In this document: piece by piece, positions 1-64,000 of the stretch
How positions within the stretch are numbered: position 1 is the first letter of the stretch
Layout of the letters: the number at the start of each line of letters is the position of its first letter
Assembly (NCBI GenBank): GCA_029573725.1
Contig: JAKQDQ010000104.1
Location: forward strand, 1-64,000
DNA from: Verrucomicrobiota bacterium
GTDB taxonomy: Bacteria; Verrucomicrobiota; Verrucomicrobiia; Limisphaerales; JADLHS01
Direction: 5' to 3'
Length of the DNA stretch: 64,000 nucleotides
Notes under the pieces: generated by a model
Databases searched by the model: none
Seen by the model: the letters and a program-made list of their open reading frames with translations, nothing else
What the model was told of the DNA's origin: nothing
Program-made: the position numbers and the translations under genes

Positions 1-48
1 GTTGTCGCGCACCACGTAAACGGGGCCGGTGAAGACGGACGCACTCAT
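1..48 (-). CDS. leuD: 5' end of a probable 3-isopropylmalate dehydratase small subunit (leuD-like), truncated by window edge
   Basis: Only the first 16 codons lie in the window. They read MSASVFTGPVYVVRDN from an ATG at position 48. The string VYVVRDN resembles the start of aconitase-swivel small subunits, where [VA]xxxxDN is usually followed by (I/V)DTDQI; that decisive part is outside the window. If correct, the protein would pair with LeuC to isomerise 3-isopropylmalate in leucine synthesis. The gene is divergent from the aminopeptidase gene across about 290 bases. The identification rests on a very short match and is tentative. Confidence 0.45.
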   Translation of the reverse strand, partial: MSASVFTGPVYVVRDN

Positions 49-335
49 GGGGGCAGTGTGGGGTGCGGGCGGAGGGTTTTCAAACAGAATCCCGGTTGCG
101 CCCCTGACGCCCGCCCCCATAGCCCCCAGTTTGCGCTGACAGTCAGGGGGGCCGGCCGGCCGCAACCGATGGCCGGGGGGGATTCCCGGTGACGCGGGCG
201 GGATGTGCCGGCGGTGGCTCAAGGAGGAATGCCGCCGGTCACGCGCGGCTGCGCCCGGCTGCCGGTGTGGCAGGAATTTTCTTAATTTCCGGCCCGGGCT
301 GCCTTAGAGTTCGCGCACGGTTTAATCGAACTGAC

Positions 336-1622
336 ATGAAGACCATTCCGTTGCCGGCCCAATTGTTTGTGCGCAACCGCGAACGGCTGCTCAACGCATT
401 GGCGCCGCATTCCGTGGCGGTCCTGAACGCCAATGATGTGATGCCCACCAATGCCGATGGTACGATGGGGTTTCAGCAAAATGCGGATTTATTTTACCTC
501 ACCGGAATCAACCAGGAGGAAACCCGGCTGGTGTTGGCGCCGGATGCGTTCGATCCTGCACAACGGGAAATTTTATTTCTGCGTCAGCCCAGTGAACACT
601 TGAGCATTTGGGAGGGACACAAACTCGACCCGGCGGAGGCTGCAAAAATTTCCGGCATTAAAAACGTGAAGTGGTTGTCGGATTTTCCGGCCATTTTTCG
701 CCAACTGGCATGTGCAGCGGACGTTCTCTACCTGAACACCAACGAACATCAGCGCGCGGACAACCCGGTGGTTTCGCGGGATGCCCGGTTTGTGCGGGAA
801 TGTCAGCGGCAATTCCCCCTGCATCGTTATGAGCGGCTGGCCCGCCTCATGCACACCCTGCGGGCGGTCAAATCCGATTACGAAATCGCCGCCATCCAAG
901 CGGCCTGCCACCTGACCGGCAGAGGATTCAAGCGCGTCTGCCGGTTCGTGCGGCCCGGGGTCAACGAAGCCGAAATCGAGGCGGAATTCGCGCACGAATT
1001 CATCCGCCACAAAGGCCAGTTTGCCTATCCGCCCATTATTGCCAGCGGCGCGAACAACAACATTTTGCATTATGTGCAAAACGATCAAATCTGTCGGAAA
1101 GGGGAGTTGCTGTTGTTGGATGTGGCGGCAGGGCTGGGCAATTACATGAGCGATCTGACACGCACCATACCGGTGAGCGGGCGTTTCACGCGCCGGCAAA
1201 AGCAGGTTTACGCCGCGGTGTTGCGGGTCTTTCGCGCGATGGTCCGGGCCATCGTCCCCGGCAAAACCACCCGCGACCTGCGCGCGGAGTGTGAGGCATT
1301 GATTGCCAGGGAATGTGTGGACCTCGGTTTGATCCGGGCGTCACAACTGCGGAAAACCGGTTCGGTTGGTGCAGCGGTGCGGCCCTATTTTATGCACGGG
1401 GTGTCGCATCCCATCGGCTTGGACGTCCACGATGCAACTTACAACCACCTCCAGATTGCGCCCGGTTGGGTGCTTTCGTGCGAGCCGGGAATTTATCTGA
1501 AAGACGAAGGGTTTGGCATCCGCCTGGAAAATACCATCCTCGTAACGGAAACCGGCCAACGCGATCTCATGGCGGATGTTCCCATTGAAGCCGGCGAGAT
1601 CGAGGCCTTGATGCGGCACTGA
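336..1622 (+). CDS. pepP: Xaa-Pro aminopeptidase (M24B, PepP-like)
   Basis: A 428-aa cytoplasmic metallopeptidase expected to release N-terminal residues from peptides with proline in second place. Residues 1-170 form the creatinase/AMP_N domain (VMPTNADGTMGF, FYLTGINQEE). The pita-bread catalytic domain follows. All five dinuclear metal ligands can be placed: Asp262 and Asp273 (DVAAGLGNYMSD), His358 (GVSHPIGLDVHD), Glu383 (SCEPGIY) and Glu398 (IRLENT). Length is normal for PepP. I chose the ATG at 336 because homology begins at MKTIPLPAQ; an in-frame GTG at 189 would add 49 residues with no family resemblance. The gene stands alone, divergent from the leuD-like start. Confidence 0.93.
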   Translation: MKTIPLPAQLFVRNRERLLNALAPHSVAVLNANDVMPTNADGTMGFQQNADLFYLTGINQEETRLVLAPDAFDPAQREILFLRQPSEHLSIWEGHKLDPAEAAKISGIKNVKWLSDFPAIFRQLACAADVLYLNTNEHQRADNPVVSRDARFVRECQRQFPLHRYERLARLMHTLRAVKSDYEIAAIQAACHLTGRGFKRVCRFVRPGVNEAEIEAEFAHEFIRHKGQFAYPPIIASGANNNILHYVQNDQICRKGELLLLDVAAGLGNYMSDLTRTIPVSGRFTRRQKQVYAAVLRVFRAMVRAIVPGKTTRDLRAECEALIARECVDLGLIRASQLRKTGSVGAAVRPYFMHGVSHPIGLDVHDATYNHLQIAPGWVLSCEPGIYLKDEGFGIRLENTILVTETGQRDLMADVPIEAGEIEALMRH

Positions 1623-1748
1623 TTCGGAAACCCGCCGCGGCGGCGGGAGGCGACAGCCGCCTTCAGTCGGGTGTGTTGCCCGTGAAACGGCTGGTCTTGG
1701 TCCGCCGCCGCCGCCGGATTGCGTCAACTGGCCAGCGAAGCGACTCCG

Positions 1749-1788
1749 GATTTTGGATGCACAGCAAAGATTTTGGGTGCGCGGCAAA
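1749..1788. repeat. 20-bp imperfect tandem duplication
   Basis: Two adjacent 20-base units, GATTTTGGATGCACAGCAAA and GATTTTGGGTGCGCGGCAAA, differ at three positions, each A versus G. They lie in the non-coding gap between two convergent genes. No function is evident. Confidence 0.75.
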
Positions 1789-1809
1789 GAACCGGACGTC
1801 CGTTTCGGG

Positions 1810-1852
1810 ACACAAAAATACCGTGGGAGGGCCAACCGGCGACACCCACGGT
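1810..1852 (-). terminator. Rho-independent terminator of the PEP-CTERM gene
   Basis: On the minus strand an 8-bp perfect stem (ACCGTGGG at 1820-1827 pairing with CCCACGGT at 1845-1852) is followed by ATTTTTG. It sits 21 bases after the stop codon of the minus-strand PEP-CTERM gene. The opposite strand shows no T-run, so it probably acts for that gene only. Confidence 0.7.
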
Positions 1853-1873
1853 AGCTGCTCAATTCGGTTCGTT

Positions 1874-2719
1874 TCAGGCTTGCTTTCGGCGGATCAGCAG
1901 CACCAGTCCACCTATGCCAACCAGGGCCAACGATGTTGGTTCCGGCACCAACGTCACCTGCGCGTCATAAATCAGCCCGTTGAAAAACACCAGGTGACTG
2001 CTTAGGGCGAGTTGCCCCACTCCGATGCCCCGATTGAGACTGTCACCAAAATTGGACTTGAACGCCGGCGCCAGCAGCGGAGCGCCGCCATTGATGGTCA
2101 GACTGGCGGTGCCGGCCAGGTTCCCGTCCACGTCAATTGCACTCCCTCCGGTTTCAAAGAGCATCGAGACTTGGTACCACGTATTGGGTTGAATGGTGAC
2201 GCTGAACACATCCACGTTGTCGTTGAAGCGCACGTTCAAATCCGCCTCGCCGGCCCGGGTCACCAGTTGCAGCGATTCGGTGCCCGCGTAGTCAAGGATC
2301 TTCTGTACGTGGCCCCAGGACGCGCTGTCCGTGCCGTCCCACAAAAACGAGGTGTCAAACCGGAAGCCGCCAGCGGCGGCGATGCTGGCGTTGTTCAACA
2401 ACAGAGTGTCGGCGGTGAGAATACTTCCGCCACTGGTGTTGATGGACTGAGCACCGGGAGTGGCCCAGCCGGGAACCGAACTGGATAACGCCAGGGTGGC
2501 TTTGACATTGCCATTGTGACCCGCACCACTCAAATCCACGACCGAGGTGCCCGTGCCATTCCAGGAATCCGGAAAGCCGTAATGCAGCACCGGGGTCTGG
2601 GCCCAACTGCACGCAGCGGCCATCGCCATGCCGGCCAGGGCGGTCACAAATTTTACGGGGCCGGCCAATACCGGCCGACGCAAAGACGAAGATTCACGAT
2701 CAGTTGTTTGGGTTTTCAT
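1874..2719 (-). CDS. PEP-CTERM-anchored extracellular protein with LamG-like fold
   Basis: A 281-aa exported protein. It has an N-terminal signal region (a basic start, then a hydrophobic stretch ending near CSWAQ, about residues 22-41). A central beta-sandwich of LamG/concanavalin type follows, with FPDSWNGTGTSVVDLSGAGHN near its start and a W-Y-Q-V strand. The C-terminus is a PEP-CTERM tail: VPEPTS, a hydrophobic segment, then RRKQA. Such tails are processed by an exosortase, which must be encoded elsewhere. The probable ligand (glycan or matrix) is unknown. A promoter-like element lies directly upstream and a good terminator downstream, so it seems to be transcribed alone. The tail is certain; the fold is inferred. 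Confidence 0.85.
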   Translation of the reverse strand: MKTQTTDRESSSLRRPVLAGPVKFVTALAGMAMAAACSWAQTPVLHYGFPDSWNGTGTSVVDLSGAGHNGNVKATLALSSSVPGWATPGAQSINTSGGSILTADTLLLNNASIAAAGGFRFDTSFLWDGTDSASWGHVQKILDYAGTESLQLVTRAGEADLNVRFNDNVDVFSVTIQPNTWYQVSMLFETGGSAIDVDGNLAGTASLTINGGAPLLAPAFKSNFGDSLNRGIGVGQLALSSHLVFFNGLIYDAQVTLVPEPTSLALVGIGGLVLLIRRKQA

Positions 2720-3139
2720 ACGCCGGCCATTCTAAAGCCTCGGAGAATTTTTTCAAGTCAGGATTTCCTACGTAATTCTACGCACCGGCGTGGTGGCGCG
2801 GTCTGCAAGAATTCGCGAGGAGGCGGCCGCCGCAATGTGGACGGGGAGCTCCCAGGCCTGCGGGGCGTCCGCGGAAAATTTTCTGTCGCGACGCGGCAAG
2901 CCGCGCTGGGCCGCCATGTGGAACTGGTGGGGAGCATCCCCCAGGATCCGTCTGCGACCCTCCATCCGGTTCGATGCCCGCTTTTCCACCGCCGTGCATG
3001 ACCCGTTCCGCCGGCAATTCAGACTCGCAGCCGGATGGAGATCACGACAATGGAGGGCCGGTCGCGGTCAAGCTGTTATTTGAAAATACAAGCGTTTGAG
3101 GCTTTGCAAACGGCGTCCTCGCGCGGAAACTTGCGAAGA
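2720..3139. other. 420-base intergenic region between divergent surface-protein genes
   Basis: This gap holds the promoter-like element above, an AT-rich CTACG-TAATT-CTACG element at 2768-2782 just upstream of it, and a small inverted repeat (CGTTTG at 3093-3098, CAAACG at 3107-3112) shortly before the pseudopilin gene. Short open frames in 2768-3017 have no recognisable product. I see no gene here. Confidence 0.6.
2729..2756 (-). promoter_or_regulatory. Promoter-like element of the PEP-CTERM gene, nearly leaderless
   Basis: On the minus strand TTGAAA (2756-2751) and TAGAAT (2734-2729) are separated by 16 bases, close to the sigma-70 consensus. Only nine bases separate the -10 box from the ATG at 2719, so transcription would start two or three bases before the start codon. 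This is either a leaderless message or a sign that translation starts further in. Confidence 0.45.
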
Positions 3140-3913
3140 ATGAATCCCAGAAAATATCGTAATCGCCATCGGGATTTGTCTCCCCCCCGGTTTGTGGCTT
3201 TTACGCTGATTGAACTGCTGGTGGTGATCGCCATCATTGCGATTTTGGCGGCGATGCTTCTGCCGGCGCTGGCCAGGGCCAAGGAGCGGGCCAGGCGAAC
3301 TTCGTGTCTGAACAATCTCAAGCAGGCCGGCTTGGCGACCGTGATGTACTTGAACGATCATAATGACACGTTCCCGCCCAAGATGAATGGCACGATGTAT
3401 GGCTGGCTGGGCCGCAGCGGCTTGTCCGGCGGTTATTTGGATTTGAATGCGACTTTGCGCCCCTTGAATCAATACCTGGGCCGGTTTCAGACCAATTCGG
3501 ACGTGCCGGCGGCTTTGTGCCCGAGTGACCGGGGCATTGGGGGCCGCACGAACAACAGTTATTACACCTTCGGTTCCTCGTACAGCGCGAACATCCACGG
3601 CGGCAGCGTTCCGCCCCCGGCGCAGTTCACCCTCACCATTGCCGGAACCTGGGAAAGCGTCAAAGCCAGCGCGGTCAAATCCGTGGCGCGGATGGTGACC
3701 CTGGCCGAGAACGGCGCGTATTTTCCCGTTTGGAACGCCAACACCTCGGGAAGCTTTGTGTACGGCGGGCCGCCCAATCCCATTGAATTCCGCCATACGC
3801 GGATCAACGATTATCATTTCAACGCCCAGTTCGCCGACGGCCATGCGGCCTGGACCGAGTTCAAAATGGGCATTTGGGCCAACGGCGACTACACAATGGA
3901 TCGGCGGCAATGA
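3140..3913 (+). CDS. Pseudopilin-like protein with type IV prepilin leader
   Basis: A 257-aa protein with a basic leader, the prepilin-peptidase site [20 protein letters not shown] (about residues 19-38) and then a helical spine and globular domain. The residue before the cleaved bond is Ala rather than the usual Gly. The C-terminal part has a variant of the H-X9-DG motif (FADGHAAW near the end; the spacing from the preceding His differs from the canonical one). This family is expanded in Verrucomicrobia and Planctomycetes and is thought to be exported by type II/IV pilus-like machinery; individual roles are unknown. The ATG at 3140 is chosen because it leaves a normal-length leader. The gene lies 79 bases upstream of a giant secreted protein on the same strand. 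Confidence 0.85.
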
Positions 3914-3992
3914 TTTTCGATTGCGCAACAAATCCACAACCGAGTTTTGATTCCAGTCTCTAAATATTCACCTCCCTTAAACCCATCAAGCT

Positions 3993-6900
3993 ATGAACAG
4001 AACCAATCGTTCGTTATGCACCCTGACCGCGTTGGGTTGCCTGTGGCTGGCCGTGTCCGCCGGGCGCGCGGCCAGCATCGTGAAGAACAACAATCTCGGC
4101 AACCTGGATGCGGGGACCAGCTGGGTGGGAGGTGTCGCTCCCACGGCCGGGGATGTGGCGGTTTTCGACGCGACGTACGCCACGACGGGCCCGTTGAATG
4201 TCGGCACGGCCGTGCAATGGCAGGGCTTGCAGATCACTTCCCCGGGCGGCGCGGTCTTGATCAACAACAGCGTGGAAGGCAATCACGTGGGCATTGATGC
4301 CGGCGGTATTGACATGTCCGGCGCGACGGCAAATCTCGTGCTGCGGCGCTATGCGTTAAACGCCAGTCAGACCTGGGATATTGCCGCCGGGCGTAGTTTC
4401 CGGATTGGTTCGCCAGACGCGACGCTCTACCCGGCTGCGAATAGTGTGAACAACAATCGCGTTGGCGTTTTTATGAACAACGCCCCCGGGGCCACCATTA
4501 CCAAGAACGGAGCGGGAGTGGTTTTGCTGGATTTGGGCAACACGACACTGGGCGAGGTCAATTGGCGCATCAACGCTGGAGTCCTGGCCAATGTTTGGCA
4601 CCGGGAAAACGCCTTCGGCGCCGGTACGATTACACTTGCGGGCGGCGGGTTGGCGACCGGCACACCGATTGCCGGGTCGGTAGGCAACTGGGTTTGGAAC
4701 AATTCCATCATCCTGGAGACGGCGACCACGTCGTTCATTGATCACCAGAACGTCTCCGGGAGCGGCCGCTGGTTGAAGCTGGAAAACCTGATTTCCGGGA
4801 ACGGGAATCTGGAATTGCGCAACACCGGTGTCGGGTTCGACAACCTCAATAACGGATTCATTCTGGCCGGCCCCAACACAATGAGCGGCACGCTGACGAT
4901 TCCGCCCAACAGTATCGTGCGGGTCGGCGGAAGCGCGCCCGGTGAAAACAACGCCGCTGCCGGGGGTTTCGGCACCCTGGGCGCGGCCGCAGTGGTCAAC
5001 CATGGGTGGCTGACTTTCTCTCATACGGGCTTGTTCGAAGTAACCAATGACATTTCGGGTGGTGGCGCGGTGCGCATCGGGAGCGAATCCCTTGTCGGCA
5101 CGGACACACAAAGCGTTTCCGTGCATGGGCAGTGGACTTACAGCGGAAACACCCTGATCAACCGGGGCGCATTGACCCTGGCAGCCGGAAGCGCGCTGCC
5201 CAACACGGCGGAAATTTACCTCAATGCGCCCGAGGGTGAAGCAGCGACACTGGATGTCACCGCCTTGGGCAGCTACAGCCTGGGCAGCGGGCGGAAGCTG
5301 CTGGGGCGGGGCAACACCGGCGTCAATCAGGTTTATGGCAATTTTACCGCCGCCAGCGGCAGCCAGCTGGTCCCGGGCGGCAGCAACGCGGTCAACACCC
5401 TGATCTTTGCCAACGACCTTGCCTTGAGCGGCGGCGGAACGATTCAAGTGGATCTCCGGAACGGTGTTGCGGACGCCCTTCAAGTTTATGGGAATTTGTC
5501 CGCCGCGGGAGTGACCACGATTCAATTTGTCGCTCCCGACCCGTTGAACACCGGCGAATATCCGTTGGTGCAGGTCAGTGGCGGCTTTGCCGGGAACGTT
5601 GGCAATTTTGCGTTTACCGGACTGACCGCGCAGGGCACGCGGCAGACCTTCAGCCTGGCCTACAATACGGTCGCCAATCCGAACACTCTGGTGTTGGTGG
5701 TGGGCGGGGCGCCGCCGGGCAATCTCACTTGGGTGGGCGACGGCAGCGCCAACGTCTGGGACCAGGCGGGCGCCGCCAATTGGACCGACGGGGTGGGGCC
5801 TGAAATGTTTTTCATTGGCGACTCGGTCACCTTTGACGATTCCGGTTCAACGGCGCCGGCCGTGAATCTGGTCGGAACCCTGCAACCGGCCAGTGTGACG
5901 GTCAATGCCAGCGGCGATTACACCTTTGCCGGGACGGGGGGAATCCGCGGCAACGCCACGCTCACGCAAAACGGTCCAGGCACGCTGACTCTGGCCAACA
6001 CCAACGATTACACGGGGTCCACCGTGGTGAACGGCGGAAATCTGGCCATCACCGGGAACAGCACCCTCGCGACGTTGAACCATGGGGCGGGCAGCACGGT
6101 GACGGTGAACGGCACCCTGAACTACACGAACGGGTCATTGCTGGGCGTGCTGGCGGGGACGGGCACGCTGACGCGTTATGGCCAGACCGATACGGTCTTC
6201 GGCCAGTTCACGCAGCCGGAGGCCTTGGCGTTCGCCGGGACCTTGCGCCTGCGGGGCAGCACCGCGAGTACGGCTCCCGGAACTCTGCAACCGGCCACCG
6301 GCCGCTTCTGGCTGCATGATCCCAACGGGTCGCAACCCGCCGGCTCCCGGTTTAATCTGGATACCGGCAGCAGCCCCACCAACGCCCAGGACGTGATCAT
6401 CGGTGATTGGGATGGCGCTTCCGGAAACCGCCTGCTGACCCTGGGCTCACTGACGGGATATGGCGCGCTGCGCAGTGATGCGGGCAGCGATGGCGTCCGA
6501 CATATCGTCGTCAATCAGACGTTGAACACCACCTTTAATGGCATGGTGCTGGCACATGGCAGTACGCACAATCCACCCATCCTGCGCAGCGTTCTGTTGG
6601 AGAAACAAGGCGTGGGCACGTTGACCATGGCCAATGTTCTCGGGCGGCAAACCCAGGCGGCTGGCGGGACGTCGGCCACTTTCACCATCCTGGTCGCCGG
6701 GGGCAAACTGGTCTTGCAGGCGACGAACACCATTGATGGCCCGATCACCATTGCAGGGGGCGCCACCCTGGAAGTAAACGGGGCGGGATTGTTGGGCGGC
6801 GGCGGCACCTACGCCTACGCCATCACCAACGACGGTGCGTTCACCTGGGGCAGCGTGGGTGATCAATTGCTGGCAGAACAAATTTCCGGAACGGGTGGGT

Positions 6901-7619
6901 TCACCAAGACCGCAGCCGGAGTGCTGACCCTTGGCGGCGCGGACTCCTATACCGGCAACACCCTGGTTGACGCGGGCACCCTGGTCATCAACACGGAACG
7001 AACCGGCAATGGTAATTTCATCGTGGCAGCGGGGGCCACCTTGGCAGTGACCAACCGGGTCAACGGGGCATCGGCCCGGATGAACACCTTGACGCTGGGC
7101 GGCAGCGGGGGGGCGACTTTGGAGATTCGGCACCTGGCCAGCACGACAGTACCCGTACTAAATGCCGCCGGAGGCCTCGTGGCTACTGGGGACAACACGA
7201 TCAGGATCGCGGACGCGGAGGCGCTGGTGGCCACCGGAGTTTATCCGCTGGTGGCGTACGGTTCGTTTACGGGGAATCTGCCGGCGCTGGCCCCCTTGCC
7301 GGCCGGGGTGAGTGCCACGCTGGTCAATGACCCGCTCAACAAGTGGATCGCCTTGAACGTCACGGGGGTGCCCGTCGTGGTGGATCCCACGCCCACGAAT
7401 ATCACGATGGCAATTTCCGGCGCCAGCCTGGTTTTGAGCTGGCCGGCCAGCCATACCGGCTGGACGTTGCAGGCCCAAACCAACTCGTTGTCAGTGGGAC
7501 TTGAGCCGGAGCCGGCCGCGTGGTTCGACGTGCCGGGTTCATCCGCCGTCAACCAGGTGACGATTCCGGTGGACGCAGCCAATCCGGCCGTTTTCTACCG
7601 GTTGCGTTTGCAGCCGTGA
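3993..7619 (+). CDS. Large secreted autotransporter-associated beta-strand-repeat protein
   Basis: A 1208-aa protein with a Sec signal peptide (MNRTNRS..., cleavage near AGRAAS, residue 28). The body is almost entirely beta-helix-like, rich in Gly, Asn and Thr. Autotransporter-associated repeats are clearest near residues 655-685 (GPGTLTLANTNDYTGSTVV) and 970-1000 (AGVLTLGGADSYTGNTLV). There is no C-terminal outer-membrane beta-barrel, so it is not a classical autotransporter. The last 60 residues form a separate module (VLSWPASH..., LQAQ, W, ending VFYRLRLQP) that recurs in other secreted proteins of this window. It probably acts as a surface adhesin or matrix fibre. It may be co-transcribed with the preceding pseudopilin gene. 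Confidence 0.85.
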   Translation: MNRTNRSLCTLTALGCLWLAVSAGRAASIVKNNNLGNLDAGTSWVGGVAPTAGDVAVFDATYATTGPLNVGTAVQWQGLQITSPGGAVLINNSVEGNHVGIDAGGIDMSGATANLVLRRYALNASQTWDIAAGRSFRIGSPDATLYPAANSVNNNRVGVFMNNAPGATITKNGAGVVLLDLGNTTLGEVNWRINAGVLANVWHRENAFGAGTITLAGGGLATGTPIAGSVGNWVWNNSIILETATTSFIDHQNVSGSGRWLKLENLISGNGNLELRNTGVGFDNLNNGFILAGPNTMSGTLTIPPNSIVRVGGSAPGENNAAAGGFGTLGAAAVVNHGWLTFSHTGLFEVTNDISGGGAVRIGSESLVGTDTQSVSVHGQWTYSGNTLINRGALTLAAGSALPNTAEIYLNAPEGEAATLDVTALGSYSLGSGRKLLGRGNTGVNQVYGNFTAASGSQLVPGGSNAVNTLIFANDLALSGGGTIQVDLRNGVADALQVYGNLSAAGVTTIQFVAPDPLNTGEYPLVQVSGGFAGNVGNFAFTGLTAQGTRQTFSLAYNTVANPNTLVLVVGGAPPGNLTWVGDGSANVWDQAGAANWTDGVGPEMFFIGDSVTFDDSGSTAPAVNLVGTLQPASVTVNASGDYTFAGTGGIRGNATLTQNGPGTLTLANTNDYTGSTVVNGGNLAITGNSTLATLNHGAGSTVTVNGTLNYTNGSLLGVLAGTGTLTRYGQTDTVFGQFTQPEALAFAGTLRLRGSTASTAPGTLQPATGRFWLHDPNGSQPAGSRFNLDTGSSPTNAQDVIIGDWDGASGNRLLTLGSLTGYGALRSDAGSDGVRHIVVNQTLNTTFNGMVLAHGSTHNPPILRSVLLEKQGVGTLTMANVLGRQTQAAGGTSATFTILVAGGKLVLQATNTIDGPITIAGGATLEVNGAGLLGGGGTYAYAITNDGAFTWGSVGDQLLAEQISGTGGFTKTAAGVLTLGGADSYTGNTLVDAGTLVINTERTGNGNFIVAAGATLAVTNRVNGASARMNTLTLGGSGGATLEIRHLASTTVPVLNAAGGLVATGDNTIRIADAEALVATGVYPLVAYGSFTGNLPALAPLPAGVSATLVNDPLNKWIALNVTGVPVVVDPTPTNITMAISGASLVLSWPASHTGWTLQAQTNSLSVGLEPEPAAWFDVPGSSAVNQVTIPVDAANPAVFYRLRLQP

Positions 7620-7805
7620 GCCGGTTTCCCCCGGCTCCCGATCCCGATTATTGCCGGCGCCAGACCCCTCATTCACTTTGCGGCCGGGAGGGGACAATTC
7701 GCGGGGGCCGGTTGTCATAAAAAATTACAGGTGCATCCTGATTGTCGGCAGCGCTCCGCGCCATTAAAGTCAGACCACGTTCTAACCCTCAGATTGAAGC
7801 CATTT

Positions 7806-8522
7806 ATGAAAACACAAATTCAGATTCGCGCGCTTGCCGTCATGAGCATTGCTCCCATGCTGCTGGCAGCCGCACAGGCAAATACAATTGACAACAACTG
7901 GTCGGGTGTGACGGGAGATCGGGGCAACATGACCGCTTTCGCGTTCCAGGCGGACGCCGGTAATTTTCCGGCCAGCATCACTCCGGTCGGCTCGCTAACG
8001 CCGGTCATTGAGCTGACCCGGCTGACGTTTCAGCGCCCCAACGACAGCACGACACCCTCCTTTGGGACAGGGCCGCGCCAGTTGACAGACGCCGACACCC
8101 CGGTATTTCTGGACGTTTATACCACCATGACCAGTGGTGCGTTTTCCGGCTATCTGGGCTCATCGAGTTCCTCGGTCACCTGGGCCAGCACGGTGCAGGA
8201 CCAGGCCTACTCATTTGACTTCAGCGGCCTGACCCTTTCGAGTTCGACGAAATACTGGTTTGTGTTTTCCGAGGACAACCTGGAGGGTGACGACACCAAC
8301 TTCCGCCTGAAACTCAACACGTCAGGAGATGATCTCACTCCGGGGCAGGGCAAGGGGTATCTCGTCAATGACACGCTGCAATCGTTGACCTCGTCCGGGG
8401 CAGCCCAGGATTGGGCTTTTGCCTTCACGGCGGAATTTACGCCCGTGCCCGAGCCGACCAGCGCGACTTTGCTCGGACTCGCTTTGACAGGCTGGCTGGT
8501 CCGGCGCCGCTGCCGGCAATGA
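7806..8522 (+). CDS. PEP-CTERM-anchored extracellular protein
   Basis: A 238-aa exported protein with a Sec signal (MKTQIQIRALAVMSIAPMLL, cleavage near AQANT). An all-beta domain contains strands such as STKYWFVFSEDNLEGDDTNF, which resembles choice-of-anchor domains. The tail is PEP-CTERM: VPEPTS, hydrophobic LLGLALTGWL, then RRRCRQ. The start at 7806 gives a normal signal peptide; an upstream in-frame start would bury it. No specific ligand or activity can be assigned. It follows the beta-strand-repeat gene by 186 bases. Confidence 0.85.
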   Translation: MKTQIQIRALAVMSIAPMLLAAAQANTIDNNWSGVTGDRGNMTAFAFQADAGNFPASITPVGSLTPVIELTRLTFQRPNDSTTPSFGTGPRQLTDADTPVFLDVYTTMTSGAFSGYLGSSSSSVTWASTVQDQAYSFDFSGLTLSSSTKYWFVFSEDNLEGDDTNFRLKLNTSGDDLTPGQGKGYLVNDTLQSLTSSGAAQDWAFAFTAEFTPVPEPTSATLLGLALTGWLVRRRCRQ

Positions 8523-8562
8523 CCGCCACTGGCGGGTGCGTCAAGTTTTGATCGTTCTTCCG

Positions 8563-8589
8563 ACACGCGCGGCGCCGACCGCGCGTGTC
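8563..8589. terminator. Strong hairpin between PEP-CTERM gene and MFS gene
   Basis: A perfect 10-bp stem (GACACGCGCG at 8563-8572, CGCGCGTGTC at 8580-8589) with a 7-base loop lies 41 bases after the PEP-CTERM stop codon. There is no T-run, so it may be a factor-assisted terminator or an RNA-stabilising hairpin. Confidence 0.45.
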
Positions 8590-8711
8590 GTTGGTGCGCC
8601 AACACGCGCCGGTGAGGTTGCTGACACCGGGACGCCGGGAAAGAAAACTTCAAGGCGGATCGCTTTTCGCCGGTTGCCCCCGGGTAACGAACTTCCTACA
8701 CTCCCGGGCAA

Positions 8712-9950
8712 GTGAATTCATCAGTCAGCCCCGGGAAATTTGCCTGGTTTGTCGTCGCGCTGCTCGTTCCGGTGGCGCTCTTGAATTATCTCGACCGCCA
8801 AATGCTGGCCACCATGAAAGCCTCCATGGTGGCGGATATTCCGACCATTGCCGATCGGGCGGACTGGGGACTGGTACTCGGCTTCTTCAAGTGGACCTAC
8901 GCCATTCTCAGTCCGTTTGGAGGCTTTGTGGCGGATCGCATCGGCCGGCACCGGGTGATTGCAGCAAGTCTGCTGGTCTGGTCGGCTGTCACTTGGTGGA
9001 CAGGGCACACGACCACCTTCAACGAACTGGTGGTCACGCGGGCGTTGATGGGAATCAGCGAGGCGTTTTACATGCCGGCCGCGCTGGCATTCATTGCCGA
9101 CTATCATCCCGGGCTGACGCGGTCCCGGGCCATCGGCGTGCATCAGACCGGCATTTACGTGGGGCAGATTCTGGGCGGTTTTGCCGGTTACGTTGCGGAT
9201 TCACCCGAGCATGGCTGGCGCTGGGCCTTTACGACCTGTGGCTTGATTGGGGTGATTTACGCGATGCCCCTGATGGCGCTGTTGCGTCCGCCCCAGCGGA
9301 TCGCCGCCGAGCCCACCACCGGGAGGCTCGAGTCCGGGGTGTGGCGGGGTTTGTTGACCAATCGCAACTTCATTTTATTGGTGCTGTATTTCACGTTGCC
9401 GGCCATTGCCGGCTGGGTCGTGCGCGATTGGATGCCGGACATTTTGCGCGAGCGATTTGGCCTGGGGCAGGGGGCGGCCGGGGTGAAGGCCATTTTGTAT
9501 GTGCAAGTGGCTTCGCTGATCGGCGCGGTGGTGGGGGGCGCCTGGGCGGACCGCTGGATGCGCCGCCACCCGCGCGGCCGCATTTTTGTCAGCGCGATTG
9601 GCATGACATTGTTTCTGCCCGCCTTGTTTAGTGTCGGAAACGCGGGCACGGTCGGCATGGCGGTGGCGGGCTTGGTCGTCTTTGGCATCGGCTGGGGGTT
9701 CTTTGACTGCAACAACATGCCGATTTTGTGTCAAATCACGCGTCCCGAGTTGCGGGCGACGGGTTATGGCATCATGAATTTGGTGAGCATCAGTTGCGGT
9801 GGATTTGGCGACTGGGCCTTTGGCGCCTTGCGGGACCGCCACGTGCCGCTCAACGCGATTTTCGGAGTGTTTGCCGGAATCGCGCTGCTTTCCGTGCTGG
9901 TGGTGCTGGTGATTCGCCCGCAAGCCGATCCTGCAGCAACCCGCCGGTAA
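8712..9950 (+). CDS. MFS permease, candidate sialic acid importer
   Basis: A 412-aa major facilitator protein with about 12 membrane segments. The cytoplasmic loop motif between segments 2 and 3 is GGFVADRIGRHR, and an RALMGISEAFYMPAA motif follows in segment 4. It resembles sugar-acid/anion symporters of the hexuronate (ACS-like) type. It starts at GTG 8712 (MNSSVSPGKF). It is convergent with the N-acetylneuraminate lyase gene, 50 bases away, in a locus otherwise full of sialic acid genes, so import of N-acetylneuraminate is the most economical guess. Substrate assignment is inference; another sugar acid is possible. Confidence 0.85.
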   Translation: MNSSVSPGKFAWFVVALLVPVALLNYLDRQMLATMKASMVADIPTIADRADWGLVLGFFKWTYAILSPFGGFVADRIGRHRVIAASLLVWSAVTWWTGHTTTFNELVVTRALMGISEAFYMPAALAFIADYHPGLTRSRAIGVHQTGIYVGQILGGFAGYVADSPEHGWRWAFTTCGLIGVIYAMPLMALLRPPQRIAAEPTTGRLESGVWRGLLTNRNFILLVLYFTLPAIAGWVVRDWMPDILRERFGLGQGAAGVKAILYVQVASLIGAVVGGAWADRWMRRHPRGRIFVSAIGMTLFLPALFSVGNAGTVGMAVAGLVVFGIGWGFFDCNNMPILCQITRPELRATGYGIMNLVSISCGGFGDWAFGALRDRHVPLNAIFGVFAGIALLSVLVVLVIRPQADPAATRR

Positions 9951-9974
9951 CGGTCATTGTGAGTCTTTACCGGC
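9943..9974. terminator. Inverted repeat between convergent genes
   Basis: GCCGGTAA (9943-9950) and TTACCGGC (9967-9974) form a perfect 8-bp stem with a 16-base loop. It overlaps the stop codon of the MFS gene and precedes the end of the convergent lyase gene. It could terminate both messages. No T-run follows. Confidence 0.4.
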
Positions 9975-10000
9975 CGTGGGCCGCCCTGCCGTGTGACCTC

Positions 10001-10933
10001 TTAGTGCGATGGTACTTGCGCCGGCGCGATCAGGTCCAAGGCCTTGACTTGGTGCAGCAGCCGGGCCCGTTGTTCGGCGGTCAGATTTCGGAGGGGGGGC
10101 CGCACCGGACCGCAATCCACTCCGGCCAGGCTCATTACAGCCTTGCCGCTGGCCAGGACGCCAAAGGCGGCCAGCGTCTGCACCAGTTTTACGGATTTGA
10201 GTTGCAGGGCCCGGGCCGCATCAAGTTGTCCGGCGTGGAAGGCGCTTTTTATTTCGTGGTAAAGCGGGGCGCAGTAATTGTACGTGCTGCCCACGGCGCC
10301 GGTCACCCCCAGCGGCAGCGCGCCGAGCAACATTTCATCGCAGCCAAACAGGATGTTGAAGCGGCCGCCCTCAAATGCGAGGCACTCCTGCAACATCATG
10401 AGGTCCGTGCTGCTGAATTTGATTCCGGCCAGGTTGGGGATGCGGCTTTCGGCCTGGCGCAGAAATTCCAGCATGGAGAGGTTCACTCCGGTCAACGGCG
10501 GGATGTGGTAGAAGTAGAAGGGCAGGGCGGCGCATTCCCTGGCGATGGGAATGCAGAAATCGAGCAGCTCGGCGATGGTGGCCGGCTTGTAATAACTGGG
10601 GGCCACCAGACTCACCGCGTCCGCCTGGAGGCGTTGGGCGTGGGCGGCCAGTGCCTTGGCTTCCTCCAGGCTGTTGTGACCGACATGGACAACGAGCTGG
10701 AGCGCCGTGTGCTTGAGCACGTCCCGCCAGCGCTCGGCGAGCTGCTGCCGTTCCGGGGTGCTCAAGGACAGCCCTTCACCCGTGCTGCCGCAGATGAACG
10801 CTCCGGCGACTCCATCGGCCAGAAGCCGGGCAGCTTGCTGTTCGACCGCGGACAGATGGAGCCGGCCGTCGGGATGCATGGCGGTGAACGGCGCTGCGAT
10901 CAGGCCCGTCAACCGGTGTGTCTGGTTCTTCAT
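10001..10933 (-). CDS. nanA: N-acetylneuraminate lyase (DHDPS/NAL aldolase family)
   Basis: A 310-aa cytoplasmic class I aldolase predicted to split N-acetylneuraminate into pyruvate and N-acetylmannosamine. Family marks are GSTGE (residues 49-53, pyruvate carboxylate binding), Tyr142 in FYFYHIPPLTGV, and the Schiff-base Lys172 in GIKFSSTD. The YHIPPLTGV and GSTYN strings match the lyase branch better than dihydrodipicolinate synthase. The start is set at ATG 10933; a GTG at 10951 would add six residues. An AAGG sequence lies upstream. It is divergent from a GntR/LacI-type regulator with a paired repeat between them, and the sialidase and epimerase genes beyond support the call. Confidence 0.9.
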   Translation of the reverse strand: MKNQTHRLTGLIAAPFTAMHPDGRLHLSAVEQQAARLLADGVAGAFICGSTGEGLSLSTPERQQLAERWRDVLKHTALQLVVHVGHNSLEEAKALAAHAQRLQADAVSLVAPSYYKPATIAELLDFCIPIARECAALPFYFYHIPPLTGVNLSMLEFLRQAESRIPNLAGIKFSSTDLMMLQECLAFEGGRFNILFGCDEMLLGALPLGVTGAVGSTYNYCAPLYHEIKSAFHAGQLDAARALQLKSVKLVQTLAAFGVLASGKAVMSLAGVDCGPVRPPLRNLTAEQRARLLHQVKALDLIAPAQVPSH

Positions 10934-10948
10934 GGGAGGGCACCTTAA

Positions 10949-10967
10949 CACCGGTTGACCACCGGTT
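10949..10967. promoter_or_regulatory. Candidate operator: paired CACCGGTT repeats between nanA and regulator
   Basis: CACCGGTT occurs at 10949-10956 and again at 10960-10967, an 11-base period that places both on the same DNA face. Each holds the palindrome ACCGGT. The pair lies 16 bases upstream of the nanA start codon and about 75 bases upstream of the regulator gene. A TTGACC (-35-like) box at 10955-10960 overlaps it. It is a good candidate binding site for the adjacent regulator. Confidence 0.55.
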
Positions 10968-11040
10968 TGGAGGAAAATTTCTTGTCATTTTTCCGGACAG
11001 GCCACAGGCTCCCGGTGCAGCCATCAAACGCGGTGTGGTT

Positions 11041-12177
11041 ATGGATCAATTGCCCAGACGCACGTCACTCGTCACCCAGACCCTGGCGATTCTGCGCGAG
11101 GCCATCCAGGCCGGGCAATGGACGGAAAGACTTCCGGGCGAACTGGAATTGTGCGAGCGCTTCCAGGTGAGCCGGATCACCCTTCGGGCGGCGTTGCATC
11201 AATTGCAGCGTGAAGGCTGGGTGACTGCCGGGCAGGGGCGCCGCCGCACCATCACCCGCCGGGCCGTGACTGGACAAACGACCGCCGCCGACCGCCGGGT
11301 CGTGTTGCTGTCGCCGCTGGCGCTGCAAAACCTGCCTGCGGCGGCGTTGCTCTGGGTGGACGCGCTGCGGGCCAACCTGACGACCGTCGGTTACCACCTC
11401 GACTTTCTGTCCAGCCCTGGCTGTTACGTGGCGCGTCCCCAACACGCGCTGGCCACCCTGATGCAAAAACAGCAACCCGCCGCTTGGGTGCTTTACCTTT
11501 CCACGGCACCGTTGCAACAGTGGTTTTCCGATCATAACCTGCGCTGCGTGATCAGCGGTTCGATGCATCCAGGAGTGCGTCTGGCGTCAGTGGATATTGA
11601 TTACGCCGCGACTTGTCAGCATGCCGTCGGCCGGTTCGCAGCCAAGGGACATCGCCACGTGGCGCTGCTGTTGCCGCGCAGCGAACAATCGGGTGACATG
11701 GAAAGCCGTCGCGGCTTCAGCGCGGCCGGGGCGCAACAGCATCCACAGCCGTGTGAAACGTTGGTCGTCGCGCATGAGGGCACGGTGCCGTCCATCTGCC
11801 GCACCCTGAGCCAGTTGATGCAGGGCCGCCGCCCGGTGACTGGCATTTTGGTGGCCAAACCGGCGCACGTGGTCACCGCCGTCACCCATCTGTTGCGAAA
11901 CAACGTCAACATCCCCGAGACGCTGAGCCTGATCTCCCGGGATGATGATCCGCTGTTGGAATATCTTGTCCCTTCGATCGCGCGTTATCATGTGGATGCC
12001 CAGTTGTTCGCGCGCAAGATTTCGCGTTTGGTGGTGGATTTGATCCAGGGCGGAGTGGCGCGCCGGCAGGAAGTGCGGTTGCTGCCGGCATTTTTTCCCG
12101 GGGAAACACTGGCGACGGCCCCCTGTTACAACAAAAGACAAGTCGAATCGACTGGTGCGGGGTCAGGACCGGGTTAA
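11041..12177 (+). CDS. GntR-type transcription regulator with LacI-type sugar-binding domain
   Basis: A 378-aa DNA-binding protein. Residues 1-75 form a GntR winged helix (LREAIQAGQWTERLPGELELCERFQVSR, then TLRAALHQLQREGWV). Residues 90-370 look like a periplasmic-binding-protein/LacI effector domain (VVLLSPLAL, SVDIDYAATCQHAVGRFAAKGHRHVALLLPR, and SLISRDDDPLLEYLVPSIARY). This is the AraR-like architecture. The start is the ATG at 11041, which directly precedes the winged helix. It is divergent from nanA and followed by the sialidase gene, so it probably controls the locus in response to sialic acid or ManNAc; that effector is inferred. Confidence 0.88.
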   Translation: MDQLPRRTSLVTQTLAILREAIQAGQWTERLPGELELCERFQVSRITLRAALHQLQREGWVTAGQGRRRTITRRAVTGQTTAADRRVVLLSPLALQNLPAAALLWVDALRANLTTVGYHLDFLSSPGCYVARPQHALATLMQKQQPAAWVLYLSTAPLQQWFSDHNLRCVISGSMHPGVRLASVDIDYAATCQHAVGRFAAKGHRHVALLLPRSEQSGDMESRRGFSAAGAQQHPQPCETLVVAHEGTVPSICRTLSQLMQGRRPVTGILVAKPAHVVTAVTHLLRNNVNIPETLSLISRDDDPLLEYLVPSIARYHVDAQLFARKISRLVVDLIQGGVARRQEVRLLPAFFPGETLATAPCYNKRQVESTGAGSGPG

Positions 12178-12193
12178 GCTCTGGTCCAGTCTG

Positions 12194-15100
12194 ATGATCA
12201 CCACCACCCGCACCTCCGATCTGCCTGCCGTTACCCCCGATTCTCCCCTTGCCGCGATCGGGATCCACTCCGGTGAAAACCCGACGGAGTCCGGCACGGC
12301 CACCGCGCCGCCGGCCTCCGTCCCCCCCGGGAGGCCGGTGGCGCAGGTGGGACGCAGTCCCGCACGCCGGCCTGCATTGCCTTTCTCTGCGGACAATGTG
12401 GCGCGCTGGCTGCAGCTCTGTTGGTTGCTCGCCGCAGGCTGCGTCGCTTCCGCCCCCGCCCAAACTTTGCGGTTGTTTGTGCTGACCGGGCAATCGAACA
12501 GTCTCGGTACCCCCACCACCAACACCGAGGCGCTCATGGTGCTGCCCCGGGTCGGTGCGCAACCGGCGGAGCGCGATCTCCAGGTGCCCTTCTTTTACGA
12601 CAATACCGCCGATGGCACCCCCGCCGGAGACGCGGCGCTCGGCGATTCGCGCGGCGCCTGGACGAACGTTTGTTTGCAGAAAGGCGGTTATTACGCCCAC
12701 AGCGCGGATCATTGGGGGCCGGAAGTGGGTTTTGCGCGACTGCTGTGGGATGTGGGATACCGCGATTTCGGCATCGTGAAGGCGAGTCGCGGCGGCGGCG
12801 GCAATTCATTTTGGGACAAGACCAACGCCGATCACCACATGTATGACAAGGTGGTCAACACCGTCAGCAACGCCGTGCTCACCCTGCCGCCGGGGTATAC
12901 GGATTGTCAAATCGTTGGCCTGCTTTATTTGCAGGGCGAAAGCAACGACAGCACCGAGGCCGGAGCGGCAGACACGCGTTTCGCATCGTTGCTTGCCAAC
13001 TTGCGGACCGACCTCGCCAACGCCACGGACCTGCAAGCCGTCATCGGACAGATTGCAGCCGACTCGGCGGGAAACCGCCTTCTCACCACTCAACGTCAGC
13101 AAGCCCTGGCGAACAGCCGGGCCGACATTGGTTTTGCTCCGTCCACCGGGCTCACCGTGCATAACGTGGATGGGCAGGCGGTGCATTACAATGCCGACTC
13201 GCTGATCGTCATGGGAGAGCGCATGGCCGGGGAAGCCATCCGGTTGGGCATGTTGCCTGAGACCATCCTCCCCCAACCGGCTGACCTCCATGCCTGGTAT
13301 CGCGGCGACCACGGGGTCATTCCCACCGCGCAAGCCACGGTGGCGCGCTGGGTCAACTTGTGCAGTGGTGCGCCGGGACGCGACCTGGCGCAGATCGTCG
13401 GCACGCCGACGCTGACCAATTCCTATTTTCTCGCGGCCACACAGCGGAGTTTTGTGCGCTTTGACGGCGCCGCCCAGGCGGTCTGGGCCACGGCGGGTAA
13501 TTTTGGGGCGTTAAATTCCGCGCGCACCTTGTTGTTTGCGGCGCGGGTGACCGGGGCCGGGGATGGATTTCTGTTTGATGGTTCAACCGGCTCGGGGATG
13601 TCCCGCGCACAAGTGCGCACCAATACCTGGCAGGTGGGCGTGCAGGTCGGTCCCGCCGCGCAGGGGCCAAATGCGGATGCGCCCACCGCACCGCGGACGA
13701 TCGGTGTCTGGCAATTCCATGAGTTTGGCTTCACGCCCACCAACTCGGGCACCCGGGTGCGCCACTGGATCAACGGCACGAACGTGGCCGACTTTGTGGA
13801 TCCGCAACCCAACGGGCTTGGCGGGCTGATCGTGGCCGCCAATGTGCAGGCGCAACGGTGTCTCAGCGTGGACATTGGGGAGCTGTTGGTGTACGCGGGG
13901 GAATTGACGCCCGCCGGGCGCAGCAATGCGCTGGCCTATCTGGCCACGAACTGGGCCAGCAGCGAGGTGTTGATCCCGCCCGTGATTCCGGATTTGCCGC
14001 CATTCATCCCGGTGTTCCAGGCCGGCGTGGATGGTTACACTTGTTTCCGCATCCCGGCGTTGCTGACCACGCACAAGGGCACGGTCATTGCCATGAGCGA
14101 CGGACGCATCGGCGGTTGCGGTGACATTCCCACGCCTTTGGATCTGGTGATCAAGCGCAGCTTCGATAATGGCCGGACCTGGGGGCCCTTGCAGGTGGTC
14201 ACGGATTATGGCAGCCGCTCCGGCGACGTGGATACGTATCCGTTCTACGGTCAGACCAACATTGCGCGCGTCTCGGCCGGTGACGCCGCGCTCCTGTTGG
14301 ATGAATCAAACGGACGCATCTGGACGCTTTACGACAACGGCGGGGTGACGGGCGGCGCGCGCAAGATCAAACTCGAAATGAAATACAGCGATGATGACGG
14401 CGCGTCCTGGTCGCCGCGCATTGATGTCGAGGCGCAGAACCCCGGAATCCGCACCAGCACCGCCGAGTTTCTGACCGGGCCCGGCAACGGTTTGCAAATC
14501 CATGCCGGCCCTTACGCGGGGCGGCTGGTCTTTCCGGTCTATGCCTACAACAATCCCTCGGCCTCCATGGTGATTTACAGCGATGACCATGGCGTGACGT
14601 GGCAGCGCAGCGTCAATGCCATCACCAATGGCGGCGAGATCCAGGTGGCCGAGCTGGCGGGTGGCGAGCTCATTGCCTCCTGCCGTGACAATGGCTTTCC
14701 GTGGAGCGGTGTGCGCACGTTCAGCCGCAGCACCAATGGCGGCACGACCTGGGGGTTGCCGTACACCGATACGGTGAATCCGCCGACCCTCCCCGATCCG
14801 CAGTGTCAGGGCAATATCTACACGCTGACGACGACCAACAACAGCAACGCCAGCCGCATTCTGCACGCGAATGCCGCGCATCCCACCGCGCGGGTGAACC
14901 TGACCTTGCGGCTGAGCTACGACAACGCCGTCAGCTGGCCGGTGAGCCATCAGGTTTACGCCGGCGGTTCGGCATATTCGGCGGTCAGCAAACTGGCCAC
15001 CGGCGAGGTGGGACTGCTCTTTGAAAAGGACCCTTACGGCAATCTGGACTTTACCTGGCGTTCGATCGCGCACATCACCGACGGCGCGGATTCACTGCCG

Positions 15101-15472
15101 GCCTATGATCTTTGGAAGGCGGAGCAATTTTCGCCCGAACAGCTCATGGATCCCGGAATCTCCGGTCCTGACGCGGATCCCGACGGCGATGGTTTTACCA
15201 ACCAGGCAGAGTTCACCGCGGGGACCAACCCGCTCAGCGCGGCGAGTCGGCTGCAATTGCGGATTTCTCCGACCCCCACCAACGTGCTGTTGAGTTTCGA
15301 CGGGGTCGCCAATAAATCCTATACCATCGAACAGCGGGCAGATTGGCACACGGCGGAGTGGTCGCGCTGGCGTGATTTTGCCGCGCTCACCTCGAACACG
15401 TTGATTGCGACGCCGCTGCCGCCAACCAATGCGGCCGGTTTTTTTCGCCTGGTGACGCCCCATCTGCCGTGA
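12194..15472 (+). CDS. Secreted fusion: sialate O-acetylesterase, LamG-like, sialidase
   Basis: About 1092 aa. Residues 90-350 are a SASA-type SGNH esterase (VLTGQSN with the nucleophile Ser, GPEVGFAR, LQGESN, and a late HYNADS). Residues 365-590 look like a concanavalin/LamG domain (LHAWYRGDHG, WQFHEFG). Residues 610-980 are a six-bladed exo-sialidase: FRIP with catalytic Arg619, and Asp-boxes SFDNGRTW, SDDDGASW, SDDHGVTW and STNGGTTW. A calcium-binding DPDGDGFTNQAEF loop and a C-terminal module ending GFFRLVTPHLP close the chain. It should remove O-acetyl groups and sialic acids outside the cell. The start is unsure: ATG 12194 precedes an odd Pro/Ala-rich stretch, while GTG 12398 would begin just before the hydrophobic signal (LQLCWLLAAGCVASAPAQ). 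Confidence 0.88.
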   Translation: MITTTRTSDLPAVTPDSPLAAIGIHSGENPTESGTATAPPASVPPGRPVAQVGRSPARRPALPFSADNVARWLQLCWLLAAGCVASAPAQTLRLFVLTGQSNSLGTPTTNTEALMVLPRVGAQPAERDLQVPFFYDNTADGTPAGDAALGDSRGAWTNVCLQKGGYYAHSADHWGPEVGFARLLWDVGYRDFGIVKASRGGGGNSFWDKTNADHHMYDKVVNTVSNAVLTLPPGYTDCQIVGLLYLQGESNDSTEAGAADTRFASLLANLRTDLANATDLQAVIGQIAADSAGNRLLTTQRQQALANSRADIGFAPSTGLTVHNVDGQAVHYNADSLIVMGERMAGEAIRLGMLPETILPQPADLHAWYRGDHGVIPTAQATVARWVNLCSGAPGRDLAQIVGTPTLTNSYFLAATQRSFVRFDGAAQAVWATAGNFGALNSARTLLFAARVTGAGDGFLFDGSTGSGMSRAQVRTNTWQVGVQVGPAAQGPNADAPTAPRTIGVWQFHEFGFTPTNSGTRVRHWINGTNVADFVDPQPNGLGGLIVAANVQAQRCLSVDIGELLVYAGELTPAGRSNALAYLATNWASSEVLIPPVIPDLPPFIPVFQAGVDGYTCFRIPALLTTHKGTVIAMSDGRIGGCGDIPTPLDLVIKRSFDNGRTWGPLQVVTDYGSRSGDVDTYPFYGQTNIARVSAGDAALLLDESNGRIWTLYDNGGVTGGARKIKLEMKYSDDDGASWSPRIDVEAQNPGIRTSTAEFLTGPGNGLQIHAGPYAGRLVFPVYAYNNPSASMVIYSDDHGVTWQRSVNAITNGGEIQVAELAGGELIASCRDNGFPWSGVRTFSRSTNGGTTWGLPYTDTVNPPTLPDPQCQGNIYTLTTTNNSNASRILHANAAHPTARVNLTLRLSYDNAVSWPVSHQVYAGGSAYSAVSKLATGEVGLLFEKDPYGNLDFTWRSIAHITDGADSLPAYDLWKAEQFSPEQLMDPGISGPDADPDGDGFTNQAEFTAGTNPLSAASRLQLRISPTPTNVLLSFDGVANKSYTIEQRADWHTAEWSRWRDFAALTSNTLIATPLPPTNAAGFFRLVTPHLP

Positions 15473-15479
15473 AACCAGC

Positions 15480-16541
15480 ATGACCCGGGCGCGACTCATG
15501 ATGATCTCCGTTGCCACCACGACGGCCGCCCGGGCGTGGGCGGGCATCGGCGCCGACGAGTTGCAGTGGTCACAACTGCCACCGTTGCCCGAGGCGGTGG
15601 GGGTGGCCGGCGCTTTCGCGGGGGTGAGCGGCGGGAAATTGGTGGTGGCCGGCGGCGCCAACTTTCCCGGGCGGATGCCCTGGGCCGGTGGAGTCAAGCA
15701 GTGGCAGGACGTGGTTTATGTTCTCGACCAAACCAATGTGTCCTGGCGCGTTGCCGGCAAATTGCCGCGGCCCCTGGCGTACGGTGTATCGCTGACCACG
15801 GAGTCCGGCGTGTTGTGCATCGGCGGCAGTGACGCCATGCGACATTATGCGGACACGTTCCTGCTGACGGAGGACGGCGGCCCAATCACCATCCGTCCGC
15901 TGCCGTCCCTGCCTGTGCCGCTGGCGAATGCGGCTGGAGCGTTGGTGGGAACGGTGGCCTACGTGGTTGGCGGGGCGGAAACCCTTGGAGAACAGGCCGC
16001 CCTGAGCCGCTTTTTTGCATTGGATGTTGCCGTGCCCGCTCCCACCTGGCGGGAACTCCCGCCGTTTCCCGGTGAAGCGCGTATTCTGGCGGCCGCCGGG
16101 GCGACTGCAGACGCGCTTTATCTGGTGGGCGGCGCGGCCTTGCGCCGGCAGGATGACCGGGTGCGACGGGTGTATCTGCGCGACGCGTGGAAGTATTCGC
16201 CGGCATCCCGCAACTGGAAGCGCCTGGCGGATTTGCCGCGACCATCCGTCGCCGCGCCTTCTCCTGCGCCGATAATTGATGCCACTTTGCTGCTTGTCGG
16301 TGGGGATGACGGTTCGCTGGTCAATTTCCAGCCGCCGGAAGAGCATCCGGGTTTTCCGCGCGTTGCGCAGGCCCTGGATTTGCGTCGCGGGACGTGGTCC
16401 CAATGGAATGATCTGCCGGTCGCGCGCGCCTCGCTGCCGGTGGTCTTGTGGCGCGGATTTTTTGTGCTGCCCAGCGGCGAGGTTCGTCCGGGCGTGCGAT
16501 CACCAGAGGTGTGGCGGGTGCGCGGGCCCGGGGCGCATTGA
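15480..16541 (+). CDS. nanM: Kelch-repeat N-acetylneuraminate mutarotase-like protein (NanM-like)
   Basis: A 353-aa protein made of kelch-type blades (LVVAGGANFPG, VLCIGGSDA, AYVVGGAE, LYLVGGAA, LLLVGGDDG). GANFPG and the pattern W-x-x-LPPLP at the start match NanM / cyclically permuted mutarotases, which speed alpha/beta interconversion of released sialic acid. The first 20 residues are weakly signal-like (MTRARLMMISVATTTAARAWA), consistent with export. It starts seven bases after the sialidase stop codon, so the two are translated from one message. Length is close to NanM. The function is inferred from fold and context. Confidence 0.83.
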   Translation: MTRARLMMISVATTTAARAWAGIGADELQWSQLPPLPEAVGVAGAFAGVSGGKLVVAGGANFPGRMPWAGGVKQWQDVVYVLDQTNVSWRVAGKLPRPLAYGVSLTTESGVLCIGGSDAMRHYADTFLLTEDGGPITIRPLPSLPVPLANAAGALVGTVAYVVGGAETLGEQAALSRFFALDVAVPAPTWRELPPFPGEARILAAAGATADALYLVGGAALRRQDDRVRRVYLRDAWKYSPASRNWKRLADLPRPSVAAPSPAPIIDATLLLVGGDDGSLVNFQPPEEHPGFPRVAQALDLRRGTWSQWNDLPVARASLPVVLWRGFFVLPSGEVRPGVRSPEVWRVRGPGAH

Positions 16542-16662
16542 AGTTCCACGTTGCAAAATCGCGGGGGTCGCCACGAAATTTCCGGTTGATTGTGCTTGAG
16601 ATTTTGTCCTGGTATGTTGTCTCGTGATTCCGGCGTCACCCCTGCGTGACGGCTCCTGGCGG

Positions 16663-17862
16663 ATGAAACCTTTGCTGCTGCACGCGCCGCAATCGCTGGC
16701 GGAGAGTTATCGTTCCACGCTTCTGAACGACGTGGTGCCGTTCTGGCTGCGGCATGGAATGGATCGTGAGTTTGGCGGGATTCTGACCTGCCTTGACCGT
16801 GACGGCACGGTGATTGACACGGACAAATCCGTCTGGTTTCAGGGGCGGGCCGGCTGGGTGTTCGCCACGCTCTACAACACGGTGGAAAAGCGGGCCGAAT
16901 GGCTGGAAGCCGCGCGTTCGTGCCTGGAGTTCTCGCGGCGGCATTGTTTTGGGCCGGAGGGCAAAATGTACTTTACCGTGACGCGCGAGGGGCAGCCGTT
17001 GCGGATGCGCCGTTACGTTTTCAGTGAGAGTTTTGCGGCCATCGCCAATGCGGCCTACGCGCGCGCCACCGGCGCGGCTCAGGCCGCAGAAGACGCGGTT
17101 CGGAACTTTGCCACCTACCTGCGCTACTCTTTTACCCCCGGGGTCATGACGCCGAAATTTGAACCGACCCGGCCCCAGCAGGGGATCGGGAGCCACCTGA
17201 TCGGCCTGGCGACGGCACAGGAAGTCCGGGCGCATCTGGGGGAGGTGGCAATTTCCGGCCGCACCTGCACGGAATGGATTGATTTCCACCTGGCGGCGAT
17301 TGAAAGGGATTTTCTGAAACCGGAGTGGGAGGCGCTGTTGGAGACGGTGGGCGCGCACGGCGAGATTTTGGATCACAGCGACGGGCGCACGTTGAATCCC
17401 GGTCACGCCATTGAATGTGCCTGGTTCATCCTGCACGAGGGCAAATGGCGGGGCGATCGGCGGTTGATCGGGCTCGGGTGCATGATTTTGGACTGGATGT
17501 GGCGACGCGGCTGGGACGAGGAACAGGGCGGGTTGTTTTATTTCCGGGATTTGCGGGGTCTGCCGGTGCAGGAATACTGGCACGACATGAAATTTTGGTG
17601 GCCGCACAACGAAGCCATCATCGCCACCCTGCTGGCCTACCAGCTCACCCGTGACGTCCGATACGCCCATTGGCATCAACAGGTTCACGACTGGAGTTTC
17701 CGCCACTTTCCGGACCCCGAATTTGGCGAATGGTACGGCTACCTGCATCGTGACGGTCGTCTTTCCTCGCGCGCCAAGGGCACGCTGTACAAAGGTCCGT
17801 TTCATTTGCCGCGCATGTTGTGGTACGGCGCGCGGCTCTGCGCGGAACTGGCGGCAGTCTGA
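16663..17862 (+). CDS. N-acylglucosamine 2-epimerase (AGE/RnBP family)
   Basis: A 399-aa cytoplasmic alpha/alpha-barrel enzyme predicted to convert N-acetylmannosamine to N-acetylglucosamine, bypassing the ManNAc kinase/NanE route. Recognisable family strings are VWFQGRAGWVFATLYN, FSESFAAIANAAYA, NPGHAIECAWFIL (about residue 246) and FWWPHNEAIIATLLAY (about residue 312), which carry the conserved His/Glu residues. I use ATG 16663; a GTG at 16624 would add 13 residues. It follows the mutarotase gene by 121 bases. Together with the lyase it completes Neu5Ac to GlcNAc. Confidence 0.9.
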   Translation: MKPLLLHAPQSLAESYRSTLLNDVVPFWLRHGMDREFGGILTCLDRDGTVIDTDKSVWFQGRAGWVFATLYNTVEKRAEWLEAARSCLEFSRRHCFGPEGKMYFTVTREGQPLRMRRYVFSESFAAIANAAYARATGAAQAAEDAVRNFATYLRYSFTPGVMTPKFEPTRPQQGIGSHLIGLATAQEVRAHLGEVAISGRTCTEWIDFHLAAIERDFLKPEWEALLETVGAHGEILDHSDGRTLNPGHAIECAWFILHEGKWRGDRRLIGLGCMILDWMWRRGWDEEQGGLFYFRDLRGLPVQEYWHDMKFWWPHNEAIIATLLAYQLTRDVRYAHWHQQVHDWSFRHFPDPEFGEWYGYLHRDGRLSSRAKGTLYKGPFHLPRMLWYGARLCAELAAV

Positions 17863-17906
17863 CTGGGGCGTGACTTCCGGCGGCGGGTTGCGCTAGCCTG
17901 CGCGGC

Positions 17907-18230
17907 GTGCATTGGCTGTTTTTGATTCTGGCGATCTTGTTTGAAGTGGCGGGGACGACCTGCATGAAGCTCTCGGCGGGCTTTTCGCGCTGGGGGCCCT
18001 CCCTGTTGATGGGGGGCTTTTATGTGGCGTGCTTTGCCTGTTTGACCCTGGTGTTGAAGAAGGTGGATGTGGGAGTGGCCTATGCCATCTGGAGCGGCGT
18101 GGGCACCGCCCTGATTGCCACGGTGGGGGTGCTTTGGTTTCGCGAGCCGGTGACGTGGTTGCGGGTTGTGGGGTTGCTGGCGATCATCGGCGGGGTGATC
18201 GCCCTGAATTGGTCCGCCAATCCCTCTTGA
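17907..18230 (+). CDS. Small multidrug resistance (SMR/EmrE-SugE) family protein
   Basis: A 107-aa inner-membrane protein with four predicted helices. The essential membrane Glu is at residue 13 in FEVAGTTCMKLS, and the WSGVGTALIA and RVVGLLAIIGGVIAL segments are typical. It starts at GTG 17907. Members export quaternary cations or guanidinium as antiparallel dimers. Its place between the epimerase and the FucP-type permease may be chance. Which subtype (Qac or Gdx) it belongs to cannot be settled by eye. Confidence 0.88.
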   Translation: MHWLFLILAILFEVAGTTCMKLSAGFSRWGPSLLMGGFYVACFACLTLVLKKVDVGVAYAIWSGVGTALIATVGVLWFREPVTWLRVVGLLAIIGGVIALNWSANPS

Positions 18231-18234
18231 GCTT

Positions 18235-18266
18235 CGGGCGGCGCGGGCGCCCGGACGGAATTTTTT
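18235..18266 (+). terminator. Possible terminator after the SMR gene
   Basis: CGGGCG (18235-18240) and CGCCCG (18248-18253) form a stem with a 7-base loop, extendable by a G-U and a T-A pair. A run of six T follows at 18261-18266, seven bases after the stem, which is further than ideal. Confidence 0.45.
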
Positions 18267-18317
18267 ACTTCAACCGGAGACGGGGTTTGTCGCATTGTGG
18301 TGCCGACGATTAAACTT

Positions 18318-19796
18318 ATGGCCTCAATCCCCACCCCCGCACCCGCCGCTCCGCCTCATGCCACCTCGTTTCGCGGCCCGTTTGCCATCATGACGTCGCT
18401 GTTTTTTTTGTGGGGTTTCATGACGGTGTTCAACGACATTTTGATTCCCCGCTTCAAGGAGGCGTTCACGCTCAATTATTTCCAGGCCATGCTGGTGCAA
18501 CTGGCGTTTTTTGGCGCTTACTTTGTGGGGGCGTTAATCTATTTCGTTATTTCAGTAACCAAGGGCGATCCCATCGCGCGCATTGGCTATAAAAACGGTG
18601 TGGTGATGGGATTGCTGATTTCGGCGTTGGGCAGTGCCATGTTCTGGCCGGCGGCAGGCGCGGCGTCGTACCCCATGTTTCTGACCGCGCTGTTTGTGGT
18701 GGGACTGGGTTTTGCCATGCTGCAAATTGCCGCCAATCCGTATGTCACCATTCTTGGGCCGGAAAGCACGGCGTCCAGCCGGCTGAATCTGGCGCAGGGC
18801 TTCAACTCCATCGGCACCACCATCGGTCCGATCATCGGCGGCTGGCTGATTTTCCAGTATTTCGCCTCGAGCGGCGCGCACGGCGCGGATTCCGTCAAGG
18901 TGCCCTACATGGTATTTTGCGGCATCTTTCTGCTCCTGGCGGTGATTTTCTACTTTGTGCGTCTGCCGCACGTGGGCGAAGGGCGCATCGAGCCGGGGGC
19001 GGGCGCGTTGAAGTTTCCGCACGTGGTTTTGGGCGTGATTGCCATCTTCATGTATGTGGGCGGGGAAGTTTCCGTGGGCAGCGTCATCATCAATTTTCTG
19101 GGGCAGGCGGATATCGGCAATCTGCCGGAATTGGAGGCGAGCAAGTATGTGTCCATTTACTGGGGGGGATTGATGATTGGACGGTTCATGGGGGCGGTGG
19201 AATTAAGCGAGATGCGCCGCGCCCGCAAGCAGGTGGCGCTCATCGTCATTCCGCTCGCGGCCTACGTCTTTTTGTGGATAGCCAAAAGCGCGCCCCTGGC
19301 GGCCATTCACGGGGAGGCGGACAAGCCGGTGCTGGCGCTGTGGTGGGAGCAGATCTCCGCAAACTGGCCGGTGTTCCGCATGTACCTGCCGTTTGTGGCC
19401 TTGTGCTGGTTGTTGTTTCAATTCGGTCGCTCGCAAACGGCGCGCACGCTGGTGATTTTCTGCGCGACGGTAGTGGTGTTGCTGGTGATTGCGATTCTCA
19501 CCAAAGGCACCATCGCCATGTGGTGCGTGGTGGCAATCGGACTGTTCACTTCCATCGGTTGGTCGAACACGTTTTCCCTGGCCTTGGAAGGCACGGGGAT
19601 TTACAAGAGCCAGGTTTCCTCCCTGTTGGTCATGGCCATTCTGGGCGGCGCAATACTGCCGCCGCTGCAGGGCTGGGTGGCGGACGTGACGCATAATCTG
19701 CAAGTGTCCTTCTTCGTGCCGTTGGTGGCGTATGCCTATGTGGCCTTCTACGGTTTGCAGGGGCACAAAATTGGCCGCAAAGAACTGACCGCCTGA
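18318..19796 (+). CDS. Sugar:proton symporter of the FucP/NagP family (MFS)
   Basis: A 492-aa inner-membrane protein with about 12 segments. Typical FucP-family strings are SLFFLWGFMTVFNDIL in segment 1, QIAANPYVTILGPE, SRLNLAQGFNSIGTTIGPIIGG, and YWGGLMIGRFMGA. The family takes up fucose, glucose/galactose or N-acetylglucosamine. Given the neighbouring sialic acid pathway ending in GlcNAc and the mannosidases downstream, GlcNAc or mannose uptake is plausible. The C-terminal half has a longer middle loop than E. coli FucP. The ATG at 18318 is preferred over a GTG at 18297. The GH125 gene starts nine bases after its stop codon. Confidence 0.88.
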   Translation: MASIPTPAPAAPPHATSFRGPFAIMTSLFFLWGFMTVFNDILIPRFKEAFTLNYFQAMLVQLAFFGAYFVGALIYFVISVTKGDPIARIGYKNGVVMGLLISALGSAMFWPAAGAASYPMFLTALFVVGLGFAMLQIAANPYVTILGPESTASSRLNLAQGFNSIGTTIGPIIGGWLIFQYFASSGAHGADSVKVPYMVFCGIFLLLAVIFYFVRLPHVGEGRIEPGAGALKFPHVVLGVIAIFMYVGGEVSVGSVIINFLGQADIGNLPELEASKYVSIYWGGLMIGRFMGAVELSEMRRARKQVALIVIPLAAYVFLWIAKSAPLAAIHGEADKPVLALWWEQISANWPVFRMYLPFVALCWLLFQFGRSQTARTLVIFCATVVVLLVIAILTKGTIAMWCVVAIGLFTSIGWSNTFSLALEGTGIYKSQVSSLLVMAILGGAILPPLQGWVADVTHNLQVSFFVPLVAYAYVAFYGLQGHKIGRKELTA

Positions 19797-19805
19797 ATCC
19801 GTTTT

Positions 19806-21224
19806 ATGAACCGCCGCGAATTTCTTCAGAACACCGTTTTGACTGCAGCGGCGTTGACGTTGTTGCCGTCGCGCAGTCTGGCCGCCCCAACCGATTTTCC
19901 AATGGTGCGCACCCCGCTCGAAAAGCGCCGCTTTAAGAGCGTGGCCGTCGAACGCGCCATCACCCAGGTCAAGGCTTCCATTGGCAATAAGGAGCTGGCG
20001 TGGATGTTTGAGAATTGTTTCCCGAACACACTGGATACCACGGTGGATTTCGGGACTTGGAACGGACGCCCCGATACTTATGTCATCACCGGCGATATTG
20101 ACGCCATGTGGCTGCGCGACAGCTCGGCGCAGGTCTATCCGTATCTGGATTTGATGCGGGACGACGCCCCGCTGCAGCAACTCATCGCCGGTGTCATCAA
20201 CCGGCAAACGCGATGCATCCTCAAAGACCCGTATGCCAACGCCTTTTACAAGGACGACCAGAAGCGCGGGGAATGGCAGCACGACATGACCGAGATGAAA
20301 CCCGGCGTGCATGAACGCAAATGGGAGATTGATTCGCTGTGCTATCCGATCCGGCTCGCCCACCGTTATTGGCAGCTTTCCGGTGATCCCGCTCCGTTTG
20401 ACCAGGCCTGGCATGACGCCATCCGGTTGACGCTGCAAACCTTCCGCGAGCAGCAGCGTAAATCGAATCGCGGGCCGTACCATTTTTTACGCCGCACCGA
20501 ATGGGCCACCGACACTTTGCCGGGCCGCGGGTATGGCAATCCCGCCAAACCCGTGGGCCTGATCTATTCCATGTTCCGTCCGAGCGACGACGCCACCCTT
20601 TTCCCGTTTCTGGTGCCGTCCAATTTTTTCGCCGTCGTGAGTTTGCGTCAGGCGGCTGAAATGGTGGAGCGTTTGCGGGCGGATGCCGGGCTCGCGGGGC
20701 AATTGCGCGCGCTGGCTGCGGAAGTGGAAACCGCGCTGAAGCGTTACGCCATCGTGCGCCACCCCCGGGGCGGCAAGGTGTACGCGTTCGAAGTGGATGC
20801 CTACGGCAATTATTATTGCACGGACGATGGCAACATTCCGAACTTGTTGTCGCTGCCCTATCTCGGCGCCGTCAAACCGGGAGACAAGACGTATCTGAAC
20901 ACGCGCAAGCTGCTGCTTTCCACGGACAATCCCTACTGGTGCGTCGGCACAGCCGCCACCGGCCTGGGCGGTCCACACGTGGGCGTGGACATGATCTGGC
21001 CCTTGGGAGTCATCATTCAGGCCCTCACCGCCACCAAGGATGCGGAAATCAAACAGTGCCTGGTGACCTTGCAGAAAACTCACGCGAACACCGGCTTCAT
21101 GCACGAAGCTTTCAACAAGGACGATCCGAATAAATTCACCCGCGCCTGGTTTGCCTGGGCCAATACCATCTTCGGCGAGCTGATCTGGAAAACCTTCCAC
21201 GAACGCCGGCACCTGCTCGATTGA
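19806..21224 (+). CDS. GH125 exo-alpha-1,6-mannosidase, Tat-exported
   Basis: A 472-aa protein with a Tat signal (MNRREFLQNTVLTAAALTLL, cleavage near SLAAP). The catalytic (alpha/alpha)6 barrel shows the GH125 strings DIDAMWLRDSSAQVYPYL, WEIDSLCYPIRLAHRYW, TGLGGPHVGVDMIWPLG and TGFMHEAFNKDDPNKFTRAW, the last carrying the proposed catalytic Glu. GH125 enzymes trim non-reducing alpha-1,6-linked mannose from N-glycans or yeast mannan. It directly follows the FucP-type permease (9 bases) and precedes a GH76 gene (24 bases), so the three likely form one transcript for alpha-mannan use. Confidence 0.92.
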   Translation: MNRREFLQNTVLTAAALTLLPSRSLAAPTDFPMVRTPLEKRRFKSVAVERAITQVKASIGNKELAWMFENCFPNTLDTTVDFGTWNGRPDTYVITGDIDAMWLRDSSAQVYPYLDLMRDDAPLQQLIAGVINRQTRCILKDPYANAFYKDDQKRGEWQHDMTEMKPGVHERKWEIDSLCYPIRLAHRYWQLSGDPAPFDQAWHDAIRLTLQTFREQQRKSNRGPYHFLRRTEWATDTLPGRGYGNPAKPVGLIYSMFRPSDDATLFPFLVPSNFFAVVSLRQAAEMVERLRADAGLAGQLRALAAEVETALKRYAIVRHPRGGKVYAFEVDAYGNYYCTDDGNIPNLLSLPYLGAVKPGDKTYLNTRKLLLSTDNPYWCVGTAATGLGGPHVGVDMIWPLGVIIQALTATKDAEIKQCLVTLQKTHANTGFMHEAFNKDDPNKFTRAWFAWANTIFGELIWKTFHERRHLLD

Positions 21225-21248
21225 GCGCGGACTTCCGTCGGCCCCCGA

Positions 21249-22787
21249 ATGATTGCGCGCGCCCATCGCCACCACCTCCGGGGACGGGCTGTGGTCTGGG
21301 CGCAGGCCGGTCTGGTGTGCGCGCTGGTGTGCGCGCCGACGGTGAACCGCGCGCGCGCGGATGCGGCGACTGATTACTACGCGCAAAGTCTGGCGGCAAC
21401 GCGGGTGCTGCAACACTGGTATAACGCACAAGGTTTGTGGGACACAACCGGTTGGTGGAACGCCGCCAATTGTTTGGAAGCCGTTGAACGCATGATCGAG
21501 CTTAACAACGGCACCGAATATCTGGATGTTTTGCGCACGACCTTTGCCCGCAATCGCACCGCGGATTTCCTCAATGAGTTCTACGACGACGAAGGCTGGT
21601 GGGCGCTGGCCTGGGTGCGCGCGTACGATTTGACCGGCGAACGCCACTACCTGCGCGCGGCGCAAACCATCTTCACAGACATGATCTCCGGTTGGGACGA
21701 TCACTGCGGCGGCGGAGTTTGGTGGAAGAAGGATCGCCAGTACAAAAACGCCATCCCCAACGAGTTGTTGCTGCTGCTGGCAACTCGTTTGCATCAACGC
21801 ACTCCGGGCGACCGTGGTCCGGGCAGCTGCCTGGACTGGGCACAGCGCGAGTGGGAATGGTTCAAGGCGTCGGGCATGATCAATGCCGAGCAACTCGTGA
21901 ACGACGGCCTGGATGCGGACTGCCGGAATAATCGCCAGACCACCTGGACCTACAATCAGGGCGTCATTGTGGGCGGACTGGTGGAGCTGTACCGAAGCAC
22001 CGGGCGCGCGGATTATCTGACGCAAGCAATCGCGATTGGCGATGCAGCGACGACGCAATTGGTGAACGCCGCGGGCATTCTGCGCGAGCCGAATGAGAGG
22101 CGCGGCTTGCGCGGCGGCGACGGCCCGCAATTCAAGGGCATATTCATCCGGCATCTGGCGGAGTTGTATGAAGTCACCGGCTTCGTGCGGTACCGCGAAT
22201 TTATGGAGCGCAACGCCAAATCCGTGTGGGAAAACAACCGTGACGCCCGCGGGCGCTTTGGCGGGCGTTGGGCCGGACCGGTGGACTCGGTGGATGCGGC
22301 GCGGCACAGCTCCGCCCTGCGCGTCATTTGCGCGCTGGCCGAGCCGCGGCTGGTGTCCGACACGAGGCCGGTATTGCAGCGTTTCAAGACGCCGGAGCAG
22401 GCACACGAGGTGGGGCGGCCGCGCGGCGAAACGCAATGGATTGCCGAGCCGGTGATGGATGAAAACTCCGGTTACATCGTGAAAGCGGCAGGGATGCAGC
22501 CGTTGCCACCCGGAACGTATGCAGCGGACTTTGAATTGAAGCTGGATTATCCGGCTGGCTTGCCGGCGGTCCTCGCGCGGATTTCCATCTGGGATGCCAA
22601 CACCGGACGGGAACTGACCGGACGCGAATTATCCAGTGAACACTTTCCCAATGCGCTCTATCAGATCTTCACGTTGCACTTCCAGGTGCTTGCAGGACAG
22701 GAGGTTGAAGCGCGCACCTTTTGGTATCGGATTCCGGGTGCGCCGGGCCTGATCCATCGCAATATTTCCCTCCGGTCGGTGAATTAA
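21249..22787 (+). CDS. GH76 endo-alpha-1,6-mannanase-like protein
   Basis: A 512-aa secreted protein. A signal-like segment (VVWAQAGLVCALVCAPTVN) precedes the GH76 barrel at about residues 40-370. The catalytic Asp pair is visible in NEFYDDEGWWALAWVRAYD, and the WDDHCGGGVWWKKDRQYKNAIPNEL and TWTYNQGVIVGGL strings are family hallmarks. The last 120 residues form an extra beta domain (PGTYAADFELKLDYP, ending HRNISLRSVN), perhaps carbohydrate-binding. GH76 enzymes cut the alpha-1,6 backbone of mannan, matching the GH125 neighbour. The start ATG 21249 gives a long basic N-region before the signal. Confidence 0.9.
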   Translation: MIARAHRHHLRGRAVVWAQAGLVCALVCAPTVNRARADAATDYYAQSLAATRVLQHWYNAQGLWDTTGWWNAANCLEAVERMIELNNGTEYLDVLRTTFARNRTADFLNEFYDDEGWWALAWVRAYDLTGERHYLRAAQTIFTDMISGWDDHCGGGVWWKKDRQYKNAIPNELLLLLATRLHQRTPGDRGPGSCLDWAQREWEWFKASGMINAEQLVNDGLDADCRNNRQTTWTYNQGVIVGGLVELYRSTGRADYLTQAIAIGDAATTQLVNAAGILREPNERRGLRGGDGPQFKGIFIRHLAELYEVTGFVRYREFMERNAKSVWENNRDARGRFGGRWAGPVDSVDAARHSSALRVICALAEPRLVSDTRPVLQRFKTPEQAHEVGRPRGETQWIAEPVMDENSGYIVKAAGMQPLPPGTYAADFELKLDYPAGLPAVLARISIWDANTGRELTGRELSSEHFPNALYQIFTLHFQVLAGQEVEARTFWYRIPGAPGLIHRNISLRSVN

Positions 22788-22913
22788 GTCACGGCCGGAT
22801 CTCCCGTTTTTCCGCGCCGGCAGCCGGAAGTAGTTGGTCATCCGGCAGGGTTGACGCGGAGGACAACCCCTTCTAGGGTGGGCGGAGTTGGCAGACCACT
22901 TATCTCTGAAATT

Positions 22914-24179
22914 ATGAAAAAACTACTCGTCGCGGCCGTGTCCCTCGCGCTGTTGCTCCCGGGGTTGCGGGCCGGTGAACTGGGCGACCCGGCCGCACCC
23001 TTGAAAATTTCCGAATGGATCAAGGGCGGGCCCGTGGACTTGGCAGCGGTCAAAGACAAGCAGGTTGTGGTGGTGGAATTTTGGGCGACGTGGTGTCCGC
23101 CGTGTCGTACCAGCATTCCGCACCTCACCGAGATGCAGAAGAAGTTCAAGGACGTGATCTTCGTCGGCGTGTCCGACGAGAAACCGGACGTCGTGAAGAA
23201 GTTCGTCAAGCAGATGGGTGACAAAATGGATTACGTGGTGGCGATTGACGACGATGATCAGACCAGCAAAGGCTACATGGCTGCTTTTGACATCGGTGGC
23301 ATCCCTCACGCCTTCGTCGTTGGCAAGGACGGGCGCATTCTCTGGCAAGGTCATCCCATGGCCGGCTTGGAGGAGGTTCTGGATGAGATCGTCACCGGCA
23401 AGTACGATCTGGCGGCGGCGCAGGCCGCAGCCAGACGCGCGGCGGAATCGGAAGCCAAACGGGAAGCCGCCCAGGCGAAGTTGCAGGAGCTGGCGCAGCT
23501 GATTAAATCGGGCAACGACGACGCCAGAGCCAGGGAACTCGAAGCGGAATTGGCGCGGCTGGACGAAGAAGCGGGTGGATTGATGGGGGGTGAAAAATTT
23601 GACCCTGCCGACTTCCGCAAACGCGTTCTGTTCAGCGGCAAGGCGCAGGAATATCAAAAGGCGCTGGCGGAGGGGGCGAGTGCGGAGAAGCTGGCGGCGT
23701 TGGAAAAGGAATTAACCAATGACGCGCCGAAGGCTTTTGATTTGGAGCAGTTCAAACAAGCGATCGCCCGACAGGCCGAGATGCAAAAAGCTTCGCCCGT
23801 TCTCGAAGCTTATTTCAAAGCCGTCAGCGAGGGCGGCGAATCCGCCAAGGTTCCTGACCTGGCCAAGAAGGTTGAAGCGTTGCAATTAAAAAATCCGGAA
23901 TTATTGAATCAGATTGCCTGGACGATTCTGACTGAGGAGGAAGTCAAACATCGGGATTTGGAACTGGCCACCCGCCTGGCCAAAGCCGGCGTGGACGCTT
24001 CCGGAGGTCGTGATCCCAGCATCCTGGATACTTATGCCCGCGCCTTGTTTGATTCGGGCAAAGTCACTGAAGCGGTTGAGCAGCAAAAGAAGGCGATCGG
24101 TCTGGCCGACGACGAAGAGTTGCAGAACGAACTGAAGGCCACCCTCAAGAAATACCAGGACAGCCTCGCCGCCAAATAA
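22914..24179 (+). CDS. TlpA/ResA-like thioredoxin protein with long coiled-coil C-terminal extension
   Basis: A 421-aa exported protein. The signal peptide is MKKLLVAAVSLALLLPGLRA. Residues 25-160 are a thioredoxin fold with redox Cys61 and Cys64 (ATWCPPCR) and the cis-Pro loop GGIPHAF. Residues 160-260 are Ala/Glu/Lys/Arg-rich and predicted coiled coil; the rest is helical with TPR-like character near the end (QLKNPELLNQIAW, TYARALFDSGKVTEAVEQQKKAI). It is more than twice the length of ordinary TlpA. A thiol-disulphide role in the periplasm is likely; the extension may bind partner proteins. The ATG at 22914 follows a purine-poor leader and gives a clean signal. Confidence 0.85.
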   Translation: MKKLLVAAVSLALLLPGLRAGELGDPAAPLKISEWIKGGPVDLAAVKDKQVVVVEFWATWCPPCRTSIPHLTEMQKKFKDVIFVGVSDEKPDVVKKFVKQMGDKMDYVVAIDDDDQTSKGYMAAFDIGGIPHAFVVGKDGRILWQGHPMAGLEEVLDEIVTGKYDLAAAQAAARRAAESEAKREAAQAKLQELAQLIKSGNDDARARELEAELARLDEEAGGLMGGEKFDPADFRKRVLFSGKAQEYQKALAEGASAEKLAALEKELTNDAPKAFDLEQFKQAIARQAEMQKASPVLEAYFKAVSEGGESAKVPDLAKKVEALQLKNPELLNQIAWTILTEEEVKHRDLELATRLAKAGVDASGGRDPSILDTYARALFDSGKVTEAVEQQKKAIGLADDEELQNELKATLKKYQDSLAAK

Positions 24180-24253
24180 GTTGCGGGCGGCGCCGCGGTC
24201 CCGGTCCGGGTCGGTGGTTGACGCCGACGATTCCCCGGCGTTAGGTTGCGCGC

Positions 24254-26050
24254 ATGCGGAAACTCCTGTGGCTGCTGTTTTTCGGAACGGGCTCCCTCCC
24301 TTTCGCTGCGGCGCAATCGGTGGCTGACGCGGACGCTTTTGTGCGGCAGGCGGAGGCGGAGCTGGCGGCGCACTCCGTGCTGGCAAGCCGCGCCGACTGG
24401 GTGAATCTCACCTACATCACCGAAGACACGGACGCGCTGGCGGCGGAATTCAACGCGCGCGGGACCGAGTTGAGCATGCGCCTGGCCAAGGCGGCGGCAA
24501 AATTCGCCTACGTGGAGGGATTGTCCTTTGACGTGCGGCGCAAATTGAATTTCCTCAAACAAAGCATCGTGTTGCCCGCCCCGGAGCAGCCCGGCGCCGC
24601 CGCAGAATTGAGCGGCCTCGCCACACGCATGCAATCCAGCTACGGCACAGGCAAGGGCACGATCCGCGGCGAACCCATCAACGGTCCGGACCTTGAGGCG
24701 GCCATGAGTACGGTGCGGGATCCGGCCTTGCTCAAGGAGATGTGGACCAGTTGGCATGACAACGTGGGGACGCCGATGCGCAGAGATTATGCGCGGCTCG
24801 TGGCGTTGGCCAACGCCGGCGCGCGCGAACTGGGCTACGCGGACGTCGGTTTGATGTGGCGCTCCGGTTACGACATGCCGCCGGACGAATTCGCGCGCGA
24901 GCTGGATCGGCTGTGGTTGCAGGTCAAACCGCTCTACGACCAGTTGCACTGTTACGTCCGCGCCAGATTGCATGAGCATTACGGCGCCGCGGTGCAGCCG
25001 GCAACCGGTCCGATCCGCGCGGATCTGCTGGGAAACCTGTGGGCACAGGATTGGGCCGGCATCTATCCGCTGGTTGCCCCCGCCGGGGTGGGCGACGTGG
25101 GGTATGATCTTACGAGCCTGCTGACCGCCCGCAAGTTCACCCCGGTCCAGATGGTCAAAACCGGCGAGGCCTTCTACACCTCGCTGGGGTTTCCGCCGTT
25201 GCCCGAAACGTTTTGGCGGCGCTCCCTCTTCGTCAAACCCGCCGACCGCGAAGTGGTGTGTCATGCGTCGGCATGGGACGTGGACAATTTGAACGATCTC
25301 CGCATCAAAATGTGCATCAAGATCAACGGCGATGATTTCCGGGTTATTCACCACGAGTTGGGGCATAACTATTATCAACGCGCCTACAACCAGCAGCCGT
25401 TTCTGTTTCTCAACGGCGCGAACGACGGTTTCCATGAAGCCATTGGTGATTTCATCGCGCTCTCCCTCACGCCGGAATACCTGGTGCAAATTGGGTTGCT
25501 GGATGCGGACCGGGTGCCGGGGGCGGACAAGGACATTGGGCTGCTGCTGCGGCAGGCGCTCGACAAGGTGGCGTTTCTGCCGTTCGGCTTGCTCATGGAT
25601 AAATGGCGCTGGGGCGTTTTCGCCGGCGCCACCCAACCCGAGCATTACGAGCGCGATTGGAATGCGCTGCGCCGGCAATATCAGGGCGTTGTTCCCCCGG
25701 TCGCGCGCCCGGACACCGCTTTCGATCCGGGGGCAAAATATCACATCCCGGCGAACACCCCCTACGCCCGTTATTTCATCGCGTGCATTCTGCAGTTTCA
25801 ATTGTATCAATCCGCCGCGCGCCAAATCGGCTGGACCGGCCCGCTGCATCGCTGTTCGTTTTACGGCAACAAGGAGGTGGGGGAACGCCTCCGGCGCATG
25901 CTGGCACTGGGAGCGTCCAGGCCCTGGCCCGAGGCGCTGGAACAGTTCACCGGCACCCGCCGGATGGATGCCTCGGCGCTCATCACCTATTTCCAACCGT
26001 TGCTGGATTGGTTGCAAACGCAAAACCAGGGACGCCGCTGCGGCTGGTGA
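24254..26050 (+). CDS. M2-family peptidyl-dipeptidase (ACE-like)
   Basis: A 598-aa secreted zinc metallopeptidase. The signal peptide is MRKLLWLLFFGTGSLPFAAAQ. The zinc motif HELGH is at residues 367-371 (within VIHHELGHNYYQRAY) and the third ligand Glu is in NDGFHEAIGDFIALS, both diagnostic for family M2. Other ACE-like strings are LMWRSGYDMPPDEF and GNLWAQDW. It should remove C-terminal dipeptides from oligopeptides outside the cytoplasm. Length fits single-domain bacterial homologues. It lies between the thioredoxin and DUF2961 genes, all on the same strand with gaps under about 100 bases. Confidence 0.93.
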   Translation: MRKLLWLLFFGTGSLPFAAAQSVADADAFVRQAEAELAAHSVLASRADWVNLTYITEDTDALAAEFNARGTELSMRLAKAAAKFAYVEGLSFDVRRKLNFLKQSIVLPAPEQPGAAAELSGLATRMQSSYGTGKGTIRGEPINGPDLEAAMSTVRDPALLKEMWTSWHDNVGTPMRRDYARLVALANAGARELGYADVGLMWRSGYDMPPDEFARELDRLWLQVKPLYDQLHCYVRARLHEHYGAAVQPATGPIRADLLGNLWAQDWAGIYPLVAPAGVGDVGYDLTSLLTARKFTPVQMVKTGEAFYTSLGFPPLPETFWRRSLFVKPADREVVCHASAWDVDNLNDLRIKMCIKINGDDFRVIHHELGHNYYQRAYNQQPFLFLNGANDGFHEAIGDFIALSLTPEYLVQIGLLDADRVPGADKDIGLLLRQALDKVAFLPFGLLMDKWRWGVFAGATQPEHYERDWNALRRQYQGVVPPVARPDTAFDPGAKYHIPANTPYARYFIACILQFQLYQSAARQIGWTGPLHRCSFYGNKEVGERLRRMLALGASRPWPEALEQFTGTRRMDASALITYFQPLLDWLQTQNQGRRCGW

Positions 26051-26150
26051 AACCGCTGGCGGCATGGTGTTGGCCGGCCACGCTTGCCAGCCTGCGGGCG
26101 TTTGTTAGGATGGGCACGGCAACAGAACAGTTCGACGGACGGGCCAAACC

Positions 26151-28175
26151 ATGAAACGTCTCCTTCTCTTCACCGGCTTGGGCGTGACGCTGGCGTTGTC
26201 AGGTCAGGCGCAATCGCCACTCACCTATGCCGATCTGGTCCAACGCCTCACCGATCTGGAACATCTCGCCACTCTGCCCGCGCCCGGTGAAACGACCAGG
26301 CAATGGTCGAGCTATGACCGTGCCAGCCAGTACGACGCGGCAACCGGCAAATACGTGCATTGGGACGCCAACGGCGACAACGCCGGCATCATCCGCAAGG
26401 AAGGCGATACGGAGGTCTTCGCGGAAATGGAAGGACCAGGGTGCATCTGGCGCATCTGGTCGGCGACCGCCAAGGAGGGGCATGTAAAAATTTACCTGGA
26501 CGGCGCGAGTGAGCCGGCGGTGGACCTGCCGTTCATCGGTTACTTCGATGGCAAACACGCGCCGTTCACGCGACCGGAACTGGTGCATACCACCGCGGCC
26601 AACGGCTACAACAATTACACGCCGATTCCCTATCAGAAATCCTGCAAGATCGTCGCGGATAAAGATTGGGGCGCGTACTATGAATTCGTGTACACGACGT
26701 TTGCCCCGGGAACTCGCGTGCCAACGTTCCAACGCGCATTAAGCGCCGCAGACAACGCGGCACTCGATGCGGCCAACCGGGCACTGGCGAATTCCGGTCC
26801 GCGGGACTCGAGCCAGGGTTACGCGAAATCAGGTGGAAAAGGTTTGCTCAACGGCAACGGCGGCGCGACTGCAGCCAGGCTCGATGGTTCGGGCGCCATC
26901 AATCTGATCCGCGTGAAAATCAATGATCTGCCCGCCGCGCCGGAGGATCGCGATGTGTTGCGCGAACTGACACTCCAAATCAAGTGGGACGATGAAGCGC
27001 AGCCGAGCGTCTGGAGTCCATTGGGCGATTTCTTCGGCACCGCTCCCGGCGCCAACAGCTATCAATCGTTGCCCTGTGGCCTGACCAAAGATGGCTGGTT
27101 CTACGCCAACTGGTTCATGCCGTTCGCCCGCGGTGCGGAAGTGAAAATCGTCAATGAAGGCAGCGCGGATCGTCAGGTGGAGTTTGAAGTCCATCAAGTC
27201 CCGCTCACGGGTGACGCGAAGGACTACGCGCGTTTCCACGCCAAATGGCATCGCGACGCCTTGCTGCCGGCTGAACCGGAACGCCAGATTGACTGGACGT
27301 TGCTCCAGACGACCGGCCGCGGGCGTTATGTTGGGGTGATGCTGCACATCTGGAACCCGCGCGGCGGCTGGTGGGGCGAGGGCGATGAAAAGTTCTTTGT
27401 GGATGGCGAGAAATTCCCCTCCACCTTTGGCACCGGCTCGGAGGACTACTTTGGCTACGCCTGGAGCAGTGCGAACCTGTTCTTCCATCCCTTGCACAAC
27501 CAGACGTTCAACTCGGGCCATTGCAAGGGGCACATCTCCGTCAACCGCTGGCACGTGGCCGATCAGATTCCGTTTCACGCCTCGTTCGAGGGCGCGATTG
27601 AAAAGTATTTCCCCAACACCCGACCCACACTCTATGCCGCCACGGTTTACTGGTATCTCGCCCCGGGCGGAACGGATCCCTATCCGCCGGTGCCGCTGGC
27701 CGAACGGCTGGGGTACTACATCCAGCCGGAGCCGAAACGGGTTCCGGGCGCGCTGGAAGGTGAAAGCCTGAAAATCCTCTCCAGGACCGGCGGCGACCCG
27801 CAGGAACAGGACATGACGGGCTTCGGCGACGCGTGGAGCAATGACGCGCATCTGTGGTGGATCAACGCCAAACCCGGCAATGAACTGGTGCTGGCGTTGC
27901 CGGTGCCGCAGACCGGCGATTACCGGTTGCGGGCGCAACTGACCAAGGCGGTGGATTACGGCATTGTGCAGTTCGCCCTGGATGGCGAAAATCTTGGCGG
28001 ACCGGTTGACCTCTACAATAACGGAGTGATCGCCACCGGCGAACTGGACCTGGGCCGCCGCCGCCTGACTGCGGGCGAACACCGGCTTTCGGTGACGATC
28101 ACCGGCGCAAACGCCAAAGCCGTGAAGAGCTATATGTTTGCGCTGGACTACCTGAGGCTCGTGCCGGTGAAGTAG
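26151..28175 (+). CDS. Secreted DUF2961 (GH172-like) glycoside hydrolase
   Basis: A 674-aa protein with a signal peptide (MKRLLLFTGLGVTLALSGQAQS). The DUF2961 region covers about residues 30-540 and shows SSYDRASQY, EMEGPGCIWRIWSA, GYNNYTPIPYQKSCKI and GTGSEDYFGYAWSS, the last carrying conserved acidic residues. GH172 members act on alpha-arabinofuranosides or difructose anhydride as multimers. Residues 545-674 are a second beta domain (ELVLALPVPQTGDYRLRAQLTKAVDYG), like those that follow DUF2961 in many soil bacteria. The substrate here is unknown. It ends seven bases from a convergent SGNH hydrolase gene. Confidence 0.88.
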   Translation: MKRLLLFTGLGVTLALSGQAQSPLTYADLVQRLTDLEHLATLPAPGETTRQWSSYDRASQYDAATGKYVHWDANGDNAGIIRKEGDTEVFAEMEGPGCIWRIWSATAKEGHVKIYLDGASEPAVDLPFIGYFDGKHAPFTRPELVHTTAANGYNNYTPIPYQKSCKIVADKDWGAYYEFVYTTFAPGTRVPTFQRALSAADNAALDAANRALANSGPRDSSQGYAKSGGKGLLNGNGGATAARLDGSGAINLIRVKINDLPAAPEDRDVLRELTLQIKWDDEAQPSVWSPLGDFFGTAPGANSYQSLPCGLTKDGWFYANWFMPFARGAEVKIVNEGSADRQVEFEVHQVPLTGDAKDYARFHAKWHRDALLPAEPERQIDWTLLQTTGRGRYVGVMLHIWNPRGGWWGEGDEKFFVDGEKFPSTFGTGSEDYFGYAWSSANLFFHPLHNQTFNSGHCKGHISVNRWHVADQIPFHASFEGAIEKYFPNTRPTLYAATVYWYLAPGGTDPYPPVPLAERLGYYIQPEPKRVPGALEGESLKILSRTGGDPQEQDMTGFGDAWSNDAHLWWINAKPGNELVLALPVPQTGDYRLRAQLTKAVDYGIVQFALDGENLGGPVDLYNNGVIATGELDLGRRRLTAGEHRLSVTITGANAKAVKSYMFALDYLRLVPVK

Positions 28176-28182
28176 CGCCGGA

Positions 28183-28980
28183 TTACGCGCCCACTGCTTT
28201 CAACCAGAAATGCGCCATCAACGACGCGCCGGCAGCGGTGGGGTGCACGCCATCGCCGGCCCAATGTTCCGGCGGCGCGTATTTCGTCGCCTCGTCAAAA
28301 ATCGTCTGTAACGGAATGAAAACCGCGCGGTGTTTCTCCGCAACACGTCGGGCCGCCGCGCGGTATTGGTCGAACTCGGGAAACCACTCCTCCCGGACCA
28401 CGCCGCAACGCAAGACGAACGGTTCACAGAGGACGAGCCGTACTTTGGGCAACGCCCGCTGCGTGCGGGCGACCAGGGCCTGATAATCCCGTTCGTAGAT
28501 TTCGACTGTGCCGCGGTAGTTCAGCCGCGGGTCCCGCGTGTGCCAGAAATCGTTGACGCCAACCAGAATGCTCACCACCTCCGGCTTGAGCGCGAGGCAA
28601 TCCTGTTCCCAGCGCTCGGCCAGTTGATACACCTTGTTGCCGCTGATGCCGCGATTGAAAATTTTCAAGCCGGCAGCGGGCCGGCTGACCAGCAGCCCCG
28701 CCGCCGCCAGCCACGCGTAGCCATTCCCCAATCCGGGTTGATTATTGGGCGCATCGGTCTCCCCGGCCGCGCGACTGCGCCCGGCGTCGGTGATCGAATC
28801 GCCTTGGAACAGAACCGTGGCCCGCTCCGCAATCAGCTGACGATCGCCAGCCGGGCCAGGCGCGGCCGCAGCCGGGTGGTTGGCTAGGGGGAAACCCGCC
28901 GCGCCCAGCGCGAGGCCGGATCTTTTCAGGAAGCGGCGGCGGGGCATCGGGTGGAAAGTGGAATTCTCCGCATTCATCAT
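28183..28980 (-). CDS. Tat-exported SGNH/GDSL hydrolase
   Basis: A 265-aa exported esterase-like protein. The Tat motif PRRRFLKRSGLALGAAGF lies at residues 13-30. SGNH blocks are visible: VLFQGDSITDAGRS (block I Ser), FNRGISGNKV (block II Gly), VGVNDFW (block III Asn) and GDGVHPT (block V Asp/His). This resembles GDSL esterases that deacylate polysaccharides in such clusters. The start could be either Met at 28980/28977, or Met12 at 28947, which begins closer to the twin-Arg motif. The substrate is unknown. Confidence 0.88.
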   Translation of the reverse strand: MMNAENSTFHPMPRRRFLKRSGLALGAAGFPLANHPAAAAPGPAGDRQLIAERATVLFQGDSITDAGRSRAAGETDAPNNQPGLGNGYAWLAAAGLLVSRPAAGLKIFNRGISGNKVYQLAERWEQDCLALKPEVVSILVGVNDFWHTRDPRLNYRGTVEIYERDYQALVARTQRALPKVRLVLCEPFVLRCGVVREEWFPEFDQYRAAARRVAEKHRAVFIPLQTIFDEATKYAPPEHWAGDGVHPTAAGASLMAHFWLKAVGA

Positions 28981-29059
28981 TCCCGGGCAAGCTACCCAAA
29001 CGGGGGCATTTGGAAAGCCTCGTTTGCAGCCGGGGGGCTCGTCGCGCCTGTCCCGATGT

Positions 29060-31468
29060 TCAACCCGGCGACAACCCGGCCAGCAGATGGCGGCAGTTCA
29101 ACACCTTTTCCACGAGATCAATCGGAACGTAGTAGTATTGGTTCGAGGCTTCGAATCCGATGCGCGCATCGGCCGATTGGAGGGCGTGGAGCCGGCGCGC
29201 CAGGGAAATTTCCGCCTGCAACCATTGTTTCATGGCTGCCCTGGCCGCCGCCGTTGTCCCGGCTTCTCCGTTGCTGGCGGCGGCCGCGCGGCGCGCGAGG
29301 ATGAATCGCGTTTGTTGGGCCACGCTGCGGAAATGGATCGCCGCCGCTTCGGCCACGCGGCATTCCGCCTGCAATGCTGCGCGCGCCGCGCCGGGAATGG
29401 ATGAGGCCGGCGGCGCCGCCCGCTGCAGTGCTGCCAGGGCGCGATCAAACCCGTCGGCGACCTTTTCGAACTGCGCGGCAAAAATCTCCGGTGGATAAAC
29501 GGAACGCCACCGCTCCAGGTCGTCGTACGGAAAACCCACCATGGTGGCCTGATAACCCGTGGGTGCGCTCCACAGCAGATTCGCCGGTCCCAGTTGTTGT
29601 GGACCGGAGTACACCACCCCGATGTGATAGGGGAATTCCTGGAACGCCGTGCTGAAGTCGCGCCAGGCGGCGGTTACTGCCGGCGCCAGAACCTGGCCGA
29701 AGCGTCGCGCGGCCACGCGCTGCAGTGCGGCCTCCGCCGGACCGCCGGCGAGCACTTCCGCCACCACTTCCAGATTGGGGGAGGGATAACCACCAAGCGT
29801 CCAGCCCAGCATCAACCCGTGGACGTTTTCGCGGCGCAGGTTTTCCGCATGGCGGGCGACGTTTGCCACGGCGGGGATGTACGGCACCGCGGAGAGCTCC
29901 CAAGTGTTGCCCGCCTGGATTTTTGCAATGGCTTTCAAGCCCCGCTCCCGCGCCAGCCGCCAATGACGCCGGGCTCGCGGTCCTGGTCCGATGGCCGAAA
30001 TTGAGTATTCACCCACTTCGGTTTTCACGCCGCCGCGTTCGATGGGCAGGCGCCATTCGCTGACGCTTTGCAAGGCGACTTCCGGAGGCAGTTGCCGGAT
30101 GACCTCGCCGGCCCAGCGATCGTCCCAGCCCCAGTCCCAGGCGATGAGCATCGGTCCTTCACTTTGCACGTCAGCGACGGACCGGCGGGCCGTGGGCGAA
30201 GTTTTCCTGCCCTGCACGATGCCTTGTTGAAACAGCCGGTTGACTTCGGCAATGACGTCGGCGGCGGGACGGCGGGCGCAGCGCGGGCATTTGGCGCCGC
30301 CGCCATGCGACCAGCAGTTGGTGAGGTTTTCCGAGGCGGTAATGCTGAAAAATCCGCCCAACGCGGGAACCGTCCGACAGATGGTGGCGATGGCATTGAC
30401 CAGAAAGTCCTGCACCTCCGGCACACTGGTGCAAAGCGTGGCGTGCCCGCCGTCCTGCACTCCTTGCAGGTGCGGGTGGTGGGCAAAGAAACTCAGCGGC
30501 ATCGCCCGCGGTTCGTTGAGATACAGAAAAATGCGGATGCCATGCTGCCGGGCGCGCGCCACCAGCTTGCGCAGTTGCTGCAGCCGGTCCTGGTGGCGCG
30601 CACTCCGGTCCGGCGCCCACGGAAACGGCGCCAGCTTGTGCAGGACCGCCTGCAGCCAGACGCCGTTGACCCCCGCCTGGGCCAGCCGTGCCAGCAATCC
30701 ATCCGGGTACGGATCGGCGTGCGGCTCCAGCAAGGGATCGCCATACAGGGCGAAATACGAATAGCAGAAACGCAGTCCGTCCGGCGCGGTGTCCTGGACG
30801 GGAAAGGCGCTTTTCTCCGGACGCGCGGAGAGCCGGGAAACGAAATGGAACAACGGTTCGCCCGGTTGATGGAGGCCTTCGGGAAACTCCGCCCGCACGA
30901 TTTGGGCAATTTCCTGTTCGCGCTTTTGGGTGGCGGCGTCCGGCGGTTCGTAACGCAGCGGGGCGCACTCCGGTTTCAGGCTGCCGAGTTTGATCCAGAG
31001 GAAGTCGTCTTCGCGCAGGGTGAAGGCCAGTTGTTCGGGAGACCAATCCAGCAGCGTCAACAACTGCTCATAAGGCAGCAGATGCCAGTTGCGCCTGATC
31101 ACCGTGAGGTAGGAGCGCGCTTGTTGCTCGGAAGAAATCCGTGGCGGCGGTCCCAGGCCCATCGCGCGTCCCATCCGTTCCAGGTCCACCCGTTTCGCCG
31201 CCACCACCTGCGCCATGCGGGCAACGGGGACCAGCGGCCAGTTGCGCCACACAAACGCATGCAACCGGCTGGGGAAGTGGGGGAACGCAAGCGGTGCGGG
31301 TGCGGCGCCCTTCGGCAATCCGGCAACATCCCGCGCGGATGGCTGCCCGGCGGCGCCGGCTTGGGACGGTCCGAGGGGCGACAGCAGCGAGAGGCTGCCC
31401 AGCGCCGCGGAGCCGGCCTTGAGGAAGCTCCGTCGCGACCAGCTGGTTGATGGCTGTTTCATTTTCAA
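29060..31468 (-). CDS. Tat-exported 802-aa barrel-like protein, possible glycoside hydrolase
   Basis: A Tat signal opens the protein (SWSRRSFLKAGSAALGSLSL, residues 9-28). The middle (about 240-560) reads like a TIM barrel: LLARLAQAGVNGVWLQAVL, KLVARARQHGIRIFLYLNEP, ALGGFFSITASENLTNC (about 380), a CPRC pair shortly after, and MLIAWDWGWDD. The C-terminal 200 residues are helical and end with IGFEASNQYYYVPIDLVEKVLNC. The SENL...CPRC arrangement recalls DUF4838/GH163- and GH20-like hydrolases, but I cannot place it in a known family. It lies in a region dense with glycan enzymes. Function unknown; a hydrolase role is inference. Confidence 0.75.
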   Translation of the reverse strand: MKMKQPSTSWSRRSFLKAGSAALGSLSLLSPLGPSQAGAAGQPSARDVAGLPKGAAPAPLAFPHFPSRLHAFVWRNWPLVPVARMAQVVAAKRVDLERMGRAMGLGPPPRISSEQQARSYLTVIRRNWHLLPYEQLLTLLDWSPEQLAFTLREDDFLWIKLGSLKPECAPLRYEPPDAATQKREQEIAQIVRAEFPEGLHQPGEPLFHFVSRLSARPEKSAFPVQDTAPDGLRFCYSYFALYGDPLLEPHADPYPDGLLARLAQAGVNGVWLQAVLHKLAPFPWAPDRSARHQDRLQQLRKLVARARQHGIRIFLYLNEPRAMPLSFFAHHPHLQGVQDGGHATLCTSVPEVQDFLVNAIATICRTVPALGGFFSITASENLTNCWSHGGGAKCPRCARRPAADVIAEVNRLFQQGIVQGRKTSPTARRSVADVQSEGPMLIAWDWGWDDRWAGEVIRQLPPEVALQSVSEWRLPIERGGVKTEVGEYSISAIGPGPRARRHWRLARERGLKAIAKIQAGNTWELSAVPYIPAVANVARHAENLRRENVHGLMLGWTLGGYPSPNLEVVAEVLAGGPAEAALQRVAARRFGQVLAPAVTAAWRDFSTAFQEFPYHIGVVYSGPQQLGPANLLWSAPTGYQATMVGFPYDDLERWRSVYPPEIFAAQFEKVADGFDRALAALQRAAPPASSIPGAARAALQAECRVAEAAAIHFRSVAQQTRFILARRAAAASNGEAGTTAAARAAMKQWLQAEISLARRLHALQSADARIGFEASNQYYYVPIDLVEKVLNCRHLLAGLSPG

Positions 31469-31706
31469 ATCTGTGGAGTTGGCCTGCCTCGCGGAATCTG
31501 CGCCCGTGAGTTCAGTTTCTGCGGGTTAAGATGGGATGAAGGATCGTGAAAAAGCAACCATGCTTCGATGTTGCGGCAGCGCCGCGCCGGATTGAAAGGG
31601 GAGAACCGGCGTCTGCTTGCCGGGATCGGGCCGCACCCCAGCCGCGCCGCTGCGCCGCCACGGGAGGAGTCTGGCGTATGAACGGATGGGGGAGAGGGAG
31701 ACGGGA

Positions 31707-31783
31707 TGGTGCGCGAGGCGGGGGTCGAACCCACAACCTTCGGCTCCGGAGGCCGACGCTCTATCCAATTGAGCTACTCGCGC
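31707..31783 (-). tRNA. tRNA-Arg (anticodon CCG)
   Basis: A complete 77-base cloverleaf on the minus strand. The acceptor arms are GCGCGAG and CTCGCGC. The anticodon stem TCGGC/GCCGA encloses the loop CTCCGGA, giving anticodon CCG. The T-loop is GGGTTCGACCCC. Discriminator A and an encoded CCA end are present. Confidence 0.96.
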
Positions 31784-32029
31784 AACTGGTCGCCAGCATA
31801 GAAGGCCCGGCGCGGCGGTTCAATGCGTTTATTCTCGCCACCCCCGGCGCGAAGCGGAGAGGTGGGCTGCGCGGGACGGGGAAGTACCGGGTTTCTCCCG
31901 GCAGGCGCGGACGGTCGACCGGCCTTTGACTCGCCGGAACATTCGCGGGCGGCTTCGGTTCGGCGAGCAGGACGCCTGCCGCAACCGCAAGGGCCGGCCA
32001 CCCCGGCCGGGATTCCCCCGTGCGGTTGA

Positions 32030-32494
32030 TTACCAAAGAAAGGATTTTTGTTCGTCCAGCAGTTCGTTGCCGAGCCAGAGCGTGACGCGCCAGGCGGTGA
32101 CTTCGCCCAACTGCTGATAATCCGTGCCCACCAATTTCAGTCCGGCCCAGTGGCTGATGCCGGTGAGTGTGATGGTGGTTTCCACGGTTCGTTCAGGCGG
32201 CGCCTGGCCGTGGGAGGTGCCGCGCACCTGCAGGCGCAGCACCGCGCTTGCCTGCGTCTGGCTCCGGCCGCGCCAGTGGATGTCGAACCGGATGCCGGAG
32301 CAGGTTTCCGGATGCTGCCGCAGTTGGGCCTGGTAAGCGTCCCGATCGTACAAACTGGGAGACAACGTGTGCCGGCCCTGCGCGTCGAGGAGATGCGGCA
32401 ACACCTTGATCACCTTCCCGGTGGCGGCGGCGGCGCTGCCCAGCCCGGTCAACAGCAGCAGCAACATCCAGCAACAAACATGCGGTCGGCGCAT
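32030..32494 (-). CDS. Small secreted protein of unknown function
   Basis: A 154-aa protein with a clear Sec signal (MRRPHVCCWMLLLLLTGLGSAAAA). The mature part is mixed: VIKVLPHLLDAQGRHTLSPS, then a beta-rich half with VLRLQVRG, TVETTITLTGI and WRVTLWLGNELLDEQKS. The late part resembles a small immunoglobulin-like or arrestin-like sandwich. I do not recognise the family. I chose ATG 32494 because it gives an ideal signal peptide, although the frame stays open much further upstream. It is divergent from a larger secreted protein. Confidence 0.75.
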   Translation of the reverse strand: MRRPHVCCWMLLLLLTGLGSAAAATGKVIKVLPHLLDAQGRHTLSPSLYDRDAYQAQLRQHPETCSGIRFDIHWRGRSQTQASAVLRLQVRGTSHGQAPPERTVETTITLTGISHWAGLKLVGTDYQQLGEVTAWRVTLWLGNELLDEQKSFLW

Positions 32495-32719
32495 GCAGCG
32501 ACGATAACGACGCCCGGTTTTGACACAAGCAGAACTTTGCCGGCCGGCCTGGTCCCGAGGCATCCCGGCCCGGTCGCCGGATTCCTGTCGCGCTGCGGTG
32601 AAAGGGCGGGCGCAGCCTGCGCCGGCTGTGTCTTGAGCGCGGCGCGAGCGCAGCCGGATCGGCGCCGCCTCCGACAACGGGCTTGCCTCGTACCGCCGGT
32701 GGGACACACTGCGGCGGAC

Positions 32720-34123
32720 ATGCGTGGTTGTGGATTCATGGTTGGCGGCGGGGTTGGACTGGCGCTGCTGCTGGGGGGCGGCAGCTGCCCTGGCGCGGAG
32801 CGGGAAGTCCGGGGGCCGTGCGGAATTGAAATTGTGGAGGCCGGCACGGGCTGGCCGGTGCCGTTGGTGGGATTGCGGACGACGCACCAACTGGAGTTTT
32901 TTTCCGACAACGCGGGGATGATTGCCTGCGACGCTCCGGAGCTGATGGGCCGGGAAGTCTGGTTTGAAGTGTTCGGCGACGGTTATGAGGTGGCCCAGGA
33001 CGGCTTTGGTTATCGCGGCGTCCGCTTGCGTCCCGAGCCGGGCCGGCAACTGCGGATTGAGGTGCGGCGCACCATGATTGCGCGCCGCATGGGGCGGATC
33101 ACCGGGGCCGGACAATTTGCCGAAAGTCAGAAGCTGGGGCGGGAACTGGACTGGCCCGAAACCGGTGTGTTCGGTTGTGACAGCGTGCAGAATGCGGTTT
33201 ATCGTGGCCGGCTGTTCTGGTTGTGGGGCGACACGACGCTGGCGCGTTATCCGCTGGGCTTGTTTCACAGCACCAGTGCGACGAGCGCAATTCAACCTCT
33301 GACCGATTTCAAACCGCCCGTCCGCCTGAAGCTGGACTACTTCACCGACGACCAGGGACAGCCACGCGGCGTCGCCCGGATGCCGGGCAGCGGGCCGACG
33401 TGGCTTTCCGCGTATCTAACGTTGCGGGATCAATCCGGACGGCCACATCTGGTGGCGACCTACGCCAAAATCAAACCGCCGCTGGAGGCGTATGAAATCG
33501 GTTTGTGTGAGTGGAATGAAACCGAGGTCATGTTCGAGCCGCGCCGGGTCTTGTGGAAACAAACCCGGGCCGGGGAAACGCATCCGCCGCTGCCGGAAGG
33601 GCAGCCCGCGTTATGGCAGGATGCCTCGGGCCGGGCCTGGGTGTTGTTGGGGGATCCATTTCCGCGTCTGCGGTTTCCGGCCACGTACGAAGCGTGGCGC
33701 GATACGGAACATTGGGAAACCTTGACGCCGCCGGCCGAACTGCGCTCCGCCACGGGCGAGGCGGTCAAACCGCACAGCGGTCATATCGCTTGGAACGCCT
33801 TTCGGCGACGTTGGGTGGCGGTGTTCATGGAAAAATTTGGCCGGCCGGCCGCGTTCGGGGAGTTGTGGTATGCGGAGGCGCCGGCACCGCTCGGGCCGTG
33901 GGGCCGCGCGGTGAAAATTCTCTCGCACCACAACTACACGTTCTACAATCCGCGCCTGCATCCCGAATTTGCCCCCACCAACAGTCCGCTGCTGTTTTTT
34001 GAGGGCACCTACACGCAGACCTTCGCCGACCGGCCGCACCCCACGCCGCGGTACGATTACAACCAGGTGCTGTATCGTCTGGACCTGGACGATCCGGCGC
34101 TGCGGCCGGCGCAGGCCGAGTGA
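32720..34123 (+). CDS. Secreted beta-propeller-like protein of unknown function
   Basis: A 467-aa exported protein with a signal (MRGCGFMVGGGVGLALLLGG, cleavage near CPGAERE). The first 110 residues form a small beta domain (GIEIVEAGTGWPVPLVGLRTTH). The rest shows repeated blades with aromatic-acidic turns (YRGRLFWLWGDTTL, WLSAYLTLRDQSGRPHLVA, SGHIAWNAFRRRWVAVFMEK, ELWYAEAPAPLGPWGRAV), as in five-bladed GH43/GH32-like propellers. Catalytic acids cannot be assigned. ATG 32720 is chosen for the signal. It ends four bases from a convergent HAD gene. Confidence 0.75.
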   Translation: MRGCGFMVGGGVGLALLLGGGSCPGAEREVRGPCGIEIVEAGTGWPVPLVGLRTTHQLEFFSDNAGMIACDAPELMGREVWFEVFGDGYEVAQDGFGYRGVRLRPEPGRQLRIEVRRTMIARRMGRITGAGQFAESQKLGRELDWPETGVFGCDSVQNAVYRGRLFWLWGDTTLARYPLGLFHSTSATSAIQPLTDFKPPVRLKLDYFTDDQGQPRGVARMPGSGPTWLSAYLTLRDQSGRPHLVATYAKIKPPLEAYEIGLCEWNETEVMFEPRRVLWKQTRAGETHPPLPEGQPALWQDASGRAWVLLGDPFPRLRFPATYEAWRDTEHWETLTPPAELRSATGEAVKPHSGHIAWNAFRRRWVAVFMEKFGRPAAFGELWYAEAPAPLGPWGRAVKILSHHNYTFYNPRLHPEFAPTNSPLLFFEGTYTQTFADRPHPTPRYDYNQVLYRLDLDDPALRPAQAE

Positions 34124-34127
34124 GTGG

Positions 34128-34850
34128 TCACATCACGCGCATGAGGTGTGCGTGCAATTGATCCCATTGGCCCGACGACGATTCCGAACTGGGGGCTTTC
34201 AGGTGCCAGGTTTGGAAGCCGTGCAGCCTGGCGGGGAGGATGTCGTTGTCCAGCCGGTCGCCGACCATCAAGGTTTCATGGGAGTCAATGCCGCGGGCTT
34301 CCAGGCGGGACCGGAGGATTTGAAAACCGTAGGGATCGGGTTTGCTGAAGCCGAAGCGGTAGCTCAGGTAACACAGGTCGGCATCGAACATTTTCCAGTG
34401 GCAGCCTTCCTTCTGCAGTTCCATGTCCAGTTCCCGGATGGTGTAAGCCTGCGCGTTGGAGGCGATGCCCAGCACGCACTTTTTCCCAACCAGCCACCGC
34501 AGGGTTTCGCCCGCGCCCGGCATCAAACTGATGCTGCGGCTGATCTGCATCTGGCGGAACACAAATTCCTCCTTCTGACTCGCCTTCAATTTGGCAAAGT
34601 CCGGCAGGATCTCGCGGACCACTGCCGCCCACACGACTTCCGGGGAGGCAATACCCCGCGCCTTGGCGGAATTATGACGCAGCATGATCGCCCGGTTGCA
34701 GGCGATGGAAAATTCCAGCCGATTCAACGGCGGTTCGCAGTGCATCAGATCCTTGAAGAGCTGCTGCCATTCGTCATCGGCGTGTTTGGGCGGCGGCCCC
34801 ACCTGCAACAGCGTGGTGTAAATGTCGAAAATGACCGCGCGAACTTTCAT
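34128..34850 (-). CDS. HAD-superfamily hydrolase (subfamily IA-like) with DxY nucleophile motif
   Basis: A 240-aa cytoplasmic HAD protein. Motif I is FDIYTTL with nucleophile Asp9, but Tyr11 replaces the usual second Asp. Motif II is GIASNAQ, motif III Lys is in FSKPDPYGF, and motif IV is MVGDRLDNDI. The start ATG 34850 overlaps the glycosyltransferase stop codon (ATGA), so the pair is translationally coupled. In position it could be the phosphatase of a glucosyl-3-phosphoglycerate pathway, but DxY is usual in haloacid dehalogenases and is odd for a phosphatase. Its substrate is therefore open. Confidence 0.85.
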   Translation of the reverse strand: MKVRAVIFDIYTTLLQVGPPPKHADDEWQQLFKDLMHCEPPLNRLEFSIACNRAIMLRHNSAKARGIASPEVVWAAVVREILPDFAKLKASQKEEFVFRQMQISRSISLMPGAGETLRWLVGKKCVLGIASNAQAYTIRELDMELQKEGCHWKMFDADLCYLSYRFGFSKPDPYGFQILRSRLEARGIDSHETLMVGDRLDNDILPARLHGFQTWHLKAPSSESSSGQWDQLHAHLMRVM

Positions 34851-36427
34851 GGTTCTTTTGTCCATAAAAGCGGATAAAGGTTTGCCGCGCAAAGCTTTTT
34901 CGCGATAAAAGCCGCCTGCAACGCCCTCGCGTCGGGTTGCGTTCCGGGCGGCGACGGGCTGTTCAGCAGGCGCACGAACCGGCGGGCGTAACTGCGTCCG
35001 CTGAGCCAGCGGTCCGCCCGGGCAGGCCAGGTGGTCACGCGCAACTGCCTTTCCTGTGCCCGTTGCCGCCAGGCGCGCAGGAAGGGGTTCAATTTCTGGC
35101 AGCATTCCCACGAACGCGCGGCGGGCAGACTGAGTACTTCGAGCTGGGCCGTGAGCGTCAAACGGCTGAAAGGCACGGTCTGATCCGGGCGCGTCGCGCG
35201 CAGCAGTGCCGGCGTGTCCGCCAGCGCCCGGACCGCCGCCGGCAGGGCGCGCCGCCACCGGGCAAACAGTTTTTCCTGACGCATTCGCTCGGCGCGGTGA
35301 TCGAACAGGTCCAGCGGAATTTGAATTTCTGTGTAGGCCTGGGGAAAGCGGAACCCAAACCGCGCCAGATCGGGGGTGATGTTGGGCAGTTCGCGCGCGA
35401 GCAATGGTCGGCTGGCCGCCGCCGCTTCCAGATACGGCAAGCCGAATCCTTCCTGGATGGACGTCAGCAGCACGGCTTCCGCCGCGGCGAGGAGTTCGGG
35501 AACGGTGGGCTTGCGGGCTTCACTGCCCTGCAACACACCCAGCCGGAGGCGCCAGCGATGGCGTCGCGCCGCGTCGGCCAGTTTATGAAAATAGGGCAGT
35601 TCGTCCGCCGAACTGACATCGCCCGTGGTGACCAGCCAGGCTTCCGGCCGCAGCCAGCGCGTCAACAGCAGCGCTTCGGCCACGTTTTTGCGGCGCAGCA
35701 GGCGGCAGGGCAGGAGCCAGACCGGGGCACCATCGCGATCCAGCCGCCGGTGCAACCAACGCCGCGCCGCGGTCGCGCGCGGTCGTGCCGGCGGCGGCAG
35801 CGGCGCGGCCAGGTTCGGCAACCAGGCGCTCGGCTGCAGGGGGCCCGCGGCCAGAATGGTCGCGTCCTCCTGGTTGATGGTGGCGTGCCGGATCTCCGTG
35901 CCGCGCGGAAAAAGGGTGCGCGCAATCGCCGTCAGACCCGGGTAGCCCGCGCGCCGCAACTCGGGCACGCGCAGCCAGCGGTTGTCGAACCACCAATCAT
36001 GATGATGCGAAATCAGACGCAGGCGTCGCCTGGCGCAACCGCGGGCCAGTTCCGCGGCGAGGATGGCGTTGCGGCCGATGCCGAGGTTGTGCGCCCACAC
36101 CACGCAGTTGTCCGGTGTGTAAGGCGCCAGGAGGCGGGTGAGTTGTTGGCGGACGCGCCGGCGCACCCGGGCGGCGGGCACAGACAACTCGGAGAAATAG
36201 CCCAGTTCCGGTGCGGTGTGGAGGCGCAGGCGGACGGGCGCGAGCCGCCGGGCAAAGTGCCGGTTCCACGCGGCGTCCCGGGCCTCGCCGGAAACGAGCA
36301 GTACCGTGTCGAGCCGGGGCAGGGCCTGCCGGAGATGGGGCGTCGCCAGTTCAACGACGCGCCGGATTCCTCCCGGGCGAAAATGATAATGAACGATGAT
36401 CAACGTCACGGCCGCGCGCACTCCCAT
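34847..36427 (-). CDS. Glycosyltransferase (GT4-like)
   Basis: About 526 aa, cytoplasmic, rich in Arg and Ala. The N-terminal Rossmann half starts VTLIIVHYHFRPGGIRRVVELATPHL, a retaining GT-B acceptor loop. The C-terminal half has VWLLPCRLLRRKNVAEALLL (nucleotide-sugar side) and EAVLLTSIQEGFGLPYLEAAAA, the EX7E motif of GT4. The start at ATG 36427 is favoured because an upstream start at 36469 would run through a 26-base inverted repeat. It is coupled to the HAD gene and divergent from a GpgS-type synthase. A role in adding mannose or glucose to glucosylglycerate (as MggS-type enzymes do) is a hypothesis. Confidence 0.82.
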   Translation of the reverse strand: MGVRAAVTLIIVHYHFRPGGIRRVVELATPHLRQALPRLDTVLLVSGEARDAAWNRHFARRLAPVRLRLHTAPELGYFSELSVPAARVRRRVRQQLTRLLAPYTPDNCVVWAHNLGIGRNAILAAELARGCARRRLRLISHHHDWWFDNRWLRVPELRRAGYPGLTAIARTLFPRGTEIRHATINQEDATILAAGPLQPSAWLPNLAAPLPPPARPRATAARRWLHRRLDRDGAPVWLLPCRLLRRKNVAEALLLTRWLRPEAWLVTTGDVSSADELPYFHKLADAARRHRWRLRLGVLQGSEARKPTVPELLAAAEAVLLTSIQEGFGLPYLEAAAASRPLLARELPNITPDLARFGFRFPQAYTEIQIPLDLFDHRAERMRQEKLFARWRRALPAAVRALADTPALLRATRPDQTVPFSRLTLTAQLEVLSLPAARSWECCQKLNPFLRAWRQRAQERQLRVTTWPARADRWLSGRSYARRFVRLLNSPSPPGTQPDARALQAAFIAKKLCAANLYPLLWTKEP

Positions 36428-36445
36428 CAAATTTTTGAAATCGAA

Positions 36446-36471
36446 GCTTGTCAGGGTTGGGCGTGACAAGC
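36446..36471. promoter_or_regulatory. Candidate operator: perfect inverted repeat between gpgS and the glycosyltransferase
   Basis: GCTTGTCA (36446-36453), ten bases, then TGACAAGC (36464-36471): a perfect 8-bp inverted repeat in the 59-base divergent gap. A TTGTCA (-35-like, 36448-36453) and GATAAC (36472-36477) spaced by 18 bases overlap it on the plus strand. The shape fits a dimeric repressor site controlling both directions. Confidence 0.55.
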
Positions 36472-36486
36472 GATAACATTCCCTCT

Positions 36487-37698
36487 ATGTCGGATTTTTT
36501 CCAAACTGGGGCCGTGGCGACCCTGCATCGCCTGGGTCAGACCAACCTGGCCCGGATGGAAGGCGAACTGTTGGAATTTTCCGCCGAAGCGCCGATTGCG
36601 TTGATACTGCCCTGTCACGTGCGGGAGCTGGGCACCAAGGCGCTGCGCAGCATCATTCGCGAACTGCAGACGGTGCGCTATCTCAAGCAGATCATCGTGG
36701 GAATTGACGGCGCCAACCAGCGGGAGTGGGCGCGGGCGAAGCGGATTTTTTCGGTGCTGCCGCAGCAGCCGGTACTGCTCTGGAACAACGGGCCGCGGAT
36801 GCAGAATTTGTTTCGCGAACTGGATGACGCGGAGTTGACGGCGGGCACGATGGGCAAGGGGCGCAACGTCTGGATCTGCTTCGGTTACGCCCTGGCCAGT
36901 GATGCGGCGCAGATGGTGGCGGTGCATGACTGTGACATCACCACCTACACGCGCGAGTTGCTGGCGCGCCTGTGTTATCCGGTGGCGCATCCGGCGCTGG
37001 GGTTCGATTACTGCAAGGGCTACTACGCGCGGGTGACGGACAAGCTGAATGGGCGGGTCATGCGCCTGCTGGTCACGCCGCTGCTGCGCGCATTGAAGTC
37101 CATTATCGGCCACCATCCCTATCTGGTGTACATGGACACGTTCCGCTACCCGCTGGCGGGGGAATTTTCGATGGACATGGATCTGGTGCGGCGCGTGCGG
37201 ATTCCGCACGACTGGGCGTTGGAAGTGGGTTTGCTGGCCGAAGTGTTTCGCAACAGCGCGCCGCGGGCGATCTGCCAGTCCGAACTGTGCGACAACTACG
37301 ACCACAAACACCAGGAGCTGTCTCCGCGCGACATGGAGAAGGGGTTGAACAAGATGGCCACGGACGTGAGCCGCTCCTTTTTTCGGCGCATGGCGGCCGA
37401 GGGCATCAAGCTCGACACCGGGTTGTTCGACACCCTGTTGAGCGCGTACGTGCGGCAGGCGGAAGACACGCTCCGCTTTTACTCCGCGGACGCCGTGTTG
37501 AACGGCCTGCGCTATCCGCGCCATGACGAGGAGCGCGCCGTGGCCACGTTCGTGCGTTCGATCCGCGCCGCCACCCGTTCCTTTCTGGAAGATTCCTTGT
37601 GGACGCCGCTGATTCCGAATTGGAACCGCATCCAATCCGCGCTGCCGGATTTTTTTGACAGACTCCATCGCGCGGTGGAACTGGACAATCGCACCTGA
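36487..37698 (+). CDS. gpgS: Glucosyl-3-phosphoglycerate synthase-like (GT81, GpgS)
   Basis: A 403-aa cytoplasmic GT-A enzyme expected to join an NDP-glucose to 3-phosphoglycerate, the first step to glucosylglycerate. Visible marks: IALILPCHVREL and QIIVGIDGAN (nucleotide site), GKGRNVWICFGYAL, the metal-binding DCD at residues 148-150 (VAVHDCDITTY), and YPLAGEFSMD with VGLLAEVFRN downstream (acceptor and sugar region). These match GpgS/MpgS-like family GT81. The start MSDFFQTG at 36487 is preferred over an upstream GTG. It is divergent from the GT4-like and HAD genes. Mannosyl transfer (MpgS activity) is the main alternative. Confidence 0.87.
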   Translation: MSDFFQTGAVATLHRLGQTNLARMEGELLEFSAEAPIALILPCHVRELGTKALRSIIRELQTVRYLKQIIVGIDGANQREWARAKRIFSVLPQQPVLLWNNGPRMQNLFRELDDAELTAGTMGKGRNVWICFGYALASDAAQMVAVHDCDITTYTRELLARLCYPVAHPALGFDYCKGYYARVTDKLNGRVMRLLVTPLLRALKSIIGHHPYLVYMDTFRYPLAGEFSMDMDLVRRVRIPHDWALEVGLLAEVFRNSAPRAICQSELCDNYDHKHQELSPRDMEKGLNKMATDVSRSFFRRMAAEGIKLDTGLFDTLLSAYVRQAEDTLRFYSADAVLNGLRYPRHDEERAVATFVRSIRAATRSFLEDSLWTPLIPNWNRIQSALPDFFDRLHRAVELDNRT

Positions 37699-37699
37699 C

Positions 37700-37739
37700 C
37701 GGGCGGGAGCGGGACGGTTTTTCCCGCGGGGACCGCCCG
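37700..37739 (+). terminator. Two-part hairpin after gpgS
   Basis: The outer stem is CGGGCGG (37700-37706) with CCGCCCG (37733-37739); the inner stem is GCGGGA (37709-37714) with TCCCGC (37722-37727). It begins two bases after the gpgS stop codon. There is no T-run after it, so it is a likely but unproven terminator. Confidence 0.4.
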
Positions 37740-37882
37740 CCGGCGCCGCGCTTGTGAATAATTTGCCGGGATAAACCCTTGCAATTTGCGGCCCGCCACC
37801 TAGAGTCGTGGGGAGCGGAACCGAAGTGAGCGACGGCGGCCGCAGAAGCCCCGCCGCGGCCGCAACAATCAACGATTCCGAG

Positions 37883-38767
37883 ATGCACCCGCAGCTTTCT
37901 ATGCCGTTCCGAATGACAAGATCCCGATTGCCCGGCGTGCGTCGTCGCGCCTTTACGTTGATTGAACTGCTGGTGGTCATTGCCATCATCGCCATTCTGG
38001 CGGCGATGCTGCTGCCCGCGTTGTCCAAGGCGCGTGAAAAGGCCCAGACCACCAACTGCCTCTCCAATCTCAAACAGTGGGGGCTGGCGATGAACATCTA
38101 CGCGGTGGACAACGCCGATTCCATTCCGCGCGATGGCATGGATGCCGCCGGCGTTTATCCCGGGGCCAATGGAGCCCAGGGCGACATGAACGCGTGGTTT
38201 AACGCGCTGCCCCCGAACATGGGGGAACGCACGTTGCGCGAGTATTATCTGGATACCAGCGCCGGCACCGCGCCGTATCAGCGCTATCCCTTTCCCGGCG
38301 GGCGCGGCAAGATTTTCCATTGCCCGGCCGCGCGCATGACGATTGCCGAAGCCCGGGATCCGAACGTGGTGGCCACCGGCGGGGCCGAAGGGTTTTTCAG
38401 TTACGGCATGAACATTGATTTGAAGCGCGTCAAACCCGGTTATGCCAACAGCGATGCCGCCCCCTATCCCACCATGCCCAAGACCACCACGCTGCGTCGC
38501 CCGGTGGACACGGTCCTGCTCTTCGACATGGTGTTTAACCGCAACCTCGAGGGCGGCAACGCCTATAATTCCGTCAATCCGGCGAACCGCTGGCGCAGTT
38601 TCGGTCGCCGCCACAATGTGGGCGGCGTGATCAATTTCATGGATGGACATGCCGCCAATTTTAAAATCAAGGTGGTGACCAATGGCGCCACCATGACCGG
38701 CAATGCGATGGAACTGCCCGGTTCGCCGCTGGTTTGGAATCCCGTGTACCGCGCACTCAAGCCCTGA
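37883..38767 (+). CDS. Pseudopilin-like protein with H-X9-DG domain
   Basis: About 294 aa. A basic leader ([11 protein letters not shown]) precedes [20 protein letters not shown], again with Ala before the cleavage bond. The C-terminus has the canonical H-X9-DG motif ([16 protein letters not shown]). This is the prepilin-processing-associated family common in Verrucomicrobia and Planctomycetes. Starts at 37883, 37901 or 37913 are all possible. It lies 35 bases upstream of a secreted Ig-domain protein, repeating the arrangement at 3140-7619. Confidence 0.87.
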
Positions 38768-38802
38768 AGTTTCCGACTCCTAAACCATCAACACACAGAG
38801 TT

Positions 38803-40635
38803 ATGAAAACCAAAACCACCTGTTTGCAGCAACCGCCCCGGCGGGCATTACTCGGCAGCCTGGCCCTGGCCGCCGGTCTTTTTTCAGCGCCGCATCTCTG
38901 CGCCCAAGTCGTCATCGCCGAATGGACGTTTGAGTCCTTGACCAGCATGAATTACAAACCCGGCGCCGGCATGGTGACGACCAATTATCCGGCGGAAGTG
39001 GGGCAGGGGGTGGCCTTGGGCTGGCACAGCGGGGACAGCACGTACACCTCGCCGGCTGGCAATGGCAGTGCGCATTCGTTGAGCGCCAACACCTGGACCA
39101 ACGATCCGGGGGATTATTTTCAATTCGAAGTAAGCACCGTCGGGCACGAAAACATCTCCATTGCCTTCGACCAAACCGGGAGCAACACCGGACCACGCGA
39201 TTACTACCTCGCCTACAGCACGGACGGCGTGAATTTCATCCAGTTCGGTGACGTTTACCAGGTCTCCAATGACAGTTGGTCGGCCGGGGGCGCGCGCAAG
39301 CCGGTCAGTTTTCATTCCTTCGATCTCAGTTCGGTCACGGTGATCAACAATGCGCCGACGGTTTATTTCCGCGTGGTCTGCGCTTCCACCACCGCCATCA
39401 ATGGAAACCTCGTGGCCGGCGGAGGCACCGACCGGATGGATAATGTCCTCATCACCTCGATTGTTCTCGGCGCGCCGGACATTCTGGCCCAGCCGGCGTC
39501 CACCAACATTTACCTGGGGGACAGCGTGAAGTTGTCCGTGGCGGCCGGAGGCACGCCGCCTTTGAGCTTTCAATGGTACCATCCCGACTTGAACACGCCG
39601 TTGGTGGATGGGGGCAGCGGCTATGGCCTGGGCACCATCGCCGGCGCGAACAGCGCCGCCTTGACGCTGAGTTATGTGGATGCCGCCCAGGCGGGAGACT
39701 ATCGCGTGGTGATTGCGAACTCCCTCGGCACCATCACCAGCCAGGTGGCGGTGCTGACCGTGGACCAGCGCCCGACCAACGTGGTGGATATCGCCTCGTT
39801 GCACGCGTTGCAGGACGCCAACTTCGCGCTGACGGATCGCACCAATCTTTACCAGGTGGAGGGAGTGGTGACCACCTCGGCCAATTTGGTCAGCGGCGCC
39901 TCGGTCAGTTCGTTCTACCTCCAGGACGCGACGGGCGGGATCAACATCTTTCATCGTGGCGGGTTTCCGGTTGATCTGCCCACGGAAGGCGATGCGGTGC
40001 GCGTCCGGGGAACCCTGGATCAGTTCAACGGGTCGCTGGAGTTGGTGCCGGTGGCGGCCAATCCGGTGCATGAATTGACGGTGTTGAGCAGCGGTAATCC
40101 GTTGCCCGAGCCGGTGCCGTTTGATTTTACGACCCTGGATCCGGCGCTGATCGAAAGCACCTACGAGGGGCGGTTCGTGATTATCTCCAACGTGTTTCTG
40201 GGTGGGGTTAATACGGACATTATTCTGTCCGGCGGCACGGTTTACGCCACCAATTTGACCGGGCAGGTGTTTCCGCTGTACAACCCGGCGCCGGCCATTG
40301 ATCCGCAAGGCTATCCGATCCCGGAATTTGCCGCTTCGGTGCGCGGCGTCCTGGCGCAGGTGGACAACTCCTCGCCGTATGATTCGGGCTACGACCTGTT
40401 TCTGTTGAAATACAGCGATATCGAGATTGGGACGCCGCCCGTGGGTCCCGTGGCGGAACCGTTGCTGATCAGCGTGAGCGGCAGTGACGTGGTGCTGACG
40501 TGGACCAGTCCGCTGTTCAACCTGCAGGCGGCGCCGACGGCCACCGGCACGTTCACCAACATCCCGGGCGCGACCAGCCCGTATCACCATCCGCTTTCGG
40601 GCGGCCAACGGTATTTTCGGCTGGCGTATCCGTAA
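38803..40635 (+). CDS. Secreted Ig-like/OB-fold surface protein
   Basis: A 610-aa exported protein. The signal is MKTKTTCLQQPPRRALLGSL and onward, cleaved near LCAQV. Residues 35-225 form a jelly-roll-like domain (VVIAEWTFESL). An Ig-like domain follows at about 245-345 (PASTNIYLGDSVKLSVAAGG, AGDYRVVIANSLGTITSQ). An OB-fold of nuclease-associated type covers about 350-440 (VEGVVTTSANLVSG, FYLQDATGGINIFHRGG). The chain ends with the F-F-R-type module (VLTWTSPLFNLQ, then RYFRLAYP). No catalytic residues were seen. ATG 38803 gives a proper signal. It is probably co-transcribed with the pseudopilin gene and is followed by a strong terminator. Confidence 0.83.
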   Translation: MKTKTTCLQQPPRRALLGSLALAAGLFSAPHLCAQVVIAEWTFESLTSMNYKPGAGMVTTNYPAEVGQGVALGWHSGDSTYTSPAGNGSAHSLSANTWTNDPGDYFQFEVSTVGHENISIAFDQTGSNTGPRDYYLAYSTDGVNFIQFGDVYQVSNDSWSAGGARKPVSFHSFDLSSVTVINNAPTVYFRVVCASTTAINGNLVAGGGTDRMDNVLITSIVLGAPDILAQPASTNIYLGDSVKLSVAAGGTPPLSFQWYHPDLNTPLVDGGSGYGLGTIAGANSAALTLSYVDAAQAGDYRVVIANSLGTITSQVAVLTVDQRPTNVVDIASLHALQDANFALTDRTNLYQVEGVVTTSANLVSGASVSSFYLQDATGGINIFHRGGFPVDLPTEGDAVRVRGTLDQFNGSLELVPVAANPVHELTVLSSGNPLPEPVPFDFTTLDPALIESTYEGRFVIISNVFLGGVNTDIILSGGTVYATNLTGQVFPLYNPAPAIDPQGYPIPEFAASVRGVLAQVDNSSPYDSGYDLFLLKYSDIEIGTPPVGPVAEPLLISVSGSDVVLTWTSPLFNLQAAPTATGTFTNIPGATSPYHHPLSGGQRYFRLAYP

Positions 40636-40657
40636 GGCCGCATTCGGCCTGTTTTCG

Positions 40658-40684
40658 GGGGCGATCTGCAGATCGCCCCTTTTT
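40658..40684 (+). terminator. Rho-independent terminator
   Basis: A perfect 9-bp stem (GGGGCGATC at 40658-40666, GATCGCCCC at 40671-40679) with loop TGCA is followed by five T. It lies 22 bases after the Ig-domain gene. This is the clearest intrinsic terminator in the window. Confidence 0.88.
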
Positions 40685-40715
40685 GTTTGGTGACACCGCA
40701 GTTTTCCCGGGCACA

Positions 40716-41291
40716 ATGCGGACGATGAATTTGCCGCGGGCGATATTTCTCGATCGCGATGGGGTGTTGATTGAAGAACACGACTATTTGCATCGGATTG
40801 AGGACGTGGTTTTCACTCCGGGAGCATTCCCGGCGCTGCGACGGGCTGCCGCGGCGGGCTTTCAATTTTTCATTGTCACCAATCAATCCGGTGTGGGACG
40901 CGGTTATTTCACCCTCGCCGAGGTTGAACGAGTGCATCAGCATCTGCTCGCGGAACTGGCGCGACAAGGAATTGGGATTAGAAAAATCTACGTGGCACCG
41001 GAAGCGCCGGACCAGCCCAGTCGCGGCCGGAAGCCCTCGCCGCAATTTCTGTTTGAGGCCCGCGATGAGTTTGGTTTGGATCTCGCCCAGTCGTATTTCA
41101 TCGGTGACAAGTTGAGCGACCTGGAATGTGGCTGGAACGCGGGGGTGCGTCAGAGTCTTCTGGTCCGGACGGGCCACGGTCGCGAGACAGAACGACAGTA
41201 TGACGCACGGTTGCGGGCTTGCCCCATCCTCAACGACCTGCCCGCCGCCCTGGAGTGGATCCTGGCGCAGAACCAGCCCTCAGCGTCGTGA
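40716..41291 (+). CDS. gmhB: D-glycero-D-manno-heptose-1,7-bisphosphate 7-phosphatase-like (HAD, GmhB)
   Basis: A 191-aa cytoplasmic HAD phosphatase. Motif I is FLDRDGVLIEE (Asp13, Asp15), motif II is IVTNQSGVGRGYF, and motifs III/IV are RGRKPSP and GDKLSDLECG. The arrangement fits GmhB, which makes heptose 1-phosphate for lipopolysaccharide, or the related histidinol-phosphate phosphatase. The loop that binds zinc in E. coli GmhB has no Cys here (APEAPDQPSRGRK), so this is a zinc-free version. ATG 40716 or 40725 can be the start. It lies alone after a strong terminator. Confidence 0.82.
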   Translation: MRTMNLPRAIFLDRDGVLIEEHDYLHRIEDVVFTPGAFPALRRAAAAGFQFFIVTNQSGVGRGYFTLAEVERVHQHLLAELARQGIGIRKIYVAPEAPDQPSRGRKPSPQFLFEARDEFGLDLAQSYFIGDKLSDLECGWNAGVRQSLLVRTGHGRETERQYDARLRACPILNDLPAALEWILAQNQPSAS

Positions 41292-41653
41292 TGTCCGGTG
41301 GCGGTTGTCCCGCAGGCTGAGGGAGGGGGCGCTTCCAAGATTTGATGGCCGGGTTGGCGATGAGCCGACTTGCGCTCCGACGGCTGTGGGGAATGAACCT
41401 GGTGTTTGAAATAGCGGGGATCCGATCGGTCAACCGTGGACACCTTCACTGATTCCGAAGCCTGGAGCTGCACGTCTTTCAATCGAGGCGCATTGCAAGC
41501 GACAGCACCGGGGTGGCATCCCAGCGGACTGGTTGCCTACGTAATTTTCACCGTCGTCGTCAGTAAAAAACCGAAACGACTTGCTTCGCGGAATGAAATA
41601 GGCTTATCCACCGCGTGTTTTTCCAAACCAGTGCCGGATTGCTTACGGACGTC
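41292..41653. other. 362-base gap before the giant LRR protein gene
   Basis: No convincing gene is present. The second half is AT-richer and contains CCTACGTAATT at 41536-41546, the same 11-mer found upstream of the PEP-CTERM gene (2767-2777). This part probably holds the promoter of the LRR gene; an exact promoter could not be placed. Confidence 0.55.
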
Positions 41654-44600
41654 ATGTCGCGCATGCAACATAAACAGGCGGCAGTCCCAGGTCCTTGCCC
41701 GAGATCGTTCGCTGGCGTGGGTTGGGAATGGCTGGTTGTTGTCGTGTTGGGCGTGGCGGGGCTGTATGGCCAGGTTCCGGCCAGCGGCGCAGGTTGCCTG
41801 GCCAGCCCGGCTGGGTTGGTGGGGTGGTGGCCGGGTGATGTGGATGGGCGGAATCTGGCGGGCACCAATTGGGGAATTCTGCAGCCCGGCGCGAAGGTGG
41901 GTGGCGATGGCGTGGTGGACGGAGCCTTTCACTTTGACGGCACGAACGGCTTTGTGAGCATTCCCGATGCGCCGGAGTTGCGTCCCACGAATTTGACGGT
42001 GGAGGCCTGGGTCTGTTTTGCCGGGCTGGATTCGCCGGGTTCTGCGCCGGCGGAGGGACGTCAGTTCATCGTGCGCAAACCCAATGCTTATCTCGCCTTT
42101 CAAGCCGCTTATGATTTGAGCAAGATTCGGCTGGCGGATCGCGACGTTTTCTCTTTTCAAGTCAATTCTCCTGCTGGCGCGGTGGCGGAGGCCCGGGGTT
42201 CAACCTCCATCGTGCCGGAGCAGTGGTATCACGTGGTGGGGGTGCGCGGCCCCAACTCCGTGCAAATCTACGTGAACGGTCAGTTGGAGGGGCAGACCGC
42301 CGTTGATTTTCCGCAATCGTATGTGGCGGCACCCCTGTATCTGGGAAGTCCGGGGCCATATTGGTACAACCGCAAATTCAAAGGCTGGCTCGATGAGGTC
42401 TCGCTCTACAACCGGGCCCTCTCTGCTGGTGAAATCGCCTCACTCTATACCGCTACGGAAGGAAAATGTCGTCCCGCAGTCATTGCCACTCCGCCCCAGT
42501 GGCGGGATGCCTGGGTGGGGGACAATGTCTCGCTCCACGTCGAGGCGATGGGATCGACACCGCTGGCGTATCAGTGGCTGTTTCAGGGCTGGCCGCTTTC
42601 CGGGGCGACCAATGCCACGCTGCTGTTGACCAACGTGCAGATGCCCGTGGCGGGTGCCTACCAGGTAACGGTCAGCAATTTTCTGGGACAAACGACCAGT
42701 TGGCCGCCGGCGTGGCTTTCGGTGAGCATGACTGGACAGGCAGCTCCGTTCATTTTGCAACCGCCCGGAAATCAAACGGTGTTTGTGGGAGACACGGCGT
42801 GGTTTAATGTGGTGGCGGGCGGAGGGCTGCCGCGTTCCTATCAGTGGCGCAAGAACGGCCTGTCGCTGCCGAACCAGACCAACGTCGTGCTGGTGTTGCC
42901 GCAGGTGACGACCAAGGCTGGGGGTTACTACGACGTGGTGATCACCGATACCGCGGCGCGGGTGACCAACACAGCGGCCGCCCTGCTGGTGGTTGTCCCG
43001 TCGTTGGATCTGCAACCACCGTTCATCCGTGGAACGTCGCCCGACCAGGTGGCCGGCTGGGACCAGGAGGTTGAGCTAGGGGTGGAGGCGGCCGGCACGG
43101 AGCCGTTGAATTTTCAATGGCGCAAGGATGGAGTGCCGCTGCCGGAGGCCACGGAGGCAACGCTCTACTTTCCGGCCGTGACGCCCGCGGATGCCGGCCG
43201 GTATGATGTCGTCATCACCGGTCCCGGCGGCAGCGTCACCAGTCGCATGATCACGCTGACGGTGAAGTTGATTGTGGATCCGGAATTGGAGAAAGCGGTT
43301 GCCTGCGCCCTGGATGTCCCGCCCACGGGCATCACCCAGGCGGCGCTGACCGAATTTGAGCGGCTGACGCTTCGTCACCGGGGGATTCAGAGTTTGCGCG
43401 GTTTGGAGTGGGCCACAAATCTGACTGAGCTGGATCTCAGCGGCAACGCGGTGACGAACCTCGAGCCGTTACGCGCCCAGTCTCGGCTGACCCGCTTGCA
43501 TCTGGATCAGGCACAATTTGTCCAGCTGGATTTGACGCCCTTGGCAGCCCTGCACAACCTTACCAATCTGGTGCTGGGCCGGGTGCTGGCGGACACGTAT
43601 GAACCGCTGGCGGCGTTGACCAACTTGACGGACCTGACCATTCGCGAAGGCGGCCGCATCGCGCTGGGGTTTTTGGAGGTTCTACCGCGACTGCAGGCCC
43701 TGCGGGTGCTGCAAAGTTGGGCGGAGGATCTGGCACCTGTCGCCACGCTGACCAATCTGCAGCAGCTGGAATTGCGCTGGATGTTGAATCACATGGACGA
43801 ACGCCAGTGGGTTGCGGCGAGCGCTCCCTTGCGGCGCTTGAATCTCGAAGGCAATGGATTGACCAACTTCGGGTGGCTGTCGGACTTTCCGCGGCTGGAA
43901 TCCTTGAATCTGGCCGACAACGAATTGCGCGATCTCTCCGCCCTGGCGGGATTGACCAATCTCACTTATCTGACCTTGAGCCGGAACCCCCTCACCGATT
44001 ACGCGGCATTGTCGGGGGCACCCCGGTTGGTGAACCTGGAACTATCTGGAAACCACCTGAGCAACCTCGGCTTTCTGGCCGCACTGCCGGGACTCAAGTT
44101 TTTGGATCTGTCCTATAATGCGATCACGAATCTTGATCCGCTGCTCGGGCTGACCAATCTCGAAAGTCTGGTGCTGGCCGGGAATCCCGCCGCCAATTTC
44201 CCGCTCCTGACCAATATGCCGCGTCTGACGAGTTTGTGGCTGCATGATTGCGGGCTTGGCAACGCAAATTTCATCGCCGGTCTCCCGGGATTGCGGCACT
44301 TGAACCTGGATGGAAACCAGATCGTTGATGTCACCCCCGTGCTCGGGCTGACCAACCTGACCGGATTGGGTTTCAGTCATAATCCGGCGGACAACCCGCT
44401 GGCCGTGGCAGCGTTAACCCGTTTGACCGGTCTGCGGCTGGAGCAGGACCAGTTGGGCGACATCAGCCCTTTGACCAACTTGCAGCAGCTGACTTATCTG
44501 AGTTTGAATCAAAATCAGATTGCCGATGCCGCTCCACTGGGGAGGTTGACCCAGTTGCAAAGTCACTATCTGGCGCACAACCGCATCCGGGACCTGTCCT

Positions 44601-46810
44601 ACCTCCTGCAATTGCCGCATTTGCGCGCGGCGGACCTGAGTTTTAATCTGCTCAACCCGGTGGAAGCGGTGCCGGAACAGGAGATCGTGGACATCTTCCA
44701 GTGTCAAAACGGAGATGAACCCGCGGGTGGGGGGCGGGCGGCCGACGGCCGGGTCTTCCATCGGGATTCCCAGTTGACGTGGACGCCCCAGCACACTTTC
44801 CCCAGCATTTCCGCGCCCACGCGCTGGTTCCTGGCCCAAGACTCGGAGGATAGTCTCGCTTTTACGGTTGACTACTCCGGCCAGTCGACGCCGGTGACCG
44901 TGGGAGTGATTTCCGGCGATCCGATCCTGCTCCCGCCGCCGCAAATCTCCCTGGCGGGCGCGGAATTTGTCCGGCACGTCACACTCCGGCCCGGCCTGAA
45001 TCAAACGGGCGTTGCCACGCTGACCCTGGTGGCCACGAATGAAGCGGGCCTGACCAGTCAGGCGGAGATCCGGGTGGAGGTTCTTGTGCCGGCCCCGCTG
45101 GGCGCGCTGGATCCGGACTGGGAGCGCGCTTTGCGCTGGGGGGCCGGCAATGGCACGCGCGAGTTGACCAGCGCGGACCTGCTCAACGTGACCCGCTTGA
45201 TCGGCAGCGACGTGAACCTGACCGGTTTTCAGGGCTGGCCATGGCTGACCAACGTGTCCCGTCTCTACCTGACCGGAAAGAATGTTCATGAACTGGGATT
45301 CCTCTCCTATCTGCCGAACCTCCAAAGCTTGACGTTGATGGACACGGCGGTGGTCGATTTTTCTCCGCTGACCAATGCGACAGGACTGACGGATTTGTAC
45401 CTTTCCCGGGCGGCCATCAGCAATTTGTCCTTTTTCGCGCGGTGTTCGCAGCTGACTTCGCTGACCCTTCATTGGCTCAAGGTTTCGGATCTCACGCCCC
45501 TGGCGGGTCTGACCAATCTCACCCAGCTGGAGGTGAATTTCACGACCGCCACAAATCTGCTGCCGCTGTACAACCTGCCGGCGCTGCGTGAGACGGACGT
45601 CCGGTTTAATCTGCTGGATTTGGCGTGGGGCTCGGTCAATTCCCGTCTCGTGGATTACTTGGAGGCGCGTGGCGTTGACGTGTGGGCGGGACCGCAACGG
45701 GCGCCGCCGAAGGTCTCCATGCCCAATCCATGGTACATTTGGGCGGATGCCCCGGCCAGGCTGCCCGTCGAATTTCTGGAGAACGGCATGTTCATTCCGG
45801 ACGATTTCATCGGCACGGTGCAAACCCTGCAGCCGGGGCTCCTGCCTCAGTCCGCCCTGAAACTGGAGTCCAATGAATGGGGTTACGATTGGGAGCTGGA
45901 GGTCACGCCCGCCACTGGGCAGAGCGGCGCCGGTCAGTTGCTGTTCACGGTGACCAACGACGTGGGCCTGGGCAGCAGCCAGCTTGTGACGGTCATGGTT
46001 TCTGCCGCCCGGCCAATCAGCGCCCCGGCATACGGCCTGACGGACTTGGACTGGCAATCATCGCCAGGCGCGGGGTGGTTGGGCCAGAACGCGGTTTTTT
46101 TCCAGACCTTTCCCGCGATGCAAAGCGCACCCCTGGAAGACGATGGGGTTTCGGAACTGGAGGCGGAATTGATCGGCCCGGGAACACTGAATTTCTGGTG
46201 GAAGGTGAGTTCCGAGGAGGAAGCTGACTGGTTGGTGTTTGAATCCGCCACCCAGACCAATGCGATTTCCGGTGAGGTGGACTGGCAGGAGGAATCCGTC
46301 CACTTGGGGCCGCGCCGCCAGGTCGTGCGCTGGCGTTATGGCAAGGATGGAAGCGGTCGTAGTGGCAATGATGCGGGCTGGCTGGCCCACGTCACCTTTG
46401 TTCCGGACACTTGGCTGGACATTTTTCCCGTTCCGGAACCGGGACATCTTCAAATGGATCTCTACGGCGTGTCGAACCAGTGGTACGAGCTGCAGGCATC
46501 AACCGATCTGATGAATTGGAGGGAGCTCACCCTGGTGCAAGCCACGAATCGGATCACTTCCATGAAGTTGGATGCGCAGGGACATCCCGCGCAATTCTAC
46601 CGGGCCAGGGCGGTGGTAGAGTTCCCTTACCTGTGGGTCTCCGCCCGCACACCCGCAGGCTTTCAGCTGTCCTGGTCCGGAATGGGGATCTTACAGGGCG
46701 CTCCCACCGTTGACGGTCCGTGGGAAGGGGTCGCCGGACGCAGCCCGGCTTTCATCTCAACCGCTGCGGCGTCATCCCGCTTTTTCCGGGTGCAGGTCAC
46801 GGGATTTTAA
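41654..46810 (+). CDS. Giant secreted LamG/Ig/leucine-rich-repeat protein
   Basis: About 1718 aa. After a signal (WLVVVVLGVAGLYGQVPASG) come a LamG domain at 50-265 (LVGWWPGDVDGRN, FHFDGTNGFVSIPDAPELRP, FKGWLDEVSLYNRALSAGEI), three Ig-like domains at 270-545 (YQWLFQGWPLSGATN, YQWRKNGLSLPNQTN, FQWRKDGVPLPEATE), an internalin-like LRR array of 21-22-residue units at about 560-1010 (LTELDLSGNAVTNLEPL), a beta spacer, and a second short LRR block at 1150-1330. The end holds a sandwich domain and two copies of the F-[FY]-R module (QFYRARAVV and the terminal FFRVQVTGF). Likely a surface adhesin. Start choices are GTG 41615, ATG 41654 or ATG 41663. Confidence 0.87.
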   Translation: MSRMQHKQAAVPGPCPRSFAGVGWEWLVVVVLGVAGLYGQVPASGAGCLASPAGLVGWWPGDVDGRNLAGTNWGILQPGAKVGGDGVVDGAFHFDGTNGFVSIPDAPELRPTNLTVEAWVCFAGLDSPGSAPAEGRQFIVRKPNAYLAFQAAYDLSKIRLADRDVFSFQVNSPAGAVAEARGSTSIVPEQWYHVVGVRGPNSVQIYVNGQLEGQTAVDFPQSYVAAPLYLGSPGPYWYNRKFKGWLDEVSLYNRALSAGEIASLYTATEGKCRPAVIATPPQWRDAWVGDNVSLHVEAMGSTPLAYQWLFQGWPLSGATNATLLLTNVQMPVAGAYQVTVSNFLGQTTSWPPAWLSVSMTGQAAPFILQPPGNQTVFVGDTAWFNVVAGGGLPRSYQWRKNGLSLPNQTNVVLVLPQVTTKAGGYYDVVITDTAARVTNTAAALLVVVPSLDLQPPFIRGTSPDQVAGWDQEVELGVEAAGTEPLNFQWRKDGVPLPEATEATLYFPAVTPADAGRYDVVITGPGGSVTSRMITLTVKLIVDPELEKAVACALDVPPTGITQAALTEFERLTLRHRGIQSLRGLEWATNLTELDLSGNAVTNLEPLRAQSRLTRLHLDQAQFVQLDLTPLAALHNLTNLVLGRVLADTYEPLAALTNLTDLTIREGGRIALGFLEVLPRLQALRVLQSWAEDLAPVATLTNLQQLELRWMLNHMDERQWVAASAPLRRLNLEGNGLTNFGWLSDFPRLESLNLADNELRDLSALAGLTNLTYLTLSRNPLTDYAALSGAPRLVNLELSGNHLSNLGFLAALPGLKFLDLSYNAITNLDPLLGLTNLESLVLAGNPAANFPLLTNMPRLTSLWLHDCGLGNANFIAGLPGLRHLNLDGNQIVDVTPVLGLTNLTGLGFSHNPADNPLAVAALTRLTGLRLEQDQLGDISPLTNLQQLTYLSLNQNQIADAAPLGRLTQLQSHYLAHNRIRDLSYLLQLPHLRAADLSFNLLNPVEAVPEQEIVDIFQCQNGDEPAGGGRAADGRVFHRDSQLTWTPQHTFPSISAPTRWFLAQDSEDSLAFTVDYSGQSTPVTVGVISGDPILLPPPQISLAGAEFVRHVTLRPGLNQTGVATLTLVATNEAGLTSQAEIRVEVLVPAPLGALDPDWERALRWGAGNGTRELTSADLLNVTRLIGSDVNLTGFQGWPWLTNVSRLYLTGKNVHELGFLSYLPNLQSLTLMDTAVVDFSPLTNATGLTDLYLSRAAISNLSFFARCSQLTSLTLHWLKVSDLTPLAGLTNLTQLEVNFTTATNLLPLYNLPALRETDVRFNLLDLAWGSVNSRLVDYLEARGVDVWAGPQRAPPKVSMPNPWYIWADAPARLPVEFLENGMFIPDDFIGTVQTLQPGLLPQSALKLESNEWGYDWELEVTPATGQSGAGQLLFTVTNDVGLGSSQLVTVMVSAARPISAPAYGLTDLDWQSSPGAGWLGQNAVFFQTFPAMQSAPLEDDGVSELEAELIGPGTLNFWWKVSSEEEADWLVFESATQTNAISGEVDWQEESVHLGPRRQVVRWRYGKDGSGRSGNDAGWLAHVTFVPDTWLDIFPVPEPGHLQMDLYGVSNQWYELQASTDLMNWRELTLVQATNRITSMKLDAQGHPAQFYRARAVVEFPYLWVSARTPAGFQLSWSGMGILQGAPTVDGPWEGVAGRSPAFISTAAASSRFFRVQVTGF

Positions 46811-46811
46811 A

Positions 46812-46832
46812 CGCGCCGCCGGCCGCGGCGCG
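46812..46832. terminator. Bidirectional hairpin between convergent genes
   Basis: CGCGCCGC (46812-46819), loop CGGCC, GCGGCGCG (46825-46832): a perfect 8-bp stem filling the 28-base gap between the LRR gene and the convergent NIPSNAP gene. No T-run. Confidence 0.5.
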
Positions 46833-46838
46833 CAATGT

Positions 46839-47636
46839 TCATATCTGAGAATAACTGGTGGGGTGCAGAAAAACGTTGGTGATGCGGGAAACGATTTCCG
46901 CATCGGTGTACCCTGGCGTGGTGCTCATCTTTTTCCAGTCAGGATCGGCCACAAACTGCTGCCAGTTCCGGTCGCGGCTGGCGCGATCATCAAACACCAG
47001 CAGGTAGGTGAGTTTGGGCAGTTGCGGACCAGACCAGGCTTCCCCGAAGAAGACCGGCTGCAAACCGGTGCGTTGAAAAATCGCAATTTCGCCCTCGTTG
47101 AACATCGCCACTTTTTTCTGGTTGGCGCGACGGCTGTGCGATTCGTAAGTGCGCAGCTCAAACAAGCGCGGTTTTCCGGCCCGGGTTTGCGCCGGAATTG
47201 CAATCCGGGGCAGACCGGCGAACGCCAACAGCAACGAGCTTTCCTTGCGGATGAACCCCGGATCCGTTGCGGGCGCCCGGCTGAAACCAGCCTGTGCCAC
47301 CAGCGGATCCGCCTCGAACTTCTCCCGACAGCTGCGCGCCGCCGGCCAGTCCGGGAAGGGGAGCAGCACGGCACGGCTGGGCGGCGCGGCGTCATCTGCC
47401 GGACGGAACACGCCCACCGGGCGGACGCCCGCGCGATTCCACGCCACCACCGCCACGTCCCGGTAGAATTCATCAAAGCGCTCGGACATCGTCCCCGGTC
47501 GCAGCGAATAGGTTTCCAGTTCGTACACCTCGCGAAGGGCCGGTGCCGGAGCGGCCCGGACAGGTTCGGGATTCATTGTGACCCAGGTGGCGGTGGTGGT
47601 GGCGATCGAGGTTTTAAGAAATCGGCGACGGTTCAT
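46839..47636 (-). CDS. Tat-exported NIPSNAP-family protein
   Basis: A 265-aa protein with a twin-Arg signal (MNRRRFLKTSIATTTATWV, cleavage near VRAAPAP). Two ferredoxin-like NIPSNAP halves follow: VYELETYSLRPGTMSERFDEFYRD at about 38-60 and LFELRTYESHSRRANQKKVAMF at about 155-176, the latter with the W-x-x-F-x-x-D-P-x-W-K string near the end. Such proteins are common in Planctomycetes and Verrucomicrobia, with dimeric alpha/beta-barrel folds and no settled role. It is downstream of the xthA gene on the same strand. Confidence 0.87.
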   Translation of the reverse strand: MNRRRFLKTSIATTTATWVTMNPEPVRAAPAPALREVYELETYSLRPGTMSERFDEFYRDVAVVAWNRAGVRPVGVFRPADDAAPPSRAVLLPFPDWPAARSCREKFEADPLVAQAGFSRAPATDPGFIRKESSLLLAFAGLPRIAIPAQTRAGKPRLFELRTYESHSRRANQKKVAMFNEGEIAIFQRTGLQPVFFGEAWSGPQLPKLTYLLVFDDRASRDRNWQQFVADPDWKKMSTTPGYTDAEIVSRITNVFLHPTSYSQI

Positions 47637-47771
47637 GAGCGGGGGAAACCTTAGCGGGATGACCGGCGTTTACGCAACAACATCATGCCAGCAGTTCGCG
47701 GGGGCGGGGGCGGGAGGACGCCCCGAGGTCGAGCCGTTGGGGTCGGGGCGGTGAACAGCTGCATGCCGGCG

Positions 47772-48524
47772 CTAGTGCAGTTCCAGGCTGATCGGACAGT
47801 GATCGCTGCCCCGAACCCGAGACAGAATTTCCGCCCCCTTCAGCCGGGAACGCAGCGACGATGAAATCATAAAATAATCCAGCCGCCATCCGAGGTTGCG
47901 GGCGCGGGCATTGGCCCTGGGACTCCACCAGGTGTAGTGGTTGGGTCCGGGCTCGAATTCGCGAAACGTGTCCACGAAGCCGGCCTGGATGTAGGCGGTG
48001 AAGCCGGCCCGCTCCTCGGGGGTGAAACCGTGGTTGTGGACATTGGCGCGCGGGTTGGCCAGGTCAATTTCGGTATGCGCGACGTTGAGATCTCCGCACC
48101 AGATGACCGGTTTTTTCCGCTCAAGGCGTTTGAGAAACTTGAGAAAATCCCGATCCCACTGCTGCCGGTAGGCCAGTCGGGTCAGTTCCCGCTGGGAGTT
48201 CGGGACGTAAACATTGACGAGAAAAAAATCCGGATATTCCGCCGTCAGCACCCGGCCTTCGCCATCATGCTGGACGAGCCCGAGGTCGGTGGTCACCCGC
48301 AGGGGGCGGGGTTGCGTGAAGATGGCCGTGCCGGAATAGCCTTTTCGTGTGGCGCTGTTCCAAAAGGTCGTGTAGGCCGCCGGCCACGAGGGCTCGACCT
48401 GGGCGGGCCTGCATTTGGTTTCCTGCAGACACAGGATGGCGGGTTTCGTCGCCTGCAGAAAATCCAGAAAATTCTTCCGCATGACGGCGCGCAGTCCGTT
48501 GACGTTCCAGGAAATTAATTTCAC
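47772..48524 (-). CDS. xthA: Exodeoxyribonuclease III (AP endonuclease)
   Basis: A 250-aa cytoplasmic nuclease for abasic-site repair. Family motifs are complete: SWNVNGLRA, LCLQETK (metal Glu), KKPVIWCGDLNVAH (catalytic Asp/Asn), YTWWSPRANARARNLGWRLDYF and the terminal GSDHCP with catalytic His. Length is normal. It starts at ATG 48524, nine bases after the HIT gene stop codon, so both likely share one message. Confidence 0.96.
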   Translation of the reverse strand: MKLISWNVNGLRAVMRKNFLDFLQATKPAILCLQETKCRPAQVEPSWPAAYTTFWNSATRKGYSGTAIFTQPRPLRVTTDLGLVQHDGEGRVLTAEYPDFFLVNVYVPNSQRELTRLAYRQQWDRDFLKFLKRLERKKPVIWCGDLNVAHTEIDLANPRANVHNHGFTPEERAGFTAYIQAGFVDTFREFEPGPNHYTWWSPRANARARNLGWRLDYFMISSSLRSRLKGAEILSRVRGSDHCPISLELH

Positions 48525-48533
48525 GGGTGGAAA

Positions 48534-48878
48534 TCAGCCGGGAGGCCACTGCATCTTGCGTCCACCGAGGATGTGGCAGTGCAGATGCGGCACGGATTCG
48601 CCGCCGTCCGGACCGTTGTTGATGACCAGGCGGTAACCGGAGGAGTCCAGTCCTTGTTGCGCGGCGATTTTTGCGGCGGTCAACAGCAAATGTCCCAGCA
48701 GCGGTTGGTCCGCAGGTTGCGCGGCCGCCATGCGCGCGAGGGGCCGGCGCGGGATCACCAGGATGTGGACGGGGGCCTGTGGGGCGATGTCACGGAATGC
48801 CAGCACCGAATCATCCTCGTAAATGATTTGCGCCGGAATCTCGCGCGCCGCGATTTTTTCAAACAAGGTTCTGTTCAC
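48534..48878 (-). CDS. hinT: HIT-family nucleotide hydrolase (HinT-like)
   Basis: A 114-aa cytoplasmic protein of the histidine-triad family, hydrolysing purine nucleoside phosphoramidates. The N-terminal TLFEKIAAREIPAQIIYEDD and the triad HLHCH in SVPHLHCHILGGR are diagnostic. The start is set at GTG 48878, which aligns with HinT N-termini; a TTG at 48914 would add 12 residues without family match. It is nine bases before xthA. Confidence 0.93.
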   Translation of the reverse strand: MNRTLFEKIAAREIPAQIIYEDDSVLAFRDIAPQAPVHILVIPRRPLARMAAAQPADQPLLGHLLLTAAKIAAQQGLDSSGYRLVINNGPDGGESVPHLHCHILGGRKMQWPPG

Positions 48879-48921
48879 CCCCTGAGTTTGTAGCGCACGC
48901 CCGCAAGCCGCCAAAGCAAAA

Positions 48922-49479
48922 TCAGCGGATCAACAGCGCGCAATCGCCCCCGGTTGTTTCGCGGCGCAGCACTCCCCGCAGGAACGCGAGGATCTGATCG
49001 CGCAGCCGTTCGCAGCGCGGACTCCAACGCTCCGCTCCGAGCAGTTGCTTGACGCACGGACGCAGACCGGAGAACCGGACCACTTTCGGGACAGACTGGC
49101 ATTGGGCCACCGCGGCGGCGCGCAATCGTGGAAAAAAGGCCAGTTCGCCGGCGGCACCAACACTCGCAGCCAGCGCCGGCAGGTGCTGCATGGCCGGAGC
49201 GGGGGACGACCGGGTGGAAGGCGGGGAAGGGGGACGGAATCCGAGCTTGGCCAGCACCACCTCGAAGGTGGCGGCGAATTCGGCGACGGTGACCGCCTGG
49301 CAACCGAGATCGTGTTTGAAGTAGTGGAACACCGAGGCCGCGGCGTGGGACAGCAATTCTTGTGTGTGCTGGTTGGTGACCCCGCTGAGGAGTTCGCTGG
49401 AAATCACCGTGGTTGGGACCGGAACGGACTCACCGGACGGCAGACGGAAAAACAGGAAGTCGTTGGCCAGGCAAACCAT
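48922..49479 (-). CDS. Unknown 185-aa protein coupled to nrdR
   Basis: A 185-aa protein whose ATG (49479) shares one base with the nrdR stop codon (TGATG), so it is translationally coupled. The N-terminal half is predicted mixed alpha/beta (NDFLFFRLPSGESVPVPTTV, SELLSGVTNQHTQELLSHAAASVFHYFKHDLG). The C-terminal half is Ala/Arg-rich, with a Pro/Ser linker near residue 83. It resembles no family I know. The position suggests a link to nucleotide metabolism or gene control, but nothing in the sequence proves it. Confidence 0.72.
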   Translation of the reverse strand: MVCLANDFLFFRLPSGESVPVPTTVISSELLSGVTNQHTQELLSHAAASVFHYFKHDLGCQAVTVAEFAATFEVVLAKLGFRPPSPPSTRSSPAPAMQHLPALAASVGAAGELAFFPRLRAAAVAQCQSVPKVVRFSGLRPCVKQLLGAERWSPRCERLRDQILAFLRGVLRRETTGGDCALLIR

Positions 49480-49931
49480 CAGTGCGCTCCCAGTTTTTTC
49501 ACTTCATGGACGAAATCCGTGGCTTCTTGAAAGCGGCGATACACGCTGGCAAAGCGCACATAAGCGACCTCATCAATCTCCCGCAGCCCGTTCATGACCT
49601 CTTTTCCAATGAACTCCGAGGGGACTTCCGCATCGAACTTGTTGTTTACCATTTCAGTTATCTGGTCGGCCAAATCCTCAACCGCCTTGGGGCTGACGGG
49701 ACGTTTTTGGCAGGCCTTGCGAATGCCCGAGAGCAGCTTTTCCTTGGAAAACTCCTCCCGCCGTCCGTCTCGTTTGAGAATCATGAGCCCGTCCCGTTCG
49801 ACTTCCTCGTAAGTGGTGAAACGATGCTGGCAGGCGGTGCATTCGCGCCGGCGGCGGATGGTCGCACCTTCACGCGAGGCACGCGAATCTACAACTTTAT
49901 CGTCCTGACAGCCGCACTTGGGGCAACGCAT
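49479..49931 (-). CDS. nrdR: Transcriptional repressor NrdR of ribonucleotide reductase genes
   Basis: A 150-aa cytoplasmic repressor. The zinc ribbon uses Cys3, Cys6, Cys31 and Cys34 (MRCPKCGC, RRRRECTAC). The ATP-cone at 49-139 contains VERDGLMILKRDGRREEFSKEKL and VYRRFQEATDF. It binds NrdR boxes in front of nrd genes in a nucleotide-dependent way; no nrd gene lies in this window. Length is exactly typical. A promoter-like element is directly upstream. Confidence 0.96.
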   Translation of the reverse strand: MRCPKCGCQDDKVVDSRASREGATIRRRRECTACQHRFTTYEEVERDGLMILKRDGRREEFSKEKLLSGIRKACQKRPVSPKAVEDLADQITEMVNNKFDAEVPSEFIGKEVMNGLREIDEVAYVRFASVYRRFQEATDFVHEVKKLGAH

Positions 49932-49958
49932 AAGACCACCGCTAATGGTAGTGTGCCT

Positions 49959-49988
49959 GTTCTAGCATACCAAGTATAGCAGCGTCAA
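49959..49988 (-). promoter_or_regulatory. Promoter-like element upstream of nrdR
   Basis: On the minus strand TTGACG (49988-49983) and TGC-TAGAAC (the -10 box at 49964-49959, with an extended TG) are 18 bases apart, about 28 bases before the ATG at 49931. The gap between the aldehyde dehydrogenase gene and nrdR is AT-rich compared with its surroundings. Confidence 0.5.
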
Positions 49989-50016
49989 GTGTCCACATTC
50001 GTTGACGCACCGGAGA

Positions 50017-51570
50017 TCAGCCAAACTGGATGCCTTGGGCCAGGGGCAGCTCAGTGCCGTAATTGATGGTGGCGGTCTGGCGTCGCATGTACGTCTTCCA
50101 TGCGTCGCTCCCGCTTTCGCGCCCGCCACCGGTTTCTTTCTCCCCGCCAAAGGCGCCGCCAATTTCCGCGCCGCTGGTGCCGAGGTTCACATTGGCGATG
50201 CCGCAATCGCTTCCACGGGCTGAGAGGAACCACTCCGCTTCGCGCAGGTCCTTGGTGAAAATGGCCGAACTCAAGCCTTGCGGGACATCATTGTGGCAGG
50301 CGATGGCCTCCTCGAATTCCCGGTAGCCGAGCACGTAAAGGATTGGCGCAAACGTTTCCTCCCGCACGACCTTCATGTCGGGCCGGGCCGCAACGAGGCA
50401 GGGGCGCACGTAACAGCCGCCTGGATACTCCGGGCCGCGCAGAGGTTCGCCGCCATAAATGATTTTCCCGCCCTCCGCCCGGATACGTTTCAGGGCGGTT
50501 TGCATTTCCCTGACGGCCTCGGAGTTGATCAGCGGGCCGCACAGGGTGGCGAGGTCGGTGGGGGGACCAATCCGCACCTGTTCGTAGGCGGCGATCAAGC
50601 GCCGCACGAGATCCTCGCGAATGGCCTCGTGGACAATGATCCGCCGGGTGCTCGTGCACCGTTGCCCCGCAGTTCCGACGGCGCCAAACAAAATGGCGCG
50701 TGTGGCGAGATCCAGGTCCGCGCTGGGGGCGACGATGATGGCGTTGTTGCCGCCCAGTTCGAGGATGGTTTTGCCGAACCGGCGGCCCACCGTTTCTGCC
50801 ACCCGGACGCCCAGTTTGGACGAGCCCGTGGCGGAGATGAGCGGCAACCGCTTGTCCTCCAGCAGCCGCTGTCCCACCGTGGCGCCGTCGCCGATGATCA
50901 AGGTGAAGAGCGCAGGATCCACACCGTTGGCGCGGCAAACGCGCTCGGCGATCTTGACGGTGGCCACTGCGGCGAGCGGAGTCAGACTGGAGGGTTTCCA
51001 GACGGTGCTGTTACCACAGACCACCGCCAGCGCCACATTCCAGGCCCAGACCGCCACCGGAAAATTAAAGGCGGTAATCACACCGACCGGGCCAAGCGGC
51101 AGCCATTGTTCCATCATGCGGTGTTGCGGTCGTTCGCTGGCAATGGTCAGGCCGTAGAGTTGGCGCGAAAGGCCGGTGGCGAAATCACAGATGTCAATCA
51201 TCTCCTGAACTTCGCCCTGACCCTCGGCAATGATTTTGCCCGCTTCGAGGGTGACCAGCAGTCCCAGGTCCTGCTTCGCGGCGCGCAGGGCGTTGCCGAG
51301 TTGGCGGATGACTTCGCCGCGCCTGGGAGCAGGGACGGTTTTCCATTGCTCAAAAGCGGCCGCCGCGCGTTTCAAGGCGCGCTCGTATTCCGCGGGGGTG
51401 GCGGTGCGCACCGTGCCCAGCAGGACGCCGTCGTTCGGCGAATGACTGGGCAGGCTGGAGCCCCCACCCGACCATTCACCATCGAAAACGCCGGGGTTGG
51501 TGGCCGCGAGTCCGAGCGCTTTTAGTGTGGCGGCCGGGACGGATTTCAATTTGACAGTAGTTTTCGGCAT
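50017..51570 (-). CDS. ALDH7-type aldehyde dehydrogenase (piperideine-6-carboxylate / aminoadipate semialdehyde dehydrogenase)
   Basis: A 517-aa NAD-dependent enzyme. The antiquitin/AmaB marks are NYGTELPLAQGIQFG near the C-terminus, GGEKETGGGRESGSDAWK, the catalytic Cys in GTAGQRCTSTRR, Glu in ILELGGNNA, and cofactor-binding GVITAFNFPVAVWAWN. It should oxidise alpha-aminoadipate semialdehyde, formed from lysine, to alpha-aminoadipate. ATG 51570 is used. It lies downstream of the lysine 6-aminotransferase gene (141-base gap), which supplies its substrate. Confidence in the substrate comes from that pairing. Confidence 0.9.
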   Translation of the reverse strand: MPKTTVKLKSVPAATLKALGLAATNPGVFDGEWSGGGSSLPSHSPNDGVLLGTVRTATPAEYERALKRAAAAFEQWKTVPAPRRGEVIRQLGNALRAAKQDLGLLVTLEAGKIIAEGQGEVQEMIDICDFATGLSRQLYGLTIASERPQHRMMEQWLPLGPVGVITAFNFPVAVWAWNVALAVVCGNSTVWKPSSLTPLAAVATVKIAERVCRANGVDPALFTLIIGDGATVGQRLLEDKRLPLISATGSSKLGVRVAETVGRRFGKTILELGGNNAIIVAPSADLDLATRAILFGAVGTAGQRCTSTRRIIVHEAIREDLVRRLIAAYEQVRIGPPTDLATLCGPLINSEAVREMQTALKRIRAEGGKIIYGGEPLRGPEYPGGCYVRPCLVAARPDMKVVREETFAPILYVLGYREFEEAIACHNDVPQGLSSAIFTKDLREAEWFLSARGSDCGIANVNLGTSGAEIGGAFGGEKETGGGRESGSDAWKTYMRRQTATINYGTELPLAQGIQFG

Positions 51571-51711
51571 GATGCTGTTTCCTTGGTCAATAAGCGATCC
51601 GGACGCAGCCGGCAAAATGCCGGGCCGCCCAAGCCCGGGGGACACCAGTTGCGGGGTTTCCAATCCACGGGGGGGCGTCCCCGTCCCGGCAGACGTCTGC
51701 GCGGGGAACAT

Positions 51712-53088
51712 TCAATGCGGCAATTTCCCACATTCGTCGTGCATGATGCCCAGCGCCTGCTCAAGCACCTCATCCTTGATATCCATGACGGGGCGCAGCC
51801 GGATGGAACGCGGACCTGACCGGATTACCAGCAAATTCAACCGGTAACACCCGCGCCAGAAGGCATCGCGGGTGGCCGTATCCGGCAGGTCAAAAGCCAG
51901 CATCAAGCCCTTGCCGCGCGGCGCGGTTACCTGCGGATGGTGCCGGGCCAGTTCCTGGAGCCCGGCCAGCAGTTTCTCGCCTTGCACACGGGCGTTTTCC
52001 ACCAGGTGTTCCTGTTCGTAGATCCGGAGATAGTGAGTTGAGCGCACGTAGTCGGTGAAGTTGCCGCCCCAGGTGGAACTGATGCGGCCCGGCCGCCGGA
52101 AACAGTTGTCCGGCACTTCATCGAGGCGCGCTCCGGCCATGACGCCGCACACCTGCGCTTTCTTGCCGAAGGCGATCAGATCGGGCACAACGTCGTAATG
52201 TTCCGCCGCCCACTTCCTGCCCGTAATCCCCATGCCGGATTGCACCTCATCAAAAATGAGCAGGAGGTCGTGTTCGTCGGCGATCCGGCGCAACTGCTGC
52301 ATGAATTCGGGGCGGAAGTGGTTGTCTCCTCCTTCCCCTTGGATGGGTTCAATGATGATGGCGGCGATGTCGGCGGCCTTGGCCGCCAGCACGGCGCGAA
52401 TTTCCCGTTCCGCCTGTTGTTCCCGCGAGCGGACATCAGCAGTGCGGGCGCTTTCCGGCAGGGCGAAATTCAGCATCGGGGTGCTGATGCGCGGCCAGGG
52501 GAATTTGGCGAAGTACGCCACCTTGTTGGGATCGGTGTTGGTCAGGCTCAGTGTATAACCCGACCGACCGTGGAACGCGTGTGTGAAGTGGATGATTTCC
52601 GTGCCGCGCTCACCCAGTCCGGCGGCCAGGTTTTTGCGCACCTTCCAGTCCATGGCCGCTTTAATCGCGTTTTCGACCGCAAGGGCGCCGCCTTCGATGA
52701 AGAAATACCGGGGCAACTGTGGGTGGGCAATAACGCGCGCGAAAGTTTCGACGAACGTTGCGTATTGCGGGGTGTAAACATCGGCGTTGGCCACCTTGAC
52801 TTTGGCCGCGCGCAGCAAATCCGCCTGCACTTCGGGGCGGTTGAAGTATGGGTGATTGTAACCGATGGGTTGCGAGGCGTAGAAACCGTAGAGATCAATG
52901 AATTCCCGTCCGGTGGCCGCATCCACAAAATACGCGCCGCGGCTCCGCTCCGTGTCAAAGACCAGTTTGAACCCATCCACCAGGATGTGCTGTTCCAGTA
53001 CGGCAAGTACGCGATCGGGGGCGAGGGGGTGTGGTTGGGGGCTGTTGGCTGCGGGCGGGTTCGGATTTGTGGTGAGGATGCTGGCCAT
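51712..53088 (-). CDS. lat: L-lysine 6-aminotransferase
   Basis: A 458-aa class III PLP enzyme predicted to move the epsilon-amino group of lysine to 2-oxoglutarate, giving aminoadipate semialdehyde. The marks are IIEPIQGEGGDNHF, LLIFDEVQSGMG, the PLP Lys in DLIAFGKKAQVCGVM, and SSTWGGNFTDYVRS, which fit the Lat branch better than ornithine or GABA aminotransferases (GFYASQPIGYNHP is also typical). ATG 53088 is chosen; upstream codons (53091 to 53364) are not family-like. It is the first gene of a minus-strand lysine degradation pair. Confidence 0.9.
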   Translation of the reverse strand: MASILTTNPNPPAANSPQPHPLAPDRVLAVLEQHILVDGFKLVFDTERSRGAYFVDAATGREFIDLYGFYASQPIGYNHPYFNRPEVQADLLRAAKVKVANADVYTPQYATFVETFARVIAHPQLPRYFFIEGGALAVENAIKAAMDWKVRKNLAAGLGERGTEIIHFTHAFHGRSGYTLSLTNTDPNKVAYFAKFPWPRISTPMLNFALPESARTADVRSREQQAEREIRAVLAAKAADIAAIIIEPIQGEGGDNHFRPEFMQQLRRIADEHDLLLIFDEVQSGMGITGRKWAAEHYDVVPDLIAFGKKAQVCGVMAGARLDEVPDNCFRRPGRISSTWGGNFTDYVRSTHYLRIYEQEHLVENARVQGEKLLAGLQELARHHPQVTAPRGKGLMLAFDLPDTATRDAFWRGCYRLNLLVIRSGPRSIRLRPVMDIKDEVLEQALGIMHDECGKLPH

Positions 53089-53442
53089 GATTCCAATTTC
53101 AACGTCGTCCTTACCATAGGTGCGCAAAAAATGCGCTTCAAGTGAAATGCCGGAACGGACGTGGCAATTGCCGTGAAATTTTGGGGGACACCAAGTGTCA
53201 CCCGGTCCGGCGTTGGTCAGGCCGGCCCGGCTCTGTTTTCGGACGCGCTGAATGCGCCGCCCCGACCCGGCGTCCATTGAACACGTCGAATGAAACCGGT
53301 TGAAACTCCAGCGGTTGGTTGGAGGGGGCGATGGGCGGATGGGGTTCCGGCGCCCCGGCGGCACTGGGCGGCCCGGAACCGGTTTTGTCCGCGGTCAACT
53401 TCGATTTGACGAACCGGAATTTTGCGATTAAAAAGCGAAATC
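53089..53442. other. Divergent regulatory region between lat and the DUF1800 gene
   Basis: 354 bases hold a promoter-like element for lat and otherwise nothing recognisable. No gene was seen; a short open frame at 53319-53561 runs into the DUF1800 gene in another frame. Confidence 0.6.
53113..53141 (-). promoter_or_regulatory. Promoter-like element with embedded inverted repeat upstream of lat
   Basis: On the minus strand TTGAAG (53141-53136) and TATGGT (53118-53113) are 17 bases apart, about 25 bases before the lat ATG. The spacer contains GCGCA-TTTTT-TGCGC, a small inverted repeat in the usual place of a repressor site. Confidence 0.45.
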
Positions 53443-53511
53443 ATGAAACACCGCCAACGCCCGTCCATATATCTTGCGGCGCTTGCCGCGCCGCTGACTC
53501 CTCATGCTTAA
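53443..53511 (+). CDS. Possible 22-aa leader ORF overlapping the DUF1800 start
   Basis: An ATG at 53443 opens 22 codons (MKHRQRPSIYLAALAAPLTPHA) ending in TAA at 53511, eight bases inside the next gene. The peptide is basic then hydrophobic, like the start of a signal peptide. It may couple translation of the DUF1800 gene, or may be chance. Confidence 0.3.
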   Translation: MKHRQRPSIYLAALAAPLTPHA

Positions 53512-54973
53512 GCCGTTGTCCAGTGACCGTTGGAATGCCACGACCGCCGCGCATTTGTTGAACCGGGCCGGGTTCGGCGGGCCGCCGCGCGAGATTCAAC
53601 AACTTGTTGCGCTCGGGCCGGAACGCGCCGTTGCCCGCTTGGTGGACTTTGAGAAAATCCCGGATGCCACGCCGAATCCCGGGTGGGCGCGCCCCGATCC
53701 GGAACGGCGCAACAAGCTCCAGGCATTCCGCCGGGCGGACGCCGAGCAGCGTCGGGAGCTGCAGCGCGAGGAGCGCCGCCAGCAGCGCGAGCAGATGACG
53801 GAATTGCGGCATTGGTGGCTGGGCCGCATGGCCCGGGGACCGCGGCCTTTCCAGGAGAAGATGGTGTTGTTCTGGCACGGGCATTTTGCCACCAGCGTGG
53901 ACAAAGTGCGTGAACCGTACCTCATGTGGCGGCAGAATGAATTGTTCCGGCGGCTGGCGGTGGACCACTGGCTGCGGTTGCTGGTGGAGACCGGCCAGGA
54001 CCCGGCAATGCTCATCTGGCTGGACCAGGCAAGAAGCCGCAAGCAACATCCCAACGAAAATTTCGCCCGCGAAGTGATGGAGTTGTTCACGTTGGGCGAA
54101 GGGCATTATACGGAGAAGGACATCACGGAAGCAGCACGGGCGTTGACGGGGTGGAGCTACAATCGTGAGACGCAACAATTCGTGGATCGCCCGGCGCTGC
54201 ATGATCCGGGCGTCAAAACCGTATTGGGCCGCACCGGCCGGTTGCAGGGGCGCGACGTGCTGGAGCAAATCGTGGCGCAGCCCCAGGCCGCCCGGTTTAT
54301 CACGGCAAAACTTTGGACCTTCTTTGCCGGGCAACCGCCCTCGGAGGCCTTGCTCACGGCGCTGGCCGCCAGCTTCCGCCAGCACGGAAACCACTTCAAA
54401 CCATTCCTGCGCGTCATGCTGCGCAGCGAGGAATTTTACGATCCGGCCTTGATTCGCACGCAGGTGAAGAGTCCGGTGCAATGGTTGGCGGGCACCATCC
54501 GCATGCTGGAAACCGAACTGCCGCCGCCGCAGTTGAGCGGGATTTTGACGCGCGAACTGGGCCAGGATTTGTTCGCCCCGCCGAACGTGAAGGGCTGGGA
54601 CGGAGGCTTGTCCTGGATTACCACGAACACGCTGCTGGCCCGTTACAACCAGGCTGCGTTGCTGGTGCAGGGGAGCGGCGCGGCACGGTCCGGCGGCCGG
54701 CGCAAACCCCGCCAGGCGGGGCGCGGGCCGATGCCGCGTCCGCGCCCGCCCGCCCTCCAGATCGAGGTGACGCGGCTGTTCTCGGAGGCGGAGCGGAGGG
54801 AGCCGGGGGCGTTGATTGCGGCCCTGGGGAGCCGGCTGTTCCAAACCGAACTGAAGGCCAATCAGCAGGCGGCGTTGCGGGAATACCTGGATTCGCAGGG
54901 AGTGCTGGACGATGACGACATCCTGGGCGCCATCCGGCTCGCCATGAGCACGCCGGAATATCAATTGACTTGA
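53504..54973 (+). CDS. DUF1800 family protein
   Basis: A 489-aa protein of the DUF1800 family. Typical parts: WNATTAAHLLNRAGFGGPP at the start, an Arg/Gln-rich coiled coil at about 70-100, KMVLFWHGHFATSVDKV, RKQHPNENFAREVMELFTLGEG, ITEAARALTGWSY and PPNVKGWDGGLSWI near the C-terminus. The biochemical role is unknown; these genes almost always accompany a DUF1501 gene, as here (41 bases further). It lacks a signal peptide from this start, though the upstream mini-ORF looks like one in another frame. Confidence 0.92.
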   Translation: MLKPLSSDRWNATTAAHLLNRAGFGGPPREIQQLVALGPERAVARLVDFEKIPDATPNPGWARPDPERRNKLQAFRRADAEQRRELQREERRQQREQMTELRHWWLGRMARGPRPFQEKMVLFWHGHFATSVDKVREPYLMWRQNELFRRLAVDHWLRLLVETGQDPAMLIWLDQARSRKQHPNENFAREVMELFTLGEGHYTEKDITEAARALTGWSYNRETQQFVDRPALHDPGVKTVLGRTGRLQGRDVLEQIVAQPQAARFITAKLWTFFAGQPPSEALLTALAASFRQHGNHFKPFLRVMLRSEEFYDPALIRTQVKSPVQWLAGTIRMLETELPPPQLSGILTRELGQDLFAPPNVKGWDGGLSWITTNTLLARYNQAALLVQGSGAARSGGRRKPRQAGRGPMPRPRPPALQIEVTRLFSEAERREPGALIAALGSRLFQTELKANQQAALREYLDSQGVLDDDDILGAIRLAMSTPEYQLT

Positions 54974-55014
54974 GCCGCGCCACGGCAGCCACCACCGCCA
55001 CGAGGATCTCCATT

Positions 55015-56346
55015 ATGAAATATGAACCGACTTTGAAAACGCGCCGTGAATTTCTGCGCGGCACGGTACTGGGCAGCGCGCTGTCGTGGACCGTGCCGTC
55101 CTTTCTGGCGAACACCTTCGCGACACTGCACGCGGCCGCCGCGGATGCGCCGACGCAGCCGGTCACCGGCAAGGAGGCGACGATCCTGGTGGTGCTCCAA
55201 CTGGCTGGCGGCAACGACGGTTTGAACATGGTGGTGCCCTTTGGTGACGATCATTATCATCGGGCGCGGCCACAGCTCGGCATCTCCGCCCGGGCGGCGC
55301 TGCGCCTGGGGGAAGGCGTGGGATTAAACCCCGGCATGACCGGCTTGAAGGAGCTGTACGAATCCGGGCACCTGGGGATTGTGCAGGGCGTGGGTTATCC
55401 AAACCCGAACCGTTCCCATTTTCGCTCGACCGAAATCTGGCAGACAGCCAGTGACGCCCACCGGTTTGAAAGCACCGGCTGGTTGGGACGCTATTTCGAC
55501 AGCACGTGCAACGGCTGCGATCCGGCGGTCGCCGTCGCGTTGACCAGGCAGATGCCGCAGGCATTGGCGGCCAAACAGCCGCGCGGGATTTGTTTCAGCA
55601 CTCCGGAGAATTACCGCTTCATCAAAGCCGACCAGGTCAGGGCGGACGAGCTGGATGCAAGCGAGGCGATCTATCGGAAGATGAACGAAGCCGGCGAGGT
55701 GGCCGCAGAAGCCTCCGGAGGAACGATTGAAATGCTCAACGGCCCCGCACCGCACGCGGGTTCGCCGCTGGATTTCATCGAGCGCGTGGCGCTGGATGCG
55801 CAGGTCAGCTCGGATGAGATCCGCGCCATCACCAGCAAGGCGCAAAACCAGGCAACCTATCCCGGCTCGCGGCTGGCCGAATCCCTGAAGCTGGTGGGAC
55901 GGTTGATTGGCGGGGGCATGGCGACGCGAATTTATTACGTGTCGCAGGGCGGTTACGACACCCACACCAATCAAGCGGGCACTCACACGCGGTTGCTCAC
56001 CGAACTGGCCGACGCCCTCAAGGCGTTTGTCGCCGACTTGAAGGCCCAAGGCAATTTCGAGCGCGTGCTGATCATGACCTTCAGCGAGTTTGGCCGGCGG
56101 GTGGCGGAAAACGCCAGCGGCGGCACGGATCACGGCGCGGCGGCGCCAATGTTGCTGCTCGGGAACCGCATCAAGGCCGGCTTGCTCGGCCGTTACCCGA
56201 GTCTGGCCCCGTCCGACCTGCTGAACGGGGATATTCAATACACTGTGGATTTCCGCTGCGTTTATGCGGCAGTCCTGGAAAGCTGGCTCAAGACTCCCAG
56301 CGTTCCGGTGCTGGGACGACGTTTTACTCCGCTGGCCATCGTTTAA
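55015..56346 (+). CDS. Tat-exported DUF1501 protein
   Basis: A 443-aa protein with a Tat signal (KTRREFLRGTVLGSALSWTV, residues 8-27). The body belongs to the DUF1501 (alkaline-phosphatase/sulfatase-like fold) family: VVLQLAGGNDGLNMVVPFGD, GVGYPNPNRSHFRSTEIWQTA, GGYDTHTNQAGTHTRLL and MTFSEFGRRVAENASGGTDHG, the last giving conserved Asp/His. The substrate is unknown. It starts with an AGGA ribosome site and follows the DUF1800 gene closely; the two are one unit. Confidence 0.92.
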   Translation: MKYEPTLKTRREFLRGTVLGSALSWTVPSFLANTFATLHAAAADAPTQPVTGKEATILVVLQLAGGNDGLNMVVPFGDDHYHRARPQLGISARAALRLGEGVGLNPGMTGLKELYESGHLGIVQGVGYPNPNRSHFRSTEIWQTASDAHRFESTGWLGRYFDSTCNGCDPAVAVALTRQMPQALAAKQPRGICFSTPENYRFIKADQVRADELDASEAIYRKMNEAGEVAAEASGGTIEMLNGPAPHAGSPLDFIERVALDAQVSSDEIRAITSKAQNQATYPGSRLAESLKLVGRLIGGGMATRIYYVSQGGYDTHTNQAGTHTRLLTELADALKAFVADLKAQGNFERVLIMTFSEFGRRVAENASGGTDHGAAAPMLLLGNRIKAGLLGRYPSLAPSDLLNGDIQYTVDFRCVYAAVLESWLKTPSVPVLGRRFTPLAIV

Positions 56347-56528
56347 TCGCCTCCGTTAATTGCCCGGCAGTTTTGCTGCGCGCCGCCACTGCGGTGCTCG
56401 CGGAACGCCGCGCCACCGGCCTGCCCGCGCTGCGGAACATTTGGGCATTGCGTCACCGCTGCGCCTCTGGGTAAATGTCGCTCCAATCCATCAAGCTTGA
56501 GTGGGGACCGACGGGAGATGCGACTGAT

Positions 56529-58637
56529 ATGCGGCGGCGAACATTTTTCAATCTGGGCCGGAAGGTGCCGCGCTGCTTTCTCGGGATCGGCGGGCTTCTG
56601 GTCACCCTGTCGTTGGCCCCGGCGGCGGTGCAGATCAATGTGCAGGTGGGGCACAACGGCATCGTGCGGGAAGCGACCTGGTTTCCGTTGCAGTGTGAAC
56701 TGCGCAACGACGGTCCGCCCATTTCGGGATTCATCGAGGTCGCGACCATGGGGCTGGCCCGCGGTTCGGTGCAGCGGCTGGCGATGGAACTGCCCACCGG
56801 CACACTGAAGCGGGTGGTGATGCCGGTCTTCGCTCCGACACGTTACCAAACCAGTTGGGAGGTCAGGCTGGTGAACGCGCGGGGCCGCACGCTTGAAGTG
56901 GCGCCTGACGCCTCCGCGCGCCAGGCGATTGGGGCCGCCACCATGCTGGTGGGCTCGCTATCACGCACCGCCGCGGGAGCGGTCAGCCTGCGCCCCATCA
57001 AGCGCAATCAGCCGGACGCGCAGCCCCAGGTGTTCCGGTTCGTGCCAGCCAACTTCCCCGGTAATCCCCTGTTGCTGGAGGGGGTGGATGCCATTTATTT
57101 GAATTCCACCATTGCGACCGGTCTCCGGCCGGATCAGGCGGATGCCTTGCTCGCCTGGATGCGCGCGGGCGGACACCTGATCGTCGCCATCGAACAGGTC
57201 ACCGACGTCACCGGCACGCCCTGGTTGCAGGACGTGCTTCCCTTTGTGCCGCAGGAAATCACCGGCGTGGCCTGGCATGGGGAACTGCAGGGATGGTTGA
57301 AGCCGGTGTATGCGGCGCCGGCCACCCATCCGGAAACCCGGCGGCCGGATGACGCTTTCGAACAGGCCGAAATCCGCGTAGCCCGGGGCAGTGTACGGGC
57401 GGGACGCGTCGAGGTCGCCAGTGGTGGACTGCCGCTGTTGGTTTCCGCCCCGCGCGATTTTGGACGGGTCACGGTCCTGACCTTCAGCCCTGAACTGGAG
57501 CCGTTCAAGTCGTGGGAGCATCTGACCGCCTTCTGGACGCAACTGGTCGGCGTGCCGGCGACGCTGTACACGTCCACGGATTATTCCGCAGGTTTCAACC
57601 TGTCAGTGGACGGAATATTCGGCAGCTTGTTAGACAGCCGGCAGGTTCGCAAGTTGTCAGTGGGCTGGCTGCTGGCTTTGCTGGTGGTGTATCTCGGGGT
57701 GATCGGGCCGTTCGACCGGTGGTGGCTGCGGAAGATTCGTCGCCCCATGTGGACGTGGATCACGTTTCCGGGCTATGTGGTGCTATTCTCGCTGTTGATC
57801 TACGGGCTGGGCTACTGGCTGCGCGCGGGTGAATCCGAATACAGCGAACTGCATGTGGTGGATGTGTGCCCGCAGGGAGCGCGTGCGGAAGTGCGCGGGC
57901 GAACCTACGCCAGCATCTACGCGCCGGCCAACGAGAATTTTGCGCTTCACAGCGAGTTGCCGTTCGCCACGCTGCGTCCCGAATTCACGTCCGGACGGGG
58001 CCGCGACAGTTCCGAGCCGACGCAGGTGGTCCAGATCGGCGGTCACTTTGACGCGCTGGTGTTTGTGCCGGTCTGGACCAGCCAGCTTTATTTGAGCGAC
58101 TGGTGGTCCACCCTGAACACGCCGCTGGTGGCCACCGCCGGCCAGCAGACCGTTACGATCAACAATCGCACCGGTCAGCCCCTGTCCGACGTTTATCTGG
58201 CCTGGCGGGACAGGGTTTATCACGTGGACCCCATCCTGCCGGGCGCGACGAGGGTCGTCCGATGGGACGCGCCGGACGACGGCCATGAAGCGTTGGCTGA
58301 CTTCGTCCGGCGTGATCTGGGCGCCTTGCTCACCGCTGCGCGGCAACGCCAGCGCGCGTTCGGCAGCGCCGGCAGCGGGCAGCTTGATGAGCCGGCACAT
58401 GCGACAACGGTGGCATCCCTGTTGGGCAGCTTGAGCGGCGGCGCAAAGGAATCGCAATTGACCGTGCCACGGGGATGGGACGTGACGGCGTCGTTGGCCG
58501 CGGGCGGCGCGGTGCTCTTCGCCTTGACGACGAATGGCGCTCCCGTGCCGTCCCTGCTGGCGTCTGGCGCACAGCGGACCACGGTCACCACCTTGTGGCG
58601 CGTCCCGGTGACGCCCCATTCCCAAACGGATCTATGA
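56529..58637 (+). CDS. Membrane-anchored extracytoplasmic protein linked to an ABC exporter
   Basis: About 702 aa. A signal-like segment (VPRCFLGIGGLLVTLSLAPAA) precedes a large beta-rich ectodomain. A class-I-amidotransferase-like stretch (RPDQADALLAWMRAGGHLIVAIEQV) is at about 200-235. Two membrane helices lie at about 380-440 (LSVGWLLALLVVYLGVIGPF, TFPGYVVLFSLLIYGLGYWL), followed by a second ectodomain to the C-terminus. The layout recalls GldG-like and other proteins coupled to ABC-2 exporters in these phyla. Its stop overlaps the start of the ATPase gene (ATGA), so the two are tightly coupled. Function unknown. A start at 56475 would add 18 residues. Confidence 0.75.
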   Translation: MRRRTFFNLGRKVPRCFLGIGGLLVTLSLAPAAVQINVQVGHNGIVREATWFPLQCELRNDGPPISGFIEVATMGLARGSVQRLAMELPTGTLKRVVMPVFAPTRYQTSWEVRLVNARGRTLEVAPDASARQAIGAATMLVGSLSRTAAGAVSLRPIKRNQPDAQPQVFRFVPANFPGNPLLLEGVDAIYLNSTIATGLRPDQADALLAWMRAGGHLIVAIEQVTDVTGTPWLQDVLPFVPQEITGVAWHGELQGWLKPVYAAPATHPETRRPDDAFEQAEIRVARGSVRAGRVEVASGGLPLLVSAPRDFGRVTVLTFSPELEPFKSWEHLTAFWTQLVGVPATLYTSTDYSAGFNLSVDGIFGSLLDSRQVRKLSVGWLLALLVVYLGVIGPFDRWWLRKIRRPMWTWITFPGYVVLFSLLIYGLGYWLRAGESEYSELHVVDVCPQGARAEVRGRTYASIYAPANENFALHSELPFATLRPEFTSGRGRDSSEPTQVVQIGGHFDALVFVPVWTSQLYLSDWWSTLNTPLVATAGQQTVTINNRTGQPLSDVYLAWRDRVYHVDPILPGATRVVRWDAPDDGHEALADFVRRDLGALLTAARQRQRAFGSAGSGQLDEPAHATTVASLLGSLSGGAKESQLTVPRGWDVTASLAAGGAVLFALTTNGAPVPSLLASGAQRTTVTTLWRVPVTPHSQTDL

Positions 58638-59587
58638 CTACGCTCGCTGCTGCACCCGTCGCCATTCAAACCCGCGATTTAACCCGCCGCTACGGCGCGA
58701 CACTGGCCTTGGACCGGCTCAATCTCACGGTAAACCGCGGTGATTTATTCGGGTTCATCGGTTCCAACGGCGCGGGCAAAACCACGACGCTGCGGATTCT
58801 TTCGACCTTCCTCACCCCCAGTTCCGGCACGGCGGAAGTGCTCGGGCACGACATCGTGCAGGGTGCGGATGCCGTGCGGCGGGTTATCGGTTACATGCCG
58901 GATTTTTTCGGCGTGTACAAGGACATGGAGGTGGAGGAATACCTGGATTTCTTCGGCGCCTGTTATCGCATTCCCGCCGCCCAGCGCGCCAAGGTGATTG
59001 ACGATGTGCTGGAACTGGTCGGGTTGACGGAGAAGAAGGGCGCGCTTATCGGCGCGTTGAGTCGCGGCATGCAGCAGCGTCTGGGGCTGGCGCGGGTGTT
59101 GGTTCACGATCCGCAATTGCTGCTGCTGGACGAACCGGCGAGCGGGTTGGATCCGCGCGCCCGGATCGAGGTGATGGAAATTTTGCGTGAGCTGCGACGG
59201 CTCGGCAAAACCATCATCATCAGCTCGCACATCCTCAGCGAACTGGAAACCATCTGCAATCGCGTCTGCATCATTGAGAAGGGCAGGTTGATTTACACCG
59301 GGCCGGTTCAAGGGGTGCGCGCCCAAATGTCTCCGGGCGCCGTGTTCTGGGTGCGGGTTGGGAGCGGCCTGGCGGAAGCCGTCAAGCTGTTGCAAGCGTG
59401 TCCCGAGGTGGCGGAAGTGACGCCCGTCGAGCAGCAGCTCAAGGTGACGCTGGCCGGTGCGTCTGGGGATCCCAGCCTCATTGCGGAAACCCTGGTGCGT
59501 GGCGGCGCCAAGCTGCTGGAACTGCGCGAGGATGAAATGACTTTGGAGGAGGTGTTTCTCCGGGTCACGCGCGGGGAAACGCAATGA
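58634..59587 (+). CDS. ABC transporter ATP-binding protein
   Basis: A 317-aa ATPase. Walker A is GSNGAGKTTT, the signature is LSRGMQQRLGLARVLVHDP, and Walker B is LLLLDEPASGLDP. The C-terminal 90 residues form an extra domain (VFWVRVGSGLAEAVKLLQ), as in exporters of the CcmA/DrrA/GldA type. It overlaps the preceding gene by four bases and precedes the permease. It should power export of an unknown substrate. Confidence 0.95.
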   Translation: MTTLAAAPVAIQTRDLTRRYGATLALDRLNLTVNRGDLFGFIGSNGAGKTTTLRILSTFLTPSSGTAEVLGHDIVQGADAVRRVIGYMPDFFGVYKDMEVEEYLDFFGACYRIPAAQRAKVIDDVLELVGLTEKKGALIGALSRGMQQRLGLARVLVHDPQLLLLDEPASGLDPRARIEVMEILRELRRLGKTIIISSHILSELETICNRVCIIEKGRLIYTGPVQGVRAQMSPGAVFWVRVGSGLAEAVKLLQACPEVAEVTPVEQQLKVTLAGASGDPSLIAETLVRGGAKLLELREDEMTLEEVFLRVTRGETQ

Positions 59588-59682
59588 GTGGTGGCTGATC
59601 CTGGCGGTGCGCGGTTGCGGACGGCGGGGCGGGGTGGCGGGCCGGGCGCAGCCCGTCTCCGGGGTGGGCCTTCAAGGGCGGC

Positions 59683-61251
59683 ATGACTGTTTGGTTTTTG
59701 CTGATGCGCGAGCTGCGGGCACACGCCCGGCGGGCCTTCACCCACTGGGCGCGCGTGTTCGTGGCCGGCGCACTGTCGCTGGGCGGCGTCTGGCTGGCCG
59801 CCGATCTGGTTGCCCTGCCCGGAAGGGGCGGCGCGTTGTTTCAACGGATTCATTGCCTGCTGTATTGCGCCGCCTGGCTGCTCGTGCCACTGGCGGCCAG
59901 CGACTGTTTGAGCCGCGAGCGGCGCGAAGGCACGCTGATGTTGCTGTTTCTCACGCCGATGCCCCCTGCCGCCCTGGCGCTGGCCAAGATTGGGGCGCAT
60001 ACCGTGCAGCTCGCCATCGCCCTGTTGGCCGGCGTGCCGGTGTTGATGATTCCGGTGTTATTGGGTGGCATCCACTGGCGCTCGGTCGCGTGGTTGGCTC
60101 TGGTGTTGATGAACGTGGCGTGCTGGAGTCTGGGCCTTACCCTGGCGGCCTCCTCCGTGTCGCGCAGCGGTCCACGGGCGCTGGCGCTGGCGGTGCTGTT
60201 GGAGGGGGCGGCTTTTGTGTTGTTTCCCTGGATCTTTGGGGCACTCCTGGGCGTGAATTCTCTGGTCACCTGGCAGCAGGGCTATTCCCAGGCGAGCTAT
60301 GATTTCTTTACCGGATTTTCCTTGCTGGCCACGCCGGCTCCGGATTTCGCCGCGTTCGTGCAATGGGCATTCCCGCCGGCGCACGTCCTCCACACCGCCG
60401 CCACCATGACGGTGATTTCCGTCTCGGTGTTCGTCCTTTCGGTGATCTTTGCCGGCCAGTGTTTGCGGCGGAACTGGCGCGAGGCGCCGACCTCGCGGCT
60501 GGCAGGGAAAATGAAGCAGGCGCTCTGCCGGCCCATCCTCGGCAAGACATGGTTGCGGCATTGGATGCGGCGGTTGCTGGAACGCAACCCGCCCGGCTGG
60601 CTGGAACGGCGACAGTGGAGCGGCCGGCTGATCATCTGGACCTGGCTGGCCGTCGTCGGCTCGGTCTATGGATTCCTGTTGTCCAACTGGCAGTTGCACG
60701 CCCGGCTGGCGTTTGTGGATCAGGTCATGGTCGGACTGTTGCTGGTCAGTCTGGCGACGGTGGCGGCCGGCAGTTTTCGTCGCGAACGCGAAACGGGGGT
60801 GTTGGAACTGTTGCTCGTTTCCCCGTTGCAGGTGCGGCAGATTATCCATGGCCGGTTGCGGGGAATCTGGGGGCAGTTCCTGCCCGCCACCGGCATGTTG
60901 CTGGGCATTTGGATGTACCTGGCCAGCGCCTGGACGACGGGCAGCCGGCCGGGCGGACCGGCGGTTGGATCGTTCCTCGTCTCGTATGCAATTCTGCCCG
61001 TGGTGGGGCTGTATTTTTCGTTGCAATGTCGGAGCTACCTGATGGCTTGGGTGTTGACCCTGGGCGGCGGGCTGTGGTTGCCGGATCTGCTGGCCGGCCT
61101 GGGTGAACTGTTCTGGCCCTTCGCACTCGAACCGAAAATCAACGATTTGCTGGTGGCGCTGCTGCAGGTCAGCCTGGCCGGCGTGCTTTATCGGCGCCTG
61201 CACCGAAAACTGGAGCGCCGTCAGTTTCCCGTCCTGCGCAATGCCCGATAA
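59683..61251 (+). CDS. ABC-2 type permease with internal duplication
   Basis: A 522-aa inner-membrane protein with about 12 helices in two similar halves. Each half has the ABC-2 cytoplasmic motif: SRERREGTLMLLFLTPMPPA (about residue 76) and RRERETGVLELLLVSPLQVR (about 367). One chain therefore carries both halves of a permease dimer. It is 95 bases after the ATPase gene. The substrate is unknown. The accessory ectodomain protein upstream suggests a cell-envelope substrate. Confidence 0.88.
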   Translation: MTVWFLLMRELRAHARRAFTHWARVFVAGALSLGGVWLAADLVALPGRGGALFQRIHCLLYCAAWLLVPLAASDCLSRERREGTLMLLFLTPMPPAALALAKIGAHTVQLAIALLAGVPVLMIPVLLGGIHWRSVAWLALVLMNVACWSLGLTLAASSVSRSGPRALALAVLLEGAAFVLFPWIFGALLGVNSLVTWQQGYSQASYDFFTGFSLLATPAPDFAAFVQWAFPPAHVLHTAATMTVISVSVFVLSVIFAGQCLRRNWREAPTSRLAGKMKQALCRPILGKTWLRHWMRRLLERNPPGWLERRQWSGRLIIWTWLAVVGSVYGFLLSNWQLHARLAFVDQVMVGLLLVSLATVAAGSFRRERETGVLELLLVSPLQVRQIIHGRLRGIWGQFLPATGMLLGIWMYLASAWTTGSRPGGPAVGSFLVSYAILPVVGLYFSLQCRSYLMAWVLTLGGGLWLPDLLAGLGELFWPFALEPKINDLLVALLQVSLAGVLYRRLHRKLERRQFPVLRNAR

Positions 61252-61451
61252 GGAGCGGAGGCGGAATGCGTCGCCAGACGCCCGGGGGTTCAACCCGCGG
61301 CCGCGCACGAAGAAACGCCGACGTCGTCCGCTGGACTGTTGCGGAACGCCGCCCCGCGGCATCGGAGGTTCTGTAGCCGTTTGCAGACGGGCGCCGGAGC
61401 AAGGATAAAGAATTGAGTGCGCGCAGGGGCGGCGCCATGCTATGTTCCGGT

Positions 61452-61724
61452 ATGCAGCGGCGACAATTGCTCGATCTTTATTATCTGGAAGCGCGCTCCA
61501 AGTTGCTTGATCTTGCGGCCTTTCTCGACCGGGTGGAGCGCGCGCCGGGCGAGGCGGATTTTCGTTGGGACGCCTTCCACGCGGCGCTGGCGCGAATGCA
61601 GGCGTCCCCGGGGGGACGCGCGGCCGGGGTGCTGGACGCCTTGAGCGATCCCACCACCGAACCCATTCCGGTGGCCACGACGAAGGCCGCCTGCGGCGCC
61701 TGGCCCGGAAACGCCGTCAGCTGA
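61452..61724 (+). CDS. Small ebo-associated protein (unknown)
   Basis: A 90-aa, probably helical, soluble protein (MQRRQLLDLYYLEARSKLLD, LAAFLDRVERAPGEADFRWD). No signal or membrane segment. It ends 30 bases before the TatD-like gene of an ebo cluster and probably belongs to it. It is far shorter than EboA, which it may replace or merely precede. An upstream start at 61413 is less likely. Confidence 0.65.
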   Translation: MQRRQLLDLYYLEARSKLLDLAAFLDRVERAPGEADFRWDAFHAALARMQASPGGRAAGVLDALSDPTTEPIPVATTKAACGAWPGNAVS

Positions 61725-61754
61725 AATCCGCCGGGAGGCTCCGCCCAATTTCTC

Positions 61755-62570
61755 ATGCGATACATTGAACCACATGCGCACATGGTGAGTCGCACGACGG
61801 ACGATTACCGGGCGATGGTTGTTGCCGGTTGTGCCGCGGTGTGCGAGCCCGCGTTCTGGGCGGGCTTTGACCGGAGCTCCGCGGCGGGCTTTTATGATTA
61901 TTTTGGTCAGTTGACGGAGCATGAACCCCGGCGCGCCGCGAAGTTCGGGCTGCCGCACTTCTGCTGGTTGTGCATCAATCCCAAGGAGGCGGAGGACGTC
62001 CAGCTGGCGCAGGAGGTGATTGCGTTGATTCCGCAGTTCCTGTCGCGGCCGAACGTGCTGGGCATTGGCGAGATTGGTCTGAACAAGAATTCGCGCAATG
62101 AGTTGAAGGTGCTGGAGCTGCAGGTGGACCTGGCGGCGCGCCAGGATCAGCTCGTTCTGGTGCATACGCCGCACCTTGAGGACAAGCTGAAGGGGACGCG
62201 CCTGATCCTGGATGTGTTGCGGGCGGACGGCCGCATTCCGCCCGGGCGCTGCCTGATTGATCATGTGGAAGAACACACGGTGAAACTGGTGTTGGACCGG
62301 GGGTTCTGGGGCGGGATGACGTTGTATCCGGAGTCCAAATGCACCGCGGCCCGCGCGGTGGACATGATTGAGCAGTATGGCGGCGAGCGGCTGTGGATGA
62401 ACAGCGCGTGTGACTGGGGCGTGAGTGTGCCGCTGGCCGTTCCGTACGCCGCCCAGGAACTGCGCCGGCGCGGACATGACGCGGGCATGATTGACCGGCT
62501 GATTTACGGGAACCCGAAGCGTTTTCTCTCGCAGTGCGCCAAGTTCCGGCTGCCGGAGGCTGCCTCCTGA
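61755..62570 (+). CDS. eboB: TatD-family metal-dependent hydrolase, EboB-like
   Basis: A 271-aa cytoplasmic TIM-barrel hydrolase. The N-terminal HxH is PHAHM (residues 6-10), the carboxylate is in [10 protein letters not shown], and later His/Asp residues are in [19 protein letters not shown] and SACDWG. Its sequence is closer to the ebo-cluster TatD subgroup than to DNase TatD, because of the order of genes around it: EboE directly downstream (12-base gap) and EboC next. The ebo cluster helps move metabolites to the cell periphery in several phyla; the substrate here is unknown. Confidence 0.85.
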
Positions 62571-62582
62571 AGTGATCGCGTC

Positions 62583-63752
62583 ATGTTGTTGAAGCACGGC
62601 CTGCACCTGGCATATTGCACGAACATTCACCGCAGTGAAACGTGGGCGGAAACGTTTGCGGCGCTCGAACAATCCACGTTGCGCGTCAAGGCGCGGGTGC
62701 AGCCGCGCGGCCGTTACGCCATCGGATTGCGTCTCAGCGACCGGGCGGCGCAGGAATTGAGCGATCCGGCAGCGTTGCTGGGGTTCCAGCGCTGGTTGGA
62801 CCGGCATGACGCCTATGTGTTTACGATCAACGGATTTCCGTTCGGGCAGTTTCACGATGTGCGCGTGAAGGAAAATGTTTACCGTCCGGACTGGACGGAC
62901 GCGCGTCGCGTGGCCTACACGGAACGGCTGTTTCGCTTGCTGGCGCAGTTGCTGCCGCCGGAGGTGGAAGGCAGCGTCAGCACGTCGCCCGGAACGCACA
63001 AGGACTTCATCACCCGCCCGGAGCAGGCGGAACAAATGCGCGCGAATTTCTGGCGGCTGGTGGAATTTTTGGATGAGTTGAGCGGAAAATCCAATCGGTT
63101 GTTGCACCTGGGGGTTGAACCCGAGCCGTTCGGCTGGTTTGAAAACACCGCCGAGACCGTGCAGTTCTTCGAGCGGATGCGGGAGGCGCATCCCGGTGAT
63201 GCCCGCCTGGAGCGGCATCTGGGCGTGAACTATGACGCCTGCCATCTGGCGGTGGAATTTGAAGAGCCGGCGGCGGCAATGGCTGAATTCCAGCGGCACG
63301 GCATCCGCATCAGCAAGCTGCATCTCAGCAGCGCACTGCGCTTGCGGCCGACGCCGGCGGCGCTGCAGCTGCTCGCGCGCTTCGATGAACCGGTCTATTT
63401 GCACCAGGTCATCGTCCGCCAGGCGGACGGCCGGCTGGTGAAATTCCGCGATCTCGCCCCCGCGCTGCAGAGCGCCGCAAGGACCGCCCGGCCGCCGGAT
63501 GAGGAGTGGCGGGTGCATTTCCACGTGCCGTTGCATTGGCAGCCGACGGGACCGTTGCAATCCACGGTGGATCAGGTGCGGGGCTTGTTGCCCCTGTTGC
63601 AGGCGCAACCGCAGTTGTGTTCGCATCTTGAAATGGAAACCTACACCTGGGCGGTGCTGCCCGAGTTCCTGCACAGTGCGGAGGTCGTGGATCAATTGGT
63701 CGGCGAGTATGAGTGGGTCCTGCGAGAACTCGCGCACTGGGGGTTGTGCTGA
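62583..63752 (+). CDS. eboE: Metabolite traffic protein EboE-like
   Basis: A 389-aa TIM-barrel protein related to xylose isomerase-like enzymes. The EboE marks are HLAYCTNIHRSETW at the start, FTINGFPFGQFHDVRVKENVYRPDW, GSVSTSPGTHKDF, HLGVEPEPFGWFEN and LGVNYDACHLAVEFE, which supply likely metal ligands (Glu, Asp, His). No export signal. It stands between EboB-like and EboC-like genes as in many ebo clusters. Its reaction is unknown; a role in preparing a precursor for export is inferred from work on scytonemin in Nostoc. Confidence 0.87.
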   Translation: MLLKHGLHLAYCTNIHRSETWAETFAALEQSTLRVKARVQPRGRYAIGLRLSDRAAQELSDPAALLGFQRWLDRHDAYVFTINGFPFGQFHDVRVKENVYRPDWTDARRVAYTERLFRLLAQLLPPEVEGSVSTSPGTHKDFITRPEQAEQMRANFWRLVEFLDELSGKSNRLLHLGVEPEPFGWFENTAETVQFFERMREAHPGDARLERHLGVNYDACHLAVEFEEPAAAMAEFQRHGIRISKLHLSSALRLRPTPAALQLLARFDEPVYLHQVIVRQADGRLVKFRDLAPALQSAARTARPPDEEWRVHFHVPLHWQPTGPLQSTVDQVRGLLPLLQAQPQLCSHLEMETYTWAVLPEFLHSAEVVDQLVGEYEWVLRELAHWGLC

Positions 63753-63921
63753 GGCCGCCGCGCACCGGCAACGGGCGGTGCGAACGTTTCGTAGAAAAGG
63801 CTTTCATTTGCCGGCACGTTTTTCTTTCCTGAAGGCAACGACGAAACGCCACCACGGAAAACCCGGACCCCCACGGATTGGAATGAAAGAGCGCGGTTAA
63901 TTGCCGCAGAACTTCTGGACC

Positions 63922-64000
63922 ATGACTCAGCCGCCGTTACGACTGCATACCCTGCTGGCGCTGGGACGCGCTTCCAACCTGCCGACGGTCTGGTCGAATT
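63922..64000 (+). CDS. eboC: 5' end of EboC-like UbiA prenyltransferase, truncated by window edge
   Basis: The first 26 codons begin MTQPPLRLHTLLALGRASN and continue LPTVWSN. The RASNLPTVWSN string is the start of the UbiA-like EboC family (membrane prenyltransferases). The gene follows EboE by 169 bases; the rest is beyond the window. Confidence 0.75.
   Translation, partial: MTQPPLRLHTLLALGRASNLPTVWSN

Follow-up and report, generated by a model that had tools for sequence, protein, structure and literature searches.

A predicted glucosylglycerate module of Limisphaerales with a GT81 synthase, a HAD-family candidate phosphatase and GT4 glycosyltransferases

Genes at the GT81 locus

The window analyzed here, a stretch of 64,000 nucleotides from a Verrucomicrobiota bacterium of the order Limisphaerales, carries a GT81-family gene that is transcribed divergently from a GT4-type glycosyltransferase gene, with a HAD hydrolase gene downstream of the latter (Table 1). 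The initial annotation had described a GT81-type synthase with the DCD motif at residues 148-150, lying 59 bases from a divergent GT4-like gene that is coupled to a HAD hydrolase, and each of these points was borne out: the DCD residues are exact and the synthase matches the GpgS_Meth profile over its full length, the distance is correct for the GT4 start at ATG 36427 and the encoded protein matches PF00534, and the last two genes share a 4-base ATGA overlap, the second of them matching HAD families. Judged from homologues, GTG 36409 is also possible as the GT4 start. No sigma-70-like promoter was matched in the 59-base divergent region.

Table 1. Features of the GT81/GT4/HAD locus
Feature	Position	Strand	Remarks
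HAD hydrolase (REG-2-like, HAD-IA), candidate phosphatase	34128..34850	-	ATG 34850; motif I D9-x-Y11-x-T13, K170, GDR (D198), D203
ATGA junction where the GT4 stop and the HAD start overlap	34847..34850	-	4 bases, from sequence
GT4-type glycosyltransferase, ~520 aa	34847..36427	-	start ATG 36427 or GTG 36409; E-x7-E motif E340-E348 (residue 1 at 36469, where the longer ORF begins)
Divergent intergenic region GT4/GT81	36428..36486		59 bases, counted from GT4 ATG 36427
GT81 GpgS candidate, 403 aa	36487..37698	+	ATG 36487, stop 37698; DCD 148-150 (within HDCD), GRVM 189-192, PLAGEF 222-227

The GT81 protein matches NF040724 (GpgS_Meth) at 329.7 bits (E 2.3e-98) across residues 5-401 of 403, a score that falls short of the profile's curated equivalog threshold of 700. 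With NF010496, the second GpgS profile, it reaches 61.9 bits, likewise less than the curated equivalog threshold. In an alignment of 32 GT81 homologues, which extends to Gammaproteobacteria, Nitrospirae and Acidobacteria at ~50% identity, the segments HDCDI, GRV, YPLAGEF and HKHQ show little or no variation, and solved GpgS and MpgS structures match the window protein at the DxD, GRVT and PLAGE regions. The Limisphaerales branch has Met in place of the Thr of GRVT, and the gammaproteobacterial sequences of the alignment have Ser, Ala or Cys there. The protein resembles GpgS of the Methanococcoides type in its full-length profile match and in its DxD and acceptor motifs, but differs from it in scoring below the equivalog cut-off and in the Thr-to-Met change. 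Because of that score, and because some GT81 relatives bear the name mannosyl-3-phosphoglycerate synthase, a mannose donor is possible; we consider it very probable that the enzyme is a GpgS. A second, divergent GT81 (37-39% identical) is found at L020, L021 and L022 (G006:C39, G024:C11 and G010:C15), and several genomes with this second GT81 also have the window-type one.

The GT4 protein matches PF00534 (Glycos_transf_1) with an E of 2.2e-7 and belongs to a family of 30 members that are 45-57% identical to it and keep the E-x7-E motif. Its AlphaFold model has a GT-B fold (pLDDT 88.5, residues 1-17 at low confidence), and the nearest solved structures are generic GT-B glycosyltransferases at 11-17% identity. 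Assignment to the MggS family was ruled out, as NF041101 gave 22.7 bits in two partial stretches against a cut-off of 640. The profiles of the window GT4 and of MggS-like GT4 proteins align over 244 columns with a common HHHD segment, which is at most suggestive of kinship; the window GT4 belongs to an unassigned subfamily, separate from the MggS-like one. A plasmid search gave no match to the window GT4, and a Vibrio plasmid homologue of MggS had no GpgS match within its 9-kb flanks.

The HAD protein matches PF00702 (E 1.1e-12) and TIGR02252 (E 5.1e-13), and its predicted model has a pLDDT of 95.7. Across the 31-member family D9, Y11, T13, S131, K170, D198 and D203 are invariant, so that the nucleophile Asp, the motif II Ser, the motif III Lys and the GDRxDND segment are all conserved. 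Motif I reads Asp-x-Tyr, also invariantly, whereas HAD phosphatases carry the acid/base Asp at the Asp+2 position; a solved (S)-2-haloacid dehalogenase shares the Tyr in the alignment but is without the GDxxxND motif IV. In the NCBIfam scan TIGR01486, the profile of the MPGP-type GpgP (HAD-IIB), did not match the window HAD, and a phosphatase of that type has no copy in the genome of the window and is absent from 56 of 57 relatives. The sole copy, in G010, apparently lies in a separate mannosylglycerate-like locus. The window HAD is the best phosphatase candidate because no MPGP-type phosphatase was found; that it serves as the phosphatase of the pathway is rather likely, and it could be an unusual one. 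Of 29 pairs of GT4 and HAD homologues, 20 or more meet at a one-base coordinate in common, as in the window, and the ATGA arrangement suggests translational coupling of the two genes.

The G010 locus (L173 4215-7968, on C67) contains glycosyltransferase-like, transporter-like and MPGP-type phosphatase genes, and a mannosylglycerate pathway is possible there.

Co-occurrence and gene neighborhoods in the order

To score co-occurrence, 167 genomes of the order with completeness of at least 90% were used, and GT81 was counted at 67% identity or more. GT81 was carried by 27 genomes, GT4 by 28, HAD by 28 and the MggS-like GT4 by 26; GT81 and GT4 shared 26 genomes, GT81 and HAD 26, and GT4 and HAD 27. 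Fisher p values for the gene pairs ranged from 5e-27 (GT81 with GT4) to 8e-29 with relatedness ignored. The genes are unevenly distributed among members of a genus or family, and they remain associated where they are unlinked (G010, G023 and G051). Three more genomes have a GT81 at 48-49% identity and neither GT4 nor HAD. The arrangement of the window was found again in more than 20 Limisphaerales loci. Since the divergent pair recurs in many relatives and the genes co-occur, the arrangement of GT81, GT4 and HAD is not a matter of chance.

Among 32 loci of Verrucomicrobiota subdivision 3, to which Limisphaerales corresponds, the GT4 lies near GT81 in at least 25, the HAD in at least 22, an MggS-like GT4 in at least 15 and a GH13_18 gene in at least 14, all of them lower bounds because only the fetched flanks were covered and many contigs are short. 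All five families stand together in nine of these loci (L044, L047, L050, L053, L059, L061, L065, L066 and L067). In outgroup GT81 clusters an MPGP-type HAD-IIB phosphatase lies beside GT81, and those of Gammaproteobacteria also include GH13_18 and often a kinase-like gene.

The MggS-like GT4, which in relatives belongs to the GT81/GT4/HAD cluster, is encoded in the genome of the window on another contig (C71:507681-508967). Its product matches NF041101 (MggS) over nearly its full length at 209.5 bits, below the curated cut-off of 640, and it is this protein, not the window GT4, that is the closest MggS relative in the genome. The same contig carries a GH13_18 gene near 519.5-521.1 kb, the product of which has TETN at 269 and a loop-A Glu (PYE at 379). 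A (T/S)ETN motif and a Glu in loop A are the published signatures of the GH13_18 glucosylglycerate phosphorylase, GGaP (PMC7178133). Of the independent signs that glucosylglycerate is made in this cell, the presence of both is the strongest.

Some genomes depart from the common pattern. In G022, GT81 and an intact HAD gene are present and no GT4, MggS-like or GH13_18 match was found; the HAD gene stands between FeoB-like and helicase/nuclease-like genes, and in G072, a genome of the same genus, these neighbors enclose a GT4 gene immediately ahead of the HAD gene. As the G022 HAD persists with GpgS while both GT4s are absent, it fits dephosphorylation of the GpgS product, in this one genome. 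G072 (one contig, 97% complete; L179 and L180) has GT4, HAD and the MggS-like gene, and neither GT81 nor canonical GpgS was matched, a gene content that counts against the glucosylglycerate reading of the module. In G057, a canonical GpgS (383.5 bits to NF010496, cut-off 262) is followed directly by a GT4 homologue (99.8% probability over 447 columns), an MggS-like gene is two genes away and no HAD match was found. A single short contig of G042 carries an MggS-like gene, a GH13_18 gene and the beginning of a canonical GpgS gene. Because of these last two contexts, both GT4 families go with two different GpgS types. A peptidase-like gene is kept between the MggS-like gene and canonical GpgS in two genomes (L181 9587-10768 and L159 3616-4794).

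A proposed glucosylglycerate pathway and its alternatives

Glucosylglycerate, a small sugar-acid, shields bacteria against stress. Solutes of the glycerate type have been described chiefly in marine, halophilic, thermophilic and mycobacterial species. We propose that the three window genes belong to a glucosylglycerate module of Limisphaerales, made up of GpgS, the HAD phosphatase, the GT4s and recycling by GGaP, a reading that we find fairly probable from the gene families, their motifs, their synteny and their co-occurrence. GT81 would couple NDP-glucose and 3-phosphoglycerate to glucosyl-3-phosphoglycerate, and the HAD would take off the phosphate, standing in for the unrelated MPGP-type phosphatase that most other bacteria have beside this GpgS type. 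The window GT4, the C71 MggS-like GT4 or both may then add hexose to glucosylglycerate or to its phosphorylated precursor, with mannosylglucosylglycerate, or a di- or triglycosylglycerate akin to it, as the product, and the GH13_18 phosphorylase on C71 would recycle glucosylglycerate. The acceptor of the window GT4 is probably of the glucosylglycerate type. Mannosylglucosylglycerate may be among the products of this genome, which we regard as possible while leaning slightly against it.

This refines what had been inferred for the locus from its letters. Of the compatible-solute cluster first proposed, the glucosylglycerate half is strengthened by the GpgS family match, the GGaP-like gene and the near-strict co-occurrence, and the mannosylglucosylglycerate half is weaker. 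The window GT4 falls far short of the MggS cut-off; the C71 GT4, at ~209 bits, is the closer match. The HAD is not a phosphatase of the usual MPGP type, and its motif I is without a second Asp. The route is probably longer than was proposed then, because two GT4s and the HAD co-occur.

Among known systems, Marinobacter-type GpgS/GpgP and GGaP clusters share a GT81 of the same family (~50% identical) and a GH13_18 protein with TETN and the loop-A Glu; they differ in their phosphatase, which is of the MPGP type (HAD-IIB), and in carrying a kinase-like gene, whereas Limisphaerales have the REG-2-like HAD-IA and two GT4 genes. GGaP itself was reportedly described by Franceus et al. in 2017. Mannosylglucosylglycerate pathways with MggA, MggB and MggS are those of Petrotoga and Rhodopirellula, which the module resembles in the logic of GpgS, GT4 and candidate phosphatase and in having an MggS-family GT4 in the same genome, but this homologue scores far below 640 and the GT4 of the window is longer and of another kind. 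We would call the module a variant of a known compatible-solute pathway. A text search of part of the literature found no paper describing a glucosylglycerate pathway in Verrucomicrobia. If the five families work together as proposed, the module would extend glycerate-type solutes to a common uncultured group, the MAG records of which carry titles naming lakes, groundwater and reactors, and it would supply a candidate non-orthologous phosphatase and an as yet unassigned GT4 subfamily, both directly testable.

The same genes can be arranged in another order, in which the product of GpgS passes, still phosphorylated, to the window GT4 as MggA, and the HAD takes the part of an MggB-type phosphatase; a route of this kind is reported for Rhodopirellula and Petrotoga. 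The GT4 and HAD genes overlap and are nearly always adjacent, as expected if the product of one is the substrate of the other, the 244-column profile alignment would fit, and GpgS, MggA and MggB enzymes were reportedly described by Cunha et al. in 2013 in another PVC phylum. However, the C71 protein matches the MggS family better than the window GT4 does, and the G022 HAD, which stands without either GT4, fits a glucosyl-3-phosphoglycerate phosphatase better, so we hold this phosphorylated route to be unlikely. A bolder reading, in which the GT4 of the window pairs with the Asp-x-Tyr HAD as new enzymes that make an undescribed di- or triglycosylglycerate solute in Limisphaerales, the HAD being a phosphatase that can do without a second catalytic Asp, is on the whole rather doubtful.

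Two readings take the genes away from free solutes. The GT4-HAD pair might belong to a pathway for extracellular polysaccharides or glycans and have the GpgS gene only as a neighbor, as would suit a GT4 that has a generic GT-B fold and no close solved or curated relative. Against this stand the near-perfect co-occurrence of the pair with GT81 in the 167 genomes, unlinked cases included, the distant GT4 homologue adjoining canonical GpgS in G057, and a window gene list in which no other glycan-assembly genes were seen by eye; we judge it most improbable. It is likewise very improbable that glucosylglycerate is here the primer of a longer intracellular oligosaccharide. Such a role has a precedent in mycobacteria, where glucosylglycerate is the first intermediate of methylglucose lipopolysaccharide synthesis (PMC4555173), and three glycosyltransferases do co-occur. 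However, nothing resembling OctT or a methyltransferase was noticed among the genes adjoining the clusters, and the co-occurring glucosylglycerate phosphorylase-like gene fits a free pool.

Other features of the window

A tRNA-Arg (ccg) gene lies at 31707-31783 on the minus strand, overlapped by an ORF (31546-31929) with a THNLRLRRPTLYPIELLA stretch that is probably an artefact. By eye, a second HAD-type ORF (40725-41291, plus strand) resembles heptose bisphosphate phosphatase, with an FLDRDGVL motif, and the plus-strand gene at 41615-46810 encodes a very large protein (~1700 aa), parts of which resemble LamG, Ig and leucine-rich repeats.
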